DNA of 64,000 nucleotides from Fomes fomentarius (Eukaryota > Basidiomycota > Agaricomycetes > Polyporales > Polyporaceae): the NCBI GenBank assembly GCA_022606135.1, contig JABYQN010000010.1, forward strand, positions 682,001 through 746,000, written 5' to 3'. Made by a program: the position numbers and the translations under genes. This document shows, piece by piece, positions 1-64,000 of the stretch (within the stretch, counting starts at the first letter, position 1; the number at the start of each line of letters is the position of its first letter). The notes below the pieces were generated by a model. That model was not told the DNA's origin. It saw only the letters and a program-made list of their open reading frames with translations, and made no database searches.

Positions 1-882
1 GAAGACTCAGGACTGAGACTCGGCCAGGGCCAGGCCAGCGAAGCCGAGAGAGGTGGAGGGGTGGAGGGATGGAGGCACAACACCAACCGAACGAGGAAGA
101 AGGCAAGGCCCAGGAGAGCTTAGCACCCCCACAAGCTCGTGATTGTGCACATCCACACCCAACAAGCCACCCCGGCAGTCATGCACTCTTGCAGTCTTGC
201 ACGCACGGCGGCCGAGACTGTCCGAGAAGTGCCACAGCGTCCGGCATCCTATCCACATACCCACAGCGCAGTCTGCTGACCGGCCGTGGCGTGGATCTCG
301 GCGGGACGGGTTGTACGATGGTATGGTGGATCCTGGGAGGTGCCCCTCTCCAGGTCCCACCCGCCCCCGAATGCGAAGCGTCCTCTTCCTTCCTGAGCTT
401 CCCGTACGTGCGTTCTCCTTATACCTCATACCGGAGCTTTCCCGAGTTTCCGACCCGCGCCTGTCCGTCCGTACCTGTGTGTTGCGCCTGCTATAGCGCT
501 GTCCCGCGAGTGCCCGTCCGTGGGATATTAGATGCTCGACGCCGATGTTGGAAGAGGGAAAATGAGAGAAAGCGATGGATGAATGCTGTCGTGATACAAT
601 GCGAGCCGTATGCAGAGGATGAGCGTGATGATGACGATGACGATGACGTAGGTGTTTACGATGCAAAGACGTGAGCCGTGTTCAGAATGCCGTACGCACC
701 GATAGTGCCAAAACAACGTGAGCCGCGAGCCGAAGCCAGGAGCCAAAGCCGAAAGCAAGGATGCGAGCAGAGACGAGTCTGGGATTCCGAGGGCTAATGG
801 GCCAGGCAAAGCATTATGGAACGGCGACGATAACGACAGACAGAGAGGCAATAGTGCGATGCAAAAAAGGATGGCGACGACC
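1..882. other. Sequence downstream of the YAP1-like gene; no gene recognised
   Basis: Open frames on both strands here (up to about 219 codons) have arginine/serine-rich, low-complexity translations, contradict each other and show no conserved motif. The part next to position 883 is probably 3' untranslated sequence and terminator of the bZIP gene. I see no gene. Confidence 0.5.
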
Positions 883-2897
883 CTACTGTTTCGCCTGGTT
901 CGCCGCCTGCCTCGCCGCGAGCGTCTCGATAATATGGTGCACGCCCTCGGGCTCGAGCACGACCTTCGTCCCGTCGCACCGCGCCTTGTTCGTGAACTCG
1001 GTGCACAGCTCGTTGATGTCCACGTCCTGAGTCCGTAGTCGCTCCGTCAGCTTCCTTGCCTAACACGCAAACACAAACAGAAAACGGGAGGAGGGAACCT
1101 ACCTTAAACTGCGGATTCGACGTGATCGTGCGCCAGGCGGTGAGCACCTCGATATTCTTGTCGCTTTTCTGCGTCTTCGGGAAGCTCGACCCCTTGCACA
1201 TCACGAACGGCGTCCCCTCGCTCGTCGCCTTCCTCAGCAGCGACACCGGCGAGAACGTAATGTCGCACGACGCGCCACCGTCCACGTTCATCTTGTCGCC
1301 TCCGCTACTTTCCGACACCGATGGCGAGCCGTGATTCGAATTCGAGCCGGGGCTCTGCCCGAACGGCGAGCTCTGGACGAAGCTCGACTGGCCCGCTTCC
1401 GAAATGGCCTTTTGCAGCTGCGCTTTGGTCTTCGGACAGTCTTCCCCGCCCCCACAGTGCGCTGACGGGCTGCCCGCACGCGCTGCTCCTGGCGATGAAG
1501 ACGAGGATGATAGTGAAGGTGTGTTCGCCGATGCGTGCGACACCGGTGATACCGAACTGGGTGTGCTCGTGAGGAGAGCCGAGAAGTCGACTCCGCTGCC
1601 GCCGTTTGTTGTCGAAAGGAAGTTGCCGCCGAATATCTGCTCGAGGGCGTCCTGGCCGCTGCTCTCTGGCGGTGTCCACTGGTCCCCTGCAAAGTCGAAG
1701 GTTGATGTGAACGGCTGTTGCCCACCGCCGTTCATCATGCTTTCTGCGGGCGAGGGCTCCACGAACGACGTGAACATTGGGTTGCTCGCGATCGTCTTGT
1801 AGTGGTCCGTACTGTACGAGAACGAGGTATCCATGTTTGTGTCCATGTCCTCGGCCGGGTTGAGCATGTTCGGGTCAAATGCTATCAGCGCATTGAAGTT
1901 GATATCGAACTGCGAGGGCGGCGATTGCGTCTGCATTGGCGACTTGCTCGGGCCCGCGCCGGGCGATGAGAAGTTAAATTGCATCGAGTGATTGTTGTTC
2001 TTATTGTTGTGTTGCGACTGTGTGTTGTTGGGCGGGGGCGCGGAGAAAGTGAACGCAGCCTGCTTGAGCATCATATTCTCGTTTTGAAGGCGCGTTAGGA
2101 GGTCCCGAAGGTTCTCGTTCTCCTGCTCGGATAACTGGTTCTTTGCCTCGAGCGCGGCAACCTTATCCTCGAGCTTGTGTGAAACGTGATTAGATTGACT
2201 TGTCCTTCTTACTGAGGCAGAGACTACTCACGTCCCGTACATGCTTTTCCTTCCGTTCTCTGAACGCGCGCTGAGCAGCGCGGTTTTGCTCCTTACGTTT
2301 GAGAAGCCGGGTCTCGTCCTATGCAGCCGCCAGAATGAAACACCGAACGCTTGACATCTTGCATCAGAAAGACATACCTGTGGAGCCCCAGGCTTACGGC
2401 GCGCACTTGCGGAGCTGGTGGTCTTTTTGCTGGATGCTACGGCCGCAGCTTGAGCAGGAATCTCGGGGGTAGAGGTGGAACCACGTACAAGTGTGCTGGT
2501 TCTTGGCGTGAGGCTCGCCCTCGCTGTCGTTATCGGCCTTGCGCTTCAAGGAACTATCTTCCTGCTGCGGCGGGGAATCCGTAGCACTAGAGGTGGAAGC
2601 ATTATTGAATACCTCTGACTGCCTGCGGGAGATGGTGGGCTCGTTGTGAGTACTTGGAGGGCTCGGGCTGCTGTCGCTTGAGGGCGGGCTGAGGTTAGGG
2701 GGAGGGAAGGCACTGATAACCTGGGGGTCAACGCCGTCCGGGTTGTCCAAAGACAGGGGCGGATTGGTGCCAACAGTGCCGGGGAACTGCTTCTGGAGGA
2801 AAGCAAGGAAGTCGTCGTCAGGGAGAGCTGAGAAGGAGTCAGGCTGCTGCGCTGAGATGTCCCAGAAGGAGTGCAAGTCTGACGTAGGGAAATTCAT
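883..2897 (-). CDS. YAP1: AP-1/Yap1-like bZIP transcription factor
   Basis: Predicted nuclear bZIP activator of the fungal Yap1/Pap1 family, which senses oxidants through cysteines and shuttles between cytoplasm and nucleus. I read five exons: 2897-2489, 2448-2378, 2318-2232, 2173-1103 and 1059-883, about 604 residues. Exon 3 carries the basic region KEQNRAAQRAFRERK (around residue 170), followed by a leucine zipper crossing into exon 4. The long serine/asparagine/glycine-rich middle holds scattered cysteines (HCGGGEDCPK, SCDITFSPV, VMCKG) that may be the N-terminal redox cluster. Exon 5 encodes the C-terminal cysteine-rich region INELCTEFTNKARCDG, where the nuclear export signal of this family lies. 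The ATG at 2897 opens MNFPTSDLHSFWD. The second intron-sized gap (2449-2488) is only 40 nt, but it has GT-AG ends and restores frame into KKTTSSASARRKPG just before the basic region. Family assignment is firm; target genes are unknown. Confidence 0.93.
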
Positions 2898-5858
2898 GAC
2901 GGACGGGGAACGAGGACGCGGAGGGTAAGTGTGAGACTGAGAGGGCAATCTGTGCGGCAGGAGCTTGAGGTCGCTGAGTAAGCAGAGTTGTCGGGGGTCG
3001 TAGGAGTGCGACGGGCGGGCGGGAGGTCGCTGCTGAGATGGAAAACTGGTCAGCAGAGACGGCCTGGCGATGAAAAAGGTGGCAGGGAGAGATGGGAGGG
3101 AGAGGGAGATGGTGGAGGCAGGAAGGAAGCGGACTGAAGGTCTCTGAAGCGGGATCCAGGTCGGGGAGCGCCAGTCCCATCGGGTACCGCCGAGGGGAGT
3201 TGCGCAAGCTTTCGAGCCGCTCCGCCGCGATTCCCGCTCGGTCTTGATGCGACTCTGGGCTGACAAAGAGGATACCAGTGACTCCTCTTTCGCTGCCGAC
3301 GGTTGCCCCACAAGCCCAGCGCAAGCCCCCGACATGCAGAACGTCGTCTTTCCCGTCCTCCTTCTCGCCCTGCAGCCTTTCCGTCTCCTTTGCCCCAAAC
3401 TGCGCCTCCGTTTGGCAAGTCTGCACCACGACGATATCTTGCCGCACCCGTGTCTTTCCTTTCCACCACCCACTCTGTTCACCGACAGAACCCGGCGCGG
3501 CATCTCTCTCATTGGTGCACCCGCCCCAAAGATCTCCAAGAACCCATGATCACCCTAACGTACCCATCCAATCAATATACATTCCTATGCGCCCATGCCC
3601 GGATACGTGCCGCGCTCCTTTTTCGACAGTCCTGTTTGTTCCACAAATCTCGGACACGCTCTCCGACAGGCGCACAGCTTCCCTTTCGGACTCAGGAGTG
3701 TCGGGAGCAAAGTTTTCGTTCCATTCCCCGCGACATCGGCCGCACAGTCTCCTGACACTCTAACTTTTCCACCACGCAGGTTCACTCTAGCAGTGGTCGC
3801 AGGCACAGCACCGACGGCCGCAGCAGCTTGTCAGATTGAACGCACGTCCCAGCCAGCGTCCCATGGTTCACCGTGTACGCACCCTCGACTTTCGTGGCCT
3901 AGAGGACCATACATTTTACCGCGTTCTGTGTACGGCGCGGGTCGGAGTAGGAAATGAGTTACTGAGCGCGCTCGCTTATGGTCGATCATCCTGCGAAGTT
4001 CTATCGCGCGCGGCTACCGGGCAAGAGACGGTGGATATGGGAGTCAGATCTCTCGAACCCTCGACTCCCTCCTCTGTCCGTCGCGCCGAGCGCGATGGTG
4101 GCGACTTTCGAAGCCCCGATCGCGGTCGGAACGAGCGCGTTGCCCTCTAACTCACTGCGCAGAAATCGTGGTCTTGTTGAAGACAGCGGGATCTGCATAT
4201 TGCACAGCGTCTGCCTTCCTTCTCAGTTGCAAGGGGTAATATTGTACACTGATATCGATATCTTGTCCCCGCACATGCCTATAGTACCTGCGTTTATTAT
4301 CCAGTAAAGGTTCACCTATTTTGGCGCATTGGTCGACCCCAGGACTGGATAATGTCATGCTTCCCGGAGGTAAACTGCCACAATACCCGGCGCTATTCTG
4401 TCCATAACCGTTCACCTTTCCTGCTTATACCCTGCCTCCCCTACCAACCTGAGAATTTGGCTGCACATTCTTTGTACTCGTTATAGAGCAGTAAAATTGT
4501 TCCGTACGTCTCACAGTCTCAGGTGTTGGATGTATGGCGTAATTTATGGGCCACTCACACAGGCGCCCAACCGCTTACCTGACAATAGCGCTGAAGGACT
4601 CGCGTAACGAGGACGGATATGGAAGCGCCGGTGGAAGCGAGGGTTGGCGCCCGACAAAAATTGCACCTTGTGATGGCGATTATTAGGACCTCAGAGCTCC
4701 TACGCAAGAACGGACAATTTTCCATAGAAGAGGGTATGTAGATCTTTATGTGTACAAAAATTGGGGTGGAGGGGGCTGGTGGCTGTCGAGCTGTAAAAGT
4801 GTGGACAGGAGTGCGATATCGCCATAGGTACCGTTCCCTAGATTTCTCAGAATGGTCATACCGCCGGCGTCACAGGACCGCTTGAGGGAATCGCGATAAG
4901 TGACAATCTCGGCTAGTTGATGTAGCATTTATGGCCTGCGACTCCAGGCCCGAGGCTGCTCATTATGCAGGTACTCATCACAGACTGGAGTATGTTGTCT
5001 TACGGTCGGGTCGATGGCGTGCGTGTGTGTATTCAACCTTTGTTTTTTCAGCGTGTCCGCTCGTCTCGCGGTGTACGGGGAGAACGTCGACGGAGCAAAA
5101 GGTGACGACATGCGCGCCCTCAAACTAGAGTGGTCCTTACGTTGTTGAGCGTCTTGGTCAGTTCTCAGAACAACAACTACATAGTTCGCTGCATCTTCAA
5201 CTACGTACTAGCTGCTCGCCTAAAAGCGTTCCCCTTGCAACCCCACCTCAGTGCCTCGCTCAGTGACCGAAACCCGACTGAGACCTTGCTCGAAGGCCTC
5301 GATCCGCATCCATTCCGTGCTCTCTTTCCCGGCCTCAGATGGAGTCTCGGACAGTGGGCAGAGGCACCCGGAGTGGCGGCTCTCTGGCTGCCGCTTTACG
5401 AGCTGTTTCACAACCGGGTCTCGGTTTCCCACTCGGTCCGGATTGCCCCTCGGTCAGAGCCTGAGTGGGTCCGATTCCATACCCGATCATGCCCAGTGCC
5501 ACTGCTTCCGCGCCGGTGGACGCGGAGCTGCAACTTGCTGCTGCTGCCTACTTAGCCCGAGGTCGCCTCAGAGCGTCCGCTGCGATGTCAAGGTGCGACA
5601 CCAGGCAGTGGGCTGTGATATATCCTATATCCCGATCGGCGTGAAGTCCGTCGCCTGTATTTTTTGGTCTGCTTCTTCTCTGCCCACGAGGGTTCTGGGA
5701 CCAGTGCTCTTCGCGTCCGGTGCTTGCTTCCTTTAACTCTACTGTGCGTGATCTAATAGACGCCTCGGAGCTTGGCGTAGGCCAAGTTCTATCACGAGGG
5801 GCAACAGCCAAAGCTGCCCCCCGGAACAGGCGTGGAATATGGGCGAGAATGGTCTCCT

Positions 5859-5896
5859 ATTCCGGTCCTGAATGGTTTGGGAGATCGGACCGGAAT
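5859..5896. repeat. Short inverted repeat with a second related copy about 105 bp downstream
   Basis: ATTCCGGTCC at 5859-5868 is repeated as its exact reverse complement GGACCGGAAT at 5887-5896, giving a possible 10-bp stem with an 18-nt loop. A related block beginning ATTCCGGACCTGAATAG at about 5964 shares the loop words (CCTGAAT, GTTTGGGA) and ends TTTCCGGAA. These could be ends or internal repeats of a decayed mobile element. No coding sequence is attached. Confidence 0.45.
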
Positions 5897-8352
5897 CTGG
5901 GTAAGTTGGATAAGTAGTTGATATTACTGGACCCTTTCGGACTTTCAACTGCCTTGTATGCGGCATTCCGGACCTGAATAGTTTGGGAACATTTCCGGAA
6001 CAGGAGACCCATCCCGGTCAATTATAGGGCAGAGCTTTTGCCATTGCCCGTCGTGTATGCTATAGCCTCCAAGGCACGCTTTGGTGTGTATGATGCCGTC
6101 CTTATTCCTCCAGTGGCAATCTCATTATCTTTCAGCTTTCAATACTTAGTTTGACTCCAGTTACGTCGGACTTGCTTGGACTCGGACGTTGCCCGCCGCC
6201 CGCGGCCGCCGTGTGTACAAGTAAGTGCATCACAGTGGTTGCGTTCCCGGGCCGAAGTGAGTACATATTTGAACCGTGCACAGCCTCCCCCGCCATGATC
6301 CATTCATTTGCCTTCCAGACTGTACTAGGATCGTGGTGCTCTGGATCCTGATCAACCTGCCCTGAGCGCGAGATGTGGTCAGTATTCAGTAACTCAGGTA
6401 CTCAATGCTGATCTTCGATTCTGTGCATCGCTCCTCGTACTTACTGCGGGTTTCATCACCAACAGACAAAAATATATCAAGTGAAAGCAGCTTAACAGCT
6501 AACGTATCCCGTAAGTACCCCAGCTCGAGTCATTTGTGCTCCGCCAACAGCCTGATTCCACCTCGACCCTGTAGTAGGTGCCGACTCGCACTCGACGTTC
6601 AACCCTGGCCGACGCGACGCGCGGCCTGGTGCTCTCCCGGCACGCACAATTCGTATCCGTAACCGTGTACATACGTAAGTAACGTGTCGAATCTTCTCCT
6701 GGTCCAGCGAACGTAAATGTTCTGTGGAAGAACATCAAGGGTCCACATTCAGACGTCAGTCCCTTCTCCAGTGCTGGGTGCGCGCATCGCGCCCAGCTGC
6801 GATCTATCGACCGTCGCCCTCCGAAGACTCCGCTATGTATATCAGCTAGTACATCAACAATTGCAATGGCGCGCCGCTGAGCAGGAGCACGGCCTGCAGG
6901 CTGCCGAGACCCTAGCGAATTCAATCCACGTCGGACTCGCGCGACCCACACTGGCCTCCGCTTTTTTCTTGCCCAGGGCTCAGGGCCCGGGCTGGAGTCA
7001 CCCCGCGTAGAGAGGCGATCCAAGTTTGGCTCAGGTGCGTTACGCCCTGGGTGCATAGATACAGCAACACGGTACGCCGAGTACTTGGTATGCATCATGG
7101 GTGGCCCTTGCCACAGACATTATGAAGTATTCGCGCAGGTTGTATATATAGCGATGATGCGTCTGAAGCCTCGCCCGTTGGGGGCTGTTCTGACTTGCCG
7201 TAAAGGCCGAAAGAATGGGCACTTCCGATTGTGTTTTTTTGGCGGTGCGTTGGACTCTCTTGACGACGACTGGAGCTTGAGAAGAAAGATGGACTTTCAC
7301 TTTACGACGACAGCGCTTGTTCCAGACATAGCGGATATATGCATAAAGCCCCTTCAGCACAATACTCGGCCCATGAGCCTGGTGCTGTCATTGCGGCCAA
7401 GTGGGCGACCTCCGAGCTCGACAGGGTGCGCGTGACATCCGCACTGCATCGTCCCCACCGTCCCAGTGGATCCACACAGCAACTTCCGCCCTAGTACCAC
7501 TACCACAGCTCAAACCCCACTGGCACGAGTCGACAGTGGGCATGCCAGTGCATTACCCCGCACAACGCTCGATGGCGGATCGTGGGCCCTGGGGCCTCGA
7601 GGCCTTGGAAGGTGAGAACATGGATACCACAACAGACCGCTCCAGCGTTCAAAGCGCAGTCTTCCAACCGCACCGTGACCCGTGGACGTGCACTGGGCTA
7701 GTAGCGGTGACTGAGTTGGAACTTTAGAACTGTGACTGCGCACAGGCCACACACCCACACTTGACAGTATGCTATCACTCTTCTTCTTCTTCAAGTTCTA
7801 CGTCTTTCGGTTCGAACCTTTCACAGCCCGCCAAGGGGAGTACCGCTCGTATGTGTTGCATCCTAAGGATTCGAACTTCTGACGGGAATAGTATGTGTAG
7901 GTTCTGCGGTAGCCGAGAGCTTTTCGTCCCGTTACTTGTGTGCGGGAATACATCAGATCGCCCGTCACGGTCGTCCACGTCCTTCTCTGGTAGCGACGGT
8001 AAGCGTCCAAAGCAAACAACCTACCGCCGCGACGCAAAACTCAAGCAACGGCCGGACCCTGGCTCGATCCCATGATGGAGAGGCGGGAGGTAAAAAAAAG
8101 GGTAAGCATGCGGTTTACACGACACGTCTAACAGCGTTCTTTCGACGCGTCCGGACTCATGATATGCTTCTCCATGAGTGCACCTCTAAATGCGATCTAC
8201 ATTACTTGTGCTTGAAGGCTCGTATGTTACGTTACGCGTACGTACACCGCCATCAGCGAGCAAAGCTTCAAGTTCGAAAGCACTCGCACTGAGGCACTTT
8301 TGCTATCTGGTAAAAGAGTACCTGCCAGTGATGCGGAGTTAGTACGGTGCGG

Positions 8353-8364
8353 TGGTATCAGAGC
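8353..8364 (+). mobile_element. Primer-binding-site-like motif of an LTR retrotransposon (possible relic)
   Basis: TGGTATCAGAGC is the usual primer-binding-site core of many Copia-type LTR retrotransposons that prime from initiator tRNA-Met. It stands alone here. I find no clear LTR ending in CA just upstream and no gag, protease, integrase or reverse-transcriptase frame downstream, so at best this is a remnant. A chance match cannot be excluded. Confidence 0.25.
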
Positions 8365-10593
8365 TGGGTGCCATGTACACGCCGGATGGGGCTCTTCAGA
8401 ATTCCAAGGTCCGAGAACTTGAAGGGCCGTTGATAGTGGTGTTTCGAGATGGCTTGGATGCGAATAGACACAAGTTACAGACCGTGCGGCGCCCAATCGC
8501 TCGTTCTTCCGCTCGCAAAGTCGCCGTGCGCTACCCGTAGAGCTTTCCACCGAACCCGAGCACCCCGCGTCCGAGTCGTAGGTGCTCCCGGTGGGATGAT
8601 CATCCACATATGAATTTGCCAGTGTCCGCCGTGATTCTTGGTGAGCCCGTCGATCCAGCGGCGTTTTCCGTAACAAGACTCAGTGCCAGTACCTTCAGCC
8701 TCGACTCCGTTCGGACGGCAATTTACCGGCCGGCGGCGATCGTAGAGAGTATGCAAAATATTCTTTAGGGGCTGACGAGTTCCTGGCAAGGCAGGCTGGC
8801 TGACCATGGGACGAGATTTGGTGACTGACTGGGAGTGGATCGATCACCTCGCTGGATCTGTAGAAGCACTTGAGGGGGAACCTGAGCCTGAGCCGCAGGG
8901 ACTGTTCCGATCCGTGGCCAATATCGTCGATGTAACTGCGGCGTGCATCATGGTCGATCGTAGTAAGTACTTGTGATCAAGCTAGCGGCCGATGTGAGCC
9001 TCCACGAGATGCCAGTGCCAGCCGGCGATCCACACCCGATCCGGTGTCCTTCCGCGTTGAACGAGGTACGAGTGATTCCCCACATCGATATCCGCCTCGA
9101 TAGCCACGATGTAGTGCCACCTTTGCGCCTCTGTGACGGCGGGGACGTAGTACAGTTTCTGATTGCAACGTGAACGTGGTGATAAGGTTATCTGAGTCCA
9201 CCGGGTATGTACGTAGAGGGCGTGTTCTGGAAATAGTTGTTAGAATTGGAAGTGAGTGCCAAAGATAGTCCGTTGTCGGATTTGTGGCGTTCCCTGGCAG
9301 CGGGTTGACGATACGACAATAACACCTTCTAGATCTGGCACTATGGCAGGCGGCATGATCCCCATGATGGGCCATTTCTACCACTGGCGTTGAGAAGAGC
9401 TGGCAGAACACAGACAGATGTCTCTCGGTTGCGTTGATCATATTTTCCGGTGCCCCTCGTATGAACTTAGCTTCTCATAGTGTACTTCGGATAGCATACC
9501 ACAGCCTATCATCGACAATAGGCAGTTGTGACATGCTCGGTACTGAGATTCTGATTTCTGCTCGTTCGAGTTAAACGTGTCAACTGACCTTACTCTATCG
9601 GTAGCACACCCCGGCGCCGCTAGTCCTCCACATTCCATCCAGAACGAACAGCAGCCGCTCAATTCCGAAAAACACTGACTCTATTACTTACAAATTTTAG
9701 ATCTCTCTGTGGATCCGGACTTATTCGGCTGACACCCGCTTCCTGATCACGATCATGAAAGCTCCGCTGGCGTGATTTGCATTGGTCGGTAAGTGCGAAT
9801 CTGTGCGATCAATCTCTGTCTGTACTTACATATAAGTATACATAGCTGTCTTCATAGTTTCGCCGCGAGTGCGATCAGAAGCCAAGTATGGAGTTCCTGA
9901 AGAGGGCTCGCAGTGGACGATGTTCCGGGCCTGGGATCCGAGCGGCACGGAGTTTCGGTCTTGGCTCCGAAAGCCTAAAAGCTGACATCGACAATATTTA
10001 TCATCATCATCATGGAGACTCCGTGACCAGGTGAACAGGAGTCTCCCAGAGTGAGTCCAGAATCTAGATGTGACATCAAGGAGGCTGTGCTAACTGGCTG
10101 GTAGTAGTTCTTCGGAATAGGACAAGTCAGCCCACAAGTTTGAAACGGAATACTAGTCATCGACAGGAGGAAGAAAATGTGTCGGATAGCCTATTCAGAA
10201 AGGATACAGTGCATTATGAGTGTGTCAGGTATCGTAGCGTAAGTATATGGGCAGCGTTCTGATGGACGACGGGAGTGTGCGACGGCGGAGCGAAGAACGT
10301 GGAAGAGTGCATGTAAGTGGGTAGACAATTGGATGTGCGTAGTAGTAGATGGACGTGGGTACAGGAAGTGAGGTACAAATAGGGGTAATGCGAGGAAATT
10401 CCGAAGGGGGGAGGAGGAAGAGGTGTCGCATGTGGAAGGAATCGGATGAGAAGCGAGGGCTAACGAACAGGAAACAAAGAAAGACGGTCGAGAGAGGATA
10501 GGTGGTCTGGAAATTGAAGGGGATTCGAGGCTCTCTGCGCGCGATGTTCACTATGAAAACACGTCAGCGATGCGATTATCTAATAAACACGGA

Positions 10594-12537
10594 TCAACTT
10601 GCGTAGTACTCAATCTCAAGCTGAAGTGACAAGAAGCATCAATATTAACCCGCTCTTCCGCGATTTGTGTCCTGGGTACTCACGAACAAGAATGCGACCG
10701 AGCGTGGCCACCGTATGTGCAGCCCTGTCGGGTTGTATATCTGCACATTCAGCTCGTCGATGAGTTCCTTCAGCCGCTCCATCTCCTGCAAAACCCGAGA
10801 GCAACCGTTGAGTTATCCAGGGTGACCTGATGGCTGAGGACACAACTGAGGAAGTGTGCGTACTTTCTCGTAATGCGTCTTCTTGACGGCGCGTGATACC
10901 TGCAAGCTGAAAAATGCAAGCGCGTTGTCGACGAACGCGTGCGAGAGACTGTGTGCGGAGAGGAGGATCTCGTTTATGGCGTTGATCATCTCGAGGAACT
11001 GTGTCGGTGTTATCTGCAGTAGAATGAGCATACGCATATGAACTGATTCGCTTATGCAGCGCAAGAAGGGCTCCTCTTTAAGATGGCTGGTGCAGAGGAT
11101 AGCCATCTGCGACGAGATGGCTAAATGCCAGGGTGGTGTTGAAAGAGCCACATTCCACTGCGCAAGACAAGAATAGAGCAAACAGGGGAAGGTACGAATA
11201 CTCACCCGTCCTTCGAGCTCCAGAGGATATACCGGCGTGAACTGCGGCAGCTCTCCGCCAGTATAATCCCGCTCTATTCGAACGACCTCCCTCGGATGGT
11301 GCACGCCAATCTGCCCACACGGCTCCGTGCCATACGCCGCGTCCGGTGGTGGCGGACCAAAGTAGTACGCAGAATGCGGGACCCGTGCACTGTGACTGCA
11401 AGCCGCAAAGCGGTAACAGAGCGATACGGAACAGAGACGATCCAATCAGTCCACCTGTCAGTAGCCACACCCTTCCCTCTCATGCAGAAGTACGGAGACG
11501 CACCTCCGCGGCTTGTTCCCGGTCCCGTTCCCGTTCCCGTTTCCAAACTCGTGCACCCTCTGCGCCCTCGCACCCGACAACTCGAACCTCTGCGGACTCG
11601 CCCGCCCGTTCCTCCTCCCGCCGCCCCCACCCAGGCCCAGGTCGCCATCCAGGTCCAGATCCGTGTCGTCCCCATCCTCGCCTAACACTCTCCGCCCGTT
11701 CTCCAAGTCCCGGTCGCTGTCCCATGGCGGTGGCGACGGCGGGTGCAGCGCCATCCTCAATGGGTGCTCCTGCACGCCCTCCCCTGCCCCTGCCCCTGCC
11801 CCTGCTGCTGCTGCTCCTGCACTTGCTCCTCCGCCTGAACCTGAACCTGAACCGTACAGCGTCGGGTCGGGGCTGTCTGACCGCCTGCCGGGATGCACGA
11901 TGGTGATGTCCGCGTCCGTCATGTCCGTCACGTCCGAGTCCCTCGGCATTCCCTCGTCCGCCGCTTTCCTCCTCCCTCCCTGCTCGTTTCCTTTCCCTGT
12001 CCTTTTCCCTTTCCCTTTCCCTCCCCCTTTCCCATGCCCGTCCGAGTCTGAACCGGAGCCGGAGTCGGAGTCAAAGTCATCATCCGCACGGAGAGTCCTG
12101 TCCGGGTCGTCTCCCCGGATGTCTATCACGATCGACTCCGCCGCGTCGTCACGGTGGCCCATCTCTGGTTCTAGTTCTGGTTCTAGTTCTGGTTCAGGAG
12201 GGTTGCGATTCTGATGGTGTTGGAGGTGCTGGACGAAGACCGGGTCCTTTGGGGGCGGGGTAGGGGGCACGGGTGAAGGGCTTGCGGAGACGGTGAGGAT
12301 GGTCTGTGCCTGCGCATACGCCTGGGCCTCATGTGCGTGTCCTGCGGGGGCTAATGCGGCAGGTTCGTGCGTCGCCGCGTGCGATTGCGCGTGCCCTGGG
12401 TGTGGGTCCGCGTTGCCATTGCTGGCGGCGCTGTTGCCTGTTTCATCTTGACTGGCGTTCGCTTCTACTTCTTGTGCTTGTGCGTCTGTGGAAGTCGGAG
12501 GCGAGGGCGAGGGCGAGGGCGAGGGCGGGCGCGACAT
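10594..12537 (-). CDS. ERF4: Erf4/Golgin-A7-type subunit of Ras palmitoyltransferase
   Basis: Predicted accessory subunit of the DHHC palmitoyltransferase Erf2-Erf4, which palmitoylates Ras on ER/Golgi membranes. Five exons: 12537-11504, 11395-11206, 11013-10864, 10785-10684 and 10620-10594, about 500 residues, all junctions in phase. The conserved domain is the C-terminal third: RIERDYTGGELPQFTPVYP, LEGRITPTQFLEMINAINE, then SLQVSRAVKKTHYEKEMERL, ending LEIEYYAS. The first ~345 residues are disordered: proline-, glycine- and serine-rich, with acidic EPELEPELEPE repeats and a lysine/glycine tract (KGGGKGKGK). That extension is far longer than the compact domain itself. I chose the ATG at 12537 (MSRPPSPSP); an upstream in-frame ATG at 12651 is possible. 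No Erf2 catalytic partner is in this window. Confidence 0.88.
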
Positions 12538-15500
12538 GCCGGCAGACAGAAGTGCAGTGCGAGATAGAGAGCGTGAGATTTCCAGAGATGAGCGTAGGTG
12601 ACGTTCTATAGCGGTGTAATGGGTACTAGGTAGGTTGAGGACTGGGTGCAACCACCAGGGCCCCTCTGAGAGTCGGAGACAGCGGTTGCGGCGGAGGTGT
12701 CACGGCCCGTGAGAGATGATTTACAATGGTCGGTGGCTGATGCACCCGTCACGGCAGCAGGCTCCTGGCTTGTACACGCGAGGAGGTTAGAAAAGAGACG
12801 AAGAGGCAGAGAGACAGAGACAGAGACAGAGACAGAGACAGAGACAGAGACAGGCGGCAGGCAGTCGACTCGGGCTGTCGTTGTCGACAACTCCTACGGT
12901 CCTAGTACTCGTCTTGTCGGTTGTCGAGTTCTCGGAGCTCACGACATATCCAGGCGCCCGTTTCACGTGCATCTCTTAATGGGCGCTTTTGCTTGTGTAC
13001 ATGTCTTCAAGTTCAAGGTCAACCAGAGTGCAACTCCGGGTTAGTCTCCCCTAATAGGCAGATATTGGACGAGTCTACTGACAAGCGAAATAGACGGCCC
13101 TACAAGAGTGCGGGTCGCAGTTGACTATGTACTTCAACTTACTTGGACATGCCATTCTCTGATGCACGATTGGAATCCAAACAGCTGTTATCGCAGGTAT
13201 CCTCAAAGCTATGCTCTGACGTCTAATACGACTCATATGATACGACTATAACATGATGGAATTCAACTTCAAGAGGTTGCCTAGCCGGAGTGGATCATAT
13301 GAACTAGTTCGCCGCTCTCGCGCCACCTGCAGCAAGACGCATCAAGACGGAAGTGAATCAATCCCCTATATGTGAAGGACATGAGTTGGTAATTTCTCCA
13401 TTCGCTTGCTTACAGATATGCGATACCAACGGCGCTCACACTTCACCCCCGCATCGATATTCGAGTTGACCGTTCGGACAACTGAGTACTAAATCTCAGA
13501 AACTCAAGCTTCGAGCGTCGCATGCGCTCGTTCCAGAACCTCGTCGCACCCGGCACCGTATGGCCAGTAAGCAACGCTCATCGCAGTAACTAGCATACCG
13601 ATATAACAATCTGGCCTTTCGGAACCCACTGCCACCAGTGGACCAAGACCAACCGCCGCGGCGGCACCTCCGAGTCGATTACGGGTCAACGGTGGCACTA
13701 TTACCAGTTTGAAGCTCGGACGTCACCACGATCCGCAGGTTACGCACGGCCCTTGCCCGTCTGCAGCCAGTGCATGCATAATATTCATATTCATATCAAG
13801 GCCGATCGAGCTGTTTGGTGAGCCCTGAGCGCAAATGACAAACGACTCCGCACGTGGACTAACAGTCAGAGTCTCGCAAACGTTGACCCCGTTACCAACA
13901 CGGTGGTGATGATTCCAACAGTTACACGGTGCTCGACCGTGTCTGTCCACTGTCCATTGATCATTGTTGGTCTATACTCACATGACATCGCCCAGACGCC
14001 ATCGGACATTCCCTGGAACATGGAGCCTGCCAGTGAGACCTCAGGCATGATCGGTGCCAGTGATCTATGAAGTCGAACTCGGCGGCGACCCGCGCGAACT
14101 GTTCATACTTGGTACTTGAAGGAAGAACGGTGCGAGGCACTACAGCTGTCATTTCCGCCGCCGGCTGGATCATTTCGGACCGTGCCAAGTGGTGCCACAA
14201 GAACCAGGCTTGAAGCTTCCGAGTCAAGTAGGAGCCTGACGGGAGTTATGCAGCGTGCTGAGGCCCGAGGAATTGGACGACTTCAAGCGTTTGTGTTTTT
14301 GTGTTGGGACATCCGCATTCGGGATGGACGGTCGGTGGCACGTACTGTTCAAGCACGAGCACTAACCATACAATTATACTGTTTTTTGCCAAGGCGAGTC
14401 GCGGTGCAGTACCATGACGCACAGCGCGCGTGTCGACGTGGTCGTGGAATGGAAGAGCAAGAGCATGCCGTCCGCCGTGCACCATGCACCATGTACCACG
14501 TATCATTTATCGTACTTCGGAAACAGCGAAGCTCGAGATTGTTCTACGACCCGGCAACTCTCTCTCTCCGCACACATCCACATGAACGCGGACCAGACCC
14601 CTTCTGGCAGGAAGCTCATCCTCCAGGATCACGCTCGGTTGCAGGGTTCACGCAGCCGTCGTCGTCGTCGCCGTCCGTGCCACTCGTCCGTCGTAAGTAC
14701 GCACTAGTGTGTGATGCATGGATGTTTCGTGTCGCTGACAATGTCCCTGATCGCGCTCGCAGGCTAGGACGGCCCAGAAGCAAGGACCAGAACGACAATA
14801 TGTACCCCCGCAGCCGGGTGGCTCCGCCGAGAGGTGCAGGCCCAACGATCAACTCTACATACCGCACTGGGATTGGTGGCACGACCTCCCGATCCCGATC
14901 CAACATACATATGCAGGCGGAATGCTACACTGCTTGTTCCGAGATGATACCTTTTTGCAGCATCGGAGAGAGAGCATGAGATCATAGATGTGCTCATGGA
15001 TCAGTAAGTAGGTATACATAGATCGGAAGCATCCATAATGCACCATCACCGCTCGAACTCAACTTGAAGCTTCGGTACCAGTGATCATGCTCATCTCGCG
15101 GTTTGAAATTTCAGGAAGCACACAGCCAGAACATCATAACCGGACCACTCCTCTAGAAAGAGGGCCACGATCAACAGCGCGGTACGCCACCCCACTTTCT
15201 TTCTATTAGTAGAATTCTGCTAACCAAGTTGAACCACGCCTTCCAGGTCGTCCAGTCAACGCCGCAGCCCAACCAGCGCGCAGTAAATCATGCTTTCCAT
15301 ACACTTACACGATCGCATATATAGAGGAATGATCGCCGCGTCTACATGCACGCACCCCTTCTCATTTCCGTGCACACCTAAAGCTTCTAGCACTGACAGT
15401 GAGATGCAGCAGCTCGGAGTCTGGTAACAGTATAAGCTCAGGCTTCAGTGTCAAGCGTGCGTCCGTACGCCGCCAGTCGCCCTGCAGGCTGTGCTGCTGA

Positions 15501-17601
15501 ACGTGTAATATTGCTCTGAATGCATGTTCGACCTGATTCAGGGGCAACGGTATGGACGCCACCAACCTAAAACCCTACACGCAACAGTAAGCACGACGGG
15601 CTCATCTCCGCCCGCGGCTCGCCCGTTCCTGCCCGCGACTACGTACTTACTTACTAGCTCGATCTGATCGTATGCATACAGGCCGCACCCGACCTCTCCC
15701 CGAAGACCGCACAGTGTACCGCCTGAACAAAGCCCCGCCGCCACCAACCCGCAACCTCTGAGATCTGAAGCTTGGAAGCCTGCACCGGAGGCTCCTCACT
15801 TTTCCGCCCCGCCCGGTCCAGCCGCCCAGACGTCCGATTTGAGATCTGGCATTCCATCAGCAACGCTCCCCTATAACCTCAGATTCTATCTAGAACCGAC
15901 CGTTCAACGTTCAAAACGTGCAATGGTGATCGAGCCTCAGGTCAGCGACATCCGGCGACCGTGCGCGCCCGGGATCCAATCGCCGTCGTCTCTTGGGTTG
16001 CATATGCATATGCATGTCCCATTGCGTGCGCCAGCAGGTGCGATCGTCAGTCATACATACTCACAGCTCAACACGTACACGAGCAAGGCATAGCATACCC
16101 CGGTTCAAGTTCGTTCTCGCTGCTCCCTCGCTGGCAGGCTTCTGTGGCGCAAACATGTGAACATCGAGGATACCCCCGGTCCTTCTGACCGGTCGGGGCG
16201 ACCCCTCGGCGGGGAGTGAGTCGCGTACATGCATTATGCGCTGGACCAAGCCCCGGGCTACAGATCCCGGCGCACCACAGTCGACTGCCTACACATTATA
16301 ATAATATTCGCACAAACCGATCGGATCCGCCGATCTCTGGGTTCATGCCAATCATGACAACGACATGATATCATTCACTCACTTACTTACCCTGACTCTC
16401 GCTCCCTCCGTCACGCGTCATTACTGACATACACACTAATATTAACTCGAGCTCCCCTAGATCGCGCCGTCACAAACACAAACGCCTTCCGAGTCGTCGC
16501 CACGCGTCATGCCAGCCTCGGCCTCACCGGTCACCGAAGGCCTAGGCCTAGAACACGCCTTCACGCCTTCTGCATCGCCACCCACGCGACCGTGACAGTG
16601 GGTGCCAGTGCATCACATACGCAATCGTACGGGTGATAGTATAGTAAAGGTTTCGGGGGAACGACCACACTCAAGCACTCTAATTGATTGGGGTGGAAGT
16701 GATCATGCCAAGGTCGAAGGGTCGATCCACACAAGATATGTATATTCATCTCTTTCTCACTCCTTCAAGGGTACTGTCGATTAGCTCGATGTACCCCCGA
16801 TTTGGGCTGCCGTCACGGTTGAGATCTAGCCTGTGCAGTGTGCCCCCTTTCACACTCACATCGACTTGAGTGACGTGTGGTTTCTTGTGGCCGCGTTTTT
16901 ATTGCCCGAGAGGGCCGAGCCCTGTGGTAGACAACTGCCAATGCAAATTTCTGCAAAGTGACTCGAGTCTAGTTGGCATTCGACGAACACAACGCCATCA
17001 GGCGGAGAAGGAGAGCAAGTCTATATTGATATTGCGGTTGCAGGGAGATATCATGTGCTGCTGACGTTCATACTGTACATGTACATACTGCATTAACTGT
17101 AGTTGCTTTTGGGGAACGAGACGACGACGACGACTGCGAAGGATGCTTAGATACGAAATTACTAGCTACATGCGCGATGATCGAGATTCGGATTGACGAT
17201 GACGATGGATGGGGGGAGAGAGAGAAAGATGCTCGTGATCATGGTCATAACAAGAGGAGGAGACAAAAAGAGTCAAGGATAACTGACAAGATGACAAAGC
17301 AAGCAGGACGATGATGGGGAGTGGGGAGGAGGAGGATGATGCAGGGAAGTGGCAAGTGATGATGCGACGAGGAGAGGAAAAAATATGCACAAGACTCAGT
17401 CTAATTCGCGAACTCAGAACCCATACCGCACCCCATACGCTCCTCCCACAGCACCAACACCAACACCAACGCCGCCGCCGCCGCCGACAGAGACGACACC
17501 ACCATACGCGCTTCGCCGACTACCAACAGCAAAACCGATGAACGACCAGTGCCAAGCAAACAACGCAAGAGGAAAGGGGGAGAAAAAAAGGAAACCAATG
17601 C
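12538..17601. other. Gene-poor stretch with simple repeats
   Basis: The first few hundred bases are likely the promoter of the ERF4-like gene. I see no conserved protein after that. Translations of the longest frames, for example 14116-14979 on the plus strand, are arginine/serine-rich with no motif. The stretch contains a GAGACA microsatellite at about 12808-12852 and a short dispersed repeat at 16593-16616. Confidence 0.45.
12808..12852. repeat. GAGACA hexanucleotide microsatellite
   Basis: About seven copies of GAGACA in near-perfect tandem. It lies upstream of the ERF4-like gene and outside any recognised coding exon. Confidence 0.9.
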
Positions 17602-20600
17602 TCACGGTGCAGCAGCTCGTCCCCCATTACTACCATTGCTACTCCCTCCGCTCCCGCCGCTCGCGTTCGACGCAGCAGACGGCGACGGCGTGCCCTTCGT
17701 CATCGGGGACCCGCCCTGCGCCGAGTGCAGCACGATCTCCCGCTTTGCGCTCCGCGGGGACGCCGAGCGCGAGTGCATCCGCTCGTCACGGTCCTCCCGG
17801 TCTGCCGGGCTGTGGCGGCTTGACGACGGCGGTGAGCGGGTCGCCATCGGCGGCAGGTTCATGGGCCCCGACGTCCCGTGTCCGGCGAGTCCGCTCGGGC
17901 GCGGGTGCGGGGGGAGCATGGTCGGCAATTGCGGGCTGTTGGACGGGTACAGCCCGCCCGCGCTCTCGGGGGCTGGCGCATGTCCGGAGAGTGCGACGTC
18001 GGCTGCTGGCGGAAGGGAATGGGACTGAGACGCGAGCCAGAGCCGGGCGTGGGCGTCGGGCGGCCGTTCGAGGGAGGGGAGACGCGTTGCTGGCTCATGC
18101 TCCCGACGCGCGTCCGCTTTGCCTCGATGTGGTCATCAGGCCCCGGGCTCAGCGGACGCTTATTGTTTGAAGGCGAGCTGCGCGAGATGGAGGGACGACG
18201 GGCGAGGTGCTGAGGCGGGGACGCTCCTGCCATCCGGCTACCACCAGGTCCGCTGGGGCGGCGAACCCGCGAGGATCCGACGGGCGGTACGACGCAAGAC
18301 CAATAAGCGCGTCCGCGACGCCCTCGTCGTAGTCCTCGTCGAGTGCACGAGACGGAGGGAGGTGTGTCGAATTCGTCGGCGAGGGCTGTACCGAGCGGTT
18401 CGCAGAACCAGACCCGTTCGAACTTGACGGCTCGGGGCTTGGTTTCTGGCGGTACTCTGAGAACTTCATTCCACCCTCCTCCTTGACACGACCTTGCTGA
18501 GGCGCCATCCGGCGCTTGCGTTCCTTCTTCACCGGTTCCGCTGCGGTCGCGGACGAGACAGACTCGTTGTCCCTGTCCCGGGTTGCCACCCCCTCCTCCT
18601 CCGGCCGTCCTTCTCGACGATCGCTGCTGGTTGCGCAGCGAGATGCGGGCTCTCCGACGCACGTCCACTTGCGAGGTGTTGCTGCGACATGTGCATGCGC
18701 ATCGCCTCTGGCGAGCCTGCGTACCGCGGATCTGCGCGAGGCTCGAGGACGACTTCGCGTTCCATCTCCCGCGCTGGGTCGTATCGCCGACCGGCCGGCT
18801 CATGTACGAGCTCGGGCACAGGCGGACGAGGGGGAGACGCACGACGAGCGGGACCAGGAGCGCCGTTCTTAGCGTCCCAGAACTGGCCGCCGTGGTATGC
18901 GGGGTGTGCTGAGCGTGGCGAAGCCTCAGGCGGACTGCGGTCTCGCGTTGACCGTGAGCTGTTGCGACGCTGAGGGACTGACGGAGAGCGAGCACGAGAC
19001 TGGTACAAGTGCGAAGCAGGACGAGCGTAGTCCATGGCAGGACGTCCGCGCTCGCGGTCCCACTCAGGGCCGTCAACGGGAACTCGCCGGTTCCATTCCT
19101 CGCGAGGGGGAAAGGAGGTGGGGGAGATCTGCGCGATACCGTCGAGACCTGCGCCGGGCCCAGTGGTGGGCGCGCGGGATAGTCGGAAACCATGTGCCCG
19201 GCGACAGAACGAGGGCGTGCATGTGGGGGAGGAGATGCCGACGTGGACGGAACCCGCATTGGGTGGAACGCAGGGTCGTGTGGATGTTGTGGGTGCACCA
19301 GGTGACGGTGAACCTCGGGAGGACCCTGTGGCTGTGGGGTAGGATGATGCAATAGACCTTGACCAGCAGGACCACGAGGAACATCACGTCCGGGGGAGGG
19401 GGGTACGAATTCGAGTGCTCGCGCCCGTGCAAAGGCGGCCTGTCGACCTCCATGGGCGCGAGAGGAGTGTGCGAGGGCACCAGTCTGGTGTCATCGAGAA
19501 CAACTGGGGGCGGCGGACCGCCACGGAAAGGTCCAGGAGATGATCTGCCAGCATGTTGAGGAGGCACAGGAAGTGGAAGCTGACCGTCGCCACGAGCGTC
19601 AGTAGGGAAGAGAGGGCGCGAGTTACCCTGCATCATGAGCGGCGGTCCGCCAAGACCGGTGGGCGGCATCATGGTGTTTGCGTAGGCGGTTGGGTGCACG
19701 TCCTGTGGACCAGGCGCTGCAGGCAGCGCTTGTCCTGTCGCCTGTGCATTCTTGAGGAGCTGGAGACGCTGAGTGATAGCGGTGTTGGTGGGGTCGAGCT
19801 CGGCAGCGCGGGCGTATGCGTCTATCGCATCGGAGATTTGGTTGTTGCAGCTCTCGTACAAACTGCCAAGGTCGAACCAGACCTCAGAGATGTACGGGTT
19901 GATGCGGATAGCGCGCGAGTAGGCGTCGAGCGCGTCCCGGTACTGGTTGATCTGGAAATACAAGACGCCGATGGAGCACCAGAAAGTCGGGTTGCGTCCA
20001 TCTCTATAGACAGCTTGTTGATAGGCCTCGTACGCCTTGTTGTACTTCTGGCCAGCCATGTACGCGCGTCCGAGAAGGTACCAGCTCTGAGCATCGCCCG
20101 GTTCTGACACACAGAGTCAGCGAGGAACGGAATGAAGTAATGACCTTTCGCTACTCACCAGCCTCGAGGCTCTTGGTCAAGTACTGGATGGCAACCTCCT
20201 GGTTCTGGAACGATGAGCCGTCCTGGTGATACAACCAACCTAATTGCTGGAGAACCTTGGCGTGATTGGGGTTCTCCTGGACTACGCGCTCGTAGGCGTC
20301 TCGTGCACGGACATGCTGTAGCCGGATAGGCGGCAAGTCAGTATAGGGCCGGAACTCTAACCTTGACAATAGTACGCACGTCGCGCTGTTGTTCGAAGAC
20401 GTGTCCAATCTGGAACCAGATATCGGCATGAGCGAGGGGGCTGGGCGGATTACGCAAGATGCGATCGAAGCATTCCAGGGACTCCTGATATTTGCCTTGC
20501 TGCTTATAAATGATCCCGAGGCGGAACAGGATCTCATTCGCCTTGTCGAAGTCTAGGATGTAATCATGAGCACGCGATAGACGCCTTCGATGCCAACACG

Positions 20601-21576
20601 CCCATGCGCCACTTACCTTTGTCCATTTTGAGAACAGAGGAGAATGCTTCCTCGGCGTGATCCAGCGACCCATAACGGTCGTACAGGATGCCGATGCCAT
20701 ACCACAGCTTCGGGTCCTCCTGTGACACGGGGAAGGGGGTGGTGAGCAACGTGTGGAAGACGACGCAAAGAAGGGAAGGATACCTTGGGATTGGGAAGGA
20801 AGTACAAGGCCTGCTGGTATGCAGCATAGGCCTTTTGCAGATCGTCCTGCATAAGGTAACAATGGCCTAGCGGAGTCTGAGAAGCCGGCTGCGGGGAACG
20901 GACGTGGGACATACCGAGCGCGGACCACACTTCACCGTTGTCACCCTGCACCTGTAGAGCGGCCTGGAAGTATTCGACAGCCTGTGAAGTGAAGAAGCGA
21001 TCAGTGTTCATGTGCAGATAGATCGGGATAATGATAGCGAGTGACGTAAGATGGCATCTGTGAACATTGGGTTTGTGCTGACAGGTACCTTTGGATAGTT
21101 CTCCTTGATCCGCGCGATGCCAGCGACCTGTGTTAGGCCTGGCAGCGAGTGGCTATTGTGACGGAGTGCATTCTCATATGCGGATAAGGCGTGCTCCAGG
21201 TTTCCCATCTGCTCGGCTACCCGACCTGTTGATCCGATTCCATTCAGTCTGATTGACAGCTTTGCACCAAGGGCGCCCGAGGCGGACACCTACCAATCAT
21301 CAGCCAGGTTTGTTCGTTTGCCTGGTTCAGAACTGCGACCGGATTCGTCTTGTCGTCGCCGTTGACCGTCGTTGGCTGCGTGGACGGCGAAAGGATGGGC
21401 GCACCCAGAGGGCCGCGCGATGGACCAGCGTGTGCAGCGGGGGTGGCAAGTCCATTACCGTTAATGTGTGGGGGATGCGAATGAGGATGTGAGGGCGGGG
21501 GTAGCGAGTGCGAGTGGTGGGGGTCGTGGAGGCGGATGTCCCGCTCCGCCTGACGAGGGGTGTGTCGGATGGACAT
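17602..21576 (-). CDS. CYC8: TPR corepressor Cyc8/Ssn6 (frame-broken as assembled)
   Basis: Predicted scaffold of the Tup1-Cyc8 corepressor, a nuclear complex recruited by DNA-bound repressors. Exons 21576-21294, 21225-21089, 20981-20915, 20866-20784, 20719-20617, 20552-20380, 20315-20159 and a large last exon from 20103; all junctions are in phase. The tandem TPR units are clear: HALSAYENALRHN, YFQAALQVQGDNGEVWSALG, KLWYGIGILYDRYG, NHAKVLQQLGWLYHQDG, SWYLLGRAYMAGQKYNKAY and EVWFDLGSLYESCNNQ. A long proline/serine/arginine-rich tail of roughly 800 residues follows. In that last exon the reading frame jumps five times, each time as if one base were lost, at about 19392-19403, 19106-19110, 18589-18593, 18255-18258 and 17968-17972, all in runs of C on the coding strand or G. 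Reading through gives about 1,170 residues. Short introns could explain some jumps but not all. The C-terminal end is less certain. Confidence 0.85.
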
Positions 21577-24500
21577 AACGGAGGGATGAGGCCACCGAAG
21601 GGGGGAGAGAGCACGGTGGGTACGGTGGCAAGGACGGCGCAGAGGGACGACACGGAGGCGATTGCGAAAGGGGGAACGGACGAGGGAGAAGGCGTATATA
21701 ACGAGCTGCGGGACAGGGATCAGGGCGCAGGAGGAAGACGATCAGAGATCCCCTCAGCGCGCGAGGAAATTGGGAAGATGGAATCTGTGAAAACATGCGC
21801 GTCAGCTTCCCCGTCTCCAGGCAAATGCAAACATCCGAATCAGGCGACAGAATGCCCGACACACCGGGCCTTCTTCGGCAACTATCCATCTCCCTGGGAT
21901 CGAGATTGCCCCTCTCCGCGTCGGTGTCATTGCCCTGCCTGTTTGGGCGCTGAGACCGGGCTGCACTGCTCATGTCTCTCCTCATGTCGTTCTTCGCTTC
22001 CGATCCTGTCCGCCGCTGCAACACATCCCGGTCGCCTGCCCTTCCCCCTTTGGGCACTCTCCTCGCGATAATCGTCTGCTGCAGTCCAATCGCGATAAAT
22101 ACACGTCCACATGAGCTTCCAGTCTCGCTCGAGCCCCGCGCCACACCACTCGTGCCCCTTCATAAGTGGCAGCCGCCCCACTGCGCCTGCAGATCGCCGT
22201 CACCCTTTGGGCAAGATGAGTCTGAGATGCAGGTCTGACACGCCGACGTTGACGCGAAGAGCGAGCTCCCCGTTGCTGCGCCGCCGCGGGCTTCGGCCAT
22301 TCGTACTTTCATTCATTCATTCATTTCATCCCATCGCACGCCGCACTGGGATGAATCTCGCCAGGAGCATCATCACCTCATTACGGCTGCCCGGTTCGAA
22401 ACCACACCATTCGCTGATGCGTGGCTGCACCCCGGACAGCAGATGCTCCCATCATGATCTTTTCGGGAGGAACACGCGCACGCACCTTGCCCAGAGGGGA
22501 AACCCAAACGCTGTTTCTGCTCTCGGCAGTTTGACAGATGGCGAAGGTGCGAGCGTGCGATGGCGATACTCCTTCCTACTCCTTCCAGTTCCCACTCGGC
22601 TTCGCAGTAGCACTCGAGAGTCGCAGGCGGCGAAGGGGCGAACGCGGGTAGGCCGGGGTGTACGCGCCACGAGACGTTCCCACTGCCAGACCAAGCCGCC
22701 CGGATCGGGTTCGCTGCCAGACGTTTAGCTTGCGAAGGAAGAAGAAGCGAGCCAGCCGCGCGGACATGCCGCTCCACGAGATCAAATCTGCGATCTGTTC
22801 CCCCGCTCGCCTCCCAGGAGATGCGTCAGTCCATTTTGGGCGTGCAATTCGAGAAGGCGCCGCCTCCGATACGCGCGCGTCGCGGAATCCACCGTTCTCG
22901 ACTTGGCGCCCGCGTGCGACCCTGGTGACGTTGCGTCCTTGCGCGGCTCGCCGTTTCCGGATCGGGAGCTTCGTGGGACACCACAAGCCGCGGCTCGCGG
23001 CTGATCTGTCCACCACGATCCAATATCGCGGCACAGCCCCCATGTTCCGGCCGACGCCCGTTGCCCAGTCTGTCCTGAGTGGCTGAGGCTGACCGTGTCC
23101 CGTCCCGCCTGATGGCGATCATCTTATCTACCGCCCCACCGTCGAGACCATGACGATCATCCGACCTGCCACGCTCTCCCAAGCCTGACCTTAAGCCTGA
23201 TTACCGATCCAGCATGCGGATGAGGGTCCGCAGCGCCTACGCGCATCCGGATTCCGCAGGGCCGCTCTTTTTCTCACCCCCATTCAGTCCTTTTAGGCCT
23301 TAGGAGCACGTCGGTACGTCGTTAGGCACATGGTACATGTATCAATATGCAACCCGTGGGGCGCCAAACGTCAGACTAGCGCACCCAGGGAAAACCTGGC
23401 AAGATAAACGCCAGAGGACCAGCTGATTACGCTTGCGGTGTGGAGTCTGAACGTACAATCAATACATACTTTCCAGACAAGGGGCGACCGCCGCCGGATG
23501 CGGCAGTACCGGATATCCCCCTTCCCTCGCGACCAGTTGACGGCTGGAGGGAGAGACTGCGGAGCGCCCACGGGTCATATGTTAGTATCCAGAAAGAAGC
23601 TTGTGGCCAGGACAGGAAGGCGACAACACCTGAGAGGACGGCGCTCGGTCTTATAGCCCAGATCCCAGAACCAAGACAGCTGTGTCACTGTGTCTGCCGA
23701 GCATCGCGGCGCCTTTCGCTGCAGCACTCTCGCTCGCAGAAGCTCTCGCCCTGTCAAACCTTTCCGGGATCCAGGCTGTTGCCGCTGCCGCATCGATGTA
23801 ATCAGCCGCCGACCAGGCAGAACAGGGTCTACATTAACATTCCCGCGGGGATTGGACCACACGCACGTCGACGTCTGTGCGTCTATATGTTATTTGACTT
23901 TAGCTAACCCTTGGCGTGCCATCGCTGTCGTTTGGAGCAGGGAACGGCCGAGAACGCACGCCCATTGGCTAGGGTGTAAGAAGTATACGTATATGGCCTG
24001 TGTACGTATACCGGCTATCGTGGTAGGCCCATCGCGCACCATTCATCCGTCCATCCTACGGACCGCTGCGAACCAGCGAAGCGTGCGGTCGATGAGTCGA
24101 TGTCGTCGCCTGACAAGTCGAACCTTGGCGGAATGGATGGCGCGTCGAATCGCACCGGCGACGCGGTCGCGTAGTCATCCCCCCTTCCCATAGGCATTTC
24201 CGCTTCCAGACCGAACGCGTTCAACTTTCAAGGCACGAAATCTGAAATCCGAACTCCACCATACTCCACCTTGACAGCTCTTTGACAGCCACCGGCCCGC
24301 CGGGGTCGCATCACGCGCCGCGTCTTCAGCTCAATTATGGAAACACGTCATTGGCGCCATCTCTGCGAGCCGCCGGGAACGCTCGTCGCTACTTATCCTG
24401 CGGCGCCGTCCACTTTCTCCGACTACCGACTCGGCGCCCTTGTTATGTATGTACTTATGTACTGTGCGGCCGCTTGGCCTTTATGACTCTGAGTCTCCCC

Positions 24501-27500
24501 GCCTCCGCCTGCGCGCTGCGCTCGACAGAGTGAGTTTTCATTTGGTTTTTTAGATCTGGTCTCGGAGACTCTTCTGGAGCTCGAGCTTCCCCACCTTCCA
24601 CCTTCCGTAGTCGTGCTTCCGCGGCCGTCCATATACAACACATCTGCCATATTCTTCCCCCGTCACTACTGATCACCACGGGCGGAAATGAAACGCTACG
24701 CATATACTCCTCTCTTCGATGGCCTTCGATGGCTCCAGAAGCCCGGTGCCGAGCTCGGAAGGAAGCGCGACTAGCGCGATATCATGGCAGCGGTACTTTA
24801 TGCAGTATGCAGAGCGCGGGTTCTAGCCTCCGTTTCCTTCTTTCTCCCGACGCGAGGGCTCCGTGCGATGTTCCGCATAACGCCGACCCGGCGGACGTAC
24901 AGAGAGACAAGGAGAAGCACGCGTATATGTTTATGTTATACATACGAGTCCGACGGATGACTCGAGACACTCGGGCGCGTCTGATGTTTTTTTTTACCTC
25001 TTGTGCAAACTTAGAAGTCTGTTTGATGTTTGAACGTTTGAACGCCAGTCGCGTGAGGCCGGAACAATGCCAGCACGTCCACTTGGACTCACATACACGC
25101 CCGACGCTAGCCCTGGCGCGGAGGATATCATCATCGCGATAGCCTTGGGCCGCACAAACATCTTGGGCCACGTCCACCGTCCGAGGTTCCCACGTTCCAC
25201 GTTCAACGTCTTGAGACGTCAGATAGGCACCACAACGGGTCTTCCTGTGCCTGCATATCTGGGACACAAGAGTATTCGTTGAAGCTCGAAGCTTGAAGCT
25301 TTGAAGTGTGGCACATCCGGTGCGGATTCCATGGACAGGACAGTTTAAATCATGCAAAACAATGACCCCGAGGCCCGGAAATATCATGATACATGTAACA
25401 CAGCGCGGGGCCGGCGCAGCCACCCCGCCCGCCTTCCACTCGAAAATTTTCCCAATGCATACAAGCTACATAAAACAGAACTTTCAAACTGTGGAAGGCT
25501 CTCGGTGCAAGCGGCACCGAATCACCATCATGCGGGCCCATCCCTCCGCGTAGTGCCTAAACCTACTTGAAACGCTTTGACAGCTCGGATATCCAAGTAT
25601 GTACAGCCCAGTATTAAGTAGTACATACGCGCTACGGGCCACTACGCGACGCCGTAATAGTATCAGTACTAACGGCATACGTAGAATATGAATATGTAGA
25701 ACGGCACGGAATCGCGGTTCCCACCGATGGCTCAGGCGTTCCCCCAGATGTCGTCGGACGTCGGGCGAGGAGTCGGGAATCGTGATACAATTATATAAGT
25801 ACTTTCGCCTGGTCATGGTGCTGAGTATTGAGTACTGTGCTCTGGGTCCGCACGCCTGGGATGTGTCCGACAGGTGACACGTGAAGAGCTCGGCGAGGAC
25901 AGAGAGGCCTAGGGAGGGAGGGGGGGATTTTCGAAGCCGGCATTCAATGATCCATGAGCCACTGGCAGCTACCTGCGGAGGCGATGCGAGCCTCGAGGTT
26001 GATCCAAGCAGTATCCGGATTTACTTGGCACCTGGAACTACGAAGGAGAGATGTGCTGTGAATGTTCGACCCGAGTACACAGAGACACCGGGACCGGTTC
26101 GCCGTGACGGCGAGAGAGGACGATCCGAAGCGCAAGCATCACGTCAGACGGGGTCGTAGTATGTATGTTACCATGTACTTAGTGATACGCCGGGCGACGT
26201 GGATGTCCGGGTACTTGAGCACTCAGACGGGCCTCCGCGTCCTGACGAGCTATTGAGTGTAGTATGGACTCGGATCACGAACACTTTTACACTCGAGCGC
26301 ACGCGACCCGAGGGGTGGCAAGTAAGTAACTGTGAGTGTAAGTAATCGCACGACTGCCATTCGTGCGCATATCTTGGGGTTGTGGATAGAGTTCTCGCTT
26401 CAGGGACTGAGAATCCGAACTTGAATGGGGGGGGGCGCACGCGGATTTTGTGAACCTATCAAAACGTGCTTAAGATCTATGATTCCGAACTATGAGTAAG
26501 ACCTTGAGAGAAAACTGCAGTGGCCAGAGAGGCTTCGGAACTGGACCGGCCAGATGCGCAGGCACTGCAGGCCAGTGGCATCGCGCGCGCGCCCGATTTC
26601 GATTCGATTCGATTAGAATCGGGCGCAATATCGATATCCTGGCTACGTACTAGTATCCAAGATATCTGCGTGAGGCGTATGATTCTATGAAGCATGATCC
26701 AGTCAGCGTTCTGACAGGAGTCTGTTCGAGATATTGATGCGCGTGTGTACTCACATTCATGTTGTGCCAGCGCGCCTACAGCGTGTGCGAAGATACCTAT
26801 TACTATTAGGCTTCGGATGAATAGCTGCTTGCTTGGGACTTTCCAGAATGATATGAGCTAGCGAATGAATAGAGGCATTTAGTCGCGACATATTGACCCG
26901 CGGGCGCAAGGAACTGCGAAGCTATCATCATATATAATTCATTGAAGATAAAGACCGGACATGTCCGACGCACCCTTTCCAGATCTAATAAAGAGATCGA
27001 ACTTAGTATTCATGTTCGAACCCTCCACGCCGCGTGAGCTTGGCGAAGCCAGCGCAGCGAACTCACGGAAAGAGCGTCATTCGCGCCACCGCCATGGGCA
27101 TCATATGAAGCTGAAGCGCGGCTCTTGAAATGGAACGGAGTCGTGGAGTCGCAGAAGCAGGTCGGAGCTGGAAGCTAGAGCTAGCCCAGGGCGGAGAACG
27201 TCAGAACTCGAAGAACGCAGACACCCACCTCGGAAGAGGACAGGGACGATCCCGCTCTGCACACTCACATACGATGACACACCTGCGTCCCCAGTAACAT
27301 ACATAATTAGTGTTCTGCGCGGTTCTGCTCGCGCGCAACGGCACATCTACTTTTCCTCCTCGCCCCTCGCCCAGGAGCGAAGTTTTCAACGTTGAGATTT
27401 GTGAACGCAAAGACTGTGGCCATGGTATTGGCGCAGCGGTGGGTAACCGGTGACCCGAACCAGGGGGAGGGCCGAGACGGGACTCAGGTCGCACGAGAGC

Positions 27501-30428
27501 CCGAGGCCGGCGAGCGACTCTGCGAGAGAGCAACCCCAGAACAGACGTGGGGGGGGTCTTGACGAGTGTATGGGATCATCGGTGCAACCGTCTGCATCCG
27601 CTCTGCATGCTGAACCGTTTCAGCTTCGCGACCGAGGCAGTCGCCTTCGTTTCCCCTTTCTCTTCTCGTTTCGTCGTGCAGTCTGCCCATTGCCCCCCCG
27701 CCCCCAAGGCTCTGGCTCTCAATTCTAAGCGCAGCCTGACGCGCCGCTGTGCACCCGGCGTGCGTCCATGTATGCATGCGCATATGCATGATATATGCGT
27801 AATATGTATATATGCTCCCTTCGTTCGACTTCGCGCGCGCGCGGTAAGTAACTGAGATGCAATGGGTGAGATCTGGGCAAATCCGATCTCGCAGGTGCTC
27901 GGAGATCCCATACGGGGCGACGGGCCGCTCCCATGGCCCCGTCGAGCTGCCCAGGTCACAATGCAGCACAAGAGGACGCTGAACGCAGGCCGAAGCGAGT
28001 CTAGTCGGACAGCGGCGAAAACGGGGGCCACCCCAGCGAAGCGCCATGTGCACGCCAGCTTCGAAGCTGGTTCAGCCCACTGCGCGGCGGCACCTTGGTC
28101 CCAATGCGCTTCTGCAGCAAGCTCGTCGACATTCCACTCCGCCTGCGCTACTCCTCTCTCCCGCTGGTGCGTGTTTCAGAACGAACCCAGACCAGACCAG
28201 AGGGCAAATGGACTTGGCTCCAGTTACCGTGACTTGTCCTAGTCACTAGTGGCCGCTGGCGTCGGGAGGCAAGTTGACAAGGACGCCCCGGTAGTAGCCC
28301 GACAGCCCGGCAACCCGTGTCACGCCCCTCCTTGAACCTTCCGCCCCGCATCCGCCATCCTCATTCACTCACCCGTATCCGCGGCGTGCTCTATTCTTAG
28401 GTGCGGGGCGTGCCGGCGGAACAAGGCGTCACCGTAGTAGAGGCTCTGGGGCGGCGCTGTCGCCGTTAGCGATTCGCGGCTGGAGGCAGACCGCGGGGCG
28501 GGGGAACATCGGTGTTGCTGTGACATTGACGGCGACAGGGAGATTCGGACAATGCACAAGGCAAGGTGTCGTGTGCGCTTCGAGAGCATCGCCTCAGGCC
28601 TCAGGGTCCAAGTGTCGTCAGACCGGGCGTCCGTGTCACCAGAGCGTCCATAAAAAGGACTCGGTTACGTTGACTCCGTACATAATCGTGGATGACTAGT
28701 GGGACTGACCTCAGGGACGGGGCGGGGACGGGTGTAATAGCTGATTGTTCGAATTCTAGTTCCCTGTGGACTGTCGACAGCTCACGGCAACACCGGACAG
28801 AGAACAGCTAAACAGCTCGGCATCCTCGGCTTGCGGGAATCCGGATATACAGAGTTGAGTTAGAACGCCAGGTGTGCTCCGTACGTCCAGAAAGGGAGAC
28901 ATGCGTACTGCTGTCAGGGACTCCGAGCGGACGTTGAGCTGAACGTCTACATACGCCGTGGGACAATGCGACAGTGGGCGACTCCGCGTCGCCCGCATCG
29001 CCACGAGGCCACACGACCCACGGTGCGCCTCCAAACCTTCGCGCCACCACCCTGCCAACCGTGCGCGGCTGGCCTGGGAAAGGAACTGAGAAGAACGCCG
29101 GATGCACACGGCCAAGGGCGATCGGGGCCTATTAGTAGAGGTCAGGCGGCGTTGTCCTCGGAGAGAACGCGAACGCTCGGACGCTCACACGGGGAATAGG
29201 GATATCTAGATGCCTCCTATGCATGTGGGAATGCGAAGCCGGGAAGGAGACTATGGATAGGCGAGGGAACCAGAGTGGGGGCTCAGAGGGTGACGAGGCT
29301 GCCAGAGGAACATAAAACTCCACACATGACGGATTCATGAGATAGACGGGAATCAAGGGTGGCGGTAGCATCGTGATTGGGATAGGTCCACACATTATGC
29401 CGTGGGTGCGCCATATCTAGGCCGCCGATAGTTGTACCAGCGGAAATGGAGCAGCTGGCACGCATTACACCCATGTTTCACACGAGCTTATTCCTGAGCA
29501 AGGCAGCATCCCGGGCTTTCTCCAGATGTTGGGGAAAGGGGGTGCAGACGCGGACGCTCGGACGGACGGACGCTGAGCCTGAACTTTGTTGTGGCATGCC
29601 CGGCCCTGGCGAAGGTTCCCAAGGTGCATTTGGGTTGCGAAGACAGGGAGCATTCCGGCGTCGGAGAGAAGGCCTCAATAGCGGAGCGTATCAGGGGATA
29701 GAACAGTGGATTCTGGTTCGGGAACACATACCATACGTGCGTATGCGGAGTAGATGCGCAGCGTTCTTCGATTGGCCAGCAGTTGATCCTCGACCGGCCA
29801 ACTCAAATGATCAGAACTGCTGCTGTGGAAGGTTCGTTCTCTCAGGGTCCAACTTCCTAGGGTGCAGACGCCAGACGCACGGATGCTTACGAGACGCAGC
29901 CGTCAAACACGAGGGATGTTCTCGGAAGACACCTGTCCTTGGACCCCGCCGTGCATGGCACTTCGATCCGAACGTCGACAACACGAGGTGTTGGATGGCC
30001 CAAACCGAGCTTGATACCAATGTCGAGATGGGCGCGCTGCTAGAGGGCCTAGGAACAACGGAGCAGCGGAACGACGCGCGCACGCACATATACATAGAGA
30101 GCAGATCGTTGGATCGGTCTATTCCGTAGGGGGCAACTGCGCAAGAACGGTTAGGCGGCGATGAGTGGAATGAATGATGAGAAGCGTAGACAGGCTGGAC
30201 TAGGAGCGAGGACGCGCCAAGGATACATGTGACAGAGCTTCGCGAAGCGTCAAATAGACCTCCTTGAGCCCTGCAACCGGGCACAGAAGGACAGCCGTGA
30301 GCGCAGGCACACTCACAAACTCAGATAGATGACTTCCCATGGCCACGCGTCAGTTCGACGGACGGATGATCAACACACGATATCTGGAGAGAATATCTGG
30401 AAATCTAGATACGAAGAGGTCTGGTGAT
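21577..30428. other. CYC8 promoter, then about 8 kb without a recognised gene
   Basis: The first several hundred bases, including TTCA tandem repeats at about 22308-22327, are presumably the promoter and leader of the CYC8-like gene. The rest has many short frames on both strands, up to 227 codons at 29446-30129, but no motif, no consistent splice pattern and no recognisable family. It may be decayed repeats or contain genes I cannot identify. Confidence 0.4.
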
Positions 30429-30917
30429 TTAGAACTCGCCACTGGCTTCTGTGCTCGTGCCGCCGGTATAGCCTCCGCTGATTAGCAGGTCAATCAGAGG
30501 AGTGGGAGAAACATGCCAGAAGAGCGTGTCCATCTCGGCCTCTGATATCCCATCATAGTTCCGCATTCTTTGACTTCCTTCCGGCCTGTTCCAACGCGAC
30601 GTGACAAATCCACCATATATAAGTCCCGCTGGTATGCAATGAAACTCTGTGCAGATGACCTTCCGCTCAATTGTGAGGGAATACAGCAAGTGAATGGCGC
30701 AAACGAGGGCAGGAGCTAGACTACGCGCGTGCAGGGTGACCTCGAGGCAACCGTCTACGATTGTTCATTACTCAGTAAAGGACCTTAACGTTAACTGAGA
30801 CTGTGCACTCACAATTGAATCAGTTCGTTGGAGGCGCGCTGCCTCCGCCTGAGTCCACCACGCGTTAGTGACACCGCGAGTAGATGTCGGATGAGAGCCG
30901 ACCAGACCCCGCAACAT
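30429..30917 (-). CDS. Diverged, possibly 5'-truncated DUF6534-family membrane protein
   Basis: Two exons can be joined in phase: one ending at 30813 with LQRTDSI, then 30740-30429 running to a TAA. The joined word RTDSIVTLHA resembles the RTDxxIxxLxLYT motif of DUF6534 proteins, and GLIYGGFVTSRWN sits where family members have the LYxNSxLAxLNxR segment, as seen in the two intact genes to the right. A full family member needs about 300 residues and seven membrane helices. Only about 700 bases separate this exon from the next gene, and I cannot find the N-terminal helices, so a truncated or degraded copy is likely. The start at 30917 is only the first in-frame ATG. Function of the family is unknown. 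Confidence 0.4.
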
Positions 30918-31417
30918 GCCATGTATATCAGGCACAGTTCAATATGACAGGAACCACGAGCTTCTGTGGTTCTAGCCACTTGGGAGGCCGTCAAGGAACG
31001 CCGAAGGTAGGTTGCGCAGCCTGACAGGCGGTCTGAACTGGTCAGAATGCAAAGATTGGGAAGAACGACCGGTGATATTCCCCAGGAGCGTGGGTAGCCA
31101 CATGGCGCTGGGAAGTTTGACAGAATTGACCGATGTTTGTAAGCCGCGATGGTAGATGAGAGACGTTTGAATGAGCCCTCGCGCGACCTGCGAGCGGCAT
31201 GATCGTGGTCTGAGTCGTGAGCACTTGCCGGTCTTGGCAGTGAGCGCGTCGAGTTACGTGTCACCATACTGTGACAAGAGGTCACGGCGTGACGGTCGTG
31301 TTTCGCGCACCTTCGACGACGCTCATCGTCCTCGCCTGCAGTCCCACGCGCATCTTGAACCCGAACCTCTACATTCCAGACCTGTGCTGAGGGTACGACC
31401 TTGAAGACGTTGGCGAT
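30918..31417. other. Between the partial DUF6534 gene and the SERF-like gene
   Basis: A minus-strand frame crosses most of this stretch, but its translation does not resemble the missing N-terminal helices of a DUF6534 protein. The right end must hold the promoter and 5' leader of the SERF-like gene. Nothing else is recognised. Confidence 0.4.
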
Positions 31418-31842
31418 ATGACTCGTATGTGATTATCTATGTTGTCTGCGCGTGCTGTCTCGATTCACTCCCGAGTCTCGTTCCTCTCTCTCCTACCATA
31501 CTCGTGATGTAGGCGGCAACCAGCGGGAGATGGACCGCCTGAAAGCGCAGAAGAAACAGCCAACCAAGGCCAAGAAGGAGAGCGCCGCCAGCCTCCAGCA
31601 ACGGAGAGAGAAGTGAGTGCTAAATCTTCCATCTGTCCATCTGCCTTGGTGGTCCGCGGTTCGGTCGTCTTCGTGTTCTGGACTATGCTCATGCAGTATC
31701 TGCGATCCAGGGACGCCGCCGCTCTGCGTGAGAAGCAGAAGGTGAGCGTCGCATGCGTGATTTTAGCCATCCACGTAACCTCGTTTCCGTCACGCAGAAG
31801 AAGGAAGAAGAGGCCGCGGCTGCCGGAGGCGGAAAGAAATAA
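31418..31842 (+). CDS. Small SERF/4F5-type lysine-rich protein
   Basis: Four tiny exons: 31418-31424, 31513-31612, 31711-31741 and 31798-31842, encoding 60 residues. The protein begins MTRGNQREMDRLKAQKKQ, the hallmark N-terminus of the SERF/4F5 family (small EDRK-rich factors). It continues with a charged helix containing ALREKQKKKEEE and ends AGGGKK. In animals this family modifies protein aggregation and binds nucleic acids; the role in fungi is unknown. The first coding exon is only 7 nt (ATG ACT C) and the arginine codon is split by the 88-nt intron. Intron 2 follows GAGAA with GTGAGT and intron 3 follows CAGAAG with GTGAGC. Every junction restores the expected frame, so I trust the model despite its size. 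Confidence 0.85.
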
Positions 31843-32361
31843 CATTAGGGGCGGGAGGGTTCCCATTGATTCTCCTCCTCGCCCTTGCTTGCTGTGGGAT
31901 GGGCATTTGCGCGCAGAGTTGTGGTGGTGGTGACTGGCGTGATAGGTTGCTGAGCACGGTTGTATCTGGTGCGAGTCTCTCTAGATCTCGATCTACTCAT
32001 CTGTATTCCATACGGGGTCCATGAATTCTGGTGTCTGGTCAATCATTGCCCCGCCCGGAGATATGCTGACAAACAACTCTCTGATAGCATCAACGAGACC
32101 AACGCTCTGATACATATGTAGTGGGCGGGGGGAGTCTGCATTGCAATGCTTGCCACACGTTCTTGAAATGAAGTCCCGCTCATATACAGATCTAATCCAA
32201 CGTTCCCACCATCCTATCCCATCCATTCTGCACCCACAACCTGGATATTGCTAAGTCATCACACCAACTGGCAACCACCTGCGACCTGCTGCGAGTTGTC
32301 ATTGACAATCACCAGCCCAGTGTGTATGCACTTGTACCGATTGCTGTCGTCCTCCAACTGC
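31843..32361. other. Convergent intergenic region
   Basis: This lies between the 3' ends of the SERF-like gene (+) and a DUF6534 gene (-) and probably holds both terminators. No gene is seen. Confidence 0.5.
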
Positions 32362-34764
32362 TCACACCACCTTCTCCTCATTTGCGCTCTCAGACGGTGT
32401 CATCTCATTCACTTCTTCCTGTGACTGGCCCAACGCCTCCCGATGGATCGTCCGCTCGACGTCAATATTAACCTGCAACGGCTGTAACCGGCCAACTCAG
32501 TCACTGTCTCACACCAAGCACAGCACGTACGGCCCACACGCACCTTCACAGGGGATATCGATCGTCCGTGAGGCTTTCGGCCATCCGCGTCGAGTCGGGT
32601 AAATTGGCGGCATATCGCACGAACCGCGCACGAACCACATGATCGCGTACGTCAGCGAGGGTGCTGCTTCCGGTGCGGACGGCTAGCATCATAAGTCTTA
32701 GAATGCGGGCACTCACCGACCAGGGTGCGACGTGGCTTCCCGGGCTGTAGACGGTGGGGAAGACGACCGGCATGGGATAGTCGTCGCCTTGCCCAGTACC
32801 CTCGGACCTGTGCGTGAGCGACTTGCGTGCATTTAGGCTATGCCACAGATGCATGTCGTCGTCAGATCACTACTGCCCATCTCCAAACCTGCGACATGAG
32901 AGTGCAACGGACCTCGCCATGAACGAAGTTGCGTACACTGCCCAAGCGGTGTAAGGCAGGTCATCACCGGATGTGTGTGTGATACCGAACGGGGTGAGAG
33001 CACTCACGCTTGCTGATCGCTAGGTGCAGGCCGAGGAAAATGAGGTTGTGTGGCATTCGCACCCACTGCCGACCCGCGTCATCAGTACTGATTCAGCGCG
33101 AAGGCTGTCGACCCTGGTTCGTGGGACGTACGCAGATCAGGGATACGGTAGTCGTGATGCTGCGTGTGGGGCACAATATCAAACAACGCGCGCCGGGAGA
33201 TGGAATAGGACATACCAAGTAAGCATCCCGTTCTCGACTGTGTAGAGCGTGAGCGTGTCAATGATGCGGTCCATTCTAGGGTCAAGCCAACGGCACGATC
33301 AGAGACGGCAGCACACTTCGAGATGTCACAGCAGATCCACTCACTTGGCGAGGCCACTCCTTCGTTGGCGCAGGTAATAACACAGGATGACCGTGATCAA
33401 GACATCCAGCCCCGCCGAGGCGGAGAGACCTAACGTGAAGACATACTGCGAACAATCAATCCACGTCGCTTCACATCTAGCCCTGCGAATGAACGAACGC
33501 ACGCACGTTGAACCGCTCGACAAACTGGCTAAAACTCTCCAGGCGTATCCTGCAATAAAGGTGGCGGCATTGGTGAGCGCCTCACGATCCGTCCTGCGAT
33601 GCGCCACGCATCGCACTAGTAGCACTCACATTTCCGCTGTAGAGACTGGGCCGATCACCGTCCGCATGAGAGATCGACTCGATCCGAGGGACACCGCGGG
33701 CACGCACCTGTTGCGGCAACTTCGGAGCCGGGAGCATGTTTCTCTGTTCAATTGGGATATTCCTCGCGACGCCGCAGAACAAGCTTACTGAGACGGACGA
33801 GCGCTAGCGTGACCTGCCACGGGAGAGAGAGAGAGAGGGGAGGGTGCCATCTCAGCAATCATGCGTGCAGCTGTGGGGGACCGCGAACGGCGTCGCAACG
33901 TACCAGCGGCGCTGTGATGTACCACTTTCTGTGGCTCACTGACGTTAACTTTTGGTAAGCGTGACTGGGATCCGCGGATGAACCGCGATGTCCAAAGGCT
34001 CACATGTGTGAATCCGATGGGAAAAGAAGCTGGGAAGCGGTCGTCAGACAGCTTCCGGGAGGTACGTACGTGCGTTCGGGGGACAGTGCATGTACTCACC
34101 AGTGCACGATGAAGGTAGTCAATGCCTAGAAACAGAAACAGCGTGGTTGGTATCACCGCCGAAGTGAGTGAGTGACACATCCTCCTACCGTGAGAGCGAC
34201 GGTGACCTCGAGAAGACAGTCCATTAACCTCATTGCACGTCCCAGCAGCCCGGAAGACTCACCGCGATCGACCTGCCAGCCATTCTTGTGTCATCTCGGG
34301 CCGTGGTTGGATAAAGAAGGGTTGGGCTCACCAGTGGATGTAGTCCACACGTTGCCACACTCCGAAGCTGGCTATCACGTTCTGCCAGTTCGCGACGCAC
34401 ACCATGCCGGAATGAATGAGGTCGAGGATCCAGATTGCGACGACCTATCCGAATTCGCGACACCATTGAAATCTGGCTCTCCTTCGCTTCCGAATGTGGG
34501 CCGCCCTCACTCACCATGCTCTTCCTCTGCAGGGGATCCGCGGGGTACGTTGACCAGTAGAGGACCGCCTGCATGAAGACCACACCTGATAGGCTGCGTC
34601 ACGATGATTGACGTAAGTTTACCTACGCCAGGCATTGACAGAGACAGTCTTACTCACAACAATGCTACCAGCCCGCCGAGGAGGACGGCGCCAAAGGAAT
34701 GGAAGAGCACCTCCACCTGCTGCTGCTCGGTGGCGAATACGTGTTTGGCAAGAGGGAGGGACAT
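32362..34764 (-). CDS. DUF6534-family seven-helix membrane protein, copy 1
   Basis: Start ATG at 34764 (MSLPLAKHVFATEQQQ). Exons I can place: 34764-34658, 34593-34515, 34444-34332, 34272-34263, 34206-34189, 34125-34100, 34029-34004 and 33938-33904, then several more down to a last exon 32481-32362. Recognisable family segments in order: LSGVVFMQAVLYWSTYPAD, WILDLIHSGMVCVANWQN, VDYIHWSIA, ALTTFIVHCFFSHRIHTLS, FTLGLSASAGLDVLITVIL, CYYLR, MDRIIDTLTLYTVENGMLT, HNLIFLGLHLAISKLYATS, LNARKSL and a tail with PLQVNIDVERTI. These are hydrophobic helices typical of DUF6534, a basidiomycete plasma- or endomembrane family of unknown function. Two internal exons are only 10 and 18 nt. Joins around 33.3-33.8 kb and before the last exon are not fully resolved. 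It is a tandem duplicate of the next gene. Confidence 0.7.
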
Positions 34765-35663
34765 GCTGGAGCTTCTTTCGCGACAAAGACTCGCACCACC
34801 GGGGAGTCGTTTCTGCGAAGACAGCCCGTTTTATATACGACTCTGACGCTCCCTGACCCCTGCGGCTCGACTGGCAGAAACTTATGTCCCGTGGCGTTTT
34901 CCATGGATTCGCGTCGGGGCGAGTACGGTCATCAACTGTGACTGGAGATTCGACTTCCATATTGGCCCTATCTACCACTGGAAGAGAGCATGATATAGAT
35001 ATCTTCCTCTATCTTGTAGTGCTTCGTTGCTGCGAATCGCACCCATAGTGTTTGAGCGAGACGCGCACAGTGGCCGTAATGGGGAGCACTCCCACCGACG
35101 GTCTATTTGCGGATCCGCCACTCGTCGGTCCGAGGTCACGCGAGCACGGTCGGTCGATATCGCAGTGAGCACTGAGGACTTCGTACGAAACGCCTACGTA
35201 CGGGCTCTTGAGTTTGTGCCGTTGGTCCAGATCCGAAATGTGGCAAGTCGATGATCAACAGAGTACGCTGGCCGGGAATGACAATGTTGCTATACCAATG
35301 TAATTCTTCCCGTCGTATGATATGTCGCTATGGGGAGGGTGTGGTTCTTCCAAGGAACTTGAACACCCGCTGGTACTGTCTCCCCACTTCGCCGAGCGAG
35401 GCCGTCAAGAACCCGAAGTCAAAGCACATGGCGTATTCGATGGTCAGACCATAAGGGCCCATTGACTATCATCTGTTCGAAGTGTCCTTGAAGATGACAC
35501 TGTGCACACCATCGTTCGCGGGATGATCATTGGAATTACGCATGGGTCATCACCAGCTGCAAAATAGATTACTGAAACGCGCTCCGATGGTGTCCGGAGG
35601 AGAGACTGCGCCGCGCAACTACATCCGGACAGGTCCTCGACAGATCTCCCTCCATGCACCATC
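34765..35663. other. Intergenic region between the two DUF6534 genes
   Basis: This should hold the promoter of copy 1 and the terminator of copy 2, both on the minus strand. I see no extra gene. Confidence 0.5.
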
Positions 35664-37844
35664 CTATCTGCTATCCAGCGTGTCGTGGTCCGACTTGTGC
35701 ACGGAGCCGAGGTCGACCTCGACCGGCGTAGACGACGCACCGGCTTCCATGGTGGTGTCGTGCTGCACCGTCCGTTCGACGTCGATTGTGACCTGCAGCG
35801 GGTGCTTTACGGGACGTCGGTTCAACTCGAAGGACTGAAACAGCAACGGCGCGCCGGTACCATCCGTACTCACCTTGTCGCGGGGAGCCTGTCGAAAATG
35901 ACATTCAGTCAGACATAATACGAGTATACAGCCAATCGTTTTCCAAGCACTTACGTAACTGCGAGGGGTCTGGGGAACATTGGCCAGCATGACCGGGACC
36001 GGATAGCGATCTCCGTGGGATCCTCCTTGGACCCTGGTCGCAAGGGACTTGCGTGCATTCAGACTGTGTGGAGTGTCAGGGCCACGGTACCGCGGACAGA
36101 CAAACGTGGACGTCGATAGCTCACCTGGCAAGGAAGGAGTTCGCGTATACTGCGGGGGGAATGTCACTGGGGTGACCGAAAATCAGAAAGGAGAAGAAGA
36201 GGCATACGTTTGTTGATAGCGAGATGCAATCCGAGGAAGACGAAGTTATGTTTCATGAAGAGCCACTGAATCACGAACTGGATGAGCTATGATCCGTGCA
36301 GTAGTGGACCAGGACGTCTTACGAAGAACAAGGAGAGGAGAGTAGCGATACTATTAGTCCGATGTGAGCTCAAATTGACGACGATGCTCGAAACGAAACC
36401 TGCCATGTGAGCATTCCATTTTCCACAGTGTAGAGAGTGAGAGCGTCGATCATATGGCTGATTCTATATGGCTGTGAGAAGCATGCTATCGAGGTCAAGC
36501 AGATGCTCTCACCTCGCGAAGCCTGGGCGATTGCCACGACGGATATAATAACAAAGAGTGATAGTGATCAGGATGTCGAGGGAGGCAGATACAGTGAGGC
36601 CGAGGGTGAATATATACTGGTTGAAACACGCATCAGGCAAGTGGATCGATAGATGACATCCTACTTACGGTGTATTCTTTGATGAATAGTACATAGCTTC
36701 GGAGGCGGAGCCTGACCAGCGCATATGAGCGATGCATGAGATCGACGGAACGTGCGTACGTACATCTGTGCTGTAGTGACTATTCTCTAAGTGTCAGCTG
36801 CGTTGGTTTATGGCTCGAAGAGTCGATGATCTCACCCAGTGCAGATCCTATGAACAAAGGTGTCAGCGAAAGTATTGCACGAAGGCAGATGTACCCACCA
36901 ACTCGCAGCAACGCGAGAGCAATCTGACGATCGAGGGGACGATGAGTGCGACATGGACAGGAACGGTGGGGGAGACGCACTAATGGGATAGTGATGTAAT
37001 AGTTGCCCCGACTCACTACGATGGGGCTCAGTGTGCCGTACCCGCTCCCATTCGAGGGTTTGACACTTACGTTTGAATATACGATATATGAAGAAGCTGA
37101 GGAGCCGTCAGCGGGAACTGTACAACTGCTAACAAACAGGTGCTCACCAGTGCACAATGACGGTTGTTAGTGCCTATATCGCAGCGTCAGGAGTGTACCA
37201 AGATCCGCGTCGCATGACCACTCACGGTAAGGGCGATCGTGAGCTTGTAGGTAGACCCGAGGCATTTGAGACAGCGACAATCAGAAGGACTCCTGAGCAC
37301 TCACAGATATCGACCTGAGACCACGTTCAGTATGTTTGTTGGGTACATACAATATCATGTGTAACTCACCATTGTATGTCGTCTAGTGTCTGAACCTCCC
37401 CATAGTCCATTATCAGGTTCCCCCAATTTGCAGTGCACACTAGGGCTGAATGTGTGATATCCAACAACCTGCTCCGACGATTAGCGTAAGTTCATGCCCC
37501 ATGATCAATGTACTCACCAAACAGCGACAACCTAAGGGAGTTGAGACGTTAGTGAGTGGATGAGGTCCAGAAGGCTAGGACATACGATGCTTTTGAGCCT
37601 CTTCCGATCTGCCTGATACATTTGGAAGTATAGGGCGACTTGCATGAATACTACTCCAGACAGGCTAGAACATAACATGACTACTGATTGTCCTTCCTGG
37701 AGGAAAAGAGTGGACTTACAACAGCGCGATGAGACCGCCCACGAGTACGGGTGGCGGAGGATGGTTGTAGACTGTTTGGGCATCGCGGGCGTCGAAGATC
37801 CCAGCAGGAGCCTTCCCAGGCGTAAAGAGAGCGGGGGCGGGCAT
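35664..37844 (-). CDS. DUF6534-family seven-helix membrane protein, copy 2
   Basis: Starts at the ATG at 37844 (MPAPALFTPGKAPAG) and ends with TAG at 35664. Exon 1 runs into VLVGGLIALL and joins in phase with LSGVVFMQVALYFQMYQAD, the same first-helix motif as copy 1. Further segments are FTLGLTVSASLDILIT, MIDALTLYTVENGMLTW, NFVFLGLHLAIN, YANSFLARLNARKSLATR and a C-terminal HPLQVTIDVERTVQHDT. Shared motifs, order and orientation show that copies 1 and 2 arose by tandem duplication; the tails and loops have diverged. Many introns of about 50-70 nt interrupt it and several middle joins are unresolved. No enzyme motif is visible; the family function is unknown. Seven-helix topology is known of the family rather than computed here. 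Confidence 0.68.
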
Positions 37845-40800
37845 GCTGAATAACTTAGGTCCTAGGTCAGAAGAAGAAAGTGCGAGCCGAAGGGCGTCCA
37901 AGGTGATTGTTCGCTGAGATATATACACTCTGACGCCCCGACTCCTCCAGGGAACAGTCAATGTAGCCGGTTTCCAATCCAAGCATGGCATTATATGCGA
38001 GCATCATTCAGGCCTCCAAGCTGAGACGTGCCGTGAGTGCTGTGCGAAGAAAAGAGCGGGAAGACCAACCTTATGTCGTAAGATTGAGACACGCCGCGCA
38101 AGACTTAACCTTCACCTTGTGCTTAGGTGGCGCATTCTGGCCTTGCGCCCAAGACCCTGCCTGGCCAGCTGACTGCGCATCGCGGAGGCCCAAGCGCACA
38201 ATATCCGCCTAGTCAAGGCGCTATTTTCGACGTCGGTGGCAGCGTTCCTTCCATTCGATCGCCTGAGCGCCATTCCCTGCATCAGCTGGCCAATCATGAA
38301 CGTGTCGGTCGCAGTCGACGCCGCCGGGACAGCTGTGCGACGGCTTCAACCTGGGGGGTGGCAAACGCGACGTCGACGCGACATCGGTGCAGCAGCTTCG
38401 ACCTAGGGGGTCGCACATTGGATATGCCTCCGGACTCATCGTGCACAATGTTGGCTGCAGCCTGGGCTCCACTGAACTGTAACCTTCGCGGGGGGGACAC
38501 CATTGCCCGCCGATCTGAGTGTTATAGCACAGATCAAAATATGACCTCAACGGGCGGTTCTATACTGAATGCGGTGGTCGCTGAGTGCCACACATCATAC
38601 AGAAGAGCAACTAAACTTGTACGCACTTGACCACTGAAGACTCTCCATCGCCTTTATGGGTTATCGCCGAGGTACTGAGGCAGTAGACTAGGTATTTGAG
38701 GCCCTAAGATAGCAAGTCATGACGTGCAATCTGACCTTCGCTATCATTGAGTGACTTTGAGTGTTGTCTACTAGCACTGTTGACTCAGGGACACACCTTT
38801 CCGGAGAGCGCGGGGGGTGAGGAAGGTGGCGAGAAGAGACCATTCCTCGCGACAGTGCCCTCGCTGTGATTTTGTATGTATTGCCTGAATGCCATACATT
38901 GCCTCATGATTGAGTTATGCCAGAGCGTACGGGGTAACGTCGGAGACGCGCTCTCTGACTGCTTGAATCCATGGTTAGCAAGGGCGGTACTTAGAGCGAC
39001 GCATGAAGGCTTAACGCTCAGCGCTGAGCGTCGCCGCTGACAGTGAGAACGGCGTCGACCCACGTTGGATCCGTCAAGATGGGCTGGGTCTTTCCAGAAT
39101 GTGCTGTCGCCTCAAATGAAGAACAAGCTCTCCCTGCTCCTCTTTCAGAAGCCCGGGCCCAAGGACCGGTGCAAAGCCAATTCCCGCACATGTCCATCGC
39201 TGAGCACCCCATCATCAACAGCAATGTGCCGTAGATGTCTGCTGCTCAGCAAGAACCCATCACCGAGGCGAAAGGCGGCGTGTCATGAGGAAGACGATCG
39301 TCCTAGCCCGCATACGGGCCAGTTCACCGAGACGCTTACCGGTGCACTCAACCGGATAGGCCGTCGCCCACGGTGCACGCCAACCACGTCACTAACACCT
39401 CTCTACCAGCATAGCGTGGCACAGAAGATGCCATCCGGATGGCGGCTACTCACGCGACTCCGGGATAACGGGTGCTGAGGGGTGTCTCCGGACGCCCAGC
39501 ATTTCTTCGGCTGGTACTAGTGGGCGCAATGTTCCGAGGCATCGATGCACTGGGGCATATATTCTATGACGGCAGAGAAGCCTCGGGCGAACCGCGCGGG
39601 GTTCGGAGGCAGTACGACCAGTCGCCGCCCGCGAGGCCCACCTATCCGAACAACCGCTTGCTGAAGGGGTTAGTGTGGGTGAGACGTTGCAGAGCGGCGG
39701 ACACTCACATGCGCATAGCCTCCGAGAGCGAATATGACATATGTGTTCTCAGCAGAAAGGCTGAGGAGAACCCTAGGAACGCCATGTGTTGTGCCCGATA
39801 CGATTGAGCGCGCAGATCAGGACCCTACGTTTGGGTCTATTGAATTCACGTAAGGTGACTTCTTGATCCTAGGGTCTATCCTGAGCGAAGCACTCATAGT
39901 CCCCTAGAATCCAGATAAGAAGCTTGAGCCCAATGAGGAACATCAGGGGGCTCGTCTGCAGCAGTCCGCAGGAAGGGACGTACCACCGCGGCAGGATGAG
40001 CCGATTACTTCGACCTTCTCGCACTGACGTCCCAAGTATCGCATGCAACAGCATCGATGGTCGACCTCGGCCTTGGCCGAAGGAGAAAGAGATCCTTCCG
40101 GAAGATGCAAGGTGGCCGTCGCGATGCATCGCCAGCGAATGGCCGAGAGTGCGGGATGAACCTGACCTTTGAACGGCAATCCGGATGACTCGGAAGCTCT
40201 GCGTTAAATCTGACTGGTCACGCCTCTCTCGTACCGTGTGCGAACCGTCAGATGGACGCTGATAACATGCGTAGAGGTGAACTGAACTCACACCATCGGA
40301 TCGGTCATGAGACGTCAGAGAACATCCCAATGCACCCCAGAGAGGTTCCGAGATAGGGGAACGCGCCGTGGGAGGTTGCGGCGGCACGGGTCGCTTCGAC
40401 GCGGGAACTGCTCGTCCATGTGTGCATCCTGTAGAGTTCAATTTGTCAGAGAAGTCACCCTCCGCACAGGCCACAGTGTCATGGAACACTTACTGCATGA
40501 TACGTGCCTCACGCTCGAATGCCGCCGTGTCGGTACGGATCCATCGATCTCAACCACGCGTGAAGTGGACGCAGTAAGCCACGCTTGATCAACGAGCCGG
40601 TCTGTTGCCATGTTGATTACGAGGCGAAGCTTGTCGACCTGTCTACTTTATCCTATGTAGTCAGCGCCGGGTTCAATAGACGATGTCCAATGCGGTAATT
40701 AACCTCTCATCCAGAGGAACCGTAATCAGCTGGTCCCGGAGTTCTGAAGAGGGAACAAGAACCACGAGTGTAGAATTGGATTTTGAGAAGATGGGACATG

Positions 40801-42129
40801 CAGGAATTGCTGACCCATAGTCGCCGGCTCAGGACAACTCTGACGTTCCTGTCCCATATTAGACCTTCTCACCGACTTGCCTCCTGCACCGCGCGCTGAC
40901 AAGCTTCCCGAATCCGGTCAGCTTCGAAGGCTCCTGTCTGGGAGCTGTCTGGAACACTGAAGTCCCTGACGCCTCTGGGACAGGGTGTGGGAATGTACGA
41001 TAGGGTGGAACCGAAACCGCGACGGTGGTGTCATGGGAGCCGGCGACGTCTGCGCGACTACCATATTCTCACCCGGACCTTGAAGCCCAAACTCCGCGAA
41101 GGCCACATCAATGGCCGGAATGGCTGAGGGTACTGGATGTGAGAGTTACCATTCCTGGACCACGCAGATCGCGCCGTACCGATTGGGCCGCCTCTCTGCA
41201 GCCAGGCAATTGAAACTGGTGATTCCAGGCTTCTGAAGAGTTATTGCGGACCCGTCGTTCGCAGAACCAGGGCGACGTTCCTGCGGACGCGGTATCGGAA
41301 GCGAATTACCAGTCACAATCTGACCGCATCGTACGTAGAATGACCGCGGCATGGATGGATGGACGGACGGATGGATATGGACGGGTGGATACGTACTCGG
41401 AAATGCAACAACGTCCGGTCTACTGCTGGTATCATGTGAATCTGGTGCAGGCGACACGGGTTCGGAATAACTGTAAAGTAACCCACTTGAAGTGAGCAAT
41501 CCGTAACACGGAGGAAGCCCCCTGTCCAGATGCTTCGTGAGGCTTCTTCTGCAAAAGTGAGGTATATGATTACGCTCATTGGATTCAACGTGTTCACTTC
41601 ACCTTCGCCAACGGAGACTCCGCTAAAAGGAAGTCGGTTAGACAGAAAACAATCGCCGACGAGTCCGGACAATGAAGCAATGCTCCGGCCATCATGAAAT
41701 GGGAGCCGGTAAGCATGATTCAGATGTAAGTTCTTAAGGACGGTTCATGCACACGCAAGTTGCCGGCTTTCGCGGATGTCAACTTGTCTCTCCGAGTCTC
41801 CAAGCGGGTTTGAGCATCGCACCTTCTGAGCACAGAGGTGACTATCACAGAAGAAACCCACTACGATGTCGCCCTTCGATTCAATGCAATCGGCCAGGGG
41901 ACGCTGCTCGGTGCTTCCTTTTTCCTTTTCGTCGACGCGCGACAGAGTTGTCCTTGCGATCGCATGGAACGCTCCGATGTGTACAATGGTAGCGAAGCGT
42001 CGTGCTTGAACGCCGTAGGAGGATCATCTTGTGGATGTCTCTGCCCTGATATCGAGCCTGGTTAGCTTGCATGCGAAATAGTGAAAGTAGAGCAGGGATT
42101 CTATATGATGGCACGCGATGCTGTAGTAT
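37845..42129. other. Unresolved region, possibly a further decayed DUF6534-like gene on the minus strand
   Basis: No complete gene can be built. On the minus strand a hydrophobic exon-like frame at about 39785-39713 (MAFLGFSSAFLLRTHMSYSL, then GTGAGT) resembles the FLGLHLAISKLYATS segment of the DUF6534 copies to the left. Another frame near 40.4 kb (AFPYLGTSLGCIGMFSD) weakly recalls the family's YLxxSxxGF loop. These hints fit a strongly diverged or broken fourth copy. The plus-strand frames have no motif. Confidence 0.25.
41353..41392. repeat. Degenerate GGAT/GGAC tetranucleotide repeat
   Basis: The words GGAT, GGAC and GGAY recur about ten times in 40 bases on the plus strand. It is a simple low-complexity tract with no gene assigned. 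Confidence 0.7.
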
Positions 42130-43230
42130 CTATACACTCTCCGTCTTTGGACGTCTCTCTAAGACTCTGTCCACGATTCCGAAAGTAAGAGCTTCCTCAG
42201 CTATGAGAGGCAGATGGTTAGTGTAGGATTGATAGAGTCGTGCATTGCCAGCCCACCAGTCATGAAGTAATCCCGCTCCAGTGCAGTTTCTGAGTATGAC
42301 GTCAACATCAGTATAAAATCCGGAAGAGCGCTCTCAACGATGACGCACGGAATCGATTTAGACCGTCTTGTACAGACTCGCCTTCAAGGCCACAGTGTTT
42401 CTGATAGATGCCGGTGAGTACTTCACGCACACGGAGGATCTCCTTGGCATGGATGGCGATGTCGCTGGCTTGCCCAGAAGCTCCACCGGAGGGTTCTACG
42501 ATGGTCGATGAGACAGCAGCACCAATATCGAAGAAACGGGATTGACTCACGGTGAATCATGATGCTAGAATGCGGTAGTGCATGTCGCTTCCCCTTCTCA
42601 CCGGCAGCGAGCAATAGTGAGCCCATGGAGCAAGCTTGGCCTACGCAGTATGTATGTATAGGGGATGACACGTATTGCATCTTAATGCCCGTCATAAGCG
42701 AAACGCAATGGCTAACATGCAAGCAAAGAACGCACTGTGTCATAGATAGCAAGACCAGCAGTAACACTACCGCCAGGTGAGTTGATATACACATGAATGG
42801 GTTTCGACGTCTCTTCTGCCTCCAAGAAGAGCAATTGCGCAACAATCAAAGCAGAGTCTGTATCTCTAATCTGCGCAACATGAACACGGCTCGAACGGAG
42901 TCAGCAGGCTACTCACCGGTCCGTACAACATTATGACACGCTCCCGAAGCAGTCGTGAAAATATGTCATAGCTTCGCTCTCCTCGTCCCTATAGAACTGC
43001 ATACAGCCAACTATATATGGGTTATCGGAGGTATCAATGCTCACTGTTTGCTCAATCACGATAGGAACCAAATTTGCAGTCACTGGATGGGCATGACCAC
43101 TAGCAGCGAGTCCGCTCCAGTCTGCTGCCAGTGGATGTAATCGACGAGCATGTCGAGATATTGACGGGGCTCGTTGTGCCAGTCGAGACGCCAAGGTCCG
43201 AGGGATGGAATGTTTGAGAGCGAAAGCCAT
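42130..43230 (-). CDS. CLPP: Mitochondrial ATP-dependent Clp protease proteolytic subunit
   Basis: Serine peptidase ClpP, which forms the tetradecameric barrel working with ClpX in the mitochondrial matrix. Seven exons: 43230-43045, 42988-42917, 42870-42736, 42680-42551, 42495-42349, 42289-42257 and 42200-42130, about 257 residues, all in phase. The N-terminus [20 protein letters not shown] is basic and arginine-rich, as expected of a mitochondrial presequence. The family core starts [20 protein letters not shown]. The catalytic serine is in [19 protein letters not shown], the histidine in [13 protein letters not shown] and the aspartate in [22 protein letters not shown] forms the handle region. 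Length without the presequence matches bacterial ClpP. It is divergently transcribed from the BRL1-like gene across about 275 bp. Confidence 0.95.
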
Positions 43231-43505
43231 GGTACAAGTATGAACGCTACAGCCTGCGTCGCGGAGGTTGGCAGCGACGACCTCGAAGTTCAAGCACGGC
43301 GCGATGGAGCAGGCGCTTGAGCGAGTACCGCGTTCACGTGATCCACGCGTTTTGCGCGCTACGGTCGAGCCACGAGAGTTCAGAGTCTCATGCGTTGACC
43401 ACCACCGTGGTTCTCCTATCACCCCCTGGGTTCTGTACTATCTGCTTTCTTGAACGGTTTACGACCGCTACGACATAGTGAATACGCAAGGGCTTGCGAC
43501 GCATC
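43231..43505. promoter_or_regulatory. Short divergent intergenic region between CLPP and the BRL1-like gene
   Basis: Both start codons point outward from this 275-bp stretch, so it must hold both promoters and both 5' leaders. I do not see a clear TATA box on either side. Shared control is possible but is inference from spacing only. Confidence 0.6.
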
Positions 43506-44959
43506 ATGACGTATCGGCTACGCGCAGAGAGGTCGACGGAGACACCGATGGACTTCGAGTTCACGCATCGGCCGAGCAGTAAGACAAAACCTGTGTGGGC
43601 AGCCCCCGGAGAAGACCCACACACACCAAAGAAACGTAAGTGATTGCTAATTCTCCCTCCACTTAATGGACCTTGCGAGGCGGTGGCTAGGACCGGAGAG
43701 AACTTGTGTCTATTCATCTTGGTTTGCTAACATATCGATAGGTCCGTTCGCAGATGTCAATCCTCCAACGCCGTCGTTTCCTACACCCAGCACTCCGACA
43801 TGGCCAAGATTTGGTCAGAACAACAACCATCCGTTCCTCTTCCAAGAACCCGTCCCCCAATCACCACACTCGCCTGCATGGGTACCACCCGTACAATCGA
43901 CATTCACACCCACAAAAGCAACCATGCAAATGCCCCAGCCTGAACCTCATGATGTGACTATGTTGGAAGCCAGCCCTGGTGGTCCGTCACCGGAGAAGGA
44001 CAAGGAGAAAGAGGAGGAAGGCGAGCGGACTTTGGCGGTGGGAGCATTGCGGAGGGTGTTCAAGAAGAGGTCAGAACGAGGGCGAAGTCATCTCGGACGA
44101 CGTCGCGCACGGGTGGACGATGACGAGAGCACTTCAGGAGAAACCGATGAGGAGGAGGATCGACCTCTCACACAGAAGACCACGAACCATTATACACTCA
44201 ACGTTGCGGGGCCAGCGGTCCCGCAATCTGACTTGCCGTATCGACTCTTAGGGTGCGTCCTTGCTTCATAGCTCCCCCCTCCTCTGAAGTGCGAACATGG
44301 CATGTCAGATATGTGCAAGTGTTCTTCAACGGATCGTTGGCGGCGATAGCACTGTACGTCCTCACCCAATTCCTCTTCATGATCCAGCGCGACGTCGAGC
44401 ACCGCGTGTCGGAGTACTCCATGGAGATTGTGCAAGATATTGCGCAGTGTAACCTCGCGTACAAGACCAACCTCTGCGCTGAGGGCAGGATCCCGGCCAT
44501 GCAAGCGCAGTGTGCTGCATGGGAGACGTGCATGAACCGCGACCCCACCAAAGTCGGCCGCGCGAAGATAACCTTCGAGGTCTTCGGAGAAGTCATCAAC
44601 ACGTTCGTCGAGCAGATTAGCTGGAAAACTCTCGTAAGTGTCGTCGCAGATTTTTCTCACATATATCAGTGACTCACGTAGAAACACAGATATTCACGGT
44701 CGTGTCCCTGGCCTTTTTCGCCTTCTTCATCAACTCAGTCATCATGCTCTTCCGCTCGCGCGTGACCCCAGTGCCCCCAATCGCGCCCTCACATGTTCCT
44801 CACTACATTCCACCCGCGATACCGTACCACGCACCACACGGATACCTTCCACCTGCACAGGAGTGGCACGATAAGCCATGGAAGCGCGCAGATGAGGTCG
44901 AGGAGATCCCTACCAGGAGACGACGGCTCGAGGATGGTCAGGCCGCCAGGGTCAAGTGA
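43506..44959 (+). CDS. BRL1: Brl1/Brr6-type nuclear envelope protein
   Basis: Integral protein of the nuclear envelope/ER of the Brl1/Brr6 family, which helps nuclear pore complex assembly and membrane homeostasis. Exons 43506-43635, 43742-44252, 44309-44633 and 44690-44959, about 411 residues, all in phase. A disordered N-terminal half (proline-rich, then acidic DKEKEEEGER) leads to the domain: a first helix VFFNGSLAAIALYVLTQFLF, a lumenal loop with four cysteines (AQCNLAY, NLCAEG, AQCAAW, ETCMNR) expected to form disulfides, and a second helix around VSLAFFAFFINSVIMLF. The tail is short, proline-rich then basic (TRRRRLEDG). An in-frame ATG at 43548 (MDFEFTHRPSS) is an equally plausible start. 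Many basidiomycetes appear to have one such gene; I cannot say whether it corresponds to Brl1 or Brr6. Confidence 0.88.
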
Positions 44960-47900
44960 GCGTTCTCATGCTGCCATCATTTCCAAAGGCGGTTTGGTCC
45001 CTCAGAATCGAGCAGCCCTGAGATGTTCCGGCTGGAGTGGTAGGAGAGAACGATACGAGACGTTATGGAATGGGTCTTGTTGCATGGTTATGGATCTTCC
45101 TAGCATGATATCGTTTCAATACACGTTTCTTTCGTGACCCTCGTGCATACTTAACTTACTCTTACTGTATATTTGAATATGACGCGCTACATTTATCCTG
45201 TAGGTGAGGAACCACGTCTGTGATTTCGTAGATAGAGCATTGGTGTGTACTGATGCACACTGCGCCATAGGACAACATGGCAAATCCACATGTCTGCTAT
45301 ACGCATCCATACCTGCCCCCGCGCCCATATCAAGCCTGTGTGTATTCCCCGATACCATGAAGTGAGTTCTTCATTCATCGTACATACATCTGATACAACG
45401 CACTGCCATGGGTTTCGCCGTAGAGTAAACTCCACTCTACCGTTGCCACATTGTTCTCACCTCGCATGCTAGCCCACCGGAGCTCGGCGCACACTTCTCA
45501 TGGTAAGTATGGGCGGTGTCTCGCAACCCTTCCGTGTGCACTGAATCGTGGTCCGCCGAGCTGAGTGCGCCCACTCCGGCCCACCCACTGCGCCGAACCA
45601 CTCACTTCCGCGTTGACTGCGCATGGCGGTATTGTGTGGTGCGTGTTCCCTCTGCCCAACCGCACGCGTGCGTACTCCGAACGCGAGGTACTACCACAAG
45701 ATGATGGGTATGGTCAGGGTATCCTTCGCCCGTATGTATCATCTCTAACGTGTTACTCTTGATGATAGAACAGGCCGCAATCTGAATGTTGAGTTGTAGA
45801 CGCCGAACACGCGCCGCGCCCATTCCGCGCTCAGGCTCTCACAAGATGGCCGTTGGATTGGCCTACATATGTGTCCGAGATGAACCTGAGCTGAGGGAAC
45901 GCGCGGCGCCGGTGCCCCAGACACGAGCCTGACGCGTCAGGCTTCGGGCACTTCGATAACGGCTGCACAGCCGATAGGTGGGTCCGAATCAGTTGGAGCC
46001 TGAGGGTGGTCGTGAACTCAACTTAGCTGCGGTCAATTTCAGCTGAAACTGCGCCTCTGGTGGAAGTTGGAAACATTGCCCGCGATGCGGTGTATCACGC
46101 GTATGGCCGGTGAGTCATGGGTGTCTCACTCTGCGATTGCTGATGCATACGTGTGCCCATGGATAGGTCTGTGACTACAAGAGTACTTACTCTAGTGATG
46201 CACGAGCTTGGAGAGAACGACCAGCGCTTGGGGGATTGAGTGTTCTCAACTTCCATGATTGAATTTTCGACTCGATAGGATGCGTATAGAACGCGGACGG
46301 AATCCCTGCGGCTCTTTGATCCCCTGCCTTGCTGCTGTTAGAGGGCGGAAGTCCCATCTATCTTCAGTATACAAGGTTCTCGTGGGAGCGCCTTGAGGTA
46401 TGTTTCAAGTTGCGCTTTCAAGTATGATCACCTATCGGTGACGAGCTTCAAACTGAAACACCTCATTATTCACTAGGTGTGCTCTCGTGGTGTACAGCAA
46501 TGATGCACCTGTCATCTGCGTCGGAACCAGCTTGACTCCTGCGGGCATGCACTTCCTTGCACATACGGTAGTGCATGAAACCCCCAGGCACCAGTTCGCG
46601 ACACGTGGACCTCCTTGATAACCTTGCTTGCATCTACCACTGAATGTGGAAGGCGTCGTACATATCTCAAGGTCATATGGCAAGTCACTAGTTCTCCAAA
46701 GCATTCGTATTCAGTACTTCACATCCCACAACGTCACCGATGACCATATGTGCTACGACCGCCACGATAACGCACGAACCAATACTTCACGCAGGTGTCA
46801 TGACCCCGGACGCGCTGCTGTCCTATCATTTCTGCCACACTGTCAACTTTCGAGTATCAGTGTTCTCTCACACAGCGATCCGCTCAGATGACACCTTGTT
46901 AGAGAGGGAATCAGAAAGCACTTTGCGATGTATGTAGAGCGGATGTACTATGATCGCGACCATCTCGGAGTGGCTGACCTGAGGATAACGCAAGGCACGA
47001 TCGTTAGAAGGCGCGGATGGACTCAAACCTATGCCTCTGGACCTACGTGGGTCCACTACCCGCCCCGACGGCCAGACAACGTCGAACTGGCTCCCCGAAA
47101 ACGAACTCTGGCAATGTCTCGAATTAGGAGGTCTCCCTCTTTGTGGGTATACGCAATTGCCCTTCAATCAGAGTTCACCAGAGGCACTCCTGAGCTTCAC
47201 CGCCTCTTCCGGAGGCGGCGCACACTCGGGGCGTTCTATCTGGTCGCTATGACCTTTTGGGATACTCGCTAAAGCGGAGGCGAGTGCCAGAATGTGGTGT
47301 GAGCAGACCCGGATGCGAGTGTGATCGGATGATCCTGCCGCCTGCGAAACGTCCGGGTTGACCGATATGATGTGGTTTGTACCTATGTTCAATTCCCCAG
47401 TGTACCCGAGAATTTGCGAAGTATGTGTTGAGTTGACTTGCAGTATCCTCGAAGGACTGACTGCGTTGGAAACAAAAAATGCAACGCCTGGTGCTATGAC
47501 CGTGACGGTTTGTGTCAGCAAGGTGCCTTCACTGGATTTCGCCAAGTGGCGACAGTCAGACACCGGTCAGACATCATACACTGGGCGGCGTTCGTGAGCG
47601 CCTTGACGCCTGGAATGAGGTTGTATCTGGGGTCCTGGGCGTTGAGTGTACAGGCCCTCGAACTGAGATCTGAGCGATCCAAGTACCAGTCCTCGGTACA
47701 TAGTAGAAGATTCTTACCCAGCAAAACAAAAGAAGTTTGTAATGGATCAGCAAACTACTTAGCGGGTGACAATAAGCTCGCAGGGAGAACATAGGAGCAT
47801 GTGGCAGCAGTGTTTGTGGGGAAGGTTGTATGGAAATGATGGAAGGTGCTGAGGCCTGCTGATCGAGATCTTGTGTGAGGGCGTCTTGTTAAACGGCGGA

Positions 47901-48193
47901 GTTCCGGGGTCCCGTATGTGAGAAGGCGCGAAGAGTGCGTTGTAGCGAACTGCCAACCTTTCCAGATCATGTCTTATATGCAGCACGGCGCTCGAGCTCA
48001 CCCGAGCTTCTTCTCCTTCTCCTACTCCATCCTCCTCCTCCAGGGGGCACCCGTTGCTGTTTTCCCGCCCCTCACGGTCCAAACATCACCGAGGAACGCC
48101 TATTGTGAGTCTACACGTTCAAGTTGTGTCGAACCACAACTTAGCGAAGGAATGGGATCTGCGACTGCAGTAACGTTCTAGTTGAGCCATATA
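44960..48193. other. About 3.2 kb without a recognised gene
   Basis: The left end is the 3' untranslated region of the BRL1-like gene. On the minus strand around 47.1-47.8 kb two frames (47563-47168 and 47724-47515) look less random than most, but they contain no motif I can name and I could not join them into a gene. The right end must contain the promoter of the pepsin-like gene. Confidence 0.4.
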
Positions 48194-50494
48194 ATGTTCA
48201 CGACGACCTCTCTCCTATTCTCCCTCTGCGCACCATGCGCGTACGCGGCCTTCGTGGCTCCATCAAGACTGGATGTACCTGTCATCCTTGGCCGAAGTGG
48301 GAGGCCAATGTTTGGCGTAGGCATGGTACGTCTGCGTGTTTGAAACGGTCTTGTATCATCACAGTATTGATCCCCTTCATAGGGTACCCAGGGTGCCGGA
48401 CAGATCCAGCACTTCAACTTCACGCTCACGACCAGTCTTGGCTACACCTCTGTCGCAAATAAAGGATGTGCGGAATGCACCGACACGCCCACGTGAGTTT
48501 CTGTCTTGCAATGCCGTATGGATGTGTCCACCCATGAGAGTGAGATTGGAAGAATATGTCTTGAGGGTCCAAGTTCCCCCGTCGACAGCAGACCTACTCC
48601 GGTCCCTTTGCAGACTCGACGTTGACAGTTTTAATGTAGTAGCAGTGTTTCTGCCTGACAGCGGCGCTACAGTTGACACACCTGTCTCATGGCGCCATAC
48701 TGTTCAGTTCATCCCGCATATATGCACTTGTCTGATCATCTGACTGGTGACTGATAAATCTTATAGATACGACCTCTCCCTCTCGTCAGATGCTCGGACT
48801 TTGAGCGGACAACCTGTGATGTCCCTTGGAGCGGGGAAGTTCGGCGGTCAACTCATGAAGGAGAACTGTACCTTGAACACCCAGCAAGGGGAACCTTGGG
48901 CGTATACCAATCAGACGAGTAAGTATCTGTCAATCAGTTCCAGATGAACATGTTACTCATCTCAGCTCAGTCGTCCTAATGGACAGTCAGACGGATGGCT
49001 CGCCATTCCAGAACGGCATCTCAGGTGTCCTCGGACTAGGCACGCTCAAGAAGCCTTCTGGCGCCGCCAACTTCTCCGCCAACTTTGACGACGGCTTGTA
49101 CGGCCAGTACTATATTCGTAATCCGGAGGCATCGAACTTCACCTTCGGCTTGGCGCTGAAGCCTTCTCCAGTAATCCCTAGCAACAGCAGCGATCTGTCT
49201 ATCGCCCCGGGCTCTGAGTCACTCGCAGATACCGATGCCGGTACTGTGCACTGGCTCCAGCCAGACGACTCGGCGTTCGAGCAGGACAAGGTTCAGTGGC
49301 GCACGGTGGAGAGCCCACCGGGGGCTACCTCGCAAACAACGAGCAGCCTGATTGGACGGTTAGCCTCGACGGTTGGTCGGCGACGATAGGAAACAACAAC
49401 GTCGGACAAAGTGGTGGCATTCTCGTAAACGTCGACCCGTACTACTCTGGTCTGTACCTTCCTGGCACGGCAGCGCGCCTCATCCGTAAGTCCCTCTCAA
49501 ACATTTTGCTGCGCGTCTCAAGCGCTGACCAGTGGCATGTTTCGTATTGCTCCTATGGCGCAGATGACGTGATCCCGGGCTCTGAGCAGGTGCAGAAGTC
49601 GACGATCTCGGGCCAGACAAACTCGTGGCATGTTCCCTGCAACACCGCACTGCAGTTCACCGTCACGATCGGCTCGCAGAAGTTCACCGTCGACCAGTCC
49701 CTCCTTGTCGTCAATCAGGGTGATGGGACGTGTATCAGCCTCATTGAGGGATTTACTGATTCCGCAGTGACGCAGTACATTTTTGGCCAGAACTGGCTCT
49801 CCCAGCTCTATGTGTAAGTCGCATATCTCGCGTCAAATTCCTTCTTGTTCCCCTCTGATACTGTTACTTGGCAACACGACACTGACCCGTCCGCCCGCAC
49901 AGCATCTTCAACATCCCCAGAGATGGTGACGCACAAGTCGCCTTTGCGCCGCGCAGCGTCTCCTCCGCACGTTCGCGCGACATCGGCGCTATCGTCGGGG
50001 GCACAGTCGGCGGTGTTGCAGGCGTCGTTGCACTGGGTCTCATCGCGTTCTACTTCATCCGCAGAAGACAGGACAACACGTTCTTCAAGCGCGCTGTGGA
50101 GCTCGAGGAGGAACACAAGGTCGCGAGCACCGTCGAGCCATACACCTTCGGCGGGGGCAGCCTGCCGTCGCCCACATACCAGAATGCTCCGCCCCAAGGT
50201 GTGCAGTACGCTGGGTATGCAGCGTCGTCCGTCTCGGGCTCGGGGCTGGGATACGCGTCGCCCCTGGTGTCTCCGGGTTACCCGCTCCTCGCACATGCAC
50301 AGGATGCGGGCCCGGCGCAGTTGCCGCCAACATATGAGGAGGCGAGTGAGAGTGGCGCGTCGTCTGCGCCCGTGTATCCTCGGGAGAAACAGGGGTACCG
50401 CCAGGAGACGTTGATGAGTGTGAGTGAGGGTGGCCCGAGTGCGCCGACGACGCCGAACCAGCATACATCGTTCTCGGGGTCGAACGCCGTGTAA
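48194..50494 (+). CDS. Membrane-anchored pepsin-like protein lacking catalytic motifs
   Basis: Exons 48194-48325, 48383-48492, 48767-48918, 48971-49485, 49564-49813 and 49903-50494. About 583 residues if one missing G at 49320-49324 is allowed for; without it the frame breaks after WRTVESPPG. It opens with a signal peptide (MFTTTSLLFSLCAPCAYA) and has the pepsin A1 layout: FNFTLTTSLGYTSVANKGC aligns with the first active-site strand but has TTSLG where active enzymes have DTGSG; the flap and body follow; the second site reads VNVDPYYSGLYLP in place of DTGxSG; CNTALQFTVTIGSQKFTVDQ and FGQNWLSQLYVIFNIP match the C-terminal lobe. A single helix IGAIVGGTVGGVAGVVALGL then RRRQ anchors it, with a ~150-residue proline/serine/tyrosine-rich tail containing PPTYEEA. 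It is probably a cell-surface protein with a binding rather than a cleaving role. Confidence 0.78.
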
Positions 50495-51412
50495 ACGGGC
50501 GCGCATGCTTGGAATTTTTGTGTAGATACGGCTTTTTCGTGTTTGGATCCTATCTCTATTTACGATGAAGGAGAGGCGTGACATCGATCGCTTTTGGTGG
50601 TGCATGTATCCAGTAGCTCTCTCTCTCGAATGTCACATGATCATATCCTGCGTATTGATCGCTGATATACTCGTTGTCGGTATCGGTCGTACATTGGGCT
50701 CTCAAATTCACGGTTTTTCGTACGATCTACTTCATCGACTGTTGGTGGTGTAGTACGTTCCTCAAGTTCGCTCTCTCCTGACAAGACGTTAATTATTTGC
50801 GTTGGTAGTTCACTTCTAATTCTCAATACATGGGAGACTCGACGGGCGGTACTCCCCGTCGCCGATCGGGGTAAACCTGAGTGGTACTATCTGCATGAAC
50901 ATCCTGCACTGTCAGATTGCTGGAAGATGAATAAGGATGTACTCAAGCGGAGCTCGCGTCGCTCGAGAAGCTCGCTCGGTTACAATCGCTCATACAGTAG
51001 AAGATGCTAGCAAAGTCAGCACTCGCACGTACTAGAGGCCATCTGGCCTGGAGGCTGACTAGTGCTGACTAGTGACGGTGCATGCTTGGTCTGTCGGAAG
51101 CTTGCGGACGCTCTCGAAACCGTCGGCGATGTGTAAGGACTCGGCCCTCAGGTGGAGCTCGCGTCGTTGGAGAAGCCCGGTTGAGTATGTGGGTATTGTG
51201 CAGTCCGCGTGGTACTACTCGATTGCCGAAGGACGAGTCACTGGTGTAGCCTACAGTGGAAATTGGAGGTTCAAGTTGGCAAGCGAGCGCAGCCTTTCCC
51301 GGACAGAACCTCCGAGTTATATAAAACTCAGCTGCTCGTCAATGCCTCTCGCCACCAGCCTGAATTCGGGTTCGAGTGATTCATCATAACGCAAAACCTA
51401 CCTCAGAAGACA
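50495..51412. other. Intergenic region with repeats upstream of the dehydrogenase pair
   Basis: An imperfect direct repeat of about 30 bp, built on GGAGCTCGCGTCG, occurs at 50949-50981 and 51153-51182. CTGACTAGTG is repeated twice in tandem at 51055-51074. The region carries the terminator of the pepsin-like gene and the promoter of the first dehydrogenase. No gene is seen. Confidence 0.5.
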
Positions 51413-52306
51413 ATGTCGCAGAACATCCTCATCCTCGGCGGCCATGGCCAAATCGCACAGCACTTGACGTCGATCCTGCTCTCCCGCACTGGTTACACGG
51501 TGACGTCCGTCATCCGCGACCAGGCGCAGGCGGCGACGATCACAAAGTTGGGTGAGGGCAAGCAGGGCCAGCTCCATGTCCTCGTCTATAGCCTCGAGGA
51601 CGTCAAGAGCGAGCAGGATGCACGCAAAATCATAGATGAGGTCAAGCCGACCTGGGTGATCTTCAGCGCTGGTGAGATCTTCGAGGCTGCATTTCGACGG
51701 TGTCTCCGATGATAGATGACCGGAACTCACCACCTCCATCCCCATCCCTCCGCAGGTGCCGGCCAGAACGGGGGACCCAACGGCAGTCGCTACTACGCCG
51801 TCGACCGCGACGCGGCGAAGCACTTCATCAGCGCGTCCGTGCACACGCCGACGGTGACCGCCTTCCTCCTCGTCTCGTACAACTCCTCCCGGCGCAGCAA
51901 GCCGAGCTGGTGGAGCGACGCCGAGTGGGCGTACGCGACCAAGCTCAACACGGAGATCCTGCCGCAGTACGCCGAGGCGAAGATCGCGGCGGACGAGCAC
52001 TTTGCCGCGCTCGCGCACAAGCGCGGCGCCGGCTTCAGGGCCATCTCATTGAGGCCGGGATGGTTGACGACCGAGCCCGCGCGGGGCGTCGAGCTGGGGA
52101 AGACGGGCAGCAGTCAGGCCAAGGCGAGCAGGGAGGCGGTCGCGAAGACGGCGGCGGCGGTGTTGGAGAGTGGGTACAAGGGCGGCTGGTTGGAGTTGTT
52201 GGACGGGGAGGAGGACATCAAGGCGGCGGTTGAGAGGGTTACGAGGGAGGGGGTCGATGCGTTTGAAGGCGAGGACACCGAGCGGATCTACAGGTTGGCG
52301 GACTGA
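51413..52306 (+). CDS. Atypical short-chain dehydrogenase, NAD(P)-binding (tandem copy 1)
   Basis: Two exons, 51413-51671 and 51756-52306, 269 residues, joined in phase through an 84-nt intron. The start MSQNILILGGHGQIAQHL gives the Rossmann strand and a glycine-rich GxxGxxA loop typical of NAD(P)-dependent epimerase/NmrA-like atypical SDRs. Further on come the strand KPTWVIFSAGAG, FLLVSYNSSRRSKPSWW, the active-site-like Y-x-x-x-K in PQYAEAKIAADEHF, and FRAISLRPGWLTTEPARG, where the family binds substrate. Ends with EGEDTERIYRLAD. No signal peptide or membrane helix, so cytosolic. Substrate unknown. The next gene is a close duplicate with the same intron position. Confidence 0.88.
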
Positions 52307-52935
52307 GAGTCTGTTGAATGCCAGGGCACTGGCAGATCAGAACATGTACTATTGTCTTCAGAAGCTGTGAATCAGAATACCTCGCGATCTGAGCACCTGC
52401 TGTTCCATACATACGGAATGTTCGGAGTATTATCCTGCTGCTCAACGGAATGATGGCCAGAACTACTGAAGCATCGAAAGACAGACGTCGTTCCCGCCCC
52501 TCTTGAATCGTAGGCCACACCGTTCTTGAGGTATGTGTGTATTCACAGTTGATGCATTCATGCATAAGAAACACAAATACATGGTGATGATGTCAGATGC
52601 CTTCTCTTAATCCGTCTCCTACCAGCTTGTTTGCGGAGATCCCAACACTGAATCTCAGTTGGAGTGATACTCGAATACTCGTCATGGCCGATCGGACAAG
52701 CGGGTGGGTCGTCCGGAGATGAGTAAGAATAAGATTTACTATCCTTTGGTGCAGCTCGTGTTGCTCCAGAAGGCCACGGTCGCTCGAGAAGGTCAGTCAC
52801 ATATTGCGCAATCTGCCCAGAACGTCGTATAAAGCGATCACTTCGGATTCATTCATACCTCTCACCTTTACCCTTCGTGTCTTGCCTCGCATTTCTCGGA
52901 CACACCGTGACAACGTCTGCTACAACTAGTTTGTC
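52307..52935. other. Intergenic region between the two dehydrogenase copies
   Basis: It holds the terminator of copy 1 and the promoter of copy 2. I see no gene and no strong similarity to the upstream region of copy 1. Confidence 0.5.
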
Positions 52936-53808
52936 ATGTCGCAGCACATCCTCCTTCTAGGCGGTCATGGCAAGATCTCGCAGCTCTTGACGCCCATCCT
53001 GCTCTCGCGCTCTTATGCTGTGACGTCAATCATCCGTGAACAGGCGCAGGTCGCGACCATCGCGAAACTGGGCGAGGGACAGCCGGGCAAGCTCAACGTG
53101 CTCGTCCGTAGCTTGGAGGAAGTCAAGAGCGAGCGGGATGCACGCAGCATCATAGACGAAGTCAAGCCGAGCTGGGTCATCTGGAGTGCTGGTATGTCGC
53201 CGGTCCTCAGCCCGCCGCACGCATCCTGAACAGGTTAACGACGACTCAATCCCCTTCTCGCAGGTGCTGGCGGGAAAGGTGGGCCTAGTCGCACATACGC
53301 CATCGACCGCGACGCCGCGCAGCACTTCATCGCCGCCTCGGCGCACACGCCCTCCATCTCCGCCTTCCTCCTCGTCTCCTACCTCGGCGCCCGGCGGAAC
53401 AAGCCCAGCTGGTGGAGCGACGCCGAGTGGGCGCACGCCGTCAAAGTCAACACCGAGATCCTCCCGCACTACGCCGAGGCCAAGATCGCCGCGGACGAGT
53501 ACCTCGCCGCCTTCGCGCACAAGCGCGGCGCCGGGTTCAGAGCCATATCTTTGCGGCCCGGTGAGCTGACGCTGGACCCGGCTGGTGGTGTGGAGCTGGG
53601 GAGGACGAAGAGGAGTGAGGGGAAGGTGAGCAGGGAGGCGGTCGCGAAGGCGGCGGTGGAGGTGTTGGAGAGTGGGTATCCTGGAGGATGGCTTGATCTG
53701 CTCGATGGGGAAGAGGACATCAAGGCGGCGGCGGAGAGAGTGACAAGGGAGAAGGTCGATATATTTGAGGGAGAGGATGCAGAGAGGATTTACAAGTTGG
53801 CGGACTGA
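52936..53808 (+). CDS. Atypical short-chain dehydrogenase, NAD(P)-binding (tandem copy 2)
   Basis: Exons 52936-53191 and 53264-53808, 266 residues. It closely follows copy 1 throughout: MSQHILLLGGHGKISQLL with the cofactor-binding glycine loop, VKPSWVIWSAGAGG, AFLLVSYLGARRNKPSWW, the Y-x-x-x-K motif in HYAEAKIAADEYLAA, FRAISLRPGELTLDPAGG and a C-terminus EGEDAERIYKLAD. The intron splits the same glycine codon as in copy 1 (72 nt here). Small changes near the active site (GWLTTEP versus GELTLDP) may mean different substrates. Both copies keep an open frame and the motif residues, so both look functional. Confidence 0.88.
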
Positions 53809-54220
53809 GGTCCGTTGTGCCGACGGACAAGCGTAAAGGTAAAGAATGTCTCCAAGTGTACTGTTGTCAGATGACGTCTTTGTGCCATACCATCAAGTCT
53901 GCTTTCGAAAGTGGCACCTGTTGTCTCGCATCCGGGAGTCAAGGTCGAGCCTTGGGGAAGTTCCGCATGTTAACCATGTCATTTATACCACGAATACTCC
54001 TTCTATACCTCAGTGACTGAGTTGGTTGTCCTTTGATCGACTTTGGCTGAGTCGGATATCTGAACTTATGCGAGTTGATCTAAGGACGACGAAAATGTAC
54101 CCAAAGGACTCAGTCTCTTCGACACGAGCAAGTAATGTGAAATTAAGCGAGTGATTGAGAATATGTTATACGAGCGCGAACTAGAGGCGATCCGCTTGTG
54201 ACAGTAGTATACTACAACTG
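53809..54220. other. Convergent intergenic region
   Basis: It lies between the 3' ends of dehydrogenase copy 2 (+) and the HNH-like gene (-). Terminators are expected; nothing else is seen. Confidence 0.5.
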
Positions 54221-55773
54221 TCACTGGTCCTCTTCAATATCTACATCATCGTCTGACACTACGTCCCAGCCTTCCATGTCTCGCTCGGACGCGGTTGAAC
54301 CGACGACTTGCCGCACTTGAGGATGTACTCTTCGCTCAAGCGCAGTATCCGCGGTGTGTCCACATGGCAGCCGAATCCCATTGACAGGACGTCAGGCGGG
54401 TGCTCGACTTCTGGCACTGCCCAACAAATTAGATTATGTCCGCCAAGGTGGTCGAAGATGACGTACACTTATGGATTAAGGGGAATCGTTGAACGAACGT
54501 TTCCTTCCAGTGCCTTTCGTCGGGTATGAATTCAAGCTTGTCTGACTGGGCGGAGAGGTTGTCTTGTGGGGCTCCGGCTACAGGAAAAGACCCCATCAGC
54601 AACTGCAGACTGCATGCTGGGGGGACATTGACGTACACTGCGTGGCAGACTGTTCAGCGTCGGAGTCTGCATCATCAGTCGTTGAGCTGTTGCAGCTGTG
54701 GCAGTTCCTCTCGTACTCCTCTTTAGCCTTCTCTAAACATTGCCTCATGTCCAAAACCGACTTGGGAATCGGAAAAGAGCGCCCCAGTGTAGCCAAGTTA
54801 GGATATAGCAGATGTTTGATGTTATACGCGAAGCGTGCGTAGAGAAACTGTGTGGCCACGCGAGGGTGCATGAAGACCAATCGCCGATGGAGGAGCTGTG
54901 CCTAATCGAGCTCATTCCCAAACGTATGCCACATACCGACCTCCTTCGGTGGGATAAAAGACGAAGTTATGTCGGTCCATGCAGGCACGAACATCGCTTC
55001 GTAATGTGACTCCGTTTGCGACGTCATTGATGCTAAGATTGCGGGAAAGGCTGAACTGGTCCATGTTGTTTCCTAGGAACCAGTCCAACTGGTCCCGAGG
55101 GACGAGACGAGCATTTTTGGGTTCTGTATGGGTTTAAGTCAGATTAGGAATAATCGCTTTTGTCAACGGAGAACGGGTTAAAGAGGATAACATACCAGAG
55201 AAGAAGTGGGTGACGATACAACGTTGGTCCTGGGCCGTCACCGCATTTGACATTGCCGACGCCTCGGACGTTGTCCATACCAGACACGCCGCGAACTGCT
55301 CGATCGTCATGTTCCGCGTCCAATGTGCGGGCATTGTCTTGGGGAATACCCACGACGCGAATTCGGTAACGACTGGATACTGAGTAGTGAGACCAGGAGA
55401 ACGAGCAAGATGGTAATAATACGGCCCCGTTCGATATTCGGGTCGGCGTTGGGCAATGCGAGATTGCCTTCCCGATCAGTTGCGAGGAATCCTTCTTCAT
55501 TGTTCGTGATGATGCGACACGCGTCTTGGGCGACACTACGGTTGACACCAAACCGGCCGCCAAGGGAATCAAAGGCGGGGAGAGAAAAGAGAATGCGGTC
55601 GTAACCGGGATGTAAGAGTACGACGGTGCCGCGGGGCTGGACGTCGTCGGAAGATGGCGGTTGTAGCTCCTCTAGAGCGGGGGCGGGGGGTAGAAAACCT
55701 CGACGGCGGTGCGAGGCTGGATACCAGAATGCGGTGATTGGGGACCCTCATTGACAGGAACCGGTGAAGACAT
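54221..55773 (-). CDS. HNH-nuclease-like protein, degenerate active site, frame-broken as assembled
   Basis: Resembles the basidiomycete HNH-nuclease-domain family: an N-terminal part (HPGYDRILFSLPAFDS, YPVVTEFASWVFPKTMPAHW), then a domain with AVTAQDQRCIVTHFF, NARLVPRDQLDWFLGNNMD, INDVANGVTLRSDVRACMD and NFVFYPTEGG, and an ATQFLYARFAYNIKH segment. Placed exons: 55773-55196, 55123 to about 54940, one ending at 54637, 54577-54467 and 54416-54221. Family members normally have His in A-H-L-V-P and in LRSDLHxLFD; here they are Arg and Arg/Ala, so metal binding and cleavage are doubtful. Three single missing bases are needed to keep the frame, at about 55679-55690, 55440-55442 and 54300-54320. With them the protein ends in an acidic tail (MEGWDVVSDDDVDIEEDQ) and exon phases agree. 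The join between exons 2 and 3 is unresolved. Cellular role unknown. Confidence 0.6.
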
Positions 55774-57240
55774 TGTTCTCGCGCTCAGTGCTCCAAGCGA
55801 GTAAAGTTTCGAAGAGTGACCGTCGGCGCACCGACGCGGCTTGGGCTTCGAGGTGATGAGTCTGGATTTCGGATGTCGGTTCGTCGATATCACGGAAAAG
55901 GGGTTGTCAGACTCGAGAATGAGTAGGGAAAACCTTGGACGTCGCGCACAATCCCCGGGTTCTATATACTCTGTACACTATAGGAGCTATGAATACTAGA
56001 AGTCAAGCTGTGTATGATAAAGGAGATGTCAAGTACGTAGCCGACCGGGAAAGCGGGAGTGGAGTTGACGCCGGTGGCGCCGGCTATCCGAATGTCCGAA
56101 AGTGGAAGTCCTAGCGCTCGTCCTTACAGCCTAGCGAGCAGATAGAAGTCTTTGAGAAAGAGGTCTCTTGAACACCGTGACTCGTGAGTGAGGCGACCAC
56201 ACCAACATAGCCAGCAACAATAAGTGAGTGAGAAAGAGGTTTGTTGCCTGTCGTTCACCAGGAGAGGTCGCCGCGCAATAGCACAAATGCCACGGATGTT
56301 CCCGAAAAGGCAATGGCTCGTCACGGCCCGAAGGGCAGGCTGCCGACGTAGTCTCATACCACGCGGAGGGTCTTGTGTCAACATCCTGGGTTTACTAGGA
56401 GCATGGGGGGTACAAGAGTGGACAAGTCTCCGCTCCTGAGAGGCTCCTGACGATCTGCTTGAGAAAGCGCACGGAGAGGGCCAACAGTAATAATACCCGC
56501 AGGCTCAGCAGACCATCACGCAGAAAGCGGCGGACATCATGGTAAGAGAGTCCAACCGTGCCATCCGTGACGAGCGCCTGCCAGTCGTGAACGCCCTTGA
56601 GGTGTCTTCAACTTGCGACGACACGGAGTAGGCTATAGCTTGGAGTGCAGCGATAATAGGAGTCATCGAGTCTCAGTCATGTACAACTATTCGGGTCTAC
56701 CGACCATATCAAATGTTTCTTTATTGCGGTAACAATCAACATCAATCCAGCTACTAGTGATGACGCCACCCTTGATGCTCCTACATCAGCGTGGATGGCT
56801 GATACAAGCCCCTCCCACGTTTACCGTGTGAGGAATTTGTGTCGAACCTACCTGCCGACGGACAAGGTGCAAGGGTAGAGAATGTCCCCGAGAATCTGTT
56901 GTCTCGCATCCGGGAGTAGTTCCATGGCATGGCGATACCAGCACTGTTCCCAGAGATTGCCCGTCTCGATTTCTCAGTGCAGGCACTCTGAACGAGGTTC
57001 GCAATAAAATACAGTCCAGGCCGCAGCACTCGAGCCAAACAAGCTCCATACGTTTGAACAAAAAGCCGAGAGCAAATCGAAACACAAACACAAACATAGA
57101 TGCGGATGCGTAGCGTAAAACAGTCCCTGCCTTCGATAATTCCAATTCCATCCCATCCCATCCCATCCCATACTACCACCACCTTTCCTTCGAGATACTA
57201 CCATCTACCTTCTCTCCCTCGAGATTCAACGCCAACCCAG
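55774..57240. other. Intergenic region between the HNH-like and ADAM genes
   Basis: It has the promoter of the HNH-like gene on the left and the terminator of the ADAM gene on the right. Short frames only; ATCCC tandem repeats at 57146-57171. No gene is seen. Confidence 0.5.
57146..57171. repeat. ATCCC pentanucleotide tandem repeat
   Basis: About five copies of CATCC/ATCCC in perfect tandem, just beyond the 3' end of the ADAM gene. Confidence 0.9.
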
Positions 57241-60200
57241 CTACCTCCGCGGCCCGTTGTACAGCGTATCGTCCACCCACTCCGCCGCGTTCCCAATCGG
57301 ATACTGCGGCGCATAGTGGCTCCGCGAGAGCCGGTGGCCGTTCGACGCGCGGTTCCCGCTGGCGGAGAGGATGCTGTTGTTGCTGGGGTACGAGCCGTGC
57401 GCGCCGCCGATGCTGCCGCCGCTCCTGCGCTGGCTCTGCCCTTGTAGAGGGCCAGAGGCGCTACGCGAGTGTGTCGAGTTCTGCAGACGGTGCGAGGAGC
57501 CTTGTCGGGGTACAGCCCCGGCGGCTACTGGTGCGGGGACGCTGGGATGATGATTGTCAGATAAAGGGATGTGTGTGTGCATGGAGCGAGGAAGGATTTA
57601 CTTGGGCCCGTACATCGGCGGCTGTCCAGCCTGGCGAGTCATCGCTGCGGGATTAAAGCCGATCGGTCCAGTTCCTGGGTAGCTGGGGATCCGTTCTGCT
57701 TTCGGTGTCTTGGAGCGACATGACCGGAAGAGACCTACATGCCGTTTCGTGAGTGTCTGGATGGAGCGACAGGGCACAGTACACTTACAGCGAAGAATGC
57801 CATAGAGGATCAGGAGGACTACGATGCCCACGACGACTGTGACAGGGATAGAGATTTGGAGGTTGTGGACATACCACGACTGCGAGCTACATGTCAGGAG
57901 ATACTCGCGTACGTCGAGTGGTTTTGATACATACCTTGAAGACCTCCATCCATGATCCAGGTTGACAGTTCCCAGATATACAAGTTCCGCCGTAGCCTGT
58001 CAAGATGGTCGCAACCTAATCCCCACACAACAAAACCAACGTACGCACCACATGGAGAGCCATCTACAAGTGTTGACTGGAGGACGACACACTGATTCGA
58101 ATTGTCCGGATCCTGACACGAGACCTGGCACGACTTGTCGTTGTTACTCGGACAAGCCTTCTTGAGCCCCATAGAAGCGCCGACGAGCTGGCATTGTTCT
58201 GCGAACACCAAGATCAGCCTCACTTTCGCAACCCGCATAGAGACAGACGCACGATCAAGCGACGTGCACTGTCCACTCGCACACGCGAGACCATCTGAAC
58301 CACAACTCTGCCCGTTCGGAGCAGTGACATCCTGTGGACACTGCGGACTGTTACCAGTACACTTCTCCTCACTATCGCACCGGTCGTCCTTGCTCGGGCG
58401 GCACACCTGCGTCGCTGGCGCGAAGGCGCACTGGTCCGTGCAGCATGGCGAGCTGTCCGGGTCGCAGACCGCGCCGTTCTTGAACTTGCATGTTGATGCG
58501 TCGCAGCAGGACGAGTTGGAGTTGATGCCCGGGTCGCATTCTTCGCCGTCCTCGACGATGCCGTTGCCGCACATCTTGAGCGTGATGAGCGGCTTGCTGT
58601 CCGTGAGGGAGGTCGGCGCGTTAGGGTCGATGAGGCAAGAGGTGTTTGTCCGGCCGCCGGAGGTTCCTGCCATGAGTGAGCCTGGGAGGAAGTCAGTTGT
58701 CAGCGGACACATAAGCGGAGGTTGACGGGGACGTACAGATGTTGCCGATACTGCAGGGCGAGAAGTTCATCTCCCCTGTGTCCGCGACGGGACTCATGAT
58801 GTACTGCGAATTCGCGTCACATGTCGAGGTCGAAAGAGGGCAGCAGTTGACCGATTGCGTCTCGCATCCGTTCGCACATGAACACCCGCCGGCGCACTGC
58901 GAGTATGGTCAGTACCGCCAGCTGCATGCGGCAAACCATTTAATACTTACATCGTGCTGTGGCGCGAGGGTGGAATGAGCATCATGTCACGTAGCATGAC
59001 ATTGACGGGATACTCACGATAGCACCGAAGTTATGACCGATCTCGTGAGCAACAACCTGCCACTCTGTCCTTCCACCCGTCGACACGGCCGTACCAGAGA
59101 CAACAGACGGGTCCTGGCCTGAAGCAGTCTGCTGGCAGAGAGTCGCAAGCCATGCGATGCCGACTTCAGAACCAGTCGGACATCCGCTCATCAGGTGCCA
59201 AAGACCAGCACCGTCGTCACCCTTGGTGCCTCGCCATTCGGAGAAGATGGAGAGACGATCGTTCAGCGTGATCGACTCTTGGCATGCGACATTCCACGGG
59301 AAGTCGGAGGGTGTAGAAGAAGGACATCTATTCACGACAATGTCAATGCTAGCGTGCGACAGAGACGATGAATGGAGACTGACGTTGGCGGGCGAACTTC
59401 AAGCTCGATGATGCCGAGACTGACTTGGAACGTAGACTATATAGCAGGTGTTATACTGTTTGCCACTGCAACATTCCGGACGACGAACCTTGTACAATGC
59501 ACTTGCAGTGTTCCAGTTTGTGATGATAGCCGTCGTAGCGTTCGCCTCAGATCCATATCGCTTTGTGTACTCGCAGTCTGCAGCAACACCCATATAGACG
59601 ACTCGTTGTGACGTGGGGCACCCTGCATTTGAGCCAATAGTACCTGAGAAGCTGTGACGACGTTAGACCCTTGCCGTATGAAGTGCGCGAGGACACGATA
59701 CGTACTCCATGCCCATGCCAGGACCAGCGACATCATCGCGCTTCGTGTGATTTGAGAGCGTTGAAAAGCCCAGAGGATCATACCAAGAGGTGAGCGGCGC
59801 AGAGGCGGGTTTCCGGATGGCGTGATTCTGCATCGGGTCAGTGTTGAATCGATGCTTGTCGTGACCACAAGTCTCGCCGGCTGTTACAGGCGAACCGAGA
59901 CCCCCATCCAAGACCCGCGCGTGCTCATGCTTGCTCATCACATCGGAATCGCGCCAAATGACCAAGTTCGAATCAGGGTGCTCTTCAGAGAGTTCTACGT
60001 GGGGATCGAGTGCAAGCTTGTTGCGGAGGTAATGGTCCTTCGTCATGACATGGTGGACGACGCCGTTCACGGAGAATGCGCCCTCAAATACTGGTGGTCT
60101 GCCTGCTATCGCATCTCCCTGGTCGTGGACAGTGACACGTGCCCATCCGAGCTCATACTGCCCCGAAGGTCGTGGGATGACCCCGGCGGTGTCTTCCCGT

Positions 60201-61558
60201 AATCGATCTGGGGATATGTGGGCCGGGATGACCTCGCCCCAGTACGCTTTTACCGACTCTCGTAGGATAGGTTCCGAGTGGGAGAATATTTGCTGGCCAT
60301 CGGGCCCGTCCTTGTAGTAGTTGATGCGTGCAGCAGGATGGATTAGATGGTCGTTAGGGCGTAGATGCAGGTAGAATGTCTCGTCGAATGCGGTGAGTGT
60401 GAGGCGGAACGAGTCGGAGTGGCGGAGGATGGGCGAGTCTAATGGTGGTGAGCGCTTTCCAGGTGTCGATGGTGAAGCTCTTCGCGGAAGGATGTCGATG
60501 GAGAGCGTCGACGGATGTGCTAATCGCTTCAACGGCCGTGCAGGAGCACTGAGTGCTATAAACGAAAGGGTCAGCTGTCTGTCATTTGTGCAACGATTTC
60601 ATAGTTAATAGTCGCCCTGAAGGTGAACTCCGATAGGCTATCCTCCCGTGAGATGCAGCTGGATATCCGCTGGTAACATCAAACGCAAGCACCATCCTAC
60701 TATGATGAACGGCATATATCGTCACATTGGGCTCTTTCAGATGAGGAGGCTCACTGCGACACCGCCAAGGGCATGCGCGGCGACAGTCGGCTTAGCCTTG
60801 CGAGAATCTGAACCCATGACGCAGAATGTGGTCCAGCGCGTCTCTCGCCAGGGGACGTGCGCAGTTCGCAAGTGCGACTGAATTCAGATAAGTTGCCGCG
60901 AACACAGCCAGTGGACGGCCGAACTCCGCAGCAGGCGGTGCAGCTGGGCCGTGGTCCCAGCATGCGCACCGAGCTCGATACGAGGAGGAAGCACCATAGG
61001 ACGACAACAAAGAGACTGCGATGGAGGGCATGGGGCTTGGTTTCAAGGCTAGAGTGTGCGCGAGCAGACGGGGAAATGCGTCTACGGGAAGCGCCCGCAC
61101 AGAGAAGGAGCGCAGTTTACGCAGAGTGCAGAGCATCAGGGCACGTATGACCATGAAGCCTTTCGGAGTGTCATGACTCATGAACGATGGTCCGCAACCG
61201 CACAGAACGACCGTTAGGGAGCCATGACGCGAGCCGAGAGTCGCACCGTCTTCAACGCGCAACACCCGATATACCATGACCCCGCTCCTTCCTGAACTCA
61301 GACACCCATCGTCCCGCGCGACCACAGCGTATATTGAGTAGAACGAGGCCCATGAGGTACCACGAAGCCTTCCAGATCTCCCATGCCTTCATTTCGTACC
61401 ACACGCCCATCGGGACAATTTACGCGGAGGAAGGGCCGAAAAGAGAGCGCCCGGAGTAGACCACAGCCGACGAGGGTATTCTGGCACATACCTGAGGCCG
61501 AATGGAGGCCAGCGAGGAGGACGAGGAGGAAGCAGCATAGACGGTGGTGAGAGTACAT
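57241..61558 (-). CDS. ADAM-family zinc metalloprotease, membrane-anchored
   Basis: Fungal ADAM (disintegrin and metalloprotease) type I membrane protein of the secretory pathway. Exons 60555-59706, 59651-59489, 59436-59384, 59327-59018, 58956-58951, 58896-58737, 58681-58253, 58198-58049, 57996-57935, 57879-57789, 57734-57602 and 57541-57241, all in phase. Domains in order: prodomain (RPLKRLAHPSTLS, FEGAFSVNGVVHHVMTKDHY), protease (CPTSQRVVYMGVAADCEYTK, zinc site VVAHEIGHNFGAI+HD, Met-turn YIMSP), disintegrin (CGNGIVEDGEECDPG, CCDASTC), Cys-rich (CTGNSPQCPQDV, GLACASGQCTSLD), helix IPVTVVVGIVVLLILYGIL and a ~150-residue cytoplasmic tail ending DDTLYNGPRR. The 6-nt exon 58956-58951 encodes only His-Asp. 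A likely first exon, 61558-61492 (signal peptide CCFLLVLLAGLHSAS), is in phase but lies behind an unusually long 936-nt intron, so the start is less sure. About 924 residues with it. Confidence 0.88.
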
Positions 61559-62783
61559 TAGAAAGGATTGTGGACAGGCTGCCGCCGAGAGAATGATTAT
61601 GTATGAGTGAAGCCGTTGCGCCAAGACTGAAAGACTGCTTGCTGCCCAGCGCCAAATCCGACCTGCGGAGGTCTCTTCCTCTACCGTGTTGGCGGACGCA
61701 GCGAGTGGGGAAAGGAGAAAAGACGGGGGAGACGGCGAGGGACGAGGTCAAGTCAAAACCGGTGGCCACTGGCCAGAGCCTGATCGCCTGCTTCTCTCTT
61801 CGCGACACTGGGCGTTTACCTACCGCACCTCTGGACCATCGCATTTACAACCATCATCGCTCATCTCTTGGCTCTCGCCCTACTCTCGTCCTTGCCTACA
61901 AGCTTGTGCCTTTTGCTTGAATTTCATCCGCCGTCCTTCGTCTCTCACACCCATGCGTACCGAGTACTTACTTAGCTTGAACCAGCATAGACCGTTCGCC
62001 AAGTTTGGCCGTTGCTACGGGCACCTCCACAACATTCAGTGCTGCTCCTGTCCCAGAAATACCCATCCCCATATATACTCGACTCCGGATTGATGGATGT
62101 GATCAATACAAGCTCTGGCCATCCTCAAGTAAGCATGCAGAGTAGCGTTAAACGGACATAGTACATACAACCGCTGAAGGAAGTATTGTAACGTTATGTA
62201 TGAAGATTGCGCCGATAACTTCGAGTTATTAAGCTGGCTGCAGATCCTACCTCCTTCATGACCACCAAGTACCCAATCAACCGGATCCACCCCTCACGGG
62301 ATCTTGGAAGAGATCGCAGTGGGCAATGCTGACTTCCGAATCAGTGCTAGACCTCGGGGTACTCGATCACAGGAACTTGAGCGTCTTGCCCTACAGCTCT
62401 CTAGAAACGTTAACCGCAGGACAGTCTCGAATAATATCACGAGTAAACCTTCTGTGTGATGAGGGTGTCCTTTCGAATCTATTGAATGATAAATCGTCTA
62501 ATACTCGGTTTTGTCTGTCTCGCAGGCTATCAAAGAGCCAGCAAGACTGCGTCGTTGAGCTGTGACTGTGACCCCACTTCTGCCCTTCGCCGTCGCCTTC
62601 TCCTGAGGTCCGAGGAGCACTCGGGCTGAGGGCATGCGCCTGGTGGACCAGTACCGGGGGTGATCATGCTAGGCGCACCCAGCGAGCTATCACCATCCGT
62701 CCCACCGTGGTCCCACCTCCTGCTGATGCTCACGTCATTCAGCCTGATCCAAACCGTGGCGGCGTCATGAAAGCACCCAGAGT
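61559..62783. other. Intergenic region between the ADAM and spermidine synthase genes
   Basis: No recognised gene. The part just below 62784 was read for a fused saccharopine dehydrogenase domain (expected glycine-rich LLGSGFVxRP start) and none was found in any minus-strand frame. Confidence 0.5.
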
Positions 62784-63910
<1,127 letters not shown>

Positions 63911-64000
63911 GAATGGATGAGTTGAAAGTACACACTGGGAGGGCACGGTCCCTACGTAAATACCTTTAATTGAACCAGTGACCCTCAAGGTCGCTCCAAC
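63911..64000. other. Upstream edge of the spermidine synthase gene
   Basis: The last 90 bases of the window; part of the promoter or leader of the spermidine synthase gene. Nothing further can be seen. Confidence 0.5.

Follow-up and report, generated by a model that had tools for sequence, protein, structure and literature searches.

Six nucleotides of a gene on the reverse strand of Fomes fomentarius DNA raise the question of whether an exon of this size can supply a zinc ligand of a metalloprotease and, if so, whether its inclusion is regulated. The gene lies in a 64,000-nt stretch (contig JABYQN010000010.1, positions 682,001 to 746,000, hereafter the window). An initial annotation had proposed that CACGAT is a separate exon encoding the last zinc ligand of an ADAM protease, and that its inclusion or skipping could switch the enzyme between active and inactive forms. 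The sequence, splice sites, unique reading and protein family of this exon are established, and we consider it highly probable that the six bases are a true microexon, constitutively included in the transcript of a membrane-anchored ADAM (M12B) protease of Agaricomycetes.

The ADAM gene and its predicted product

The features of the gene model are listed in Table 1. Its first intron (60556-61491, 936 nt) directly follows a signal-peptide-like exon and is about 17 times as long as the others, which measure 52-61 nt. The encoded protein comprises, in this order, a hydrophobic N-terminus, a propeptide, an M12B catalytic domain, a disintegrin domain, a Cys-rich-like region, a hydrophobic segment and a tail. 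The reprolysin catalytic domain was matched by PF13688 (1e-45), PF13574 (1.3e-43) and PF13583 (2.5e-43), the propeptide by PF01562 (24.9 bits, cut-off 23.7), the disintegrin domain by PF00200 (62.9 bits, cut-off 35.1), and the cysteine-rich region by PF17771 at 27.2 bits, just below the cut-off of 27.3. By hydropathy, 19-residue windows starting at residues 757-765 peak at 2.84 and mark a candidate transmembrane segment.

Table 1. Features of the predicted ADAM gene, in window coordinates
Feature	Position	Strand	Basis
ADAM gene model, 13 exons, 12 introns, 924 aa	57241..61558	-	by eye and homology, from sequence
Exon 2, propeptide region; ends just short of the Pfam catalytic match	59706..60555	-	gene model, Pfam
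Exon 3	59489..59651	-	gene model
Exon 4	59384..59436	-	gene model
Exon 5, part of catalytic domain, ends HEIGHNFGAI	59018..59327	-	gene model, Pfam
Intron 5, 61 nt, phase 0, GTGAGT...CCACAG	58957..59017	-	gene model, splice scoring
Exon 6, microexon: third zinc ligand and following Asp	58951..58956	-	sequence, path enumeration, gene model
Intron 6, 54 nt, phase 0, GTAAGT...TCGCAG	58897..58950	-	gene model, splice scoring
Exon 7, starts CAGGCSC; Met-turn-like YIMSP (residue 515)	58737..58896	-	gene model, PDB alignment
Exon 8, holds disintegrin match 580-654	58253..58681	-	gene model, Pfam

In the ADAM family, the three histidines of the HExxHxxGxxHD motif bind zinc. The corresponding sequence in the model protein, HEIGHNFGAIHD, spans residues 472-483 and is complete only with the microexon, whose histidine faces the third motif histidine of snake-venom-type enzymes (two PDB alignments shown; 46 distinct sequences matched). 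In addition, the YIMSP segment aligns, at the sequence level, with the VMSP of the factor X-activating enzyme heavy chain (2e3x). The Pfam domains and PDB alignments agree with the ADAM identity proposed at the outset, and the alignment with solved relatives bears out the histidine as the third zinc ligand. Judged from its sequence, the gene product is a membrane-anchored fungal ADAM (M12B), a protease by family. It shares the domain order and the zinc motif with ADAM/adamalysin (M12B) proteins and differs from them in being a fungal member, its oddity residing in gene structure and not in the protein. The nearest among the proteins listed belongs to Daedaleopsis nitida, Polyporaceae (87% over residues 300-760). 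Elsewhere in the window, open frames at 62784-63810 (-) presumably resemble a spermidine synthase, as judged by eye.

A six-nucleotide exon completes the zinc-binding motif

Exon 5 ends with ...GGTGCTATC (GAI), a boundary read from the sequence, and the protein continues after the microexon with the TGC codon that opens exon 7. The 121-nt interval between these two exons carries AG-CACGAT-GTAAGT on the same strand, and CACGAT encodes His482-Asp483 of the spliced protein. We enumerated all splice paths with either one or two GT/GC-AG introns, each 40 nt or longer. Five of them keep the reading frame, and histidine is present in two of the five, both via CACGAT; only the path GTGAGT/CCACAG/GTAAGT/TCGCAG results in the canonical zinc-motif spacing, HEIGHNFGAIHDC. 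Three other candidates were rejected: a GC donor at 59023, which yields HEIGHNFGHDC with the wrong motif spacing; one continuous 121-nt intron lacking the microexon, which loses the zinc ligand and is twice the usual intron length; and read-through of intron 5 or intron 6, which runs into stops. With intron 5 retained, the protein continues as ...GAIVSIPSMSCYVT and terminates at codon 12 past GAI; with intron 6 retained, it continues as ...HDVSIKWFAACSWRY and terminates at codon 16. Introns 5 and 6 match the other internal introns of the gene in length (52-60 nt), compared with 121 nt for the single intron.

Sequence and path enumeration thus confirm the six-nucleotide exon of the initial annotation at exactly its coordinates, and CACGAT holds as the only in-phase source of the histidine. 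The further proposal that skipping keeps the frame is borne out by translation of the skip form, in which the third zinc ligand is lost. The exon qualifies as a microexon by its length (at most 15 nt), by canonical introns on both sides and by the conserved motif that it completes.

Splicing of so short an exon could be accommodated by the small size of its neighbors. Short introns are proposed to be recognized across the intron (intron definition), and efficiency is then set by intron length and does not depend on that of the exon (PMC8624252). Introns of 61 and 54 nt would each be recognized across the intron, and the 6-nt exon would thus need no recognition as an exon. The two introns would probably be removed in turn, joining GAI-HD-C and completing the three-histidine zinc site, and the normal mRNA would nearly always carry the microexon.

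Chance expectation and strength of the splice signals

Of 200,000 dinucleotide shuffles of the 121-nt interval, 109 produced the pattern AG-CAYGAY-GT flanked by 40 nt or more to either side, and 11 did so when a GTRNGT donor was also demanded. A looser event, any in-frame internal exon beginning with His, was found in 3,015 of 50,000 shuffles. The hexamer CACGAT by itself shows no enrichment: the window contains 38 occurrences, against a mean of 44.67 in shuffles.

The splice sites were scored with small matrices built from the ten other introns of the gene. Among its 292 GT dinucleotides, the donors of introns 5 and 6 rank 16 and 3, respectively; among its 229 AG dinucleotides, the acceptors of these introns rank 52 and tied 5, the worst acceptor among the other introns being that of intron 4 (rank 57). 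The branch motif CTRAY is absent from intron 5, which has only CTCAT at -23, and is present in intron 6 as CTGAC at -16. The signals of intron 6 therefore look strong, and those at the 3' end of intron 5 weak. As far as the sequence tells, these weak 3' signals are the sole local feature favouring regulation.

The zinc site in related proteins

The strongest support for the microexon comes from protein homology. We collected 183 different relatives from three protein searches (best 120 of 1,870, 118 of 118, and best 120 of 235 matches). Two of these searches deliberately used skip-form queries, one a skip model from the database and the other the skip form of the window gene, so the share of skip models among the 183 is raised. 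Directly after HExxHxxGxx, HDC stands at exactly the place of the microexon in 160 of these listed relatives; a direct C follows in 14, other residues in six, and HD with an odd continuation in three. The search that was not aimed at skip forms gave, among its best 120 of 1,870 matches, 110 proteins with HDC, five exact skips, two with HD and an odd continuation, and three others. Pattern searches for DNA of relatives gave 6 matches in viral contigs and 10 in prokaryote genome contigs, none of them a relative.

The 14 models that lack exactly His-Asp (P0062, P0077, P0097, P0098, P0105, P0122, P0123, P0126, P0140, P0144, P0149, P0150, P0151 and P0170) are widely scattered. They come from Agaricales (Psilocybe cyanescens, Volvariella, Hebeloma, Armillaria luteobubalina, Amanita muscaria, Amanita thiersii, Termitomyces and Pterulicium), Russulales (Vararia and Russula vinacea), Gloeophyllales (Neolentinus), Hysterangiales (Hysterangium), Geastrales (Sphaerobolus) and Gomphales (Ramaria). 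The orders of Volvariella, Vararia, Neolentinus, Hysterangium, Sphaerobolus and Ramaria were looked up; those of Psilocybe, Hebeloma, Armillaria, Amanita, Termitomyces, Pterulicium and Russula are the ones to which we take these genera to belong. Nine further models are odd in other ways. Six of them resemble read-in of an intron, either of intron 5 (GAIVSC in Agrocybe pediades, GAIVSL in Mycena amicta, GAIVSV in Mycena indigotica and GAIVST in Ceratobasidium theobromae) or of intron 6 (HDVSAD in Taiwanofungus and HDVGAN in Mycena venus), and three (P0163, P0164 and P0165) fit no simple read-in.

The skip models span six orders, and a seventh, in which the exon is visible in the DNA, is added by the window gene, which falls on the Polyporales side; the read-in-like model of C. 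theobromae (Cantharellales) is weaker evidence for an eighth. Since models from six Agaricomycete orders besides that of the window lack exactly two residues, as if the same introns flank them, these gene-model errors suggest that the arrangement is probably ancient in Agaricomycetes.

Missed exon or real isoform

The database labels of the relatives separate the normal and abnormal sites. All 23 odd models, including the 14 exact skips, bear the ncbi label, which we take to mean annotated genomes. The 34 clusters with no label other than lgn or jgi include no abnormal site, against 23 of the 149 others (Fisher p 0.009, a guide only, as the groups differ in species and the species are related). 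His-Asp is present in all 34 of these lgn/jgi-only relatives, which are proteins from other species. By our own count, 17 of the 34 have a longest listed contig no more than 1.2 times as long as the coding sequence, and the 11 short introns of the window gene alone would need a ratio of 1.22; these 17 thus look like transcripts, and the other half may not be.

Near relatives of two skip models point in the same direction. The uniref record of Psilocybe cubensis has HDC where P. cyanescens has the skip, the two being 97% alike over 56 residues, and an lgn protein with HDC shares 90.9% identity with the skip model of Armillaria luteobubalina, its contig ratio of 1.26 placing it outside the strict 17. 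In 13 skip models compared with their nearest HDC relative (Russula vinacea was left out), the surroundings of the site are otherwise conserved. Given that all skips are ncbi-labelled, that His-Asp is found throughout the lgn/jgi-only group and that relatives of two skips retain it, we read the 14 skip models as gene models that missed the same microexon, which is likelier than real isoforms, bearing in mind that a real skip isoform could hide inside a cluster of the protein database, clustered at 90%. A miss by the gene finder is the simplest reading, and missed microexons have been described in plants (PMC8831610) and in Trichoderma Xlr2 (PMC11121469). Gene-prediction software probably misses this microexon in other species too, leaving falsely "dead" enzymes in databases. 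The main consequence of a missing microexon would then lie in annotation, as falsely dead ADAM models, and not in physiology.

Alternative explanations

Retention of intron 5 or intron 6 might tune the gene, a stop soon after HEIGHNFGAI giving a truncated protein or message decay. This explanation is compatible with a constitutive microexon, and we regard it as unlikely. Either retained intron does bring an early stop, and retention is the commonest alternative-splicing event in Schizophyllum commune, accounting for about 43-44% of coding events counted by transcripts (PMC5034255). Moreover, in a set of 69 constitutive microexons of plants, more than 72% adjoin a detained intron, compared with about 30% of introns genome-wide (PMC8831610). 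Against this, apart from the weak intron 5 acceptor nothing marks out the present gene.

The regulated cassette exon of the initial annotation, in which skipping would produce a full-length membrane-anchored ADAM without the third ligand as an inactive decoy or adhesion form, is in our view quite improbable. It draws on a microexon length divisible by three, so that the frame survives skipping, on the weak branch and acceptor of intron 5, and on the exact correspondence of 14 of the 183 listed database models to the skip form. Precedents are a 20-nt switch microexon reported for Trichoderma virens Xlr2 (PMC11121469) and the proposal that P450 microexons of Phanerochaete chrysosporium promote alternative splicing (PMC1184071). 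The database evidence nevertheless fails to support the active/inactive switch, as the exact skips are confined to ncbi-labelled models, none is found among the 34 lgn/jgi-only proteins, and HDC is present in proteins closely related to two of the skip models. Xlr2 reads never joined exons 1 and 3, and this microexon is therefore not a simple cassette (PMC11121469). In S. commune, exon skipping makes up 1% of coding events by transcripts, but amounts to 1,527 events in coding regions by junctions, beside 7,851 alternative splice sites (PMC5034255). The stronger version of the proposal, that the 6-nt metal-ligand exon has been kept across all Agaricomycetes because skipping makes a conserved membrane-anchored protease-dead ADAM, with the 14 skips as real isoforms, appears highly improbable. 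True evolutionary loss of the residue in some lineages, turning their ADAMs into pseudoproteases, is barely credible: His-Asp is indeed missing from models in six orders, but the site's surroundings are otherwise conserved in the 13 models compared, near relatives retain His-Asp, and it is unlikely that precisely two residues next to an intron were lost again and again.

Comparison with known microexons

The exon is in itself well supported and of a kind already known from plants and fungi. For instance, plant invertase and AP2 genes contain 9-nt microexons, that of invertase encoding D-P-N/D-G/A, a part of the beta-fructosidase motif. Such plant microexons (PMC8831610) resemble the Fomes exon in measuring at most 15 nt, contributing part of an important motif, being old and having been overlooked by many annotations; they differ in belonging to plant genes and in their discovery by RNA-seq, whereas the Fomes case concerns 6 nt in a fungal protease and was recognized in genomic sequence. 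The P450 genes of P. chrysosporium are closer in organism, this species being also a white rot basidiomycete with small introns, and six-base exons are already in print for them, the shortest being 6 bp (2 aa); they belong to another gene family, and the available text claims neither a catalytic residue nor class-wide conservation (PMC1184071). The Xlr2 microexon of T. virens likewise is fungal; it encodes two of the cysteines in a zinc domain, and annotation had overlooked it. It differs in its length of 20 nt, not divisible by three, and in its place in an ascomycete transcription factor, with glucose-dependent inclusion shown by RNA-seq (PMC11121469). Among the papers listed in a search of the open-licence literature, no title or displayed abstract mentions a microexon in a fungal ADAM.

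If the constitutive microexon is real, a catalytic ligand in a mushroom ADAM family would hinge on two introns around a six-base exon being spliced correctly, and would probably have done so since early in the history of Agaricomycetes. Models that look wrong at the zinc site make up 10 of the best 120 of 1,870 matches, and the five exact skips among them mimic dead enzymes; such misannotation would mislead pseudoprotease surveys and structure predictions. The microexon would also offer a clean test case for gene finders and, being frame-neutral, a probe of how the fungal spliceosome handles exons too short for two complexes together.

Partial copies elsewhere in the genome

We identified three partial copies on contig C14 (L014-L016), which correspond to the part of the window gene between exon 4 and the 3' end. 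They show about 87-91% identity to it (two of the three compared), and the microexon and the splice-site dinucleotides are kept in all three. The presence of the same exon in three partial copies indicates that CACGAT is not a sequencing slip. The unchanged six bases are uninformative on selection, as no change in six bases is often expected at roughly 9% divergence. In the 9.5-kb stretch of one copy, copy B, nothing matches the residues preceding 366, and its alignment has gaps in exons 8, 9, 11 and 13; the other two are 99.6-99.9% identical to copy B. The copies look like broken fragments, silent on function.

The same contig (genome G000) contains a 12-kb stretch twice, at about 705896-717957 and 779521-791590, with 99.8% identity (L014-L016, L018-L023). 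A third copy, inverted, covers 7.5 kb of it at 607047-614543 (99.6%). The repeated stretch bears the 3' part of an ADAM gene together with a P-type ATPase-like fragment, and might be a gene-capturing repeat or a segmental duplication.
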